Source of the DNA: Rugalucina vietnamica
Lineage: Eukaryota > Mollusca > Bivalvia > Lucinida > Lucinidae
Length of the DNA stretch: 64,000 nucleotides
Assembly: GCA_964017185.1 (NCBI GenBank)
Contig: OZ024870.1
Coordinates: forward strand, 35,604,139 to 35,668,138
Reading direction: 5' to 3'
Shown piece after piece: positions 1 through 64,000 of the stretch; the first letter of the stretch is position 1; every line of letters begins with the position of its first letter. The notes beneath the pieces were generated by a model. It was not told the DNA's origin, ran no database searches, and saw only the letters and a list, made by a program, of their open reading frames with translations. The position numbers and the translations under genes are program-made.

Positions 1-1503
1 GAGCTGTACCACTCTGTCACATACAGCGAGCATCTGTAAGAACCGGCTAGATATAGGCCGTATCAGCTGTCTGACCTGTTCACTGTTCATGAGACCTTGT
101 ACTTCATGAAACAGTTCTCTCACTTTTGGGGACTCTTCTATATCATAGTAAATATCACTGCAAAAGTCCTGCACTGACGAGTCAACTTGATTGAGTAAAG
201 TTTTTGCTACATTGTTTATCATGTGAACAGTGTCACCACTGATGTCCAATAGATTGGGGTTTTTCTCCCGGATAAGGGCCTCCACACCACCTTTAACCCC
301 TCTCATTGTGCTGCAATTGTCCATCAGGACGCTGACGACTTGGTCCCAACTGATGTCATACTCCTGTAGGATGGATTCAATAGAGGAGAGGATATTTGCA
401 GCTGTTGAGAGATTTTGTTTTCGTGATCCAAGGTGGTCAATTACTACTCTCCCCATTTCATCATCATAATACTGAGTAATGACATTCAGTATCTTGTCGT
501 TGTTGTTGTTCGTTGCCTCGTCAATATTCAGTGATATAGTCCTGTTTTTTAGTTTTGACTTGAGCTCATCTTTGTAACATCTGGCAACCCCATGAGTATT
601 TATATAAGTGGCACTTGTTCTGGAAATGGTTGTTTTGTCCAGTGCTACCTTATCCTCACTTAGACGTTTCGCGTAGTCTAGAAGATCCTCTGCTAGCGAG
701 AATGGTAAGCAATGCTCGCTGAGGAAAGCGGCTGTAACTGCCCTTACTTTGGCAACTCTTTCTATCACAGATCCTTTCTGTCCTGATGACTTGGATGAAC
801 CTGGGAGAACCTGAAATTTAGAAGAAAAAAATGCAGCTTTATCAAATAAAACTCAAATTGTACACTGACGGCTTGATCGCCTCGTTCAAGGGAAATTTTA
901 TCCCTGAATACTTGTAGATCTATTTAGTATTATTTCTGTGTATGTTTGATTCAACGCAATACCATAAACACTACCAGAGAAAAACCTCCACCCCCCCCCC
1001 ATACTTGCTACCCATGAAAAAAACTAAGTCCACACCTATGAAAAATTTGGGCATAGGTTCCCCTAGGGGCGTGAGCCCGATTTCATTCACCCCCCACCCA
1101 CAATCCCAGGCCTAGTAAGGAGTTGGGCAAGACAGAGTATGGAAAAAGGGTGGGTGGGGTATGGTGACTCATTTTGGCAAGTGCCCGTGTTCACCATACC
1201 ACCTTTTTCCGCCTAGAAAGAGTAACAAACAACACTTACTTGGTTTGATTTCACTGTCCTCAAGCTTGATCTGTGCTTCCCATCCTCCGCATGCAGGCGA
1301 AGTGCTTTCTTCCCACTTGATTTGTAATTGATTGTCTTGCCGCATGCATCGCAGAATGCCATGCCCGTCGTGTCCGGCTTCTTCAACCATTCTGCGTATT
1401 TCTGGCCTTCTGAGTCTCTCTCTTCCAGCCACTCCCATCGCCACTTGTTCTTAGCATCCTTTTCCAGAACTTTGGTGTCCGCATTCAGCGTTAGGAACTT
1501 CAT
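1..1503 (-). CDS. hAT-type transposase-like protein with zinc finger, N-terminal part
   Basis: Two exons on the minus strand, 1503-1240 and 810 to the window edge, 358 codons, open throughout. The donor reads CAA|GTAAGT and the acceptor TTTCAG|GTT, joined in phase 0. Exon 1 starts at an ATG (MKFLTLN) and carries a C2H2/BED-like finger, C51-x2-C54-x16-H71-x5-H77. Exon 2 has the hAT catalytic pattern: first Asp in SLNIDEATN (about residue 185) and second Asp in SVLMDNCS (about residue 252). The 67-residue spacing is close to that of Hermes. The third catalytic residue and the dimerisation domain would lie beyond the left edge. hAT proteins cut and paste DNA; this could be an active transposon or a domesticated host gene. 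No flanking terminal repeats were seen. No inactivating change is visible in the part present. Confidence 0.85.
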
Positions 1504-2590
1504 TTTTCAATTTTATTTACTTCGATAATCAAAACAACTAGAGTACACAGAGAACAAAGGATTTCTTGGAAATATTGATCTATAAATAGATAATAGCTAC
1601 GGGGGTTTCCGACAGAAAAACAAAGTGCGCGAGCGATAAATTTCGCGCGGCGGTTATTGCGTAGCCTATATGATATGTCTTATCTTATCGACGGGACAAT
1701 GTTTGACTCGACCCTACTACCCCCCCCCCCCCCCCCCGAAAAATCTCCTCGGATTTACACGATTCACAAAAATGACCTTTGTGAAGGTCAAAAATCCGGA
1801 ATTCCGGCATAATCCGGAAAACTTTCACCCATGATGTCAAGAATAAATTGTTTGGAGCTTGCAGTGAATATATACTTTTTTAAAAAAAATGGCTTCGCGG
1901 AATATGCAACATTGAAAATCTTAACAGTTTTGTATATATTTGCAAGACTCTAGAGAAAAATCCAGTCAATAAAAATCCTCGTTACTTTACAAACATCAGC
2001 CGTGTCCATTGTAGATAATAAATATTAAATAAAATATGGGCATACCCAATCCAAACGGGTGTGTCTTCGTGTCGGCAATTTTCACTTCTTGTCACCTCTC
2101 GACTTTAGTGTTGCAGTTATTTCCCTTGGTAGGCTTCTTGACGGCAAATAGAGTAATGTTCGGATATTCATAGTTTCTCCTTATTTTTCGTCCTCAAGAG
2201 CAACCTTGTGACATGATATGATTATAAAACACTAAACTAATATGTAAAAAGGAGAAATTTAATAAAACAATGCTTTAAAAGGTTTCTTGTCGGCAATTTT
2301 TACTTCTTGTCACCTCTTGTCACTTCTTGTCGGTAAATAGGGTGACCGGGGTGTTACAATACTTTGAACTAAGAAGTACATGTATTTAGAAATAAGAATA
2401 AAGCTTCGACGTTATGTTGCACCGCATAAGGTTAGACGGTGTTTCCATAACGACAGATGCAATGCACGTGTGCATATTATGCATGCGTTATTGCAATGGA
2501 ACAACTGCATATATATTGCTGCATTATGTGATGAAATTTTATCTCGAAAAAACAAAAGCTGAAGAAATGACAACATTTTTATACGTACTT
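1504..2590. other. non-coding DNA upstream of the hAT-like gene
   Basis: No gene seen. It holds a short GC-rich patch at about 1625-1670 that could belong to the hAT-like gene promoter, a poly-C run at about 1721-1737, and two related short blocks at about 2070-2155 and 2285-2345 with the repeated phrase CTTGTCGGCAATTTT and CTTCTTGTCACCTC. Confidence 0.4.
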
Positions 2591-2800
2591 TTCGATCACC
2601 CCACGTATATATCCCCTTAAACCCAATTTTATCTAGTGAAACTGGGGTGTACATGGATATTTTTTTTTATTAAAAATAGATTGTGAGTACTTTTTAGAAC
2701 AGCCTCATGGAGTACCCACAATAAATGTTTTGAGCGAAACCAATAAAATTGTTTTCATGTTCTTAGCTGAAAAAATCTCTGTGTAATGCATGGGCGAGTT
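2590..2800 (+). repeat. foldback MITE, family P, copy 1 (diverged)
   Basis: This copy matches the family seen best at 32290-32568. It has a GTGAAACTGGGGTGTACA block, then a palindromic core in which TAGATTGTGAGTACT is answered by GTACCCACAATAAATG, then the right-hand arm around TGCATGGGCGAG. It is the most diverged copy. Confidence 0.6.
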
Positions 2801-2934
2801 TAAGTAATCATGTGATATTTTGTTTCAGAATGTGTAGTCAAGAAAATGAAAATCACGAACAAAGTAGGCATAATATAACAAAAAGATTTGTCTTTGGGGC
2901 GGAAAAAAGAAGATCACGTTAATTGACAAAACTA

Positions 2935-3608
2935 GAAAAAGTGCCTTGAGAGGCACGTATACCCCCGGCTGGTGGTCACCCAGTCCTCCTCCCACAACCA
3001 CCCAGCACATGTACTCCCCTGACATTGAATTACAAATCCGACCCAAATCTATACCCTATAGGGTACCTATAGTCCAAATATGAATGGCTTCTGATGATTG
3101 GCTCATGAGATATACCCCACTAGAGAAACTTTAACCAAAACTTTGACGCAAATTAAAGGTGACCTAGATTTTGAACTCTAGCCCCACCCCCGGGCATGGA
3201 CCCTGGGGTTCAAAATCATAGAAACAAAGCTAACCCTATAGGGTACCTATAATCCAAATATGAATGGTTTCTGATATATAGTTCATGAGATATACACCAA
3301 TAGAGAAACTTTAACCAAAACTTTGACGCAAATTAAAGGTGACCTAGATTTTGAACTCTAGCCCCACCCCTGGGCATGGACCCTGGGGTCCAAACTCATA
3401 GAAACAAAGCCAACCCTATAGGGTACCTATAGTCCAAATATGAATGGTTTCTGATATATAGTTCATGAGATATACACCAGCAGAGAAACTTTAACCAAAA
3501 CTTTGACATTTTAACTGAACTAACGAAACAACGAACTAACGAACATACGAACGGACGAACGGAAAAGCGAAAACTATATACCCGTCGGCATAAATGCTGG
3601 GGGTATAA
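2935..3608 (+). mobile_element. non-autonomous element with 180-bp tandem core
   Basis: The ends are short inverted repeats (GTATACCCCCGGC at left, GCTGGGGGTATA at right). Inside are about 2.7 copies of a unit repeating every 180 bp, marked by CCCTATAGGGTACCTAT at 3054, 3234 and 3414. A run of GAACGGACGAACGG-type purine repeats precedes the right end. It splits a sequence that is uninterrupted in the paralogous stretch at about 14.30-14.50 kb. It has no coding capacity. Confidence 0.65.
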
Positions 3609-3900
3609 AGAAGGCCCAGAAATGGGTAAAGAAACAAGGTGAAGGATGGACAACTATAGTGGAAGTTGCTAAACTATTCATGAACCAAGCTTGTTACTAA
3701 ATAATCCAGACAATTTCACCCAACTGTGTGGTAGGATTGTGGCACTCTCAGAATTTTGAAGCTGCTAAACTATTCAGAGGTCAACTCAATCAAATCTAAG
3801 GCAAACAATTAAGCCAAACAATTAACTACCAGATAGTTTTACCCAACTAAGATGTAGTATTGTGGCACTCTCAGCAGTTTGAAAAGGTGCAACAGGCAAT
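3609..3900 (+). repeat. decayed 41-codon repeat units (family EVAKLFMN)
   Basis: This holds an exon-like lead segment (codons reading roughly KKAQKWVKKQGEGWTT) followed by EVAKLFMN and about two decayed 123-bp units. The same lead is at 14.47-14.55 kb. It is a remnant of the repeat family at 19.7-28.8 kb. Function is not recognised. Confidence 0.5.
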
Positions 3901-4396
3901 GATCAGGAAAAAGAAAGAAATTCCCACTCCAAAAACCGAGATGGGGAAAATTAAATTGTTATTTAAGAATTTGAATATGGTTTATATGAGGTATAGTTTC
4001 TGCTTATATAGCTGAGTCAGATTTAGATTTATTCTAAATATCATCTTTGTAACCCTCTTAAGACTTTTTATTTGGTAGCTACATCATTAGCTACTTTCCA
4101 AGAATAGTGGTCAGCCCAGTACATTGAACTCCTAGAGGTAAAAGGTTATCTAAGGTGAATTTTGTTTTGGTCAGTGTGAGGTCAGTGACTAGCATTGCTG
4201 CCCATTTCAGTTTGTTTGTTTTTTGCTACCAACAAGATCTGTTCTTTTGCCTATTACTATAATCCTCTTTAATTACTGACTTAATAATGTAGATAAATGA
4301 ATACTACATGTGCCTATATTTAACAATTGTGTGATTACCTAATAATTAATATATGTTGGATTAAAAAATAGTGATATAAGTGTTATTCTGACATTA

Positions 4397-7300
4397 TGGC
4401 TTATCGATCAGCAGTCACAAGACATGGAAACCGTATTGTGCCTTATGACTTAAATAATCCAGCAAACTGGACAGTAACAAAACTGTAAAAAGAAACTGCC
4501 ACATTAGGATTAAATCTTACTAGAAGTGTTCCGAAGTCATCACTGCTTCAAATATATGAACAGTTGCTTGAGACAAATCCTGGCAATGAAAGAAACAATG
4601 CAATAAGACAGCAAGTCAGTGGAGAAGACAATATTGTGCCCGGAGACAATCCTATAAAGGACAAAACACCAAGTCCACCTGCTACACATGACCCAAATAT
4701 AAACATGTCTGTTCAAAGATTGCAGGTATTATTCATCACCATGCAAGGAACAATAGCCAGCCTCCAACTGTAGTTGCCCTGCAACAAAAACAGACTGGTG
4801 ATTCATCTACAAGCATAAACCAGTTGGACAAATTATATAATAACCACCAACAACAAAGAGTTATTCAGAATGCCGTAAGACAGTATGGAATACCAGCACA
4901 GAATACAATACCAGCTTAAAATACAGCAACACAGCATAGGGTACCAGCAGACAGTCTACCTCACACAGATGTCATAACAGAGAGTGTGAGAAAGAATATA
5001 ACCTCTGGTAAATACGTCAAACTGGCAACCCTCCTCATGCCAGATATGGCACGCTCGATTTCCTGAAGCGTCAGCAGAAAGTTCATCGTTTCGACAGACC
5101 CCTTAACATAATGCAGTTTTATAGGGCATTCGGTATTTACAAACGTGTCATGTGCGAGACCTATCCTCAGCGAAGAGCTGAGGAGTTGGATTTATATGAG
5201 GCAGATATTGGAGATATTTACGATCATCCTCAGCGAAGAGCTGAGTTGGATTTATATGAGGCAATTGGAGATATTTACGATCATTAAGGTGATATTTTTA
5301 CAAGTATCAAATCCCATTCTCAAATAAAGCAGCGGCTTATATGGAGAAAGAAATCAAGGTCGACTGGTCCAAACGTCATAAGGACCTATTTCAATTATTG
5401 GTTGTTGACAGCAAAACGAAGCTGTGTGAGCACTGCAGACCACTAGTCTCCTTTTTGTCCAACTCAGATCAACATTGTCCCTAGTCCCAAGCAGAGACCT
5501 GTGTCAGGTCAAAATGCTACAACAGATAGGAAAGGTCGCCACCGGGTATTATTTAAAGGCAAACAGATCTGTAATAACTTCAATGGCGATAGGGGTTGTT
5601 CTCGAGTGGCTGTCCCTTTGTCCATATTTGTATGAAGTGCAAGATGAATGGTCACGGCCAGGTGTCATGACCACTGGTGCTGGTTCCTTTTCAGAGCAAT
5701 CAAATGCAACTGTTACTAAGAATAGTCACAAACCTTCAGAATGACTAAATTTGTTTGAGTCAGGAACACCCAGTACTCCTTTTGATGTAGACAGATTACA
5801 AATGGAATTAAGTGATCCATAATCAGGATTTTGTTAATTATCTTTGTTCTGGTTTAAGGGAGAGTTTTTATACAATTGTTTCTGATGTGTCTCTTGCTAA
5901 TATAGAGTGTAATAATTTGCTGTCAGCTAGAAAGAACCCAACAGATATTCAAGAGCTTATTGAGACAGAGTGTAAACAAGGCTTCTTGTATGGTCCATTC
6001 AGTTCTTGGCCCATTCTCCAAGCCCCCATTTGAGAGTTACAGAGTTAGCCCCCTTGGCCTTGCTGTTGGTAAATATTTCGGGAAGAAAATGTTAATTAAA
6101 ACAATGTTTTCTGAGGAAAACTATGTCCCCCCAACCGTTTAGTAATTGAAGTGTAGTTACCTTGTGATATGAAGTTTTTCTAGGGAAGACACCATGTAAG
6201 GTGTGATAGTTTAAACTTGTTTTGGACCCTGTCTAAAATTGGGTCACAATCACCAAATTCTTATAAACTCTGAACCTCCTCACAACAATGCTTCTGAGCA
6301 AGTTTGGTCAAAATCCATCAATTAGTTTACAAGATATCGTATCGGAAAAACTAATTTCAACAGTTTTTATGGACCCGTGACCTTGGAAATTAGGTCAAGG
6401 TCATCAAAATCTAATCAACTTTGAGCCTCCTCCAAACAATGCTTCTGTGCAAGTTTGGTCAAAATCCATCAACTGGTTTACAAGATATTGCAGTGAAAAG
6501 ACTAATTTCAACTTTTTTTATGGACTCGTGACCTTGAAAATTAGGTCAAGGTCACCCAAATCTAATCAACTCTGAGCCTTCTCGCAACAATGCTTCTGTG
6601 CAAGTTTGGTCAAAATCCATCAATTGGTTTACAAGTTATCGAGTTGGAAAGATTAATTTCAACATTTTTTATGGACTCGTGACCTTGAAAATTAGGTCAA
6701 GATCACCAAAATCTAATCAACTCTGAGCCTCCTCCCAACAATGCTTCTGTGCAAGTTTGGTCAAAATCCGTCAATTGATTTACAAGATACTGCGTTGGAA
6801 AGACTAATTTCAACATTTTTTATGGACTTGTGACCTTGAAAATTAGGTCAAGGTCACCAAATTCTAGCCGACTCTGCGCCTTCTCGCAACAATGCTTCTG
6901 TACAAGTTTGGTCAAAATCCATCCATTCGTTTACAAGTTATCGCGTTGGAAAGACTAATTTTAACATTTTTTATGGACTTGTGACCTTGATTATTAGGTC
7001 AAGGTCACCAAAATATAATCAACTCTGAGCCTCCTCCCAACAATGCTTCTGTGCAAGTTTGGTCAAAATCCATTGATTGGTTTACAAGATACTGCATTGG
7101 AAAGACTAATTTCAACATTTTTTATGGACTCGTGACCTTGAAAATTAGATCAAGGTCACCAAAATCTAATCAACTCTGAGCCTTCTTGCAACAATGCTTC
7201 TGTGCAAGTTTGGTCAAAATCCATCTATTGGTTTACAAGTTATCGCGTTGGAAAGACTAATTTCAACATTTTTTATGGACTCGTGACCTTGAAAATTCGG

Positions 7301-7887
7301 TCAAGGTCACCAAAATCTAATCAACTCTGAGCCTCCTCCCAACAATGCTTCTGTGCAAGTTTGGTCAAAATCCATCAATAGGTTTACAAGATATTGCATT
7401 GGAAAGACTAATTTCAACAGTTTTTATGGACTCGTGACCTTGAAAATTAGGTCAAGGTCACCGAAATCTAATCAACTCTGAGCCTCCTCCCAACAATGCC
7501 CTTGTGCAAGTTTAGTCAAAATCCATTCATTTGTTCAGAAGATATCGCGTCGGAAAACCTAATTTGATCAGTTTTCATAGGCTGGTGACCTTGAAAATTA
7601 GGTCAAGGTCACCAAAATCTAATCAACTCTGAGCCTCCTCCCAACAATGCTCTTGTGCAAGTTTGCTCAAAATCCATTCATTTGTTCAGAAGATATCGCG
7701 TCAGAAAACCTAATTTGATCAGTTTTCATGGGCTGGTGACCTTGAAAATGAGGTCAAGGTCACCAAAATCTAATCAACTCTTTCCCCCCTCCCAACCATG
7801 TATCTATGCAAGTTTGGTCAAAATCCATCCACTGGTTCAAAAGATATCGCGTAAGAAAGAAGCTACGCGGACGCGGACGCCGACGCG

Positions 7888-7923
<36 letters not shown>

Positions 7924-8065
7924 AACCGCACCAAAAACAATATGTCCCCCACCTTCGGTTGGGGGGACATAATTGTAGATCTGTCCTCCTTCCATGATGA
8001 CCCTCTGAATTCTAGTGTCAATGACCTTATATGCTACTCTCGAAGCATGACCATTAACTACGAGT
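4397..8065 (+). mobile_element. DIRS-like retrotransposon fossil (gag part and start of reverse transcriptase)
   Basis: Fossil of a tyrosine-recombinase (DIRS) retroelement, broken in several places and truncated. The left part (to about 5740) resembles the gag-like region, including the CETYPQRRAEL-type stretch and a Cys/His-rich segment. At about 5820-6110 lies the typical start of the DIRS reverse transcriptase (NLLSARKNP, YRVSPLGLAVGKY). Its continuation (VDLSSFHDDPL) is at about 7976-8065. The two parts are separated by the element at 6122-7971. No recombinase part or terminal repeats were seen. It looks old. Confidence 0.75.
6122..7971 (+). mobile_element. non-autonomous element with 11-copy 151-bp tandem core
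   Basis: A perfect 16-bp inverted repeat bounds it (TATGTCCCCCCAACCG at left, its complement at right). The core is an exact-period array: GTGACCTTG recurs at 6377, 6528, 6679, 6830, 6981, 7132, 7283, 7434, 7585 and 7736, every 151 bp. Each unit holds TGACCTTGA and TCAAGGTCA 8 nt apart. The array ends in (GACGCC)n at about 7867-7920 and then a terminal hairpin (TATGTCCCCC ... GGGGGGACATA). It is inserted in the DIRS-like fossil. It is non-coding and resembles bivalve pearl/HINE elements in architecture. Confidence 0.85.
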
Positions 8066-8474
8066 TATGGCGGTTTAGCTTAATACATGAAAAACTGAAA
8101 ATTTAAAAATTTAAAAATGGTTTTGAGGGTCATTGAAGACATCTCAGTTTGATAATGATTCTGTTATTAATATCTTGTCAGCTGAAAAGTAGCTAGTAAT
8201 TTTGCAGAATAGTTAAGAAACATCAGCCCATGTGGGTATTCTGAGTTATTGATACATAACACTATATGTTTATTTTATTGTGTATATATCATATTTGTTT
8301 AGTTCTCATTTATCAGCTGTGTGGATCATATTTTAGTCATAATAATTATTATGTGGTTTATCATTATCATCTGTACATCAGGAAGGTTTTAGGTTTTGTC
8401 TAACATTCACCTACAACTGTGTGGTCCAGATATGACACTGTACTGACTGAACATTTTCACACCGATCGGCTAGA
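8066..8474. other. no recognised gene
   Basis: AT-rich DNA after the DIRS-like fossil. Nothing recognisable was seen. Confidence 0.4.
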
Positions 8475-8765
8475 AATATGGCACGAGGTCCATCACTTGC
8501 CCCCCCCCCCACACCCCCCCCCCCCACACCTCAATATATTCTTCATGACCTGGGTGGATTTGCCAAGCCTCACAACTTCACGCAGATCAGTTCGGAGCTT
8601 AATGGCACGAGGTCTATCACTGGACCCCCCGCCATCTTCTGCTCTAGTCTGGGTGGTTTTGCTGACCTCAACCTCACGCAGATCAGTCAGGAGCTTTATG
8701 TATGGCACGAGGTCCATGACTGGGACCCCCCATGTTCTGCCTGGTCTGGTTGGTTTTGTTGACCA
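8475..8765 (+). repeat. short tandem repeat, three imperfect copies of about 110 bp
   Basis: The phrase TGGCACGAGGTC recurs three times, each followed by a C-rich run, a GGTGG(A/T)TTTG block and ACGCAGATCAG. Two long poly-C runs lie at about 8502-8530. Overlapping open frames are shadows of the repeat. Confidence 0.6.
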
Positions 8766-8919
8766 CCTCTACAGGTCATGCTTCAGTTTAAAGGACTGTT
8801 AGACTTGTATTTTAGCCAAAGTAGTAATAAGTAGAATTAATATGTTTGATTAAATCATAATCTGACATGTCTCTTTTCTTCATTTTGAACCTAAAATAAA
8901 TTGAGAATAAGGTACTTAT

Positions 8920-9185
8920 ACAAAAAAAAAACAAAAACAAAAAAAAAAAAAAAACATATCGTAAGCCGTGAGCAGCTATTTCCCAATAGGCGGCCACTCA
9001 GTAACCTGAACATAAATAAAACTATGAAAATGTACACGTACATAAGGTTCAAACAGCACAAATATTCGACTCCGAAACAAAAAACAAATAGAACCACAGC
9101 AAAAGCATCACATTGGAACGATCAGTAATATAAAATTACAGGGGGGCTTAAACCAATTTTACAGGAGCCTAACCTCACCATCAGA
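8920..9185 (-). mobile_element. A-rich tract plus fragment shared with the RT-bearing element at 43.6 kb
   Basis: An A-rich run (8921-8955) is followed by about 225 bp that match, on the opposite strand, the stretch at about 43640-43890, including ACTGAGTGGCC(A/G)CCTATTG and TTACTGATCGTTCCAA. It is a solo fragment of that repeat. No coding sequence was seen. Confidence 0.55.
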
Positions 9186-9310
9186 CTCTGCAGTGGTTCT
9201 ATTATACATAAATAAACAAGAAATAAGGAAAATGGTATTAAGAAAATATTATATATAGGTACCAACATGTTACATGTATAAAAATAAATATTATATATCA
9301 ACATGTATAA

Positions 9311-10027
9311 TAGAAAGCAGCATGAGTACTAGAAAAGCACCAAAAAAGGAGCAATTGCGTATAGAACTTCAATCAAGCCCGGTAATACACTTGGACAAGG
9401 GGCAATGGCATCGGTAACCTACAAACCTAAGTTCGTATTAATACCAGCAACACCGTCAACTATCACCTGTGGGCTGGACGGGAAATGGAATGGGGACTTT
9501 GGACAATGCAAAAGAAGTAAATAATTGACAGTTATTTTCTTGTATTTACAATCAGATATATTAGATTGATAGAAAGCAGCATGAGTACTAGAAAAGCACC
9601 CGAAAAAGCAGCAATTGCATATAGTACTTCAATCAAGCCCGGTAATACACTTGGACAAGGGGCAATGGCATCGGTAACCTACAAACCTAAGTTCGTATTA
9701 ATACCAGCAACACTGTGGGCTGGACGGGGAATGGAATGGGGACTTTGGACAATGCAAAAGAAGTAAATAATTGACAGTATTTTCTTGTATTTACTATCAG
9801 ATATATTAGATTGATAGAAAGCAGCATGAGTACTAGAAAAGCACCCAAAAAAGGAGCAATTGCGTATAGTACTTCAATCAAGCCCGGTAATACACTTGAA
9901 CAAGGGACAATGACGTCGGTAACCTACAAACCTAAGTTCGTATTAATACCAGCAACACCGTCAACTATCACCTGTGGGCTGGACAGGGAATGGAATGGGG
10001 AATTTGGACAATGCAAAAGAAGTAAAT
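9311..10027 (+). pseudogene. three tandem sushi (CCP)-like exon copies
   Basis: Three copies start near 9311, 9570 and 9815 (period 245-259 bp). Copy 3 is open from 9811 to 10029 and reads GTMTSVTYKPKFVLIPATP followed by TITCGLDREWNGEFGQC and a stop. Copy 2 lacks about 14 bp in the middle. Copy 1 is shifted in its first part but open through the domain. The spaced G..V...C/Y...F.L.....TI.C..DG.W...F.QC pattern is the second half of a complement-control (sushi) domain, an extracellular disulfide module. In all copies the first Cys is Tyr. No splice partner was identified; these could be last exons of a small secreted protein or dead duplicates. Confidence 0.55.
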
Positions 10028-10254
10028 AATTGACAGTATTTTCTTGTATTTACTATCAGATATATTAGATTGAGCATTTGAAAAGAATAAAGCAGTATAA
10101 AGTCGGATAAAATAGGTAGGCTCAGGTGACAGCAGAAACATGGCAAAGAAGTAACAATTACTGTGGTGGTCAGTTAGTTGGTTAACAATTTAAAGAGGAG
10201 ACATCGAGCTGTCAATCGGTGGTGCCAATCATCATCTGGATTACATGTTCATGT

Positions 10255-10490
10255 AATATACATGTATATCCCCTTAAACCCCATTTTATGTAGTGAAACT
10301 GGGGTGTACAGGGACATTTTTTTATCCAAAAAATTGATTGTTGGTATTCTTTAAAACAACCTCCGCGAGGCGGTTCTAACGAGTATCCACGATCAATGTT
10401 TTGAGCAAAACCAATAAAATTACAAAGATCTGACAAAAGGGGTCTTATGGCCGAAAATTGAAAATTAAGATATTTATAACATGTGAAAGA
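10255..10490 (+). repeat. foldback MITE, family P, copy 2
   Basis: GTGAAACTGGGGTGTACA, then a palindromic core around CCTCCGCGAGGCGG with arms TTGGTATTCTTTAAAAC and GTATCCACGATCAATG. The left part matches copy 1 closely. Confidence 0.6.
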
Positions 10491-10995
10491 CCAAGTTTCC
10501 CTGAGCATTTCCTGAAAATCTGAAGAGATTATATTCACAAATAGCAAAGATATGAGCCTTGAAATGTGTGTAGTCAATGCATTCTTCACATGACGTCATG
10601 AAAATTGTTAATGATGTTTCGACGTTGATGACGTTAACGTTTTTTTTTTGTATCACTGTTCATAAAAGAATCTAGGTCTAAAAATTTCAAAATTCTATGT
10701 GTTTCTCGAAGTTCAACATCTATACTACTGTACAGACTATGCAATAGGCACACATTCACACACTGTTCATAAAAACATGCATAGCAAATTTTAAATAAGG
10801 GTAGTCATTGTGGCTCAACGGTTTCCATGGCAACACACATGATACAAATATCTTTGTTTCATAAGAAACATGTATCTTGTATCATGTTACAATATTAAAG
10901 CAGTTCGACATAAATATCAGAGCATGCAAAAATCTCAAATTTAGGTGGTTTTTAAATCTTTATAGCAAAAAATGTATTTGAATGCATGAAGACCC

Positions 10996-13900
10996 TACCC
11001 CAGGAGCTAATTTGACCTACCTTGCACCCCCCCCCAGGACAATTTTTCATGGGTGCCAAATCGTTCTCTGGGACCCCAGAAATGCAAAGAATTTTTGTCC
11101 TCAAAGATAAACTCAATTGCACTATGAAAAAATGCATGGTTTCCATGGCAACCGTTAAAGCGATTCTTGAGCATGGGTGTGTACATAGAAAATTGACTGT
11201 ATCTCCATTGTTACTTATCCTAGACCACTGAAATTGATCTCATTTTAAAGCGTAGATATAGCCCTTTCGTCCTATAGTAAGTAATGCAAATTTTTGAATT
11301 TGCATATTCATGAATTTTAATGAAAACATCAAAAATGACAGAAAAAGCATTAAAATCCATAATAAACTAATTTCAGGCCCAAGCTATCATTCTGACACTT
11401 TGTTATTGAACCAGTAATATTATATGACACATTTATTGATGATCTGGGCCTATGTGAAAATTATCTCATTTGCATAGTCATGAATATTAATAAAAATGTC
11501 AAAAAATGAGGAAAAACAAGGGAAAAACTATATCCATTGCAAGGATTTGGATAGGTTATAAGGTCTATCTTGCATCCATTTAACCAATTCCCATGGCTGC
11601 CAGTTTGGTCAGAGGGACCACCTAAATGGCATAAAATATTGTCCTCAATGATGAACACATTTGCATGATGTAAAATGACATAATCTTCACCCGACCCCTC
11701 GTGCGATTCTAAAGAATAGGAAGTACTTACAAAAATACTCACATCCCACCAATAGCATGCTCTAGGATACTATAATTGGTCTGATAGTGATGCATGAACC
11801 TAACAATTTAACCTTGATACCTTATATTTATATCATAGAATTTGCTTATTCATGACAATTAATAAAAAAAAATCTAAATTGGAGAAAAATCGTGGAAAAA
11901 ATAGGGATATACATGCAAAATCACCTGTACAAGAGCTATTAATAAACCCAGAATACTGAAAGAGGTTTCAAATGAAGGCTATTGCAATGTACTATGACCC
12001 TGAAGTATGATATAAGAATAATCTGAATTTCAATTTCATGAATTTTAATGAAAACTTAAGAAATTTGAGAGAAAAGTTAAAAACTAATATGGGTAAACCT
12101 ACAAAATGACTTGCAATAAAAAGCCCTATAGTGTTGAAAATGGTATCAAATGGTGACTATGGCAATATCATACCATCCTGTACTACAGTATTTAAGTCAT
12201 TTGATTTTTTGTTTGAAGAATATTAACAAAACCTTTTGAATTTAGTGAAAAAATACAGAAAAATAACGGGGGTATACGTAGAAAAACGAACATATCTTGG
12301 CTACTGAAAGACCTAGAGATCTATATTTGGTATCAAATGATTACTAGAACAATGTCCTATAACCATATAATCAGCAATATAATACATCAACTATTGTTGG
12401 TGTATGTATATTAAAGAGATTGTCATAAATAAGAGAAAAATCGACGAAAAAAGAAGGGGTACACCAACTGCCAATATTCTTAGAGTGCTGAAAATGGTAC
12501 CAATAGATAGCTAGGAGAATGCACTACTGCCATGTGGTCTGATAGTTTATCAAAATGTTATAAAATTTTCTGAGTGTTACATAAAGTTTTGAAAAACTGT
12601 GAAAATAACAGAAAATTGAAGGCTGTGCTTAAACAAAATTTATTAAATCTTGCTTGCCAGCGAAGATGATTTATATATCTGAGTACCTGGCAATAAAACA
12701 TTGTCCTAGCTATAAACTGATGCCATTTTGAGTCCTCTATGGCTATTGGTAAATGAGATATTAGCGATTTGGTTGGTGTACCCCGTCATTTTTCACTGAT
12801 TTTTCTCTTATTTATGACAATCTCATTAATATCCATACAACAACAATAGTTGATGTTATATATTGCTGATTACACGGTCATAGAACATTGTCCTAGCAAT
12901 CATTTGATACCAATTATAGCTCTCTAGGTCTTTCAGTAGCCAAGATATGTGCGTTTTTCTACGTATACCCCCATTATTTTTCTGTATTTTTTCACTAAAT
13001 TCAAAAATTTTTGTTCATATTCTTCAAACAAAATATCAAATAACTTAAATATTGTAGTACAGGATGGTATAATATTACCATTGCAACCATTTGATACCAT
13101 TTTAGCACTATAGGGCTTTTGACTGCTGAGATGCAAGTCATTTTGTAGGTTTACCCATTTAAGTTTTTAACTTTTTCCCTTAAATTTCTTAAGTTTTCAT
13201 GAAAATTCATGAAACTGAAAATCAGATTATTCTTAAATCATACTTCAGGGTCATAGTACATTGCAATAGCCTTCATTTGAAACCTCTTTCAGCATCTTGG
13301 GTTTATTAATAGCTCTTGTACAAGCGATTTTGTATGTATACCCCCTATTTTTCCACGATATTTCTCCATTTTTTAATGTTTTTTTTTTATTACTATTCAT
13401 GAATAAGCAAATTCAATGATTAAAATATAAGGTATCATGGTTAAATTGTTAGGTTCATGCATCACTATCAGACCAATTATAGTATCATAGAGTACGCTAT
13501 TGGTGTGATGTATTTTTGTAGGTACACCCTATTCTTTAGAATCGCACTAGGGGTGGGTGTGAAGACTATGTCACTTTAAGTATCACATCATGCAAACATG
13601 TTTATCATTGAGGACAATATTTTATGGCATTAAGGTGGTCCCTCTGACCACACTGGCAGCCTTCAATATTTGTCCCAGGGATGAAAGATAAACCTTATAA
13701 CATATCCAATACCTTGCAATGGATATAGTTTTTCCCACATTTTTCCTCAATTTCTATCAGTTTCATAAATATTCATGAATATTCAAATGAGATAATGTTC
13801 ATATAGGCCCAGGTCATCAATAAATTTCCCATATGATATTACTTGTTCAATAACAAAGTGTCAGAATGACAGTTTGGGTCTGAAATTAGTTTATTTATGG

Positions 13901-14263
13901 ATTTTTAACGATTTTTCTGTCATTTTCAAAGTTTTCATTAAAATTCATGCATATACCAATTCGAAAATTTGCATTACTTATTATAGGATAAAAGGGCTAT
14001 GTCTAAGCTTTAAAATGAGACCAATTTCAGTGGTCTAGGATAAGTAACAGTTGGGATATGGTCAATTTTCTATGACCACCCCCATGCTCAAGAATCGTGT
14101 TAATGGTTGCCATGGAAACCATGCATTTTTTCATAGTGCAATTGAGTTTATCTTTGAGGACAAAAATTCTTTGCATTTCTGGGGTCCCAATGAACGATTT
14201 GGCACCCATGAAAAATTGTCCTGGGGGGGGGGTGCAAGGTAGGTCAAATTAGCTCCCGGGGTA
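10996..14263. mobile_element. 3.27-kb palindromic element with 1.5-kb inverted arms
   Basis: The left arm (about 10996-12469) and right arm (about 12771-14263) are diverged reverse complements around a spacer of about 300 bp. Matching pairs include the outer end TACCCC(A/G)GGAGCTAATTTG, the G/C runs (11030-11038 and 14222-14232), TTTCCATGGCAACC, and the inner end GGTTGGTGTACCCC. Each arm also contains loosely repeated blocks of about 200-260 bp (AATTCATGAA..., GGTATCAAATG...). Open frames in it are mirror copies of non-coding sequence. It has no protein domain. It is a foldback or long-TIR non-autonomous element, and no target duplication was recognised. Confidence 0.8.
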
Positions 14264-14299
14264 CCCCTTTTATCAGATCTGCGCTCAATTATTTTCATG

Positions 14300-14500
14300 T
14301 TCAATACCAAAAAATCTCTGTGTAATGCATGGGCAAGTATTTGTAATCATGTGACATTTTGTCTCAGAATGCGTACTGAAGAAAATGAAAACCACGAACA
14401 AAGTAGGCATGACAAAATATCACAAAAATATTTTTCTTTAGGGCGGGAAAAAAAGATCATGTTGATAATAATATTTTACAAAAAGAAGGTCCAGACATGG
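14300..14500 (+). repeat. uninterrupted paralogue of the 2.75-2.93 kb segment
   Basis: This matches about 2755-2935 (TCTCTGTGTAATGCATGGGC, acceptor-like TTTTGTCTCAG, GAAAATGAAAACCACGAAC, AAAGTAGGCAT) and runs on without the 180-bp-core element found there. An open frame at 14297-14584 reads through into the 41-codon repeat. Confidence 0.55.
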
Positions 14501-14805
14501 GTAAATAAACAGAGTGAAGGTTGGACAACAAATGTTGAAGTTGCTCACCTATTCATGAATAGAGGCCAGATGTCAATTCAATGAAACTTAAGCCAAACAA
14601 TCCACTACCAGACAGATTTGCCAACTGTGATGTAGGATCATTTTGAAGTTGCTAAACTTAACATGAACCCTGGATAGATGTCAACTCAAACTTAAGCCAA
14701 ATAATCAACTACCAGACAGTTTTACCAAACTGTGATGTAGGAATGTGACACTCTCAGCATTTTGAAATAGCTAAACTTTACATGAACCCAGGACAGATGT
14801 AAACG
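14473..14805 (+). repeat. 41-codon repeat units, partly open
   Basis: A lead segment (VQTWVNKQSEGWTT) is followed by VEVAHLFMNRGQMS, then about two decayed 123-bp units ending at the HINE at 14806. Confidence 0.55.
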
Positions 14806-17166
14806 CTCACCTGAGATGTGTTGTATATACCAAACCAGAGGACCATTGGTCCTGAGAAGGCTCACCTGAAGCCTGATCCTGGAGTATTGTCATCATGAAA
14901 TGACCTTGACCTTGAATACTCACACACCTTTATTGAATTCATAAGTTGTCTGCATCTGCAAAGTTTCAGGTCTCAAGCTGCAATAGTTTCCAAACCCAGT
15001 GATTTATGAGAAAACCATAATATTAATTTTGATATTTAAATGACTTTGGGTCAAGGTCAAGAAATGACCTTAGCCTTCATTAATTACTTACCTTCATTGA
15101 CTCCATTGGCTGTCTGCATCTAGCAACTTCCAGGTCTCAGACTGCAACAGTTTCCAAAATATCCATTGTTTTCGCCTTTTCCCATGTAAAAGCCAATGTT
15201 TCCAAAATTGACCTTGCCGTAAAATAGGTCAAGGTCATCCTATGGTCATCATTTGATCAAACTATGATGGGCTGTAGTCCCAAATGCTACATACCAAGTT
15301 TCGTGAAAATTGGCCTGCCGGTTCTGGAGAAGATTTTTGAGTGGATTTTACTATATATGGGCGTGGCGGCCATATTGGTAACGTGACCTGGATTTCGCGA
15401 TCAAACTTTCGTCTCCCCTACCCATGGATGCTCCACATAAAATTTCACTTTTATTGGCCTAGCAGTTTCAGAGAAGAAGATCTTTGAACAGTGTGTTGGA
15501 CGACAGACTGGCCAAGGTCAAGAGATGACCTTGACCTAAATCAATCACATACCTTCATCTACTCCATTAGTTGTTTGCATCTACCACTTTTCAAGCATCA
15601 TGCTGCAATAGTTTTCAAAAAAATCCATAGTTTTCACTTTTTCCCACGTAAAAGCCTATGTTTCCAAAATTGACCTTGCCGTAAAATATGTCAAGGTCAT
15701 CCTAGGGTCATCATTTTATCAAACTATGATGGGCTGGAGTCCCAAATGCTACATACTAAGTTTCATGAAAATCCTCCTGCCAGTTCTGGAGAAGAAGATT
15801 TTTGAGTGGTTTTTACCATATATGGGCGTGGCAGCCATCTTGGTCATGTGACCTGGATTTTGCGATCAAACTTTCATCTCCCCTACCCATGGATGCTCCA
15901 CATAAAATTTCACATTGATTGGCCCAGCAGTTTCAGAGAAGAAGATCTTTGAAAAGTGTGTATGGACGACAGACTGGCCAAGGTCAAGAGATTACTTGAC
16001 CTAAATTAATCACATACCTTCATCTACTCCATTAGTTGTTTGCATCTACCACTTTTCAAGCATCAGGCTGCAATAGTTTTCAAAAAATCCATTGTTTTCA
16101 CTTTTCTCCATGTAAAAGCCTATGTTTCCAAAACTGACCTTGCCGTAAAATAGGTCAAGGTCATCCCAGGGTCATCATTTGATCAAACTATGATGGGCTG
16201 GAGTCCCAAATGCTACATACCAAGTTTCATGAAAATCGGCCTGCCGGTTCTGGACAAGAAGATTTTTGAGTGGTTTTTACCATATATGGACTTGGCAGCC
16301 ATCTTGGTCATGTTCTGGAGAAGAAGATTTTTGAGTGGTTTTTACCATATATGGGCGTGGCAGCCATCTTGGTCATGTGACCTGGATTTCGCAATCAAAC
16401 TTTCGTCTCCCCTACCCATGGATGCTCCACATAAAATTTCACTTTGATTGGCCCAGCAGTTTCAGAGAAGACGATCTTTGAAAAGTGTGTATGGACGACA
16501 GACTGGCCAAGGTCAAGAGATGACCTTGACCTACATTAATCACATACCTTCATCTATTCCATTAGTTGTTTGCATCTACCAGGGTTGGGGTAATTAAAAT
16601 TGTAATTGTAATTAATTGCAATTTAATTACATTTTTCAAAATAATTGAAAATAATTGTAATTCAGCCTTGACTTTAATTACAATAATCGAAATGTAATGA
16701 ATTACCACTTTTCAGGCATCAGGCTGCAATAGTTTTCAAAAAATCCATAGTTTTCACTTTTTCCCATGTAAAAGCCTATGTTTCCAAAATTGACCTTGCC
16801 GTAAATTAGGTCAAGGTCATCCTAGGGTCATCATTTTATCATACTTTGATGGGCTGGAGTCCCAAATGCTACATACCAAGTTTCATAAAAATCGGCCTGC
16901 CAGTTCTGGAGAAGATTTTTGAGTGGATTTTACTATATATGGGCGTGGCGGCCATATTGGTCATGTGACCTGGATTTCGCGATCAAACTTTCGTCTCCCC
17001 TACCCATGGATGCTCCACATAAAATTTCACTTTGATTGGCCAAGCGGTTTCAGAGAAGAAGATCTTTGGAAATTGTGGACGACGGACGGACGACGGACGG
17101 ACGGACGCCGGATCATGGCCATCCTATAAGCTCACCTTGTGAGCCTTCGGCTCAGGTGAGCTAAAA
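14806..17166 (+). mobile_element. pearl/HINE-like element, copy 1
   Basis: Left end with GAGGACCATTGGTCCT and GCTCACCTGA; right end with GGACGGACGCCGGATCATGG and the hairpin GAGCC-TTCG-GGCTC inside GCTCACC...GGTGAGC, then CTAAAAA. The core is about three diverged units of 450 to 650 bp, each with GACCTTGCCGTAAAATAGG, TCAAGGTCA, ATGGGCGTGGC and CTCCACATAAAATTT. It has no coding capacity. Subterminal inverted repeats, a tandem core and a 3' hairpin fit Helentron-associated (HINE) or bivalve pearl elements; the class is inferred. Confidence 0.75.
16582..16707. mobile_element. 126-bp AT-rich insertion with 5-bp target duplication
   Basis: An insert starting GGGTTGGGGTAATTA lies between two TACCA copies (16577-16581 and 16703-16707). 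Sister units of the HINE read CTACCACTTTTCA without it. The body alternates AATTGTAATTAATTGC-like motifs. Confidence 0.7.
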
Positions 17167-17908
17167 AGTGTGTATGGATGACGGACAGGCCAAGGTCAAG
17201 AGATGACCTTGACCTAAATTAATCACATCTTCATTTTATCAAACTATGATGGGCTGTAGTCCCAAATGCTACATACCAAGTTTCGTGAATTCAGGAGAAA
17301 ATGATTTTTGAGTGGTTTTTACCATATAAGGGCTTGGCGGCCATCTTGGTCATGTGACCTGGATTTCGCTATCCAACTTTTGTAACCCCTACCCATGGAT
17401 GCTGCACATAAAATTTCACTTTGATTGGCCAAGCGGTTTCAGAGAAGAAGATCTTTGATAAGTGTGTATGGATGACAGACAGGCCAAGGTCAAGAGATGA
17501 CCTTGACCTAAATTAATCACATACCTTCATCTACTCCATTAGTTGTTTGCATCTGCCACTTTTCAGGTCTCAGACTGCAATAGTTTTCAAAAAATCCATA
17601 GTTTTCACTTTTTCCCATGTAAAAGCCTATTTTTCCAAAATTGACCTTGCCGTAAAATAGGTCAAGGTCATCCCAGGGTCATCATTTGCGCAAACTATAA
17701 TGGGCTGGAGTCCCAAATGCTACATACCAAGTTTCGTGGAAATTGGCCTGCCGGTTCTGGAGAAGAAGATTTTTGAGTGGTTTTTACCATATATGGGCAT
17801 GGCGGCCATCTTGGTCATGTGATCAAGATCCCAAGAATAAACTTTCGTCTCCCCTATCCATGGATGCTCCACACAAAATTTGGCTTTCATCGGCCAAGCG
17901 GTTTCAGA

Positions 17909-18046
17909 GTCACGTGTATTCAACTTGCGTGAGAAGTGTTATGCTGCATGCGGCAGAAACATGGACCATGACTGTGGATACACTTAACCGCCTACGGCGC
18001 AATGACCGTGCGATGATCCGCTGGATCTGCAATGGTTTCCATAGGA
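17909..18046 (+). mobile_element. LINE reverse-transcriptase fragment
   Basis: The open frame reads SVMLHAAETWTMTVDTLNR then LRRNDRAMIRWICNG, which is the well-known C-terminal stretch after the RT domain of non-LTR retrotransposons. It is interrupted by the HINE at 18047; the 3' tail appears at 19494. Confidence 0.7.
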
Positions 18047-18929
18047 TCATTGGTCCTGTAAATGCTTACCCGAGACCTAGTTGTCACTTTTTCCCATGTT
18101 TCCATGTTTGCCTATGTTTCCAAAATCGACCTTTACCTACATTAATCACATACCTTCATCTACTCTATCAGTTGTTTGCATCTATCACTTTTCAGTTCTC
18201 AGGCTGCAATAGTTTTCAAAAAATAACATTTTAAAAGCAGATGGGCTCCTGGGGTCCTTTTTTTCAGAATCACTAAATTTCAGTCCTACTGCCCATTTCC
18301 TGCAAGACTTTCACTTAAAATGACATTTTAAAAGTTTTTCCCATTCAAATGCATTGACGACCTATGTTGACCTTGCCATAAAATAGGTCAAGGTCACCAC
18401 AGGGTCATGTTTTATAAATACATAGTAGTACTTGAGTCATCCATACTTCATGCAAAGTTTCGTTGAAATCGATTCACCGGTTCTGGAGAAGAAGATATTT
18501 TAATGGTTTTTACCATATATGGGCATAGCGGCCATCTTGGTCATGTGACCTGAATTATTTATAAATACTTGGTTCCCACTTCCTATAGATGCTTCATATA
18601 AAATTTGGCTTTGATTGGCCAAGCGGTTTCAGAGAAAAAAATCTTTGAAAAGTGTGTATGGACGACAGACCGGCCAAGGTCAAGAGATGACCTTGACCTA
18701 AATTAATCATATACCTTCATCTAATCCGTTAGTTGTTTGCATCTACCACTTTTCAGATCTCAGGCTGCAATAGTTTTCAAAAAATAGCTAATTTCCACTT
18801 TTCCCATTATAAGTCTATGGAAACTTAAAGTTACCATAGCAACCAGAGTTCTTAGCCAACTGGAATAATAAACAAAAATTATGTAGATGCTACTGTCAGC
18901 AACATGTATACATACGAAGAAGATTTTTG

Positions 18930-18981
<52 letters not shown>

Positions 18982-19493
18982 TTTTGCCCTGTATGGGGCC
19001 CCAGCAACCAATCAAAATAAAGGATTAAGACAAAACTTGCAAGAAACGTCAAAGACTACTCAATAAACATTTCTGCAAAAACAAAATTCAAGTGTCTGCA
19101 ATTTTAGCGAAAAAATAGCCGATTTCCACTTTTCCCATTATAAGTCTATGGAAACTTTAAGTTGACATAGCAACCAGAGTTCTTATCCGCCTGGAATAAA
19201 AAACACAAATTATGTAGAGGCCACTGTCAGGAACATGTATACAAAGTATAGGCTTCATCCCCTTGACAGTTTCTGAGAAGAAGATTTTTGAATGTTTTTC
19301 GAAATTTTGCCCTATATGGGGCCCCTGCAACCAATCAAAATGAAGGATTAGGACAAAAGTCACACGAAACGTAGAAGACTACTCAATAAACATTTCTGCA
19401 AAAACAAAACGGACGCCGGCTCGACTACCATACTATAAGCTCACCTTGTGAGCCGAGCTCACCTTGTGAGCCTTCGGCTCAGGTGAGCTAAAA
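18047..19493 (+). mobile_element. pearl/HINE-like element inside the LINE
   Basis: Left end AGGATCATTGGTCCT with a GCTTACCCGAGACC subterminal motif; right end with two GAGCC hairpin copies and GGTGAGCTAAAAA. It contains a poly-T run of about 48 bases (18931-18978). Confidence 0.65.
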
Positions 19494-19636
19494 AGCTAGG
19501 AATGGATACTGCTGATCCTCAGAATCGCTCAGAGTGGAGAGGTCATCTAAGAAGGAGACTTGTCAAACAAGTCCAACCCTCAGTAGAGGACAAGGGACTA
19601 TAAAACGGATATGATGATGATGATGATGATGATGAA
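19494..19636 (+). mobile_element. LINE 3' end with (ATG)n tail
   Basis: The open frame reads MDTADPQNRSEWRGHLRRRL, the typical last codons of the same LINE type, then a stop and a microsatellite tail (TGATGATGATG...) at about 19613-19634, as expected for target-primed insertion. Confidence 0.65.
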
Positions 19637-19742
19637 GATCTTTGAAATTGTGGACGCCGGACGGACGACAGACGGATGGACGCCGGACTGATTGATATGC
19701 TTTAATCTCACCTTGTGAGCCTTCGTCTCAGGTGAGCTAAAA

Positions 19743-20851
19743 ATACTGATTGGCTCAACAGAAGACCATGAAATCCCATCAACTGCAATATTGACAGAGT
19801 GGCAGTAAAGGCATTATGAAATAGCAAAAATGTTTATGAACAGAGGCCAGATGTCAACTAAATCAAACTTAAGCCAAACAATCCTCTACCAGATAATTCC
19901 CAAACTGTAATGTTGGACTATGGCATTCACAGCATTTTCATGTTGCCAAATTATTCATGAACGCCGGACAAATGCCAACTCAATCAAACTTAAGCCAAAA
20001 AATCCACCACCAGAACTGCGATGTTGGAGTATGGCATTCACAGCATTTTCATGTTGCCAAGTTATTCATGAACGCAGGACAAATGCCAACTCAATCAAAC
20101 TTAAGGCAAACAATCCACTAGCAGACAGTTTCGCCCAATTGTAAAGTTGCACTATGGCATTCACAGCATTTTCATGTTGCCAAGTTATTCATGAACGCAG
20201 GACAAATGCCAACCCAATCAAACTCAAGCCAAACAATCCACTACCAGATAATTCCCCAACTGTAATGTTGGACTATGTCATTCACAGCATTTTCATGTTG
20301 CCAAGTTATTTATGAACGCCGGACAAATGCCAACTCGATCAAACTTAAGCCAAACAATCCACTATCAGACAGTTTCGCCCAGCTGTAATGTTGGATTATG
20401 GCACTCTCAGCATTTTCATGTTGCCAAAATATTCATGAACGCCGGACAAATGCCAACTCGATCAAACTTAAGCCAGACAATCCACTACCAGACAGCTTTG
20501 CCCAAATGTGATATTGGACTATGGCATTCTCAGCATTTTGAAGTAGCTAAAATATTCATGAACCCTGGCCAGATGTTAACTCAATCAAATCCAAGGCAAA
20601 CAATCAACTACCAGGAAGTTTTGCCCAACTGTGATATTGGACTATGGCACTCTCAGCATTTTCATGTTGCCAAGTTATTCATGAACAAAGGACAGATGTC
20701 AACTCAATCAAATTTAAGCCAAACAATCAACTACCAGACAGTTTCGCCCAACTGTGATGTTGGACTATGGCATTCTCAGCATTTTGAAGTTGCCAAATTA
20801 TTCATGAACCCTGGACAGATGTCAATCCAATCAATTTCCAAACCGACTTGA
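19743..20851 (+). repeat. 123-bp (41-codon) repeat array A
   Basis: About nine units with the consensus codons LWHSQHFHVAKLFMNAGQM and TQSNLSQTI.YQTVLPNC. Units from 20312 to 20851 keep one frame (179 codons) and end MSIQSIPKQT-stop; the first units carry small indels. The leader (ACTGATTGGCTCAACAG) is identical to that at 26056. No homologue is recognised. It may be the repeat region of a decayed host gene or a satellite that happens to be open. Confidence 0.6.
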
Positions 20852-21447
20852 AAGGGTTTATAAACATCCTTGTCCATCCAACAAATATTTGAAAAACAAA
20901 GTAACACCTTAGTATGTTATATTCACATATACTTAGTGAATATATATGAATATCAGTGAATATATCAGTGAATATATATGAAGTATTTCAAATTTTTATA
21001 TGTTAAGAATCATCTTCTTAACAGTATTTTGATTATTTGGCCCCTTTGGGAATTTGAGTCTTTGATTTAGACTACACAGATCTGATGTAAATTCTTGAAA
21101 TTGCAGCAAAATGTCTGGCTTTCGCTGCCAGTTTTATAAAGGGTCACTGATGAAGGTTCATTACCCGAAATTGTACAATATGGCCCATCTTCTAGCTTTG
21201 TATTTTTACTGCTTCCAAAGGATCTAACAATTATTTTTATTTACTATTTCTTCAATATAAAGACTGCATCAAGTTGGACTGAAGACCTAAATGTTCACCC
21301 AGCAACTAGGACCTTGGATAGGATTTCCATAATACTTAAGCCATATATTATTTGTGTCTTCTACTAACTTTACACATTTTTTTTTTCATGTATTAATTTT
21401 ATCTTACACAATGTCCACTCCTGATCGAGAGGCAAGGACATTGTGAC

Positions 21448-21572
21448 TGAAAACACACTAACACTGGGGACAGTGGCAACTGTTTCATGCAAAGACAATT
21501 TTGTGTTGATACCGCCAACCCCTGCAACACTCATCTGTAGACTTGATGGAGAGTGGGATGGGATAGTGGAAC
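21448..21572 (+). pseudogene. sushi (CCP)-like exon remnant, interrupted by a HINE
   Basis: One frame reads GTVATVSCKDNFVLIPPTP followed by ATLICRLDGEWDGIVE, a sushi half-domain with Cys and DGEW kept. The final Cys is missing because a HINE starts right after GTGGAACAAG. About 600 bp separate it from the repeat array that precedes it. Confidence 0.6.
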
Positions 21573-21819
21573 AAGAGGACCAATGGTCCTGTAAATGCTC
21601 ACCTGAGACCTGAGATATATAACAATAAACTTAGTTGACTAGAATAGTAATATACATGTATATAACCCCAGGGCAGGGTCAGAGCAAACCCTGGAGTCAA
21701 TTTCTTTTTCAAATCATAAAAATTCAGTCCATTTGCCAATTTATTTCAAGTTCTGCCCTTCATATGACATTTTAACATTTTTCCCCATTCAAATGCATGG
21801 GGCAACCTAAGCTGGGGCA
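21573..21819 (+). mobile_element. pearl/HINE-like element, truncated
   Basis: Left end GAGGACCAATGGTCCTGT and GCTCACCTGAGACC. It is cut off after GGGGCAACCTAAGCTG, where repeat-array sequence starts. The same cut is seen at 28437. Confidence 0.7.
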
Positions 21820-22192
21820 ACAATCCACTACCAGACGGTTTTGCTCAACTGTGATGTTGGACTATGGCACTCTCAGCATTTTCATGTTGCCAAGTTATTC
21901 ATGAACACGGGACAAATGCCAACTCAATCAAACTAAAGCCAAACAACCCACTACCAGACAGTTTCCCCAACTGTAATGTTGGACTATGGCACTCTCAGCA
22001 TTTTCATGTTGCAAAGTTATTCATGAACAAAGGACAGATGTCAACTCAATCAAATTTAAGCCAAATAATCAACTACCAGACAGTTTTGCCAACTGTAATG
22101 TTGGACTATGGCATTCTCAGCATTTTGAAGTTGCCAAATTATTCATGAACCCTGGACAGATGTCAATCCAATCAATTCCCAAACAGACTTGA
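21820..22192 (+). repeat. 123-bp (41-codon) repeat array B
   Basis: Three units. The last 207 bp are open (21986-22192) and end QSIPKQT-stop like array A. Confidence 0.6.
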
Positions 22193-22460
22193 AAGGGTTT
22201 ATAAACATCCTTGTCCATCCAACAAATATTTGAAAAACAAAGTAACACCTTAGTATGTTATATTCATATATACTTACTATTTCTTCAATATAAAGACTGC
22301 ATCAAGTTGGACTGAAGACCTAAATGTTCACCCAGCAACTAGGACCTTGGATAGGATTTCCAAATACTTAAGCCATATATTATTTGTGTCCTCTACTAAC
22401 TTTACACATTTTTTTTCATGTATTAATTTTATCTTAAATTAGATCGTGAGGCAAGGACAT

Positions 22461-22590
22461 TGTGACTGAAAACACACTAACACAGGGGACAGTGGCAACT
22501 GTTTTATGCAAAGACAAATTGTGTTGATACCGCCAACCCCTGCAACACTCAACTGTAGACTTGATGGAGAGTGGTATGGGATAGTGGAAC
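22461..22590 (+). pseudogene. sushi (CCP)-like exon remnant, interrupted by a HINE
   Basis: Paralogue of the 21448 copy with a one-base loss in its first half. The DGEW region and the HINE junction after GTGGAACAAG are identical. Confidence 0.5.
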
Positions 22591-23166
22591 AAGAGGACCA
22601 ATGGTCCTGTAAACGCTCACCTGAGACCTGAGATATATACCAATAAACTCAGTTGACTAGAATGGTGATATATATGTATATAACCCCAGGGCAGGGTCAG
22701 AGCAAACCCTGGAGTCAATTTCTTTTTCAAATCATAAAAATTCAGTCCATTTGCCAATTTATTTCAAGTTCTGCCCTTCATATGACATTTTAACATTTTT
22801 CCCCATTCAAATGCATGGGGCAACCTAAGCTGACCTTGCCAAAAATTAGGTCAAGGTCATCCAAGGGTCATGATTTATACAAACTTTGTAGAGCTCCATT
22901 GCCTGAAAAAGAAGATTTTTAAAGGGTTTTGCTATTGATAGCCATGGCGGCCATCTTGGTCATGTGACCTGGCCCATTTATATAAACTTTTGCTCCCCCT
23001 ACCTAAGAATGCTCCACATGAAGTTTGGCTTTGATTGGCTCAGCGGTTTTAGAGGAGAAGCTCTTTGAATTTGTGGACAATGGACGACGACGGACGGACA
23101 GACGATGAACGCCGGAGCATGGGTATACTATAAGCTCACCTGTGAGCCTTTGGCTCAGGTGAGCTA
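22591..23166 (+). mobile_element. pearl/HINE-like element, complete short form
   Basis: About 576 bp with one core unit. Left end GAGGACCAATGGTCCTGT; right end GGACAGACGATGAACGCCGG, CTCACCTGTGAGCC, GGCTCAGGTGAGCTAACA. Confidence 0.75.
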
Positions 23167-23524
23167 ACAAACAGATTACCAACTTCCTAGCTTATCAAAC
23201 ACTTATTTAGTGGCTAAGAAATGTTTTTGTGGGTCGTATTAGATATATATGTGCATACCATACTTTAACATAAAGACTGCACTATCTGATATCAGACTAA
23301 GACAGTCATACATATGGGATCATCATTTTCTTTTCAGACACTGCCAGATGGAAAGGTTATATTATGTGATCGTTAATGTGTTAAGCTGTTCATGAATCTA
23401 AGACAGATTTCTACTGTGACAAGCCAGAGTCAAACAGACATGCGTGAGATTGTAAACTTCATCATCCAACTCCACTGATTATACAGAAAAATGTTAAGCA
23501 AATCGTACATGAATTTATTCTATT
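23167..23524. other. no recognised gene
   Basis: AT-rich DNA. A trace of the older 41-codon repeat (GTTCATGAATCTAAGACAG) lies near 23390. Nothing else was seen. Confidence 0.35.
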
Positions 23525-23730
23525 TGTTTGTATTGAGGTTTAACGTCCCTGTCAACAATTTTTCGGTTATGTCGGAATGAAGCCAACGTTTCCTGGGGGT
23601 TTAATCAGTACAGTGTACTGTGAGGAATTAATGTGTCTTGCTCAAGGACACAACAGGGTGCCACCAGTGGGGATAAAACCCAGGACTTTTCGATTCTGTT
23701 AAGGTCTGATACTACGCCACAGTGCTCCCC
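23525..23730 (-). mobile_element. tRNA-derived SINE
   Basis: On the minus strand it starts GGGGAGCACTGTGGCGTAG (A-box region), has a decayed B box in GTCCTGGGTTTTATCCCC, then the widely shared SINE core phrase TGTGTCCTTGAGCAAGACAC. It ends near the TTTAACGTCC body known from mollusc SINEs. Confidence 0.7.
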
Positions 23731-24219
23731 ATTGTATTTATTACAATTACTAGTATTTAAGGAGAAACGTTGTTAGTCATGATGTCATTCTAATCTTTAT
23801 TTTAAGTGTTCCCATAGCACAAAAAAATATTCAATACACCCCCCATCCCCACCCCCCAAAAAAAAAGGAAAGAAAAAATAAAAAGGAAGAAAGCTTTGGA
23901 CTAAGGTGTTGACAGATTTTTTTAAATTCTAATAGACAGCATTACTCACATGAAGAAGCTTAAAATACATTATGAATAACAGCTTAATATTTTGAAAACG
24001 ATTTTGTGTAATGTTAATGCAATGTATGCAAAATTGAATGAATACAGTATTTCATTAATCTATTTCCACACTTACATCATTTGTAAGATGATACTAATTA
24101 AAATATGAGAAGGAAATTTAAAAATTCTATACCTATATGTAGATATAATATGCTTGTGACTTTGGTGACAAATGCTCATCTTAACTAATAAGGGCAACCA
24201 CCAAATTAAGTATTTATAT
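23731..24219. other. no recognised gene
   Basis: AT-rich DNA with a C/A-rich low-complexity patch at about 23838-23885. Nothing else was seen. Confidence 0.35.
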
Positions 24220-24620
24220 TTTTTTCAAAGGACTGGTTGTGACACAGAACGGGACTCTGTTTTTGATGGCAAAACTGTATATGAATGCTGGGCAGATGTC
24301 AACTCAATCAGGATGAATGGCAGTGATGCAGAACGTGACAGTCAAACTGCTTTTTTATTTTTTTTCAGAGGACTGGCTCTGACACAAAGTGGAATGATTT
24401 TATAATTTTAAATTAGCAAAACAATGGACCTATAGTCTGAAATTGCGAAACTTTTCATGAATCGTGGACAAATGTCGACTCAATCAAGCCTCAGTCAAAC
24501 AGACATGAAGAGGAGTGGCGGTGACAAACATTGAAACTTTTCTACTATGCTGAGATAGCCAAACTGTTTATGAATCATAGACAGATGTTGCCTCACACAA
24601 GCCAAATAGATAACTTCAAT
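24220..24620 (+). repeat. older, dispersed 41-codon repeat units with acceptor-like starts
   Basis: Three units resemble the arrays but are less alike. Two begin after acceptor-like tracts (TTTTTTTCAAAG|G and TTTTTTTTCAG|AG) with GGACTGG(T/C). One keeps EIAKLFMNRGQMSTQS then SLSQTDMKRSGG in frame. This looks like the exon arrangement from which the 123-bp arrays arose (inference). Confidence 0.45.
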
Positions 24621-25195
24621 GTGAAGAATTTATATATTTATCTTTATTGTATGAAAACATATGTAAAAGTAACATATTGCATTTTTACATGCTAGTGGTG
24701 TTTACATAACTCTGTGCAAATTTGTTACTTGTGTTCATCCTGGCTTAATAAACCTTAGTCGATTCTATACACTCACTTTGGTGAGTTCTGTTACATGTGC
24801 TACTAAACTGACGCAGTCTTTTTTTTCTGATCCCCGATTTCTCAAAAATTTGTCTAGGATAGCTTGTTTTGCTTCCACACAAACGAATTAAAATGCAAGT
24901 TACAGCCATAGAATGAAAGTCTTATGTGTGATAAAATCACTTAAAATAAAATGGAATCTGGGGTAAATATTTGTGTAAGAATGAAATGTGTAGCATTTTA
25001 ACTTTTTTTAGTATATGTCTACAAGCATTTGGTAGAGGATACAAAACAAAGGGTCTAGCTGGGAATATATGAGAAGGAAATTCTAAATTCTGTTTCAAAT
25101 TTGCATCTAGATATTTATGCCTGTTATGTTGGTGACTTTTGTTCAATTTGAAGTAATGAGGGCAAACTGCCCAACCATTCAAATAATCATTTTTT

Positions 25196-25660
25196 TTTTT
25201 CAGAGGAATGGTGGTGACACAAGGAGGGACTCTTTTTCAAAATGGCTAAACTGTACATGCATCCTGGACAGGTGGCAACTCAATCAAGCTTTATTTTTAT
25301 TTTTTTTTTTTAATTCAGTTTTACTTCCCTTTCAAGATTATTTCAGCTCATATGAGACGGGCCAATCAGTAGGTGGGTGAAAACGGGAGGACCCCAAGAA
25401 AAACCACCTGGCACACCCGTGAGCAGATCTTGGCTTGTCTCACATGTGGCCAGAGCAGGGCTAGAAACCACACCAGACACAGCGGTGAGATGATCGAGCG
25501 AGCTCTTAACTGCTTGGCCACGGGGGCTGCTCAATCAAGCCTTAGACTAATAAACAAGAGGATTGGCATAGACAAATAATGGAACCGTTCTAGTATTTGG
25601 AGATGGCCAAAACTCTTCATGAAATCTGGTTAGATGTCAACCCAATCAAGCCTATGGCAA
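25196..25660 (+). repeat. older 41-codon repeat units around a SINE
   Basis: A unit opens after TTTTTTTTTTCAG with AGGAATGGTGGTGACAC, is broken by the SINE at 25290-25529, and is followed by further decayed units. Confidence 0.45.
25290..25529 (-). mobile_element. tRNA-derived SINE with 11-bp target duplication
   Basis: Flanked by CTCAATCAAGC at 25279-25289 and 25530-25540. On the minus strand the head reads GCAGCCCCCGTGGCCAAGCA (A-box region of a Ser/Leu-type tRNA), then a B-box relic GTGGTTTCTAGCCC, a body with GGGTCCTCCCGTTTTCACCC, and an A-rich tail (T-run at about 25291-25312 on the plus strand). Confidence 0.85.
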
Positions 25661-26049
25661 GTAAATTAGACATGAGCATGATGGTAAGTCAAACAAACAA
25701 ATAAAGACTAAATGATGGGCAACAGTGCAAGAACAGACTGCATTTCTGCATGCTTATGGATTTCAAGAGACCATTAATTTGGTTCATTGCAAGAAGATAC
25801 TGCATTTCTGCATGCTTATGGATTTCAAGAGACAATTAACTTGGTTAAGTATATAAACCAAAGATTCTATCTTGGACTATTATATCTATGAAGGAAATAT
25901 TTAAATTCTGTTTGAAACCAATGTCTAGATATAAATGCTTGTTATGATGTTGACAAATGTTCATCCTGCCTTATTGTCCATGTGATTGTTTTAAATGGCA
26001 TACATGGAATAATTGTTATTGCAGAAACAAATAAGTGGGAAGGGGAAGA
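25661..26049. repeat. two direct copies of a 60-bp block in otherwise plain DNA
   Basis: GCATTTCTGCATGCTTATGG followed by ATTTCAAGAGAC occurs at about 25739 and 25802. No gene was seen. Confidence 0.5.
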
Positions 26050-27570
26050 AAAAATACTGATTGGCTCAACAGAAGACCATGAAATCCCATCAACTGCAAT
26101 ATTGACAGAGTGGCAGTAAAGGCATTATGACATAGCAAAAATGCTTATGAACAGAGGCCAGATGTCAAAAAAATCAAACTTAAGCCAAACAATCCACTAC
26201 TAGATGTTTCCCCATCTGTAATGTTGGACTATGGCATGCCCAACTGTAATGTTGGACTATGGCACTCTCAGCATTTTCATGTTGCCAAATTATTCATGAA
26301 CGCCGGACAAATGCCAACTCGATCAAACTTAAGCCAAACAATCCACTACCAGATAATTCCCCAACTGTAATGTTGGACTATGGCATTCACAGCATTTTCA
26401 TGTTACCAAATTATTCATGAACGCCGGACATTTAATGCCAATTCAATCAAACTTAAGCCAAACAATCCTCTACTAGATAATTCCCCAACTGTAATGTTGG
26501 ACTATGGCATTCATAGCATTTTCATGTTGCCAAACTATTCATGAACGCCGGACAAATGCCAATTCAATCAAACTTAAGCCAAACGATCCTCTACTAGATA
26601 ATTCCCCAACTGTAAGGTTGGACTATGGCACTCTCAGCATTTTCATGTTGCCAAGTTATTCATGAACGCGGGACAAATGCCAACTCAATCAAACTTAGGC
26701 CAAACAATCAATTACCAAACAGTTTTGCCCAACTGTAATAGTAGATTGTGGCACTCTCAGAATTTTGAAGTTTCTAAACTATTCATGAACGCCGGACAAA
26801 TGCAAACTCAATCAAACTTAAGCAAAACAATCCACTACCCGACAGTTTTGGCCAACTGTAATGTTGGACTATGGCACTCTCAGCATTTTCATGTTGCCAA
26901 GTTATTCATGAACGCTGGACAAATGCCAACTCAATCAAACTTAGGCCAAACAATCACTTACCAAACAGTTTTGCCCAACTGAAATAGTAGATTGTGGCAC
27001 TCTCAGAATTTTGAAGTTTCTAAACTATTCATGAACGCCGGACAAATGCAAACTCAATCAAACTTAAGCAAAACAATCCACTACCAGCCAGTTTTGCCCA
27101 ACTGTAAAGTTGGACTATGGCATTCACAGCATTTTCATATTGCCAAGTTATTCATGAACGCCGGACAAATGCCAACTCAATCAAACTTAAGCCAGACAAT
27201 CCACTACCAGACAGCTTTGCCCAACTGTGATATTGGACTATGGCACTCTCAGCATTTTGAAGTAGCTAAAATATTCATGAACCCTGGCCAGATGTTAACT
27301 CAATCAAATCCAAGGCAAACAATCAACTACCAGGAAGTTTTGCCCAACTGTGATATTGGACTATGGCACTCTCAGCATTTTCATGTTGCCAAGTTATTCA
27401 TGAACAAAGGACAGATGTCAACTCAATCAAACTTAAGCCAAACAATCAACTACCAGACAGTTTCGCCCAACTGTGATATTGGACTATGGCATTCTCAGCA
27501 TTTTGAAGTTGCCAAATTATTCATGAACCCTGGACAGATGTCAATCCAATCAATTCCCAAACAGACTTGA
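26050..27570 (+). repeat. 123-bp (41-codon) repeat array C, longest
   Basis: About twelve units after the ACTGATTGGCTCAACAG leader. Open frames run 26662-26982 (106 codons) and 26992-27570 (192 codons, ending QSIPKQT-stop). Two sub-types alternate near the end: HFHVAKLFMNKGQM and HFEVAKLFMNPGQM. Array and downstream flank duplicate those at 19743-21570. Confidence 0.65.
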
Positions 27571-28066
27571 AAGGGTTTATAAACATCCTTGTCCATCCAA
27601 CAAATATTTGAAAAACAAAGTAACACCTTAGTATGTTATATTCATATATACTTAGTGAATATATATGAATATCAGTGAATATATCAGTGAATATATATGA
27701 AGTATTTCAATTTTTTATATGTTAAGAATCAGATGTAAATTCTTAAAATTGCAGCAAAATGTCTGGCTTTCGCTGCCAGTTTTATAAAGGGTCACTGATG
27801 AAGGTTCATAACCCGAAATTGTACAATATGGCCCATCTTCTAGCTTTGTATTTTTACTGCTTCCAAAGGATCTAACAATTATATAAAGACTGCATCAAGT
27901 TGGACTGAAGACCTAAATGTTCACCCAGCAACTAGGACCTTGGATAGGATTTCCATAATACTTAAGCCATATATTATTTGTGTCTTCTACTAACTTTACA
28001 CATTTTTTTTCATGTATTAATTTTATCTTACACAATGTCCACTCCTGATCAAGAGGCAAGGACATT

Positions 28067-28196
28067 GTGACTGAAAACACACTAACACAGGGGACAGTGG
28101 CAACTGTTTCATGCAAAGTCAATTTTGTGTTGATACCGCCAACCCCTGCAACACTCAACTGTAGACTTGATGGAGAGTGGGATGGGATAGTGGAAC
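28067..28196 (+). pseudogene. sushi (CCP)-like exon remnant, interrupted by a HINE
   Basis: Reads GTVATVSCKVNFVLIPPTP then ATLNCRLDGEWDGIVE in one frame, with the HINE starting at the same place as in the copies at 21448 and 22461. Confidence 0.6.
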
Positions 28197-28437
28197 AAGA
28201 GGACCAATGGTCCTGTAAACGCTCACCTGAGACCTGAGATATATAACAATAAACTTAGTTGACTAGAATGGTAATATACATGTATATAACCCCAGGGCAG
28301 GGTCAGAGCAAACCCTGGAGTCAATTTCTTTTTCAAATCATAAAAATTCAGTCCATTTGCCAAATTATTTCAAGTTCTGCCCTTCATATGACATTTTAAC
28401 ATTTTTCCCCATTCAAATGCATGGGGCAACCTAAGCT
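28197..28437 (+). mobile_element. pearl/HINE-like element, truncated
   Basis: Nearly identical to 21573-21819, including the truncation point after CCTAAGCTG. Confidence 0.7.
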
Positions 28438-28439
28438 GG

Positions 28440-28783
28440 GGCAACAATCCACTACCAGACGGTTTTGCTCAACAGTGATGTTGGACTATGGCACTCTCAG
28501 CATTTTCATGTTGCCAAGTTATTCATGAACACGGGACAAATGCCAACTCAATCAAACTTAAGCCAAACAATCCACTACCAGACAGTTTCGCCCAACTGTA
28601 ATGTTGGACTATGGCATGCCCAACTGTAATGTTGGCCTATGGCACTCTCAGCATTTTCATGTTGCCAAGTTATTCATGAACAAAGGACAGATGTCAACTC
28701 AATCAAATTTAAGCCAAATAATCAACTACCAGACAGTTTCGCCCAACTGTGATATTGGACTATCAATTCCAAAACAGACTTGA
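28440..28783 (+). repeat. 123-bp (41-codon) repeat array D
   Basis: About 2.5 units with an internal deletion. It ends with the same stop-containing tail as arrays A to C, slightly shortened. Confidence 0.55.
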
Positions 28784-28958
28784 AAGGGTTTATAAACATC
28801 CTTGTCCATCCAACAAATATTTGAAAAACAAAGTAATACCTTTAAGATAATATGTTATATTCATATATACTTACTATTCCTTCAATATAAAGACTGCATC
28901 AAGTTGTTCACCCAACAACTAAGACATTGGATAGGATTTCCATAATACTTTAACCATA

Positions 28959-29194
28959 TGAGCCACCTCATGGGAAAACCAACAATCTGCGTAGGCGAAA
29001 ACAAAGACGCAGATCAGCTTTGCGGTAACCGCGAAGCTGATCAGCGCCTTTGTTTTCGCTACTCAGACAGTACAATTCCTCTTCTACTTAAATCCAAAAT
29101 TTCAAGCTTCTAGCTCTTTTCTGTGCTTGTACTGGCCGGTTTGTGTCGGACCTGTTCGGAAACCACATTGTTGGTTTTCCCACGAGGTGGCTCA
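28959..29194 (+). mobile_element. TGAGCC-type MITE, copy 1
   Basis: 236 bp. Terminal inverted repeats TGAGCCACCTCATGGGAAAA and the reverse at right (CCCACGAGGTGGCTCA). Internal hairpin GATCAGCTTTGCGG-TAA-CCGCGAAGCTGATC. It lies between TA dinucleotides; the paralogous site at about 27970 reads CCATATATTATT without it, so the duplication is 2 bp. Confidence 0.85.
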
Positions 29195-29302
29195 TATATT
29201 ATTTGTGTCTTCTACTAACTTAAGACGTTTTTTGTTGTTGTTTTTTTCTATGTATTAATTTTAACTTACACACTGTCCACTCCTGATCGTGAGGCAAGGA
29301 CA

Positions 29303-29566
29303 TCGTGATTGAAAACAAACTAACACATGGGACAATGGCAACTGTTTCATGCAAAGACAAATTTGTGCTGGACTCACCAACCCCCGGCAACACACAATTG
29401 TGGACTTGACAAACAATGGGATGGGAAAGTGAGAAAATGCAATCTGAATGATAATATCTCAACCAGATTGCACACTCCTAATGATGTGCATCTTAAATCT
29501 ATACTGACCACTTATCATGTGAGAAACACATCAGTAAAGCAGCGAGGAGCCTTAGATATGATCTGA
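29303..29566 (+). pseudogene. sushi (CCP)-like exon remnant without HINE
   Basis: GTMATVSCKDKFVL lies in one frame and CGLDKQWDGKVRKC in the next, so one frameshift within the domain. Here the final Cys is present because no HINE interrupts the exon, and the frame runs on to a stop at 29566. Ancestral-state copy of the 21448, 22461 and 28067 exons. Confidence 0.55.
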
Positions 29567-30029
29567 AGAAACTATCTAACTCTTAAGAAGCTTCAAATTA
29601 AGATTCTCAATCGTTTCAACGAATTAAAAAAAAATCATGGATTATTTGTAAATAATATAATTTATACAAATTTCATGGGTTATTTGCCCTTTTAATGCAA
29701 ACTTTTACTCATTATGTTCCAAAAGAACTTAATAATAATTTATACAATAAATGCTAGTTGTGTCCTTAGATGATGGAAAATGCTGAAACTATGAATGTGG
29801 AACATGTAAATGTAATCACATGGTATCAGTGTGTGCAGGTCGAAATGGGAAGAGAGGGTGGTGAAGATGAGGAGGCAATATCACGACTGTTCTTCCGCAG
29901 TTCTGGAGCAAGACAGAGCTAAACCAAGCCCTGCAGAAGATTTTTGCGAGCATGGAAAAGTATGTGAGGGAAGGTATGGGGTAGTATCTGAAAATGTCAT
30001 CAAACTTGAGATTCACACAGTCATTCTCT
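29567..30029. other. no recognised gene
   Basis: AT-rich then mixed DNA. Open frames on both strands at 29816-30064 show no recognisable domain. It may include the upstream part of the polymerase fossil that follows. Confidence 0.35.
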
Positions 30030-30365
30030 TCCATACTATTTTGAATGTTCAAAACTAAGACCAAAAAAAATGTTTTGTATGCTTCATCTTAGCCTCACTT
30101 AATCCCATTAAAGACACACCAGAATCGCTTCACCACTATCTCCCTTTCAAACATGAATAAAATTCGAGTGGCATTGATTTCCCTATCTTCCAAATGCAAT
30201 TGAATAAGTTTGAGGATCAAAATCTGGCGATTTCTGTCAACGTCTTTACATATGAAGACAAGAATACTACGCCCGTAAGAATCGCAACCCATTCAGTGAC
30301 TACGCCACTTAAATTTGTTACTGTTGAAACGAGGGCAGTAATCCCATTGTCTGATTAAAGACTTG

Positions 30366-32063
30366 CATTACGAAAACATGCCCATGCAAAATACTGTGAT
30401 TTTTAAAGTTGTAAAAAATGAAATTTTCTGTAGAACCGAGGCGGTTCTAACGAGTACCCACAATCTATGTTTTGGAGCAAAAATAAGAACCAGAGGACCA
30501 ATGGTCCTGTAAACGCTCACCTGAGATCTGCTGCATATACCAATAAACATGTTTGGATATTATGGTATTTAACTCCAGTGCAGGGGCAGATGAAGCCCTT
30601 GGGCCATTTTCTTTTTTCAGAATCTTCAATATTCTGTCCATTTGCCAATTTCCTTTCCCTTCAAATGACATTTTAACAGTTTTCCCAATTCAAATGCATA
30701 GGCAACCCATGTTGACCTTGCCATAAACTTGGTCAAGGTCATCACAGGGTCATGATTTATATATACATTGGAGTACTTTAGCCATCAATGCTTCACGCCA
30801 AGTTTCCTTGAAATCAGTCCACTGGTTTCAGAGAAGAAGATTCTTGATGGGTTTTTACCATATATGGGCATGGCGGCCATCTTTGTCATGTGACCTAGAT
30901 TATTTCTATACACATTGATTTCCCCATTCTATAGATGCTTCACATAAAATTTGGCTTTGATTGGCCAAGCGGTTTCAGAAGAGAAGACGTTTGAATATTA
31001 TGGAAATATACATGTATATTGCCGCGGGGTGGGGGCACATGAGCCCCTGGGGTCCAGTTTTTTTTTTCCAGAATCATTAATATTCAGTCCTACTTCCCAT
31101 TTCCTGCAAGACTTTCACTTTAAATTACATTTTAAAAGTTTTCTCCATTCAAATGCATTGGCGACCTATATACCTTGCCGTAAAATAGGTCAAGGTCATC
31201 ACAGGGTCATGATTTATATACATATTGTAGTGTTTGAGCCATCGATGCTTCATGTTAAAGTTTGTTGAAATCGGTCCACCGGTTCTGGAGAAGAAGATTT
31301 TTGAAGGGTTATTACCATATATGGGCATGGCGGCCATCTTGGTCATGTGACCTGGATTTTTTATATACATATTTGTTACCCCTTCCTATTGCTGCTTCAC
31401 ATAAAATTTGGCTTTGATTGGCCAAGTGGTTTCAGAGGAGAAGACGTTTGAATATTATGGAGATATACATGTATACTGCCACGGGGTGGGGGCACATGAG
31501 CCCCTGGGGTCCAGTTTTTTTTTCAGAATCATTAATATTCAGTCCTACTGCCCTTTCACTTCAAATGACATTTTAAAAGTTTTCCCCATTCAAATGCATT
31601 GGCAACCTATGTTGACCTTGCCGTAAAATAGGTCAAGGTTATCACAGGGTCATGATTTATATATACATTGTAGTGCTTGAGCCATTAATGCTTCATGCCA
31701 AGTTTCGTTGAAATCGGTCCACCGGTTCTGGAGAAGAAGATTTTTGAAGGGTTTTTACCATATATGGGCATGGCGGCCATCTTGGTCATGTGACCTGGAT
31801 TTCTTATATACACATTGGTTCCCCCTTCCTATTGATGCTTCATATAAAATTTGGCTTTGGTTGGCCAAGCGGTTTCAGAGGAGAAGATCTTTGAAATTGT
31901 GGACGGACGGACGGACGACAGATCATGGCCATCCTATAAGCTCACCTTGTGAGCCTAACGGCTCAGGTGAGCTAAAAATAGGTATACCCCTACAAACCCA
32001 AGTTTTTCTGTATAAAGGTGGCGTTCAAGGGGGTATACATTACACGGACATGTTTTCCTGATG
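30366..32063 (-). mobile_element. foldback MITE, family P, copy 3, split by a HINE
   Basis: Reverse orientation. The ends are CATTACGAAAACATG (left) and CATGTTTTCCTGATG (right). The core GAACCGAGGCGGTTC and TACCCACAATCTATGTTTTG are visible at 30432-30475. A HINE sits between GCAAAAATAAG and AAAAATAGGTATACC; copy 4 is uninterrupted at that point. Confidence 0.75.
30491..31977 (+). mobile_element. pearl/HINE-like element with three core units
   Basis: Left end GAGGACCAATGGTCCTGT and CTCACCTGAGATCTGCTGC; right end GGACGGACGGACGACAGATC and the GAGCC hairpin, GGTGAGCTAAAA. Three core units of about 460-480 bp, each with TATGGGCATGGCGGCCATCT and GTCAAGGTCATC. Confidence 0.8.
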
Positions 32064-32289
32064 AATAGATTTTTGTCAAGGACCAAGGCTCATCATAAAA
32101 AATGTTACTTTTGCCCTTACTGCCTCCATGGATTTATAAGAGAACATTTGCTCAATGATCATATCTCCTGCTGCTCTTCACATGGGGCACAAAAGGTGAT
32201 TTTACTGCAAACGGGACAAGATGATATTTTAGAGCTTAAAGACTTTGGTAAAACTCTATAAGGGACCCTTTCACAATTTATGCGGATTC

Positions 32290-32568
32290 CATCAGGAAAA
32301 CATGTCCATGTAAAGTATACCCTCTCAAACCCCACTATTATATAGTAAAACTGGGGTTTGCAGGGGTATACCTATTTTTCTTATTTTTGCTCCAAAACAT
32401 AGATTGTGGGTACTAGTTAGAACCGCCTCGGTGAGGCGGTTCTAACATGTACCCACAATCTATGTTTTGAGCAAAAATAAGAAAAATATCGAAAATTTTC
32501 TACTGAAAATTGTTATTTTTTACATCTTTAGAAATCACTGTATATTGCATGGGCAAGTTTTCGTAATG
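32290..32568 (+). mobile_element. foldback MITE, family P, copy 4 (best preserved)
   Basis: 279 bp. Imperfect ends CATCAGGAAAACATGTCCATG and (reverse) CATTACGAAAACTTGCCCATG. The centre is a near-perfect palindrome of about 80 bp: ACATAGATTGTGGGTAC, then TTAGAACCGCCTC-GGT-GAGGCGGTTCTAA, then GTACCCACAATCTATGT. It has no coding capacity. Confidence 0.85.
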
Positions 32569-33005
32569 CTGAAGCTTTAAACCACAAAATGGTGTACTGC
32601 ACTCCAGATCCCTCTTGGTCTCATACCATGCCCACCACAAAATTAGATGTATGTGGGTTCGGTTACAATATGATCTGCCTTTACTCCAGGTACAACAAAC
32701 CATCTTTGGTATATCGAGAATCTGAAGTTTCCTCCAAGCTTACAGAGTATCTTAGGCAAGAAGAGGAAGCAATTAAACAAATTTTGAGTCAACTGACGCA
32801 AATGTCCATAAGGACAGAAGAGAAAGAGGCATCTAAAAATGCCATTTCTTGTTGCTTTTGCAAGATATCATTCTCATGAGAGATATGGACAATCTATACG
32901 CCATCATGATCATGTAACAGGTGCTTTTAAATCAGTGCAATTTGAACTGCAAATATATATAATTTATACTTAATGGGAAGAGAGTGGAAATAAAGAAATA
33001 TGATA

Positions 33006-33229
33006 TGAGCCGCGTCATGAGAAAACCGGATTTTTGCCTATGTGAAAACAAAGCCGCTTATCAGCTTCGCAGTAACTGCGAAGCAGATCAGCGCCTTTGA
33101 TTTTGCTACATGGATAGTACAATTCCTCTTTTTTCTAAATCTTCTAATAATTTTCTTTGGCTGCACAGGCCAGTTTGTGCTTGACCTGGTCAGAAAGCAC
33201 GAAGACCGGTTTTCTCGCGTTGCAGCTCA
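33006..33229 (+). mobile_element. TGAGCC-type MITE, copy 2
   Basis: TGAGCCGCGTCATGAGAAAA at left, CTCGCGTTGCAGCTCA at right. The internal hairpin (CAGCTTCGCAG-TAA-CTGCGAAGCAG) is near the left end. Confidence 0.8.
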
Positions 33230-33519
33230 TATGCATGAAAGGCATGTTATCAGTGTGAAATTGCAATAGACAGCTGCAAATGTTTTAAGCAATGGGTATA
33301 ACATAATACCCTGCACTTGTTTTAGTGGCAGGGTATCAGTAGTTGTCATTTAAACACAGATGTACTGCTTTATACGACGTTTCTAAAATACATCACCATA
33401 TTAACCTCTTTAAAACAGATAAAAATTTACATATAAAAAGTGGCTAATCATTTTATGTAAAGCAAAATCTTATTGGAATGGTTGATACATGATACATTCA
33501 AACAAACTGGCTAACAAAT

Positions 33520-33960
33520 GAGCCTCGTCATGAGAAAACCAACAATCTGCATATGCAAAGAAAAGACGTAGACTGTGAAGCTGATCAGCACCTTTGTTTT
33601 TGCTACAAGGATAATACAATTCCTTTTATTCCTAAACCTAAAATGAGCCACCTCATGGGAAAAAAAACAATCTGCATAGGCGAAAACAAAGACGCAGATC
33701 AGCTTCGCGGTAACCGCGAAGCTGATCAGGGCCTTTGTTTTCGGATAGTACAATTCCTCTTCTACTTAAATCCGGAATTTCAAGTTTCTAGCTCTTTTCT
33801 GTGCTTGTACAGGCTGGTTTGTGTCGGACCTGTTCGGAAACCACATTGTTGGTTTTCCCACGAGGCGGCTCAAATTCTAGCCTCTAGCCATCTTCTGAGC
33901 ATGTACAGAATGGTTTGTGTCGGACCCGTTTAAAAACCACATTGTTGGTTTTCAAATAAA
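33520..33960 (+). mobile_element. TGAGCC-type MITE, copy 3, with copy 4 nested inside
   Basis: The outer copy begins TGAGCCTCGTCATGAGAAAA at 33520 and resumes at about 33872 with ATTCTAGCCTCTAGCC. The inner copy occupies about 33643-33871 (TGAGCCACCTCATGGG ... CACGAGGCGGCTCA) between AA dinucleotides, again a 2-bp duplication. The inner copy keeps a perfect GCTTCGCGG-TAA-CCGCGAAGC hairpin. Confidence 0.8.
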
Positions 33961-34373
33961 TTGGCTAACAAATGAAACAGACATGGTGTATATTTCATGA
34001 TAACAAAGAAGATTATTTCTCTAAAGAAACCCAAGTTATAGGGACTTAATGCAAAGATTAGGCATGTTTGTTCTTTTGGAATGGAGCCAAAAGCTATATA
34101 CTCCAAATTATCAAGAAACAAACACCATGCCTGTTCTTTCTGATGTAAGAAGAAAAGATTTTACTAAAATTTCATTTAAAGACTAAAATACTTGCAAACC
34201 TCTAGGTTCTTGCCAAAAGAATTCTTCTAACTTCCACTGTAAGCTGAACACAACCTGAGCAATCTGTTTGTCCAATATGTGATGAGCAGTCAAAGCATTC
34301 ATGTTGTCCAACCTCATATATACATTTCCTTCATAAGGATCACAATAAATAAAATGATACATGTACATGTATT
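33961..34373. other. no recognised gene
   Basis: Plain AT-rich DNA between MITEs. Nothing was seen. Confidence 0.3.
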
Positions 34374-34610
34374 TGAGCTTTGTCATGAGAAAACAAGATT
34401 TCTGCAGATGCAAAACCAAAGGCCCAGATCAGCTGTGCAGTAACTGCATAGCTGATCAGCAACTTTATCTTCGCTAAAGGGACAGTACAATCCCTCTTCT
34501 TCTTAAATCTGAAATTCCAAGCCTTCTTCTGCTACTGTACAAACTGGTTTGTGTCAGCACTAGTCCGAAGTCGGAGACCCCGAAGACCAGTTTTCTCGCA
34601 TCACAGCTCA
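34374..34610 (+). mobile_element. TGAGCC-type MITE, copy 5
   Basis: Left TGAGCTTTGTCATGAGAAAA, right CTCGCATCACAGCTCA. Hairpin CAGCTGTGCAG-TAA-CTGCATAGCTG. Confidence 0.75.
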
Positions 34611-34636
34611 TTTATGCTGATGGAGTGCAAAATGAA

Positions 34637-34864
34637 TGAAACGTCTCATGGGAAAACCAACAATCTGCATATGCGAAAACAAAGGCGCAGATCAGCTACG
34701 CAGTAAGCTGGTCAGCGCCTTTGTTTACACTACTCAGATAGTACAATTCCTCCTCTACTTAAATGCAAAATTTCAAGCTTCTAGCCTGCTTCGGTAGCTG
34801 TACAGGCCGGTTTGTGTCAGACCTGTTCGAAAACCATGTTGTTGGTTTTTCCAAGAGGCGGCTC
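34637..34864 (+). mobile_element. TGAGCC-type MITE, copy 6
   Basis: Left end altered (TGAAACGTCTCATGGGAAAA), right CCAAGAGGCGGCTCA. The hairpin has lost part of one arm. Confidence 0.7.
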
Positions 34865-35078
34865 AAATTTTGATGATGTATGACAGAGCTGTGCTCCCAA
34901 TAAAATTCAGATCTCTTTATGTATTACTTTTCAATCTGATCAAAGACTATGACCAGTATGAAGACAAACAAGTCACACTTGATGTAAATCAATTAATTTC
35001 ACTGAGCGCACATCTCACACTGTTTGTGTTTTGTTTCACACTGGGCTTCATAAATAAATAAATGATAATGATGTTGAC

Positions 35079-35155
35079 TCACAATAAAATGAAGAGTATA
35101 ATGACTATGACTAAAATAAGAAGTAAAATTCCTATTGCACAACACTGTCGTTTAT
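35079..35155 (-). CDS. stx6: syntaxin-6 exon 8 (transmembrane anchor and stop)
   Basis: Acceptor TTTTTTTTCAG|ATAAA. 24 codons plus [23 protein letters not shown] then FILL, a single C-terminal membrane segment as in other tail-anchored SNAREs. Confidence 0.95.
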
Positions 35156-38100
35156 CTGAAAAAAAAAAAGACAAAGAAGGTATTGATAAGAACTCAGACA
35201 ATTTATAACACAGTTCCATAGCATTATGAAAACACACCAAAGTAAAATACAGAGATTTTCTCGGCCTTGAAAATAAAAACCAGACGACCAATGGTCCTGA
35301 TATCGCTCACCTGATATTTGGTCTTTGATAAATTACCTGGGCCCAGTTGTTCAAAACTAACGACATCGTTAGTTAACGTTTCGTTAAAATTTCAAACATT
35401 AATATTACAAATACACTGTTATTTTTTGTTGAAAAAATGTGAGAATCCTTTGCAGTGCAAAGGATTCTCACATTTTTTCAACAAAAAATAACAGTGTATT
35501 TGTCACTTTAGCTGATATTTGCTTAACAAATTTATGTCTTAACGATATCGTTAAGCTAACGATGCTTTGAACAACTGGGTCCTTATGACTAAAGTCATGT
35601 TGGTCAAGGTATAAAGTAAACTTGACCTTGATTACTCGCATAATTATTAACACTAAACTATCAGTATCTACTAATTTTCAGGTCACAGGCTACAAAACTT
35701 TCTGGAAAATCCAATGTTTCCACTTTTTCCCATTGAAAAGCCTATGTTATAATACTTTGACCTTGCTGTTTAAAAGGTCAAGGTCATGATTTATATAAAC
35801 TATGATGGGCCACATACCAAGTTTCATTGAAATTGGTCCACCGGCTCTGGACAAGAAGATTTTTTAAGTTTTTACCATACATGGGCATGGCAGTCATCTT
35901 GGTCATGTGACCGGGACCATTTTATGCAAACTGTGGTTTCCACTTCTTAAGGGATAAAATTTAGCTTTGATTGGTCAAGCAGTTTCTGAGAAAATTAAGT
36001 TTTACATTTTATATGCAAATGACCTTTGGCCAACGTCAAAAACGACCTTGTCCTCGAATACTCACACAATATGTTGTCTGAATCTACCAACTTTCAGGTC
36101 ATAAGCTACAAATCTTCCTGAAAAATCCATTGTTTTCACTTTTTTTCCACTGAAAAGCATATGCGACTAAAATTGACCTTGCCGTAAGATAGATCAAGGT
36201 CAACCCAAGGTCATAATCTATATAGACTATGATGGGGCAGAGTACCCCAAGCTACATACCATGTTTTGTTGAAATCGGTCTAACAGTTCCAGAGAAGATT
36301 TTTTAAGGTTTTTACCAAATATGGGCATGGCGGCTGTATTTGGTCATGTGACGTAAACCATTTTTATGTTAACTTTGATTTTCTCTTCCTAAGGATGCAG
36401 CAGCACTACAATGACAATGGCGGAAGACAAAGCATGGGTATAGTATAAGGCCAAAAGCATGGGTCCTGTATAGTATAAGGCCAGAGTTTTTTCATTTTTT
36501 GTTTTACCGACCCGCCGACACGACTCTTTCATGAAAGTGAGAAAAAAAATACCAGAGGACCAATGGTCCTGTAAACGCTCACCTGAGACCTGAGATATAT
36601 ATATACCAATAAACTTGTTTGACTGGAATGGTAATATGCATGTATATAACCCAAGGGCAGGGTCAGGGCAAACTCTGGAGTCAATTTCTTTTTTAAATCA
36701 TAAAGATTCAGTCAATTTTCCAATTTACTGCAAGTTTTGCCCTTCAAATGACATTGTAACAATTTTCCCCATTCAAATGTGTGGACAACCTAAGTTGACC
36801 GTGCCGTAAAAAAAGTCAAGGTCATCCTAGGGTCATGATTTATACAAATTTTGTAGAGGTCCATTGCCTGATGCTTCATGCGAAGTTTCAAAATCATAGG
36901 CCTTCTGGTTCTGGGGGAAAAGACTTTTTAAGGTTTTTGCTATTTATAGCCATGGCGGCCATCTTGGTCATGTGACCTTGACCAGTTATATAAACTTTCA
37001 TTCACTCTTCCTAAGAATGCTCCACATAAAGTTTGGCTTTGATTGGCCAAGTGGTTTCAGAGAAGAAGATCTTTGAATATCACTGTAATATACATATATA
37101 TTGCCCCAGGGTGGGGGCAGACAGACCCCTGGGGTCCAAATTTTTTCAGAATCATCAATCTTAAGTCCATTTGCCCATTTCCTGCAAGTTTTTCCCTACA
37201 AATGACATTTTAACACTTTTCCCCATTCAAATGCATGAGCGGCCTATGTTGACCTTGCCGTAAAATAGGTCAAGGTCATCCCAGGGTCATGATTTATATA
37301 AACTTTGTAGAGCTCCATTCCCAGATGCTTCACACCAAGTTTCAAAATCATACGCCTTCTGGTTCTGAACAAGAAGATTTTTAAATGTTTTTGCTATTTA
37401 TAGCCATGGCGGCCATCTTGGTCATGTGACCTTGACCATTTATATAAACTTTCATTCCCCCTTCCCAAGGATGCTCCACATGAAGTTTGGCTTTGATTGG
37501 CCTAGCGGTTTCAGGGGAGATGTTTGAATATTATGGTCATATACATGTATATAGCCCCGGGGCAGGGGCAGACAACCCCCCAGGGGCTAAAATTTTCCAT
37601 TAACATTAATCTTCTGTCCATTTGCCTATTCCCAGTAAGTTTTACCCATTAAATAGCATTTTACCATTTTTTCCCATTCAAATGCATTGGCGACCTAAGT
37701 TGACCTTGCCGTAAAATAGGTCAAGGTCATCCTAGGGTCATGATTTATATAAACTATGATGGGCCCACGTCCCCAATGCTACATACCAAGTTATGTGGAA
37801 ATCGGCCCACTGGTTCTGGAGAAGAAGATTTTTAAAGGTTTTTGCTATTTATAGCCATGGCGGCCATCTTGGTCATGTACCTGGACCATTTATATAAACT
37901 TTCGTTCCCCCTTCCTAAGGATGCTCCACATGAAGTTTGGCTTTGACTGGCCAAGCGGTTCCAGAGGAGAAGATCTTTGAAATTGTGGACGACGGACGAC
38001 GGACGACGACGGACGGACGCCGGAGCATGGGTATACTATAAGCTCACCTGTGAGCCTTCGGCTCAGGTGAGCTAAAAAGTGTTTTTTGTCAATTTCATTT

Positions 38101-41100
38101 TTCCGTTTTTGGTCTGACACAGTATATTTCGGTTTGTTTTTGCCTATTTGGTTCTTTATTTTGACTGGTTTTTAATGCCGCAAATTATCTGCAATCTATC
38201 AATGTAAAATATTGTGAACCAGTCATCACAGTCGCCATTTTCATGACATCATAATCCAGCCCATACGTGGGTCTCAGGTTGACAAACTGGTTTAAATTGC
38301 TGCAGATACGCCAAAGTTGGATTTAAGATAGGTCATCACAAATCGTCATAAAAATCGCACCGGATGATTTTTTTCGCCCATTTGACATGGACTATATGTG
38401 AGACACAGTGGTAACAAGTTTTCTGACCAAGTCAACCCATTAGTGATGAAAGGACTCTCTCATTTGGATGAGTCCACTTTCCTTTATAGGGGAATCAGGA
38501 GTGGTTTTAAATGTTTATTCACTTTTTCTATGAAATTTCTCTAAGCAAACAGAATAGCCCCAGATGGGATGCCACATTCTGCGGCGTCACAACTGGGGCT
38601 ATTCTGTTTGCCTATGTCCCACTAAAAGGACGCCAATCTTATATCAGTTAAAGACAAATAGAATCCATCATGGGTGACCAGTGAAAATCCCAACCCGAGG
38701 GTCCACCCGTTCCAGTGGGAAACAAGGCTCGCCGAGTTTCCCACTGGAACGGTGGACCCTCGGGTTGGGATTTTCCTTTCTCCACTGGGCACCCATGATC
38801 GATTCTTTTTCTTACATACTCCGATTTTATCCTTTTACCGGTAATGTAACCTGGTACCGTGCTTTAACCCTTGTGACGTTGTGCATATTACGGATGTGAC
38901 GTCAAATGTAAATAAATCGTCAAAGTCAATAGTGATGTAGTTTTTATTTGTTTTTATTTTAAAACGAGCGTTATTCAAGAATACTCGCTGTGAAAAACAT
39001 CACTTTTGTCTAGTTTTGGTGAACGCCATTGCTGCAAGCTGTAGAAACGATCGAATTATATGATTATATCGCATGCTTTTCTTATCTTGCATGAGCAACC
39101 AAACCAGCAGTGTAAGATCGATTTATCTACCACCACTAAAATACCGGAATTTTTCTATCTTTATGTTAGAGGTATGCAAGAAAAGAAAGGTTACCATTTG
39201 ACATATGTAGAACTTTTGCCATTTTCTTCATCACATTATCCATCCTAGATTCTGTGTTTTCTATTTCATGGCCAAAATCATCTAACATTCTGAAAGAAAC
39301 AAATAAGCCTTGTTCATACATCTTAGGTGTCTCCAGTAAAAAGGATTTAATGGGTCTAGGGAGGGAACATTGTTCAAAGCTTTTTTTTTTTTTAATTTCT
39401 GATCGGAAACAAAATGACCTTAGAGCATGTTCCAACAAAGTGCATGCACAACTGCAATGAAACCAAGACTGATTTATGTTGACAGCATCCATCTTGCTTC
39501 GATTTATAGCAAAAAATTGCAGCAAACTAAATCAAGATGGACAATCACTTGACAAAAATCAATTAAAACTGAATGAAAATGCACTGGGTAAAGTGCACAT
39601 AAAGTGCACAGTACGCTCTAAACTGTTATACGTGGGCTCTATAATTTAATAGATTCCCCTGAGCAACTGGATTTAAAGTTATACACCGAAGTTGCTCGGG
39701 GTTATCTAGTAAACTAAAGCACGCATTATACTGACTGTTGTACAACAGTTTAGTGTGTATCATTCCATGGTATGTGCACTTTAGCCCATGAAATTTCATT
39801 CAGTTTTCAGAAAAATATAACCCATTTGCTAAATGGTTATGTCCAAATATTAGTATACAAAGGTCTATTTTAGTCACGTGATTATCCACCTTGTGAATAG
39901 GAACCTATATTTTTGCTCTATGCATTAGCAGTGTGAGAAATTGTAAAAATTTTTTGGGGGGTACAAAAACCAAGAATTATCTCCACCTATTTACATTTAG
40001 GACTGCTGTATACATGTGGTAATCCTGAGAAGCTAAATAGGGAGATTTCCATTTCCAATTAGGGAGAATACTTAACCCAAATTGGACGAATGGATTTTCC
40101 CATCATTATCATTTGAATGAGACCACTTTCATGTTTAGGGGCGTTAGGAGTGATTAGAATTTTTCTTCCATTTTTCGATGAAATTCCCTTAAGCAAATAG
40201 AATAGCATCAGATGGGACGCCGCGTTCTGCGGCGTCACATCTGGGGCTATTCTATTTGCCTATGTCCCATAAAAAGGACGCCAGGACAAAGAAGGATTTT
40301 TTTCATTTGAAGTAGGGAGATCCAAAATTCCAAATAGGGAGATGTATTAGATAAATATGGAAAATCTGAAATTCAGGGAGATCCCACCAAAATAGGAGGA
40401 TATCACATGTATGCTGCTGCCAAATCCATTTTTATACAATTTACATATGTACCTAATAATACAGTTTAACAGTTGGCCTAAATTACGTGTTCGTTTAAAA
40501 AAAAAAGACAGTTTTAGGCCTTTAGGGCCTTTTCCCATCTTATCCATAGAGATTCTTTAGGATTTAACAAGAAGAGGAATTGCAGGTACTGCACAGCTGA
40601 TCTATGTCTTTGTTTTCCCATTGTTGGTTTTCTTTTGTGAAGGCTCAAATGTGTTAATTCAGTCTTTAAATCAAGGCATAAAAACTACACTGTGGAAGGA
40701 CATTGCATTGTTGAACAGTTTTAAAGTTGGAATAAATTTACTCAACTCAACATTATCATACAGTACAGTCTGAGAGTTTTTTCACAAGCCCACTTACCCC
40801 CGCAGATGATTGTCCGCTCAAAATCCTACCACAAGATATTTAATCCCACCGCTGGTTGCAGCAGATCCTCCCTTAACCTGTCAGGTTTGGGGTGGGTTAA
40901 AGGTGTTAAAATAGTGATGTCTTATAACTGACAGGTGAAATAAACCATCATATTGGTAAAAGCGTAAAATTATTAACCTAGCGAAATATGTGTACTCCAT
41001 TTCATAGCAAAAGACTTGCAGTTGATAATGATTCACTTATCTACCATTTAATGTACATTTCTTACATATTAAATGTTTACTTCTTTTAAATAGTTTCATA

Positions 41101-44100
41101 TATAAAAAATAGTTTCATATTTCATGCTTTTATTACACTTTGTGTTTATGTAGGCTATAAAAATTGCAAGTGCATTATGCTGAATCAGTTTATTTGTACC
41201 TGTATTTTGTACATGTATTAAGAAACAAACATGCCTTAGACATTTTGTTACATCATTATTTTTTAGATGTCCAGTTATCCTTGGGTCCGATGTTTATTTA
41301 TTATTGAATGGCTTGTTTACTTAGCGCATGGAATTTTGCATTAATGCAGTAAGCATATTTGAACAACAAAGGTACATATCAGCATGCACCGGTACATGTC
41401 TGTACAGTCTTATCAACATCATTCCTGGAAGAACAATGTTATCCTAGTTTCTATCACCTTTGTTCACTCAAGCATTATGCTGAACATTAAAATGATGAAT
41501 ATCGAGTTTGCTTTGCAATCAGGATTTTGCGGGCTTGAAAACCTGGCTAGTACATGTCTGTCGTTTTGGTATCTAGTGTTTCACTTGAGGTAATAAAGGC
41601 AAACCACCTATAGGGTGTAATTATATACTGTAATACTTTATTTATTTCATTATTTATTTTTCATTCAGAGCACCTGTATTGAGAAAGATTCACTTCAATT
41701 ACACTTTTTGTTGTTATACCTGAGTGCAAACAACTTGTTTCATTGATACTATGTCATCCAATTACGCCCTTTTACTTCGAGATGTTGATAATAAATACCA
41801 GTAAGCACAGACCAATAAGAAATTGTTTCATCCTGCCAGGTAAAAACTCTGAAAGATATTATTGCAATGTGCATCAGGAAAACATGTCCGTGAGATGTGT
41901 ACCTCCTCAAACCCCACTTTTATACAGGTGCATTCAGTTATTAATATACCCCTGCGATATTCAGAAATAAATTGACAACTTTTCTTGTTTTTGAACAATC
42001 GTCACTGGCAAGAAATGAACAACTGGATAAATTTGTTTATATAATGTGTTAAGTATGAGTATAGATATTTACTCTGTATATAAAACTTTCAGATCTTGTC
42101 ATGTTGTATGCCTAAATTTATTACATATCATATGGAGTCAAATTTTTAACAAAAATTTCACTGATATTCGAGTTTCAAAGATTCCACAAGGAATCATGGT
42201 TAACGGACTGTAATTATATTTGTAATTTATGAAAGAATAACCATTTTTGTATTCAAGCTGAAAATTTACTGTCTTTATGATCTTTATTTACAAAGTTACA
42301 CCCTGATTTTCATTCATTGTACATTTTAGAATTTCGTGGTAAAACGGTTGTTACAATATAAAACTAAGCATGTCAGTGTTATCTTGCAAGAAAACTAATA
42401 TTCTACTAGGACGAATTTATGATCAAAGCTTGCTAGTGAGTTCCTTCATGAGGTAAGCATGTCTTAAAGCTCTGTGGAGTCACCCATGGCTATGTATTCT
42501 GCCAGAACGTGGGTTGGCATTTCATCATATTTCATGATTTCATGATTTGTTCTTCCGCATCGAATACCATAGTGAGCTAAATTGATTGATAGGCAATGAC
42601 TCGCATCTCCCCTTCATGAAATTCCAAACCTCTTCTATAGTGTTAAGTCATGGAAATTAACATGCCAATAAAGTATTTATGCAGGGCAATCTTCTTTGTA
42701 TTTATCCTAAATCCGCAAAACACTTTATTGATATTAGAGGAATGTCTGTCTTCGAATGTCCTGGTGATTCCCTTGACTTAAAGCCTCACGTAGATGAGCC
42801 GTGAAAGATAGCCCCCTTTTTAGATCTACACCTTTCTGTTGAAAATGGATTTGTTTCTTCTAAAATTTATGATAAGCGTGATGACTTTGATTTTGATATA
42901 GTAAATTTTCCGTTTTTGGATGGTGATGTTCCTCGTCGTGCTTCTTATGGTGAATACATTTCGCAACTTATTCGGTTTGCTAGAGTCTGCAATCATGTTA
43001 CAGACTTCAACGCTCGAAATAAATGTTTAACGGCCAAACTTCTCCAACACCGCTATCAGTATCATAAACTTCGAAAAACCTTTTCTAAATTTTATCGTAG
43101 ACACTATGAATTGATTTCCAAATAAAATGTTGGCTTAAAGACGCTTTTAAATGAGGGCCTTTCGGAACCAGAATTTTATGGTGACATGGTTTATTAATTT
43201 AAGAAACTTATAGGAAATAATGATTTATCTTTTCAGTTTAGCAAAATCATAACACGTTAAAGACGTATAGGTTATAACTTGAATGTTATGCTACAGTCTG
43301 CATGCTTAGTTTTTAACCCAATCATGGTTGTTAACTATGCTGCCTTCTTTAATTGCACGCTGGTGGGTCGGGTCTCAGACTCTATGATGGCCTCGACAGC
43401 CCCGACCTAAAGCTATTCATTTTAGTTGGTTGGGACCGGAGCTTCTTTTCTGTTGCTTGGCCCACTGGGGTCAAACTGATGTTTTTCTTTTGCTCCGGAG
43501 TTAGTAAGTTATTCGGCACCCAGGGATCTCCATCGTTGGGCAGCTTACTGAATCTGTGAGTCCTGGTTTTTGATTCATCAGGATGTTTATCTTGATTTAT
43601 TTGTTTGTTCTTGATGATTCACCACGAGGACCAAAAAACTAGCTAAATGTTATGAACCACTGCAGAAGCTGAGGGTGAGGTTATGGCCATGTAAAATCGA
43701 TTTAAGCCCGCCAGTAACTGTGTGTTACTGATCGTTCCAAGTCGATACTTCTGTAGTGGTTCTTTTTGTTTTATGTCTTGGTGTTTGAAATTTTTGTGCT
43801 GTTGGAGCCTTATGTGTGTTTTCATATTTTTAGTTAAGGTAACTGAGTGGCCACCTATTGAGAAAATAGCTGCTCATTCGGCTTACAAAATGTTTTCTCG
43901 GTATCAGTACCTGATTGTTGGTTTGGTTTTTTTCCCACCTCGGTTGTATGATGAAATGCCAACCCACGTTTTGGTAGAATACAAAGCCATGGGTGACTCC
44001 ATGCTTTAAGACATGCTTACCTCATAGAAAAACTCACTAGCACGCTTTGTTTGTAAAAACCTCCTAGTAGAATATTATTTTTTTTTTGCAAAATAACGCT

Positions 44101-47100
44101 GACATGCTTAGTTTTATATTGTTACAACCGTTTTACCACGAAATTCTAAAATGTGCAATGAATGACAATTAGGATGTAACTTAGTAAATAGTGATCATAA
44201 AGACACCAAATTTTCAGCCTTAGTACAAAAATGGTTATTCTTTCATAAATTTCAAATATAATTACAATCTGCTAACCATGATTCCTTGTGGAATCTTTGA
44301 AACTCGAAGATCAGCGAATTTTTTGTTACAAATTTGGCTCCATATGTTATGTAATCAAATTAGGCATACAACATCATACGATCTGGAAGTTTCATATACA
44401 GAGTAAATATTTATACTCATAATAAACACATCATATAAACAAATTCATCCAGGTATCCATTTGTTGCCAGTGACGATTGTTCAAAAACAAGAAAAGTTGT
44501 CAATTTATTTCTGAATATCCCAGGAGTATATTAATAACTGCATGCACCTGTATAGCAAAACTGGGGTATGCATGGGTATACCTATATTTTTGCTCCAAAA
44601 CATAGATTGTCTGTACTCCTTAGAACCGCCTCGGCAACGTTACAATGTTTTGAGCAAAAATGAGAACCAGAGGACCAATGGTCCTATAAATGCTCACCTG
44701 AGATCTAGGGGAAGACTACCCCCTGAGGACATTTTTTTTTTTTTTCATAAATATAAATCTTCTGTCCATAAGCATACTCCCAGCAAGTTTCCCTCCATTT
44801 AATTATATTTTACTTATGTTCCCCCATGGGCAACCTATCTTTGCCTTGCCATAAAATAGGTCATCATCCCAAGGTGATGATTTATATATACTTTGTAGAG
44901 CTCCTCTCCCTTATGCTTCATGCCAAGTTTCAAAATCATAGGTCTTCTGGTTCTGGAGAAGAAGATTTTTAAAGGTTTTTGCTATTTATAGCCATGGTGG
45001 CCATCTTGGTCATGTGACCTTGACCATTCATATAAACTTTCATTCTCCCTTCCTAAAAATGCTCCAAACAAAGTTTGGCTTTGATTGGCCAAGCTGTATC
45101 AGAGAAGGAGATCTTTGAATATTATGGTAATTAAATATACATGTATATTGCCCCGGAGTGGGGGGCAGACCTGACCTTGGGTACATTTATTTTCAGAATC
45201 ATAAATATTCAGTCCATTTGCCCATTTCCTTCAAGTTTTTCCCTTCAAATGACATTTTGACAATTTTCCCCATTCAAATGCATGGGCGCCCTATGTTAAC
45301 CTTGCCATAAGACAGGTCAAGGTCACCAGGGACCATGATTTATATAAACTTTGTAGAGCTTGGTCATGTGACCTTGACTATTTATATAAACTTTCATTCC
45401 TACATCCCAAGGATACTACATGTACATATAAAATTTGGCTTTGATTGGTCGAGCAGTTACTGACAAAATCAAGTTTACATTTAATTTGTAAATGACCTTT
45501 GGCCAAGGTCAAGAAATGACCTTGACCTTTAATACTCACAACACTTCATTAGCTCAACATGTTGTCTGTATCTACCAACTTTCAGGTCACAGGCTACAAA
45601 AGCCTATGTCATGTATGTAACCAAAATTGACCTTGTCATGAAATAGGTCAAGGTCAACCGAAGGTCATGATTTATATAAACTATGATGGGCCAGAGTCCC
45701 TGATGCTACACACCAAGTTTCGATGAAATTGGTCTATCGGTTCAAGAGAAGATTTTTTATGGTTTTTACCATATATGGCCATGGTGGCCATCATGGTCAT
45801 GTGACATGGACCATTTATATAAACTTTCGTTCCCCCTTCCTAAGGATGCTCCACATGAAGTTTGGCTTCGACTGGCCATGCGGTTTGAGAGGAGAAGATC
45901 TTTTAAATTGTGGACGATGGACGGACAGACGAATGACGGACCGATGGACGCATGACGGACCGACGGACGCTAGAGCATGGCCATCCTATAAGCTCACCTC
46001 AGGTGAGCTAAAATAGCAAAACTTTTCTACTGAAAATTTTCATTTTTTACAACTTCAAAAATCTCTGTATATTGCATGGGCATGTTTTCATAATGATCTT
46101 TATGATACATTACAGCTACCCTCTTATCATAAAGAATAGTATCAGGGTGGAGATAAGGTTGGTCTAGTACTTTCAAAATTGAGCATTTTAGTGCCAAAAA
46201 GTAAAATGACATTCTAAAACAGTAGCTGTCCAGATAGGCATATGAAACTTGTTTATCTATTTATTGCTGAAAACTGAAAGAATTGAAATGTTAAGTGTTT
46301 GAAAAGAAAAGAAAAACCTTTTGAAACCATTTTTCAAGTCTTTCTATTTTATTTTAGCATCCCAATGGCTTACTCTGTATCGGAAATTCCATCAACATGA
46401 TCAAACAAATTATACATATATAACTTGCTCGTAACACTTACATTTTGTGTACAGTTAATCCCTATAACAAAATGCTCCTTTCCCTACTACCATTTAGAAG
46501 ACTGTTGGAAACTGTAGCCAAATTGTAGCATAAATACGGACATGAAATATTAATTTACCACACAGATTCTTTCAGTCTTCTAGCCAAACAGCAAATGCAT
46601 ATAAGAACTATCAATATCATCAGGAAAACATGTCCGTGAACATGGCGAAATGTATACCCCCCGTAAACCCCACTTTTATATACAGAAAAACTAGGGTTTG
46701 CAGGGGTATACTTAAATTTCTTACTTTTTATCCAAAACATACATTGTGGGTACTAGTTAGAACCACCTCGGCAAGGTGAACCACCTCGGAGAGGTGGTTC
46801 TAACATGTACCCACAATGTATGTTTTGAGCAAAAGAATTAAAAATATTAAAATTTTTCTAGTGAAATTTTCATTTTTTACAAATGAATTTTTTACAGATG
46901 CATGGGCAAGTTTTCGTAATGTAAAGTGTTTTGTTGTTGGTGTAGCAGTGCATATGTCGCATGCCTATACAAATTCATTTTCAACTCATCAAAATTGCAA
47001 GGTGTTTCATGTATAAGTTAATTAAATAATTAAGTTACACACGTATGATACATGTAACAGATGCAAGATCTTTTACATGTGCTTTTTAAATTGCAGCACA

Positions 47101-50100
47101 AAAGTCTGGCGTTCATTGCCGGTTTAAAAAGGGCTACAGAATAGGGTTCATTACCCGAAATTGCACAACATAACCCATACTATCTCCCTTTGAATGTTTT
47201 TACTGCTTCCAAAAGATCAAATTCTTATTAGTTTTCTTTTGTTTTGTATAAAACCAGAAGACAATGTGATCTGTAAACGCCATTCAAACATCATCACTTG
47301 GTATTATCAAGAATGCTTAATATAAATAAATAAAAAAAATCATAGATATTTTGAAGTATTGTCAAGGATAGTGCTGTTGAGGATTTTTCTACGACTTGCT
47401 GATTCATAACTATTTCAAGGAGATAGTCTTAATAAGTCAAAGCCAAATAAAATGAACTGAAATTGCTATTCTTATTATACATGTATTTTGAATCAATTTT
47501 AGTCAAATAGTGCCAAACCCTCGCCAAGAAATGCAACCCAAGTGAATGGGAGCTCTCCTGACCTATGAGGTACCAACATTTTAGCAGGCTGCTCCTCACA
47601 CATACGGACAGTCTGCAACTAACAAGGATTCTAAAAGCTTTTGGAGAAAAAAAATGTGTATATAGTTTGAGTCTCCTGATCAGCATGTGAGAGGACAACT
47701 TTTACTTTCTTTTCCTAAGTGGCCTTAGATATAAAAGTGATTGCTCGGAAGAAATTTATAGGAGATAAACAAATTCACCAGTGGCATGAGTCAGGAAACT
47801 ATCTGATTGGGTGGTTTCCCATAATTGTTTTGGCTTAGATTTTCATTTTTTGTTATTTTTTTTGTAAGCAACCCAAATTTTTCATTTTTTATAGCTTCAC
47901 AAACAAAACTACTGAAATCTAATGCGATTTACATTACTGTGATATATTTGTACACGCAAAAAAATGTAATGAGGTATGACATTTTCAAAGTTTTTGAGAC
48001 ATTACATGAGCCTGTGCATGACAAAACCAACAATTTGGGTTTCCGACCAGATCCAACACAAACCAGCCTGTACAGTCACAGAAGAAACCCAGAATCTTGA
48101 AAATTTGGGAATAAGTAGAGGAGGAAATGTACTATCCGTGTAGCGAAAACAAAGACGCTGATCAGCTTCGCGGTTACCGCGAAGCTGATCTGCTTCTTTG
48201 TTTTCGCCCATGCAAATTGTTGGTTTTCTCACGCACAGGCTCACATGTAACTTCAAAATAGTCTTTTCCTTACTTAAAAATGTTTAATATAATTATGTAT
48301 GACTAAATTTGTAACATAATTGCCGTGACACATTTGAAATGATATCTTAGATAATATGTAGAAAAATGTAACAATAGGTTGGTAATGTAATTCACATACC
48401 TATTATTCATGCCTTTTTGTCTGTGTGAAAAGGCACATTTCTTAATAAAATATTAGACTCAGATATACTGCAGAGTGTTATTAATACACCTGGACCTCTT
48501 TATGACACGGTTCGTTACAGCACAGTTTTGGATATAACACGGACCATTCATGGACCCTAAATGGTCTAATTTTGCTATATATCTATATATTTTACTCTCG
48601 TTATAACACGGACTGGATAGCTAACATGGAAATTGTCTTGGACCCCAACAACAGTGTTATAAAGAGGTTGAGGTGTACATACTTTTGTATTTTATTTCAG
48701 TAATACAGTCAGTCAAATTTCTGAATTTTCCATTTTTTGCTAAATTATATTTTATGCTTCTGGAAACATTGTTGGGTCAGAACAATGCTGACAATGCTAT
48801 AAAATAACTTCTTTAGACATTATCTATCATTCAAGCTCATTTGATAGTACCCACGTGAATAAAAGAACCCATCTTTTTATTAGTTTTAAAATGTATCACG
48901 TTTTCTGGGACACCTTGTATTTGTTAATTTTGAAGAAAGAACACTTAAAATGTACAAAATGAAAATGTTAATATACGGAGTAAACAATCTTTATATTCTT
49001 TCTTACTCATTAGCTTGTTGTAATTTGCCATACACTAAACCAGTATAGAATGAACTTTCATCACCCCACCGCAGAAACACATCAACAATTTAGAAACAAT
49101 GAAACCAGGTTAGTGTGGATGATTGACTTTTTACCTGTATAGTCCCCTGCATAAACGCTGCAATTCCTTCGACCCTGGAGTTTCCAGGGTGGGGATGGAA
49201 ACTTTAATCCTATTTATTGTAGCCCCCTCTGAGGGGGCTGGTGAACAAGTAGCCCAAGGGCAACGATCGCTCACCTGAGAGTCAACAAGTACAGTCACTG
49301 GACAAAGTAATTGGGGTTTTTACCATATATGGGTATGGTGGCCATCTTGGTCATGTGACCTTGAAACCCTACTTACATCAGCAGAAGAGCTCTTGTCTAG
49401 ATTGTGTATCCTCTTTTCTGCCATTTTGGTTCACTTGAAAAAATCATCTAACAGGGCCAGGGTCCTATAATGACCCCCGGGGTGGGGCCATATTTGACCC
49501 CAGGGGCAAGATTGGCAGGATTTACGTAGAGCTCCACATGACAATGTTGTATATAAAATATACCAGCTTTGTGACATGCTGTTGCAGAGAAGATTTTTTC
49601 ATATATTTCCATTATAAGTCTATGGTAGATAATGACATGCCTGGGGCGTGGCCTGTATGGACCCCAGGGGTACCGTTGGCAGCACTTATAAAGGAGAGTA
49701 TTATACATTGGTCCACACAACATATGAAAGCTCTGGGCCATATGGTTTCGGAGAAGAAGATTTTTTTATGTTTTTCCCATGACGCCCCCGGGGCAGGGCT
49801 CGTATGGACCCCAGAGGCACGGTTGGCAGAATTTATAGCAGAATTTATAAAGAGGTCCACTATACATTGCTACACACAAAATATGAAAGCTTTGGGTCTT
49901 GTGGTTTCGGAGAAGAAGATTTTTTTTAAAAAATTTCCCATGACGCCCCCGGGGCAGGGCCCGTATGGACCCCAAAGGCACGGTTGGCAGGATTTATAAA
50001 GAGGACCACAATACACTGCTACACACAAAATATGAAAGCTCTGGGCCTTGTGGTTTCGGAGAAGAAGATTTTTTTATGTTTTACCCATGACCCCCCCTCC

Positions 50101-53100
50101 CCCTGGGCAGGGCCCGTATGGACCCCAGGGGCACGGTTGGCAGGATTTATAAAGAGGACCACTATACATTGCTACACACAAAATATGAAAGCTTTGGGTC
50201 TTGTGGTTTCGGAGAAGAAGATTTTTTAAAGTTTTTCCCATGACGCCCCCAGGGCTGGGCCCGTATGGACCCCAGGGGCATGGTTGGCAGGATTTATAAA
50301 GAGGACCACTATACATTGCTACACACAAAATATGAAAGCTCTGGGCCTTGTGGTTTCGGAGAAGAAGATTTTTTTATGTTTTACCCATGACCCCCCCGGG
50401 GCAGGGCCCGTATGGACCCCAGGGGCACGGTTGGCAGGATTTATAAAGCGGACAACTATACATTGCTACACACAAAATATGAAAGCTCTGGGCCCGTATG
50501 GACCCCAGGGGCAGGTATGGCAGGATTAATGAAGAGGACCACTATACATTGCTACACACAAAATATGAAAGCTTTGGGTCTTGTGGTTTCGGAGAAGAAG
50601 ATTTTTTAAAGTTTTTCCCATGAGGCCCCCAGGGCTGGGCCCGTATGGACCCCAGGGGCATGGTTGGCAGGATTTATAAAGAGGACCACTATACATTGCT
50701 ACACACAAAATATGAAAGCTCTGGGCCTTGTGGTTTCGGAGAAGAAGATTTTTTTATGTTTTACCCATGACCCCCCCCCCGGGGCAGGGCCCGTATGGAC
50801 CCCAGGGGCACGGTTGGCAGGATTTATAAAGCGGACCACTATACATTGCTACACACAAAATATGAAAGCTCTGGGCCTTGTGGTTTCGGAGAAGAAGATT
50901 TTCTATGTTTTTCCAATTGTAAGTCTATGGGAGCTAATGACCCCCGGGGTGGAGTCATTTTTGACCCCAGGGGCACGATTGGCAGGATTTATAAAGAGGA
51001 CCACTATACATTGCTACACACAAAATATGAATGCTTTGGGTCTTGTGGTTTCGGAGAAGAAGATTTTTTATGTTTTTCCCATGACACGCCCGGGGTGGGG
51101 CCGTATGGACCCCAGGGGCACGGTTGGCAGGATTTATAAAGAGGACCACTATACATTGCTACTGACAAAATATGAAAGCTCTGGGCCTTGTGGTTTCGGA
51201 GAAGAAGATTTTTTATGTTTTTCCCATTGTAAGTCTACGGGAGCTAATGACCCCCGGGGCGGGGCCATTTTTGACCCCAGGGGCATGATTGGCAGGATTT
51301 ATATAGAGGACCACTAGACATTGCTACATACAAAATATGAAAGCTCTGGGCCTTGTGGTTTCAGAGAAGAAGATTTTTTTATATTTTCCCTATGACGCCC
51401 CTGGGGCAGGGCCCGTATGGACCCCAGGGGCAGGTATGGCAGGATTAATGAAGAGGACCACTAGACATTGCTACACACAAAATATGAAAGCTCTTGGCCT
51501 TGTGGTTTCAGAGAAGAAGATTTTTATGTTTTTCCCATTGTAAGTCTATGGGAGCTATCCGTTGCCATGGAAACCAGAGTTCTGATCCGACCTGGCCCAA
51601 AACCTATTGCAACCTTTCCCCCTCCTCAATGATGCTTTAGATAAAATTTGGTCACGATTGGCCTTGTTGTCTTAGAGATATTCAAGTTTGAAAATGTGGA
51701 CGGACGGACGGACGCCGGCTCGACAACTATACTATAAGCTCACCTTGTGAGCCTTCGGCTCAGGTGAGCTAAAAAACCCTCGACTGTACTGTATATATGT
51801 TTACTGATAGGGGAATAGAGTGAAGCATGAGTGTTAGTCTACAGAGACTCACTTGCCTCCAGCAACAGGGACAACATTTGAGTCGCAAGAAAACCGGCTT
51901 CAGCGTTTCCGACCAGGTCCGACTGAAACCTGCCTGCACAGTCAAAGAAACAAGCTTGAAATTCCGGATTTCAGAAGAAGATGGACTACAGAAAACAAAA
52001 GCGCTGATCAGCTGTGCAGTTACTGCCTTTTTTCTTTGTTTTCACATAGGCCAAAATCCTGTTCTCATGACGAGGCTCATTTATGCATTATTTGAGCAGA
52101 TCTAGAACAAATTTCAACAAATACAGGATATGGCTATATGACTGGTATTCCTAGCTGATGCAATACAGGAATTGATATATCTCTGTAGCAGAAACAAAGG
52201 TGCTGGTCAGCTGTGCAGTTACTGAGAAGCTGATCAGTGCCTCTATTGAGATTGTAAATTTGCCATGCTTTAAAATCTTCACTACTGATCGGTTGTACTC
52301 ACATATTTTGTTCCTCTAACTCATTGCCTATTTGATGACTCATATTCTTCAGCACTCCTACACTGGTGCCTATCTTGTCAAGATGGTCATCTTGGTCTTT
52401 TATAATCAGCTACAAACAAAATATGATGAGAATTGGGTATTTGAAAAGTGGACAAGATATGAGAATCCAGACACTTGAGTAGTCTAACTTGAGTACACTG
52501 TATTACTATTCTAACAAGAAAAGGAAGAGTCTTAAATAGGACACAGACTGTTTTTCTTCTACAACTTGACTGATACAAAGTTCACTGCTCATATTAATGT
52601 GTGTGTTTCTTTTCAGTTGGGACATTTGTGAGAGGTGATTACATAAAATGAAAAATATCTCATCTGAACTTGAACCTCAAGCTGTCTGTGGCTGTGAATG
52701 AGCAATAGCTGGTCAGGACTGAAATTCAACACTTCAAAGAATATAATATGATGTTTGAAAAATGTCTAAACTTCTTGATATAGGATTATGTAATCATTTG
52801 TAAGGGATACCTTTTGATGTTGTGATGTATCATCTATAAAACTTTGGTGGGATCTTTCCATCTCTGTGTCTAGACGAGTATATTTGTCATACTTGTTGGG
52901 ACTAGAGGAGTTCAGAAGGGACTGAAAGAAAGCAATGGTGGCAGCACATTTGCGCACATTTTTGAAAGAATGTGGTTCATTTGCGCACACAATTTTCCCA
53001 GGTAAACGTTTTCATTTGCGCACACAATTTCCCAAGGAAAATGTTACATTTGCGCACATCAAATTTTCTCCGGTTAATGGTATGTTTGCGCTCGCGGGTC

Positions 53101-56100
53101 TGTATAGTCAAGCCAAATGGAACGTTTTAAAACAAATCCTGGAAAACTAGGAATTTTATATGAAGTTTTTAGATTCAGAAAAGAAACAGACTATAAGGCG
53201 GTACACTTGTGGTGATATAAAGAAAATTTGCAAACCCAGCTAAATGATACAATGAATCTTTGAAGGAGATTCGAACCTGACCACATGGAAGAAGAGTCCA
53301 GGGCTGCGACCACTGAAACTCTTCACAGGCCGGTGAACAGGGGTAACAGTGATGATACTTTATTTGTAGTACCTTGATTTAATAAACTACCAGCAGCTGG
53401 CCAAGGAAGAGGCGTAAAAACATGTGCGCAAATGTAACAGTAAAACTGTGCGCAAATGATATACATTTCTGTGCGCAAATGAAAACTGTGCGCAAACGAA
53501 ACTTTTGAAAAATGTGCGCAAATGTAATAGCACCAAAGCAATTTATATATGCCTTCGCATGAGAAAACCAACAATTTGGGTGTCTGACCAGGTCTGACAC
53601 AAACTGGCCTGTACAGCCACAGAAGCAGACTAGAAGCTTGAAATTACGGATTTATGAAGAAGAGGGCTTGTACTATCCGTGTAGCGAAAAACAAGACTAA
53701 TCAGCTGTGCACTTAAAGCACAGCTGATCTGCGACTTTGTTTTTGCCTATGTATGTTGTTGGTTTCCTAATGTGAAAGCTCATATGTAAAGCTAAGCAAC
53801 TGAATGACCAGTGTTCAAACAATACATGACTACATGTTGCCTCATCAATTAAAATGGGATGTTCTGCATTTAAATATTATATGTTTTCTTCAAAAATGAA
53901 AAGAGAAACACACTCCAAAACATGAATTTCTTACTACCTTCTTTGGCTACAAAAGCTTTCTAATAGAGAAACTATATCATTCAACTGGTTACATAATAAG
54001 GTGCCTCCATAGTCAGCAATAAACCGAGAAACAGATCTGAAGGTATATATCCATGTTCCTGGCTTCAAACTCCACTAAGCACATTCAGAAACTCACCTGT
54101 CTTACATTAGATTCTTCTTTAGCTATAGATGGTGGGCTGGTCATATGTGACTTCAAACTCCACAGAGCACATACAGAAACTCACCTGTCTTACATTAGAT
54201 TCTTCTTTAGCTATAGAAGGTGGGCTGGTCATGTGTGACTTCAAACTCCACAGAGCACATACAGAAACTCACCTGTCTTACATTAGATTCTTCTTTAGCT
54301 ATAGGCGGTGGGCTGGTCATGTGTGACTTCAAACTCCACAGAGCACATACAGAAACTCACCTGTCTTACATTAGATTCTTCTTTAGCTATAGATGGTGGG
54401 CTGGTCAAACTCCACAGAGCACATACAGAAACTCACCTGTCTTACATTAGATTCTTCTTTAGCTATAGATGGTGGGCTGGTCAAACTCCACAGAGCACAT
54501 ACAGAAACTCACCTGTCTTACATTAGATTCTTCTTTAGCTATAGATGGTGGGCTGGTCAAACTCCACAGAGCACATATAGAAACTCACCTGTCTTACATT
54601 AGATTCTTCTTTAGCTATAGATGGTGGGCTGGTCAAACTCCACAGAGCACATACAGAAACTCACCTCTTACATTAGATTCTTCTTTAGCTATAGACGATG
54701 GGCTGGTCATGTGTGACTTCAAACTCCACAGAGCACATACAGAAACTCACCTGTCTTACATTAGATTCTTCTTTAGCTATAGACGGTGGGCTGGTCATAT
54801 GTGACTTCAAACTCCACAGAGCACATACAGAAACTCACGTCTTACATTAGATTCTTCTTTAGCTATAACGGTGGGCTGGTCATGTGTGACTTCAAACTCC
54901 ACAGAGCACATACAGAAACTCACGTCTTACATTAGATTCTTCTTTAGCTATAGACGATGGGCTGGTCATGTGTGACTTCAAACTCCACTAAGCACATACA
55001 GAAACTCACCTGTCTTACATTAGATTCTTCTTTAGCTATAGACAGTGGGCTGGTCATGTGTGACTTCAAACTCCACAGAGCACATACAGAAACTTACCTG
55101 TCTTACATAAGATTCTTCTTTAGCTATAGACGGTGGGCTGGTCATGTGTGACTTCAAACTCAACAGAGCACATACAGAAACTCACCTGTCTTACATTAGA
55201 TTCTTCTTTAGCTATAGAAGGTGGGCTGGTCATGTGTGACTTCAAACTCCACAGAGCACATACAGAAACTCACCTGTCTTACATTAGATTCTTCTTTAGC
55301 TATAGACGATGGGCTGGTCAAACTCCACAGAGCACATACAGAAACTCACCTGTCTTACATTAGATTCTTCTTTAGCTATAGACGATGGGCTGGTCAAACT
55401 CCAAAGAGCACATACAGAAACTCACCTGTCTTACATTAGATTCTTCTTTAGCTATATACAGTGGGCTGGTCATGTGTGACTTCAAACTCCACAGAGCACA
55501 TACAGAAACTCACCTGTCTTACATTAGATTCTTCTTTAGCTACAGACGGTGGGCTGGTCATGTGTGACTTCAAACTCCACAGAGCACATACAGAAACTTA
55601 CCTGTCTTACATTAGATTCTTCTTTAGCTATAGACGATGGGCTGGTCAAACTCCACAGAGCACATACAGAAACTCACCTGTCTTACATTAGATTCTTCTT
55701 TAGCTATAGATGGTGGGCTGGTCAAACTCCACAGAGCACATACAGAAACTCACCTGTCTTACATTAGATTCTTCTTTAGCTATATACAGTGGGCTGGTCA
55801 TATGTGACTTCAAACTCAACAGAGCACATACAGAAACTTACCTGTCTTACATTAGATTCTTCTTTAGCTATAGACGGTGGGCTGGTCATATGTGACTTCA
55901 TATCCTGAATATAGAATACAGATAGGTGAAAATGAAGAAAACAGATGTATAAAGCCTAAAGGTGGCAAGAAATCAAGAAAATCAACATGGTTTCCCAACA
56001 GGTCCGACACAAACCGAGCTGTACAAGCACAGAAGATGGCTAGAGGCTGGAAATTTTGGATTTAGAAAGAAGAGGAATTGCACTATCTATTAGCGAAAAC

Positions 56101-57757
56101 TGATCCACCCCTTTTGTTTTCACACATGCAAAATGTTGTGTTTTCTCATGATGAGGCTCATATATACATGTAGTTTTCTAGCTCTAAGATATTTAAATAT
56201 TAAAACTTTGCTAAGTCAAGCATATCGTATGCCACTAAGTTTCTCCATATCTTTGCATCTTAAAACTGGAAAGAGACTATTTTCAGACTAAATAAACAGG
56301 GATAATTTTGGAAGGGGCCCTGTGCTATAAGGCCCATAAAGTTTCAAAAAGGCCCCTTCTATAGAAAGGTGTGGGCCCTTTTCACAATGTAACTGTAAAG
56401 GGAGTTGTTATCTTGGCCCAAAAATTCCAATGAAATTTCTCAAAAAGGCATGTCATGTTTGCTCAACAGTTTTATCCCTGAATAAAGAGTTAGACAGACA
56501 CTTTGCATCCCATGATAGGCAACACATTATGACAAGATGTCTTGCTAATTAATCATAAACTTACCCTTACTGCAACTTTTGTTCTCTCTATAAAACTTCT
56601 TCTATCTTGAAGTTCTGAAATGTCTATCTTGAACTTTTTGGGATTTCTTTCTACAATACTTGGAATCAGTTAAAGAAACAAGTCATCATGGAATATACAT
56701 GTAGTATGTAAAAGGACGTCTCTGATAATTTACAACAAAAATGTCATATTTAGTGAACTATTTCAGCTTATTAACACTTATCATCTGGCATTTGAAAGCT
56801 ACAGGATACAACTTGAATTTTTAGAGGCATTCCAAAAGCTAAGCTCGTTCCACTTGTTGGTCTTGCATTGATCCCAAGTGAGCATTGATCCCAAGTGAGC
56901 ACAATAAGTCTCGGTCTTGCATAAAAGTGTGGGCATTTATGCACCAGTCATTTGTAACCACTGCCTACCTACGGAGAAGGGTGGGGAGTGCAGGGCACTG
57001 TCCTCTGACTCCTCTCAGTGCAGGGAAAATGACAGGGTTTTGACATTAGGATCCTTACCACAGAGAGATTTTCTTAATCTATTGCGAAGGGCGGGGCAAA
57101 GAGCAAAGTTCCGACCCCTAGTTTGCCCCCCAGGGGGGGGGGAAGGGGGGGGGAGGGGGGGAGGGGGGGCATTAATAATAAAACAGGGTCAACCAGATAA
57201 GAATGTATAAAATGGAATGCTGCCTGATGCTATTTCGCTATCATTCTTAAGTTTTTCTATCATTAATTACAAGGCTGAAGTTATGCAATTCCATTGTAAA
57301 ATTGACAAATCTATAATTGAAAGGCAGCAGCTGAAATGGTCAACTCTATTTGAGCCGTGTCATGAGAAAAGCAACAATTTGGTTTCCAATTAGGTCTAAC
57401 ACAAACCAAACTGTACAAGCAAAAAAAAAGATGGCTAAATTTTGGATATAGAAATTAGAGAATTTATGTACTATCTGTGTAGCAAAAACAAAGGGGCTGA
57501 TAACCTTCTGTGCCTTTCTTTTCACATATGCAGAATGCTGGTTTTCTCATGATGCTGCACATTTATTTGATTCACAATGAAGGATATCAACTGTTTCTTC
57601 CAGGTCTTCAAGATCCCATTCTATACTGCGTAGACTGTTCCTCAGCTCGTTCGTTGTCCAGTCATACTCTTCCTTCGATACTGAACCAGGCTGCTCAGCT
57701 AGCTCGCACCATCGGGAATACAGGTTTCTGGCTGTTTGAAGGGCCTTCTGGACTTCA
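35079..57757 (-). CDS. stx6: syntaxin-6 (Qc-SNARE), exons 2 to 8
   Basis: Syntaxin-6 is a tail-anchored Qc-SNARE of the trans-Golgi network and endosomes that pairs with partner SNAREs to fuse vesicles. Seven exons are visible (57757-57588, 56658-56565, 55904-55842, 52921-52811, 52409-52303, 39289-39195, 35155-35079), about 239 residues against about 255 in human. Exon 2 holds the N-terminal helical domain ([20 protein letters not shown]); exons 6 and 7 the SNARE helix with the zero-layer Gln in NELEEQN and [15 protein letters not shown]; exon 8 the transmembrane anchor. All junctions keep frame except the exon 2/3 one, which looks U12-type. Exon 1 (about 11 codons, MS.EDPFFVVKG in relatives) was not found. 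Introns are 929, 660, 2920, 401, 13013 and 4039 bp. No break is visible, so the gene is probably functional. Confidence 0.97.
35279..36475 (+). mobile_element. pearl/HINE-like element with damaged right end
   Basis: Left end GACGACCAATGGTCCTGAT; two to three core units; right end reduced to AGCATGGGTATAGTATAAGG without the hairpin. A foldback MITE is inserted near its left end. Confidence 0.65.
35337..35582. mobile_element. foldback MITE (CTGGGCCCAGTTGTTCAAA type)
   Basis: The ends CTGGGCCCAGTTGTTCAAA and TTTGAACAACTGGGTCC are inverted, with TAACGA repeats inside. The centre is a perfect palindrome of about 98 bp, arms ACAAATACACTGTTATTTTT and so on, meeting at CTTTGCAGTGCAAAG. Confidence 0.85.
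36551..38077 (+). mobile_element. pearl/HINE-like element with three core units, in syntaxin-6 intron 7
   Basis: Left end GAGGACCAATGGTCCTGT and GCTCACCTGAGACC; right end GACGGACGACGACGGACGG, CTCACCTGTGAGCC-TTCG-GGCTCAGGTGAGCT. Complete and antisense to the gene. Confidence 0.8.
38078..38454. other. intron DNA without recognised feature
   Basis: AT-rich DNA in syntaxin-6 intron 7. Nothing recognisable was seen. Confidence 0.3.
38455..38632 (+). mobile_element. small MITE with hairpin, copy 1
   Basis: Hairpin AACAGAATAGCCCCAGATGG / CAACTGGGGCTATTCTGTTT followed by GCCTATGTCCCACTAAAAGG. The same block occurs at 40098-40277. Confidence 0.6.
38668..38797. repeat. long near-perfect hairpin
   Basis: Arms of about 45-60 bp: AAAATCCCAACCCGAGGGTC, CACCCGTTCCAGTGGGAAAC, then a 12-nt loop AAGGCTCGCCGA, then the reverse complement. 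Outer ends CATGGGTG / CACCCATG. A foldback insertion. Confidence 0.75.
39195..39289 (-). CDS. stx6: syntaxin-6 exon 7 (second part of SNARE motif)
   Basis: Acceptor TTTCTTTCAG|AATG, donor AAATG|GTAACC. It codes [20 protein letters not shown] then [11 protein letters not shown]. Confidence 0.96.
39565..39807. mobile_element. MITE with 34-bp imperfect inverted ends
   Basis: Left AAAACTGAATGAAAATGCAC, GGGTAAAGTGCAC; right is the reverse of AAAACTGAATGAAATTTCAT, GGGCTAAAGTGCAC. 243 bp, no coding capacity. Confidence 0.65.
40098..40277 (+). mobile_element. small MITE with hairpin, copy 2
   Basis: As at 38455: AATAGAATAGCATCAGATGG / CATCTGGGGCTATTCTATTT, GCCTATGTCCCATAAAAAGG. Confidence 0.6.
40560..40652 (-). 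mobile_element. TGAGCC-type MITE, right-end fragment
   Basis: GAAGAGGAATTGCAGGTACT, a decayed hairpin, CCCATTGTTGGTTTTC and GAAGGCTCA. Confidence 0.5.
40653..41871. other. intron DNA without recognised feature
   Basis: AT-rich DNA in syntaxin-6 intron 6. No gene or clear repeat was seen. Confidence 0.3.
41925..44550 (+). mobile_element. 2.6-kb element with 0.6-kb inverted ends and a reverse-transcriptase fragment inside
   Basis: The outer ends CAGGTGCATTCAGTTATTAA and its reverse lie between TATA copies (41921-41924 and 44551-44554); the uninterrupted family-P sequence has one TATA here. Inverted arms run about 41925-42527 and 43949-44550. The middle (about 42690-43420) codes a decayed reverse-transcriptase tail, [20 protein letters not shown] and [28 protein letters not shown], of the type found in Penelope-like or related elements of aquatic invertebrates. 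Whether the RT belongs to the inverted-arm element or was inserted into it is not clear. Confidence 0.7.
44667..46013 (+). mobile_element. pearl/HINE-like element inside family-P copy 5
   Basis: Left end GAGGACCAATGGTCCTAT; right end with GGACGATGGACGGACAGACG and a shortened hairpin AGCTCACCTCAGGTGAGCT. Three core units. Confidence 0.75.
46096..46617. other. intron DNA without recognised feature
   Basis: AT-rich DNA. Nothing was seen. Confidence 0.3.
46618..46921 (+). mobile_element. foldback MITE, family P, copy 6
   Basis: CATCAGGAAAACATGTCCGTG at left, GGGCAAGTTTTCGTAATG at right. Core ACATTGTGGGTACTAGTTAG, then AACCACCTCGGAGAGGTGGTT, then GTACCCACAATGTATG. The loop contains an extra AACCACCTCGGCAAGGTG copy. 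Confidence 0.8.
46922..48006. other. intron DNA with a fragment of the sushi-locus spacer
   Basis: At about 47085-47215 lies a diverged copy of the spacer found between repeat arrays and sushi exons at 21100-21230 and 27740-27880 (AAAGTCTGGCGTTCATTGCC, TTCATTACCCGAAATTG, TACTGCTTCCAAA). The rest shows nothing recognisable. Confidence 0.45.
48007..48243 (-). mobile_element. TGAGCC-type MITE, copy in intron 6
   Basis: TGAGCCTGTGCATGACAAAA at left and CACGCACAGGCTCA at right, between CA dinucleotides. A perfect hairpin GATCAGCTTCGCGG-TTA-CCGCGAAGCTGATC lies near the right end, so its orientation is opposite to the copies at 28.9-34.9 kb. Confidence 0.8.
48485..48677. mobile_element. TA-flanked MITE (Tc1/pogo-like ends)
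   Basis: Ends CACCTGGACCTCTTTATGAC and reverse CACCTCAACCTCTTTATAAC, flanked by TA. 189 bp between the TAs. Internal CACGG and TTATAACACGGAC repeats. Confidence 0.75.
48678..49242. other. intron DNA without recognised feature
   Basis: AT-rich DNA with a short hairpin GCCCCCTCTGAGGGGGC at about 49222. Nothing else was seen. Confidence 0.3.
49243..51775 (+). mobile_element. pearl/HINE-like element with a 147-bp tandem core, in syntaxin-6 intron 6
   Basis: Left end CAACGATCGCTCACCTGAG (the palindrome has become GTAGCCCAAGGGCAACG); right end GGACGGACGGACGCCGGCTC, GTGAGCC-TTCG-GGCTCAGGTGAGCT. The core is about 13 units spaced mostly 147 bp (TTGGCAGGATTTATAAAG at 49986, 50139, 50286, 50433, 50666, 50816 and so on). 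The many open frames on both strands are a product of the repeat, whose 147-bp period is a multiple of three. Confidence 0.8.
51879..52079 (-). mobile_element. TGAGCC-type MITE, decayed
   Basis: TGAGTCGCAAGAAAACCGGC at left and CATGACGAGGCTCA at right. The hairpin is largely lost. Confidence 0.65.
52303..52409 (-). CDS. stx6: syntaxin-6 exon 6 (first part of SNARE motif)
   Basis: Acceptor TTTGTAG|CTG, donor AATAT|GTGAGT. It codes [35 protein letters not shown], with the zero-layer Gln. Confidence 0.95.
52811..52921 (-). CDS. stx6: syntaxin-6 exon 5
   Basis: Acceptor TTTCTTTCAG|TCC, donor CAAAAG|GTATCC. 37 codons with [20 protein letters not shown], the stretch just before the SNARE helix. 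A foldback element lies 24 bp upstream of its acceptor. Confidence 0.94.
52946..53525. mobile_element. 580-bp element with arrays of CATTTGCGCACA at both ends
   Basis: Inverted ends of about 20 bp, ACATTTGCGCACATTTTT(G/C)AAA. The motif CATTTGCGCACA occurs four times in the first 110 bp and, reversed, five times in the last 110 bp. It has no transposase. Multiple subterminal motif copies are typical of transposase-binding sites in hAT-like and related DNA elements. It lies 24 bp upstream of syntaxin-6 exon 5. Confidence 0.75.
53263..53333 (-). ncRNA. tRNA-like SINE head or tRNA relic
   Basis: On the minus strand GAGTTTCAGTGGTCGCAGCC resembles an A-box region and CAGGTTCGAATCTCC contains a perfect B box, about 40 nt apart. 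It lies inside the 52946-53525 element. No cloverleaf was established. Confidence 0.4.
53550..53782 (-). mobile_element. TGAGCC-type MITE in intron 4
   Basis: GCATGAGAAAACCAACAATT at left, TAATGTGAAAGCTCA at right. Hairpin AATCAGCTGTGCAC-TTA-AAGCACAGCTGATC near the right end. Confidence 0.75.
54062..55904 (-). repeat. 88/76-bp minisatellite made of syntaxin-6 exon 4 plus its 5' splice site
   Basis: 22 copies of a unit that, on the minus strand, runs through exon-4 coding sequence ([11 protein letters not shown]), the donor ACAG|GTGAGT, and about 30 bp of intron (TTTCTGTATGTGCTCTGTGG). Spacing between copies is 88 bp, or 76 bp in eight intervals where 12 bp (AAGTCACACATG, minus strand) are missing; three further intervals are 85-86 bp. 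19 of the 22 copies keep ACAG|GTRAGT. Only the copy at 55842-55904 has the complete exon start and acceptor. Confidence 0.93.
55842..55904 (-). CDS. stx6: syntaxin-6 exon 4, source of the 22-copy array
   Basis: Acceptor CTATATTCAG|GATATG, donor AGACAG|GTAAGTTT. 63 bp, 21 codons, phase 0 at both ends, reading [10 protein letters not shown] then [11 protein letters not shown]. It aligns with the DMKDQMS...AERKNRQ linker of human syntaxin-6. It is the only copy with the complete 5' end and acceptor; 21 partial copies follow in the transcribed direction. Confidence 0.93.
55985..56160 (-). mobile_element. TGAGCC-type MITE, left end lost, in intron 3
   Basis: Body TCCGACACAAACCGAGCTGT, AAGAGGAATTGCACTATCT, right end TTCTCATGATGAGGCTCA. 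The hairpin is reduced. Confidence 0.6.
56161..56564. other. syntaxin-6 intron 3 DNA
   Basis: Nothing recognisable besides plain intron sequence. Confidence 0.3.
56565..56658 (-). CDS. stx6: syntaxin-6 exon 3
   Basis: Codes [17 protein letters not shown] then [14 protein letters not shown] and ends AGG|GTAAGTTT. The 5' edge is uncertain by one or two bases: the sequence reads TTCTTTAACTGATTCCAAG|T, and a U12-type branch-like motif TTCTTTAAC lies 10-12 nt before the exon. Confidence 0.92.
56659..57350. other. syntaxin-6 intron 2 DNA with a MITE-end fragment
   Basis: At about 56934-56975 lies TTATGCACCAGTCATTTGTAACCACTGCC-like sequence matching the left end of the MITE at 61773. G-rich runs lie at about 57130-57170. 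Confidence 0.45.
57351..57562 (-). mobile_element. TGAGCC-type MITE, decayed, next to exon 2
   Basis: TGAGCCGTGTCATGAGAAAA at left and GGTTTTCTCATGATG at right; the hairpin is lost. It ends about 25 bp from the exon 2 5' splice site. Confidence 0.65.
57588..57757 (-). CDS. stx6: syntaxin-6 exon 2 (N-terminal helical domain)
   Basis: Acceptor ATATTTCAG|TGAAGTCC. 170 bp coding [17 protein letters not shown] onward to DLEDLEETV. It starts in phase 2, matching the usual GG|T glycine codon of the exon 1/2 junction in relatives. The end reads ACAGTTG|ATATCCTTC; no GT donor nearby keeps frame. Confidence 0.93.
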
Positions 57758-58314
57758 CTGAAATATGAAAAATATTTTTGTGCAATTTTACAAAACATAA
57801 GCACATATCAATTGAACACCAGGCAGCTACACATGTAGCTGATCATTTCTTTTTTGTTTGGGAGGGAGGTGGAGGGGGTCAATCGTTCTGGGTCAGACAT
57901 CTTCTGCAGCTGCACAGACAGGTTTGTAAATATATCAGACCTTTCTTTCTAACAGATACTCTATGCATTAATTGGTAGCCCACAAAGTGAGCTCAAGTTT
58001 TTATCATTCAAAAAGTCAGAATCTTTCTGATTCATCAAAATTACATGTACCCAAATTAAAAATTCTGTAACACAGCAAGACTTAGGCAAAAAAAATTTAG
58101 CTGTGTTTACGATGACCTATGCGTAGAGTGTAATTTTGCCCATTTTCAGTCCTTGAAAGCAGACCCGGGAAATATCAGGATACCGGATTTTAGTCCATTG
58201 ACATTCTTGTACAATCAACAGGGTCGCCGCCATTCTGTAAACGAATCTGGAACAAATGTCCGCATTTTTCGCAGATTTTTGAGGATAATATGTTTAAATT
58301 CATATCCCCATTCT
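57758..58314. other. intron or upstream DNA with a promoter-like patch
   Basis: No syntaxin-6 exon 1 was recognised here. On the minus strand CAGAATGGCGGCGACC at about 58220-58205 resembles a YY1-type start-site motif. A short open frame follows it without a clear donor. Confidence 0.3.
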
Positions 58315-58392
58315 ATGACAGTGTCAAAGTTCTGGCAAAGCTATCATCCAGCAGCCAAAAATGGGACAACAATGTCTGTCATTGGAGGAAAG
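58315..58392 (+). CDS. candidate first coding exon of a plus-strand gene
   Basis: The frame reads MTVSKFWQSYHPAAKNGTTM then SVIGGK and ends at a good donor GGAAAG|GTGAGTTT. A second frame (MFKFISPFYDSVKVLAKLSS) is also open to the same donor, so the reading frame is not settled. No downstream exon or homologue was recognised. It may be chance. Confidence 0.3.
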
Positions 58393-59262
58393 GTGAGTTT
58401 ATCCTGAAGGGTATTGATTTGGACTGAACCAGTTTAGTCGGACAAAATGTACTGTTGTTGCATATTTTATTTGAAAGATGAGCTTAAAATGAGCCAATCC
58501 TAATCAATATGGCCTGCTCCTGTCCACAGAAATGTTATTGTATTGAATGTCGATTTTATGTGACCTATTAAAGGTCCATTTGGGATGTTTTATGGTCTGC
58601 TTTCTCTATCAACTTGTACTGTTACCCTTAAATAATGACAGGTCTGTGCACTTCTCAACTGGAAAAAGAGAACCCTGATTTTGGCTACAAAGCTTAAGCA
58701 CCGCCCTGCCATCACCACCATGCATACATACCTGCATTAGCTTTGGAAATATATACAATGTACACACCTATTTCTGTTGATTTAATAGTATGAGCCAGGA
58801 GACAAACCTGATGTTTGAGTACTTCTTCAGTATATTATTTGTCATATTAGAAACACGGTCAAGCCAGGGCAGCTAGCTTGGATGCACGTCCAAATGGTGA
58901 TCAGGGCAGAGTAAAAAATTCATTGAGAAAATTATAAAGAAAAGAAAAATTTGAAAGTAAATACAATGTATGTATATTTATACAACACAATAAGTAGCAC
59001 TGATTTGTCTGTGTGTGGACATGACTGAAAACTTTATGCTTTTTTACCACCTCATTTCGCAAACTCACTGAAAATTTCCAAATTGTGTTTTGGTAATAGA
59101 GGTTAACAATAATTATTCTTTCTAAAAATGCACATATCTTCCAAGTTAGCCAGGGGGAGGGGCTTTCCCCTTCCTTCCTTTTAAAAAAATTATACTCGGA
59201 CTCCGTATTCTCAGTGGCTTCGTATTCTCAGTGTAAACAGGTTTTCATGAGATAAAGAAACT
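58393..59262. other. no recognised gene
   Basis: Mixed AT-rich DNA; no repeat or domain recognised. Confidence 0.3.
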
Positions 59263-60752
59263 AGAGGACCAATGGTCCTGTAAACGCTCACCTGAGATCT
59301 GCTGCATATACCAATAAACATGTTTGAAAAGTATGGTATTTAACCCCAGTGCAGGGGCAGATGACGCCCTTGGGTCATTTTCTTTTTTCAGAATAATCAA
59401 TATTCTGTCCATTTGCCAATTTCCTGCTGGCTTTTCCCTTTAAATGACATTTTAACAGTTTTCCCCATTCAAATGCATAGGCAACCCATGTTGACCTTGC
59501 TTTAAACTTGGTGAAGGTCATCACAAGGTCATGATTTATAAATACATTGGAGTACTTTAGCCATCGATGCTTCACCCAACGTTTCCTTGAAATCAGTCTA
59601 TTGGTTTCAGAGAAGAAGATTTTTGAAGGGTTTTTACCATATATGGGCATGGCGGCCATCTTGGTCATGCGACCTAAATTATTATATTGGTTCCCCCATC
59701 CTATGGATGCTTCACATAAAATTTGGCTTTAATTGGCCAAGCAGTTTCAGAGGAGCAGATGTATGAATATTATGGTAATATACATATATATTGCCCCGGG
59801 GTGGGGCCATATATGCCCTTGGGTTCAACTTTTTTCAGAATCATTAATATTCAGTCCTACTAATTATTTCCTGCAAGATTTTCATCTCAAATGACTTTTT
59901 AAAAAGTTTTCCCCATTCAAATGCATAGGCGACCTATGTTGACCTTGTCATAAAATAGGTCAAGGTCACCACAGGGTCATGATTTATATATACATTGTAG
60001 TACTTTAGCCATCGATGCTTCATGCCAAGTTTCTTTGAATGTCCATCGGTTCCGGAGAAGAAGATTTTTGAAGGGTTTTTACCGTATATGGGCATGGCGG
60101 CCATCTTGGTCATGTGACCTAGATTATTTATATATACATTGATTTCCCCATTCTATATATGCTTCAAATAAAATTTGGCTTTGATTGGCCAAGCTGTTTC
60201 AGAGGAGAAGATCTTTGAATATTAAGGAGATATACATGTATATTGCCCCGGGGTGGGGGCACATGAGCCCCTGGGGTCCAATGTTTTTTCAGAATCATTA
60301 ATATTCAGTCCTACTGCCCATTTCCTGCAAGACTTTCACTTTAAATGACATTTTAAAAATTTTCCCCATTCAAATGCATTGGCGACCTATGTTGACCTTG
60401 CCGTAAAATAGGTCAAGGTCATCACAGGGTCATGATTTATATATACATTGTAGTGCTTGAGCCATCAATGCTTCATGCCAAGTTTTGTTGAAATCGGTCC
60501 ACCGGTTCTGGAGAAGATTTTTGAAGGGTTTTTACCATATATGGGCTTGGCGGCCATCTTGGTCATGTGACCTGGATTTGTTATATACACATTGGTTCCC
60601 CCTGCCTACAGATGCTTCATATAAAATTTGGCTTTGATTGGCCAAGCGGTTTAAGAGAAGAAGATCTTTGAAAATGGTGGACGACGGACGGACGCCGGAG
60701 CATGGGTATACTATAAGCTCACCTGTGAGCCTTCGGCTCAGGTGAGCTAAAA
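59263..60752 (+). mobile_element. pearl/HINE-like element with three core units
   Basis: Left end GAGGACCAATGGTCCTGT and CTCACCTGAGATCTGCTGC, very close to the element at 30491; right end GACGACGGACGGACGCCGG, CTCACCTGTGAGCC-TTCG-GGCTCAGGTGAGCT. Confidence 0.8.
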
Positions 60753-61772
60753 ACTGCGCCACCTGGTGAATGTTTAGGTATGCAAATCAGCTACAGAAGA
60801 TGTCCGCCTGTGTCCCCAGTTAGTTTTTTCAAGATAATTCGATTGTCGGTAAAATGTGACCCGCAGTGAGGAACCCAACAAGACCAACCCGAACTGGGTC
60901 TCTTCTTCCCATGACAATTATTCTCATCCTATCGAGTGATATTGATTTTCAATAAGGTAAGAATTATACATAATATTTTGTTTCCTGAATGATGGAGGAC
61001 TGCCACACCCAACCCCCTGCTCTCTTTTTGTCTTCGATTTTTTTCTTATTGTTTAGGATTTGCAGCGGACATTGTTTTCGGAGCTAATTTTCAGGGAAAA
61101 CTCAATTAAATTAACGACATACGCGGATTTATTTTCATATTTGTTAATTTCAATCTTTTCTTTATTAATCATGTTGAGGAAAACGATCTTTGTCATGGCT
61201 GCGATGGTTAAATTCGCGGCTCAAATCAAAGGTATTGTTGTGTAGATATCAAATATGGTGGTCATTGTTGACAGCTGCGGGTTGCTTAGCAGCGACTGCG
61301 CAATCGAGAAGCTTCCAATAGAATAGAATAGAAACCAGTGTAAACCGGTAAACCAGAGACTAGCCCGATAATTCAATCATGGTTTAATTGTCTGTTATAA
61401 GGCCTGTCGGCAAGGTACTCTTCCGTGAAAAGAAATCAATATGGGTCACCTTTCCCACATTTTCCTCATTCGGTGGAGGTAGTAACCTCGGTCAACATCG
61501 TTATGCGAAACTATTTTTAGACACTAATAAAATCATACTATGTCCAAACTATTACTATTTATTTACCTTGGAATCAATTTTATCGATAAATCTAAGAGAA
61601 AATGCAATGTTTTGATGATTTTTTTATATTCTGATTTCATGTTTTACGCTACGAATTTACTAAGCGCATAGCGATAAACACCGAGTAATGTACCTCCAAC
61701 GAATGAACAAACTTACCTGTATGACATCATCCCTACATGCCCTATGTTTCGTGTTTAATACTCGCTGAAGCG
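60753..61772. other. no recognised gene
   Basis: No domain or repeat was recognised. On the minus strand ATGATGTCATACAG|GTAAGTTT at about 61715-61735 is a strong donor-like sequence that could end an untranslated exon. Confidence 0.3.
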
Positions 61773-62100
61773 TTATGCACCAGACATTTGTAACCACGGC
61801 CCCCCCCCAGGTCCGGGGAATAGCGGGGACTTAGACTTTTGGTCCAGCGAATCCCCGCTAAAAGCCCCACCCTGTGGGGACTGCCTGTTGGTAAAACCAC
61901 TGCTGTTTTCCCCCGCAGCCTGCTATCTTTTCATTCACGACCCTTTTAAGTTTTTGCATATATAAAGCAAACCCCAGGTATTTCCCCCGCACTGCAGCTA
62001 CTGTAGCAAAACTTTGGTCAAAGCCCCGCTCAATTCCATGGCTATCCGCCGCCCTCCTCCTGGCCTTGGGAGCCCATGGTTACAAGTGACTACTGCATTA
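61773..62100. mobile_element. MITE with 28-bp imperfect inverted ends
   Basis: Left TTATGCACCAGACATTTGTAACC..., right reverse of TAATGCAGTAGTCACTTGTAACC.... GC-rich middle with GTCCGGGGAATAGCGGGGAC and CGAATCCCCGCT. Confidence 0.65.
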
Positions 62101-62351
62101 GTACACCTAGTTCCATCCATAAAACTCCGGGTTTTTCTCGTTTTTTATCGGATATTTATATTGAAAAACCGTGGAGTTTCATTAGAAATAGCCGCCATTG
62201 CTGTTAGTATAGCAGCGCACAAGTCGCTTGCGCTGCACTTGTGTCACTGAATCTGCTTTTGTGTGAATAAAACAGATCAAAATGTTTATGTAGTCTTGTA
62301 GTACCACATGTTTTCTTGATGACTGCACTAATAAAAACTTTTTTGACTTAC

Positions 62352-62415
62352 TGCCAAGTATATTTTCCAATGTTTCTTTTATACATCCCTCACAAACATC
62401 CGATCGCTTTGACAT
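62352..62415 (-). CDS. candidate first coding exon, minus strand
   Basis: ATG followed by SKRSDVCEGCIKETLENILG and a donor GGCA|GTAAGTC. 21 codons plus one base, with a C-x2-C pair. No partner exon was recognised. Confidence 0.25.
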
Positions 62416-62733
62416 ATGGCTAATCGGGTCATGACCTCATGCCGTGCTACCAATTAAAATTTTCTATTTGAACGAAACAAAAAAAAAAATATTTTCGGGA
62501 CACTTCGCTCTAGCGAAACTTAATTCCTATGCAAAATAATGTTTCGATCATACACTGTTACAAAAGAATATAGCTCTCTAGTACATTAATCGGCAAAGCC
62601 AAGGCAAGAAGTCGTTTTTGTCCTACAGAGTTTCAGTTGTGTTGTTTCGTGCCTGAGTCATTTAGCCAAAGGTCAATTAAGGCCCTAGCTGTTGATAACA
62701 TGCATTTATTTAGAACAGATACGGTGCTGTCTG

Positions 62734-62838
62734 GTCAACTCGTAACGAAGTCAACTAGTACCCATTTTGATCAACTGGTACCTAATCTTTGGTCAACTCA
62801 TATCTACCCAAGTCAACTCGTACCTGTTTTGGTTAACT
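62734..62838 (+). repeat. six GTCAACT motifs about 20 bp apart
   Basis: (G/A)T(C/T)AACT occurs at 62734, 62750, 62770, 62792, 62812 and 62832, four of them followed by CGTA, AGTA, GGTA or CGTA. It lies in an open frame of 126 codons with no recognised domain. Confidence 0.5.
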
Positions 62839-63248
62839 CCAGACCTGTTTACATTCAAAACATGGCATGTGTAGTCACTAATGAGGATATGTGTAGTTTT
62901 GGGTACTTAAGTGTAGTCCATCATAGGATGCGTCAAACATCTTCGACTGCCTTAAACGAAAGGCTAAAACAAACAAAAAACTTTGTACACAATTTAATTT
63001 ACATAATATCAGCATAAAATCAGATTAGGCATTAAAATTGATTAAAAATCCATCATAAACATAAAAAAAATGATAAAAACTATAAAAATGTACAATAATT
63101 TTCGAATCTGGAAATATGACCTTAAAAGATCATCGACAAAGGGTTGGCTGTGCTTAACGTTAAGTTGTTATCCGTAACAACAGAAGTGCGAATTACACAC
63201 AGTACATTTTGCAAATGTGTCACCCTTGTCTGATCGCTCCAAACATGA

Positions 63249-63368
63249 CTAAAGTTCGAGATAAAGGGGCAGGAATTTCTGATTAGCCGGACCACTTTTG
63301 AATCTCTGCTTTTTAGTTGAGGGTTTTTCATGTTCTTCAAGTTCATTTTCATTCTTTCTTTTCGACAT
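63249..63368 (-). CDS. small Lys/Glu-rich open frame downstream of a promoter-like site
   Basis: 39 codons beginning MSKRKNENELEEHEKPSTKK, with a basic QRFK stretch suggesting a nuclear signal, then a stop. It might be a first exon if splicing occurs before the stop. No homologue was recognised. Confidence 0.25.
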   Translation of the reverse strand: MSKRKNENELEEHEKPSTKKQRFKSGPANQKFLPLYLEL

Positions 63369-63429
63369 TTCCACAAAAATATAAAGTTTTTTCTAAAAAT
63401 CTATAATCTAAAAATGGAGGCTAAAATTC

Positions 63430-63490
63430 GGCGAAATGTTGTGACGTCACAGCGTTGGTTGCTATTGGAAATTATCAAAACAATATGGCG
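63430..63490. promoter_or_regulatory. CRE/CCAAT promoter-like site
   Basis: A palindromic CRE TGACGTCA at 63442-63449 is followed by two inverted CCAAT boxes (TTGGT and ATTGG) and then AATATGGCGTCGCG, a YY1-like start motif. This arrangement is typical of TATA-less, often bidirectional promoters. Confidence 0.4.
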
Positions 63491-63499
63491 TCGCGATGA

Positions 63500-64000
63500 A
63501 AACAGACCATATATTTGCATTATTGTGTAAGGAAAAATGATGAAAAAAGCACACAATAGTTCATTTTCTCATATTTTCCTTCATAATTACATTCATTACG
63601 TAGAAATATGGTATTCCTTGCATTGTGAACTTGCTATTTTACCAAAGTAACTACAATTTTAATCAAAACAAATAATAATTCAAGCGAGGTTGGTGGTTGG
63701 TAATTCTAATGATGTAGCGGTATTTCTATTGTATTTTTGCACTAGAATTTTGTTTTGAAAATACATCTAACATGTCTAAGAACAAATTAATTAAATTTTA
63801 TATTTTCATTGCAGGTATATCAGAAGAAAGAAAACATCGCCATGTGTCTGTGTTGTTATGTTTCTTTTCTTTTTTTTCTTTTTTTTTTTTTATTAAACTG
63901 TACCCGCCTGCATGGGCCTTCTGTTCTTACTTTTCTCCCAATCAACTCACAAAAAAAAGTTAAGAATCTTTCTCTAAAACTTTTAATCCCTTTCTGTTGC
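63500..64000. other. no recognised gene
   Basis: AT-rich DNA. An acceptor-like TTTTCATTGCAG|GTATATC lies at about 63802-63815 and a T-rich run at about 63865-63895. Nothing else was seen. Confidence 0.3.

Follow-up and report, generated by a model that had tools for sequence, protein, structure and literature searches.

Splice-site repeats in lancelets and humans

Tandem repeats that run over exon-intron boundaries have been described in amphioxus globin genes, with Adh3 cited as a further case, and were named mirages (PMC3087553); a mirage in troponin C and similar repeats in PGBD5 have been added to these (PMC3902484). RT-PCR in amphioxus suggests that mirages leave regular splicing undisturbed (PMC3087553, PMC3902484), and they have been put forward as a source of introns (PMC3087553). 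In humans, a VNTR of ABCA7 has a 25-bp unit, starts at the exon-18 donor, and runs from about 12 to 427 copies (PMC5954066). Two frameshifting events are reported for it, at 14 ± 6 and 2 ± 1%, the second of which appears to be the retention of a single unit; longer arrays go with less expression and more exon 19 skipping, and alternative transcripts are abundant in many brain samples (PMC5954066). The 31-bp VNTR of human CBS, c.1444_1467+7(16_21), comprises by its name 24 nt of exon and 7 nt of intron in 16–21 copies (PMC2630376).

The array that we consider runs from the 3′ part of exon 4 into intron 4 of a gene in the window (the whole stretch of 64,000 nucleotides that was analyzed). Like the ABCA7 intron-18 VNTR, it carries a donor in each tandem unit and starts at the real donor. 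The amphioxus mirages (Adh3, the globins BflGb6 and BflGb9, and troponin C, with PGBD5 similar) resemble it in being minisatellite-like, in spanning a boundary, and in multiplying splice signals.

The syntaxin-6 gene and its 22-copy array

By its sequence, the host gene is syntaxin-6 (STX6/10/61), as the initial annotation had proposed. In a tblastn search with human syntaxin-6, exons 2, 3, 5, 6, 7, and 8 were matched along the minus strand in gene order; exon 4 had no match in that search, being too short or too divergent. Together with splice-site reading, these matches order the exons from 57757 to 35079 on the minus strand, the first exon lying outside the set located: exon 2 (57588–57757, 3′ boundary uncertain), exon 3 (56565–56658), exon 4 (55842–55904), exon 5 as the next exon beyond the array (52811–52921), exon 6 (52303–52409), exon 7 with part of the SNARE region (39195–39289, its 3′ end set by frame, one base past the computed 39196), and exon 8 with the membrane anchor and stop (35079–35155). 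Intron 6 is ~13 kb long. Besides this exon order, both expected domains were found. The N-terminal family PF09177 (STX6_10_61_N) has one match at E ≤ 0.001 among the matches listed for the 1.09-Gb genome, and it falls on this gene (E = 5.3e-16); the SNARE domain is present in joined exons 6–8. The protein of joined exons 2-3-4 aligns to the solved Syntaxin-10 (E = 1.3e-36) and Syntaxin-6 (E = 9.6e-34), an alignment that extends only to residue 8 of exon 4. Because the last 13 residues of this exon, which are most of the coding part of the repeat unit, are without a homology match, exon 4 is called on its splice sites, its frame (63 nt, phase 0/0, with the real acceptor tatattcag preceding it), and its length of 21 codons, the same as in the human counterpart.

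Intron 2 (window 57588–56659) starts with ATATCCTT and carries TTTCTTTAACT close to its end, and it resembles a U12-type intron; none of the standard end pairs considered preserves the frame. Other repeats occur in the window as arrays with units of ~122–151 bp at 19836–20834, 21819–22175, 26237–27553, and 28466–28763. In two of these, open frames encode a 41-residue repeat (..NCDIGLWHSQHFHVAKLFMNAGQMPTQSNLSQTIHYQTVSP..), and the blocks lie ~6.7 kb apart and resemble a segmental duplication.

Exon 4 is itself copy 1 of the array, and 21 more copies follow head to tail downstream, inside intron 4. Tandem Repeats Finder places the array at 54063–55900 on the minus strand (period 88, 22.1 copies, 92% matches) with TGAAG at each end, and 22 donor-bearing copies can be counted, in agreement with the copy number and position first given. 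Each copy holds the 3′ part of exon 4, the 5′ splice site, and 29 nt of intron 4, so that the 88-bp unit, with 59 nt of exon, is two thirds exon. The tandem units thus straddle the splice site, and the array adjoins an authentic exon 4 that retains its own acceptor and donor. In eight of the 22 copies, the unit is a 76-bp variant, which lacks 12 bp of the 88-bp unit between two TGA triplets. The initial annotation was right about this loss of 12 bp, but its point about the coding frame makes no difference; both unit lengths, 88 and 76, equal 1 mod 3, so the frame changes from one copy to the next in either case.

Donor 1, CAG/GTAAGT (55836–55844, minus strand, boundary 55842/55841), is the expected functional 5′ splice site. 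Donors 2–22 occupy 54091–55756 on the same strand, with the first intron base at 55753, 55677, 55601, 55513, 55425, 55349, 55273, 55185, 55097, 55009, and 54923 for donors 2–12 and at 54838, 54750, 54664, 54588, 54512, 54436, 54360, 54272, 54184, and 54096 for donors 13–22; the spacings are 88, 76, 86, and 85 bp. A perfect CAG/GTRAGT is found in 19/22 donors across 1.8 kb, the same number that had been noted as intact, and the damaged ones (donors 12, 13, and 15 at 54923, 54838, and 54664) have lost two bases right before the GT.

The origin of the unit can be read directly from the DNA. Exon 4 contains ...ataTGAAGtcac, and the intron past the last copy contains ...gttTGAAGccagg; the 88-bp unit spans one TGAAG to the next, which points to tandem duplication between two 5-bp matches. 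The intron-side TGAAG (54063–54067, minus strand) is the probable join of the first duplication, and its exon-side partner lies at 55896–55900. A duplication between the TGAAG in exon 4 and the TGAAG starting 30 nt into intron 4 would have copied the 3′ part of exon 4 together with its donor and the beginning of intron 4, after which slippage or unequal exchange could have grown the array to 22 copies. A 12-bp deletion between two TGA repeats would have given rise to the 76-bp variant, which would have spread as well. With gaps excluded, pairwise identity between copies averages 96.4% (minimum 90.9%), and variants shared by several copies are, as judged by eye, dispersed over them, a pattern of homogenized copies that is expected under slippage or unequal exchange. 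The proposal that the unit arose from exon 4 and its donor thus agrees with the sequence and with the two TGAAG ends, and the array probably arose as a side effect of DNA repeat expansion.

Splicing outcomes and competing readings

We think it likely that the array is a mirage in the amphioxus sense, a minisatellite seeded at an exon-intron boundary in which copy 1 is spliced normally and the array does little. Joining the acceptor of exon 4 to donor 1 would give the normal 63-nt exon, with the other 21 copies leaving with the intron, and the gene would tolerate the array because copy 1 keeps an intact donor behind a good acceptor. No acceptor in the array region scores better than that of exon 4, consistent with the earlier identification of copy 1 as the real exon. 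This acceptor scores 7.6, compared with 2.1 for the best internal AG of the in-frame type and 5.2 for the best single internal site. The matrix was built from 24 acceptors of this genome (median 8.1), 18 of them chosen by eye at other loci, and it is coarse, given that the lowest of these real acceptors scores −2.6. Cassette exons made through internal acceptors were considered and set aside on these poor scores (best in-frame 2.1 versus the median of 8.1). As judged from the DNA, normal splicing of copy 1 at donor 1 is most likely. The earlier suggestion that adjacent copies sit too near each other to be spliced together is plausible.

The initial annotation had suggested that later donors might provide alternative lengths of the linker. 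The reading frame speaks against this. An exon that begins at the acceptor of exon 4 and ends at one of donors 2–22 contains an in-frame stop at nt 127–129 in 21/21 cases, which speaks for rejecting linker-length variants made in this way and is not what a coding exon duplication with longer protein variants would show. A protein-level role of the array has no support. Spill to a later donor would instead bring the stop into the transcript, which would most likely be degraded, and some transcript loss might follow, maybe dependent on array length; a small amount of spill and effects of length are possible. The sequence itself does not force the use of donor 1, as later donors pair with U1 just as strongly: the computed pairing energy with the U1 end is −12.1 kcal/mol for donor 1 (GTAAGT) and −12.2 kcal/mol for the majority form (GTGAGT).

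Substitutions in the 22 copies give no signal of selection on the donors, the exon, donor, and intron parts varying equally. Substituted cells number 25 (2.2%) in the exon part, 4 (2.1%) in the donor, and 9 (1.8%) in the rest of the intron part, figures that omit indels, including the 2-base losses that damage donors 12, 13, and 15. This equality is no sign that either donors or coding sequence are guarded, and the many intact donors are what recent homogenized copies would display anyway. No excess RNA structure was found in about two units (z = +1.9). The array is most likely neutral.

The alternative that survives best is that the array tunes syntaxin-6 output. Transcripts would spill to later donors or skip a neighboring exon, as in ABCA7, with array length setting the loss, and the products would carry stops or lose an exon. 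This explanation is compatible with the same origin and differs only in effect. In its favor, greater length of the ABCA7 VNTR is accompanied by reduced expression and increased skipping of exon 19, all nineteen perfect donors have equal U1 pairing, spill-over would yield a stop in every one of the 21 cases, and exon 4, at 63 nt and phase 0/0, could be skipped without loss of frame. However, the donors are preserved no better than the rest of the unit, and the amphioxus papers report regular splicing. We regard tuning as doubtful; given the length and expression effects in ABCA7 and its abundant alternative transcripts, the statement that the syntaxin-6 array does little may be too weak.

Far less probable is the idea that the donor cluster serves as a landing pad for U1. 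Binding of U1 may aid transcription or protect from early polyadenylation, and 19 perfect U1 sites in 1.8 kb ahead of long later introns (intron 6 above all) would suit either purpose, but the donor-specific conservation that might accompany such a role is absent. An equally improbable alternative is that the copy number is an artefact of assembly. Tandem arrays are often mis-sized, and a 301-base array probe found just this one place: all 10 of its 10 genome matches fall inside the syntaxin-6 array, and no dispersed copies of the unit were found genome-wide, the best candidates having been scored. Yet the copies are not identical and their variants are dispersed among them, the array sits inside one 83-Mb contig, and similar arrays occur at other loci. 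The copy number given here is that of one haplotype.

Least probable of all is that copies are spliced in through a GAAG/TCA acceptor as additional in-frame 54-nt exons (18 residues), lengthening the pre-SNARE linker. The 88-bp copies do have an open frame in the right phase, GAAG/TCAC is present 13 times in the array, and skipping a neighboring copy would make introns of >100 nt. However, the acceptor is weak (best 2.1 against a real median of 8.1, albeit with a lowest real score of −2.6 in a small matrix) and the site is missing from all eight 76-bp copies.

Donor arrays across the genome and their relation to known systems

The initial annotation had treated the array as a single curiosity. 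A genome-wide search for three CAGGTRAGT at 64–125-bp spacing instead lists at least 36 loci with three or more perfect donors, at least 22 in the shorter gap range and at least 14 more in the longer, and arrays of this class are already in print. At gaps of 55–85, the same motif written backward (TGARTGGAC) gave 7 loci (45/45 rows listed) versus the at least 22 donor-motif loci; at gaps of 86–116, the donor motif gave 213 hits and the backward motif 24, these being hits rather than loci. The excess is suggestive of enrichment over chance and goes no further than that, because genuine donors raise the frequency of the motif, and the correction available from the window is too thin, with one instance each of the donor and the backward motif outside the array. 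By a rough estimate on assumed numbers, arrays born at random would be expected to span donors in ~70 cases, taking ~175,000 donors of which a tenth are perfect and the 3 other arrays with 64–125-bp units in the window, all of one family. With such a number expected by chance, a donor-directed mechanism is not needed.

Of the 36 listed loci, 24 were examined. They were partly selected, the first eight having been chosen as coding-looking rows, which inflates the fraction of 20/24 (syntaxin-6 included) in which copy 1 forms the 3′ end of what looks like an exon with an open reading frame. The acceptors were chosen visually, and 4/20 of the arrays have more than one open frame; locus L061 is without an acceptor and looks like a first exon, and the apparent exon of L044 has only 9 codons. 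At the remaining four (L036, L042, L043, and L058), no exon was seen by eye. An exon with a recognizable homologue was found at 10/24 loci: beside syntaxin-6, these are AP-1 mu (L050, 4.3e-20), SMARCD (L054, 9.5e-17), UNC80 (L048, 9.1e-18), a DEAH helicase (L046, 2.4e-14, with no Pfam match), a calcineurin-B-homologous/EF-hand protein (L045, 3.5e-12), and, by Pfam, a UPF0020 methyltransferase (L040) and RPAP1 (L056), both over the cut-off, PGAP1 (L055), barely over it, and a P-loop NTPase (L060). For the other 14/24, either no homologue was found or it was weak, as with the sulfatase match of L041 (E = 0.002). L047, L049, L051, L052, L057, L059, and L061 matched no Pfam family at E ≤ 1 (L044 and L053 were outside this search), and no solved homologue was found for L049 or L051. 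The idea that L057 is SAC1-like was not supported.

In 19/20 anchored arrays, with the frame chosen, a stop lies within 4–84 nt past donor 1, and in L044 it lies at 197 nt. In L040 and L041 the stop comes just beyond donor 2, so that use of donor 2 alone would change the frame but add a unit free of stops. Exon makes up more than half of the unit in 17/20 anchored arrays, a share in which junction matches are scored as exon and which anchoring itself favors. The apparently similar architecture at 19 further loci argues for a general mutational process and not for a function in syntaxin-6.

Several of these loci have features of their own. The 53-bp exon-plus-donor array of L041 (C9:1232737) recurs at C9:1314307–1317129, C9:1418536–1421358, and C9:1612486–1619276, and once at C10:8487387; two of the C9 blocks have their units in mirrored order, like inverted duplicates, and this array may have traveled with gene duplications. 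L052 (C17:6490300–6492700) and L053 (C17:7223000–7225400) have near-identical exons ~0.73 Mb apart with the same donor array, in 5 and 3 perfect donors, respectively. In L045, L049, L050, L052, L053, and L054, the donor and intron after the last copy differ from those within the unit, and the unit donor and native donor are thus not the same sequence. A dense array at C6:28892037–28893741 has units of ~35 bp in which a pyrimidine-rich stretch precedes a terminal CATTACAG/GTAAGT; each unit thus resembles an acceptor fused to a donor.

It is conceivable, although we lean against it, that arrays over donors arise repeatedly in this genome as a mutational class linked to the 5′ splice site, and that this class also offers tests of donor choice and a reservoir for intron birth. 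Under this joint claim, exon would make up most of each unit, one end of which would fall within the donor or directly behind it, as if the arrays were seeded by donor-like microhomology or by an event at a transcribed donor. If it is true, the arrays test how the spliceosome chooses one among 3–36 near-identical donors. Each array is in any case a ready-made experiment in donor choice, with several near-identical strong donors and a single acceptor, in which the wrong choice is often penalized by a stop. The arrays also exemplify the type of duplication proposed as an origin of new introns (PMC3087553). For annotators, predicted extra exons within donor arrays may be false.

A 30.7-kb mitochondrial contig (L062, contig C47) carries COX1. 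The match includes nine TGA codons and, when read with the invertebrate code, forms a single long open frame (with mechanical frames on the opposite strand). This reading is as expected for an invertebrate mitochondrion and is compatible with a bivalve, without proving one. Upstream of COX1 lies a frame that reads like COX2 followed by a long unusual extension, both labels being given by reading.

Overall, the syntaxin-6 array is a member of the known mirage kind. It has 22 copies compared with the 6 and 3 of the two amphioxus BflGb6 haplotypes, and it differs from the amphioxus cases in coming from what is probably another phylum and from one genome with apparently similar arrays at 20 loci. 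The unit of the human ABCA7 VNTR is 25 bp, begins at the GT, and is intronic, whereas the syntaxin-6 unit is 88 bp with 59/88 exon; use of the second donor in ABCA7 adds one unit and shifts the frame (PMC5954066). By analogy with that VNTR, decoy-U1 and allele-length effects of such arrays are possible. The CBS VNTR, going by its name, shares the exon-plus-donor design with the syntaxin-6 array in a unit that is shorter and is polymorphic in the population. It is reportedly linked to reduced CBS activity, as a 2001 title by Lievers has it. For molluscs or bivalves, the literature searches made turned up nothing relevant to such arrays, and the apparent abundance of donor arrays in one genome may be new. 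The interest of the syntaxin-6 array lies in the class that it opens, of apparently many genes with rows of strong donors behind a single acceptor, and about twenty such arrays in one genome would turn the few lancelet and human cases into a countable class.
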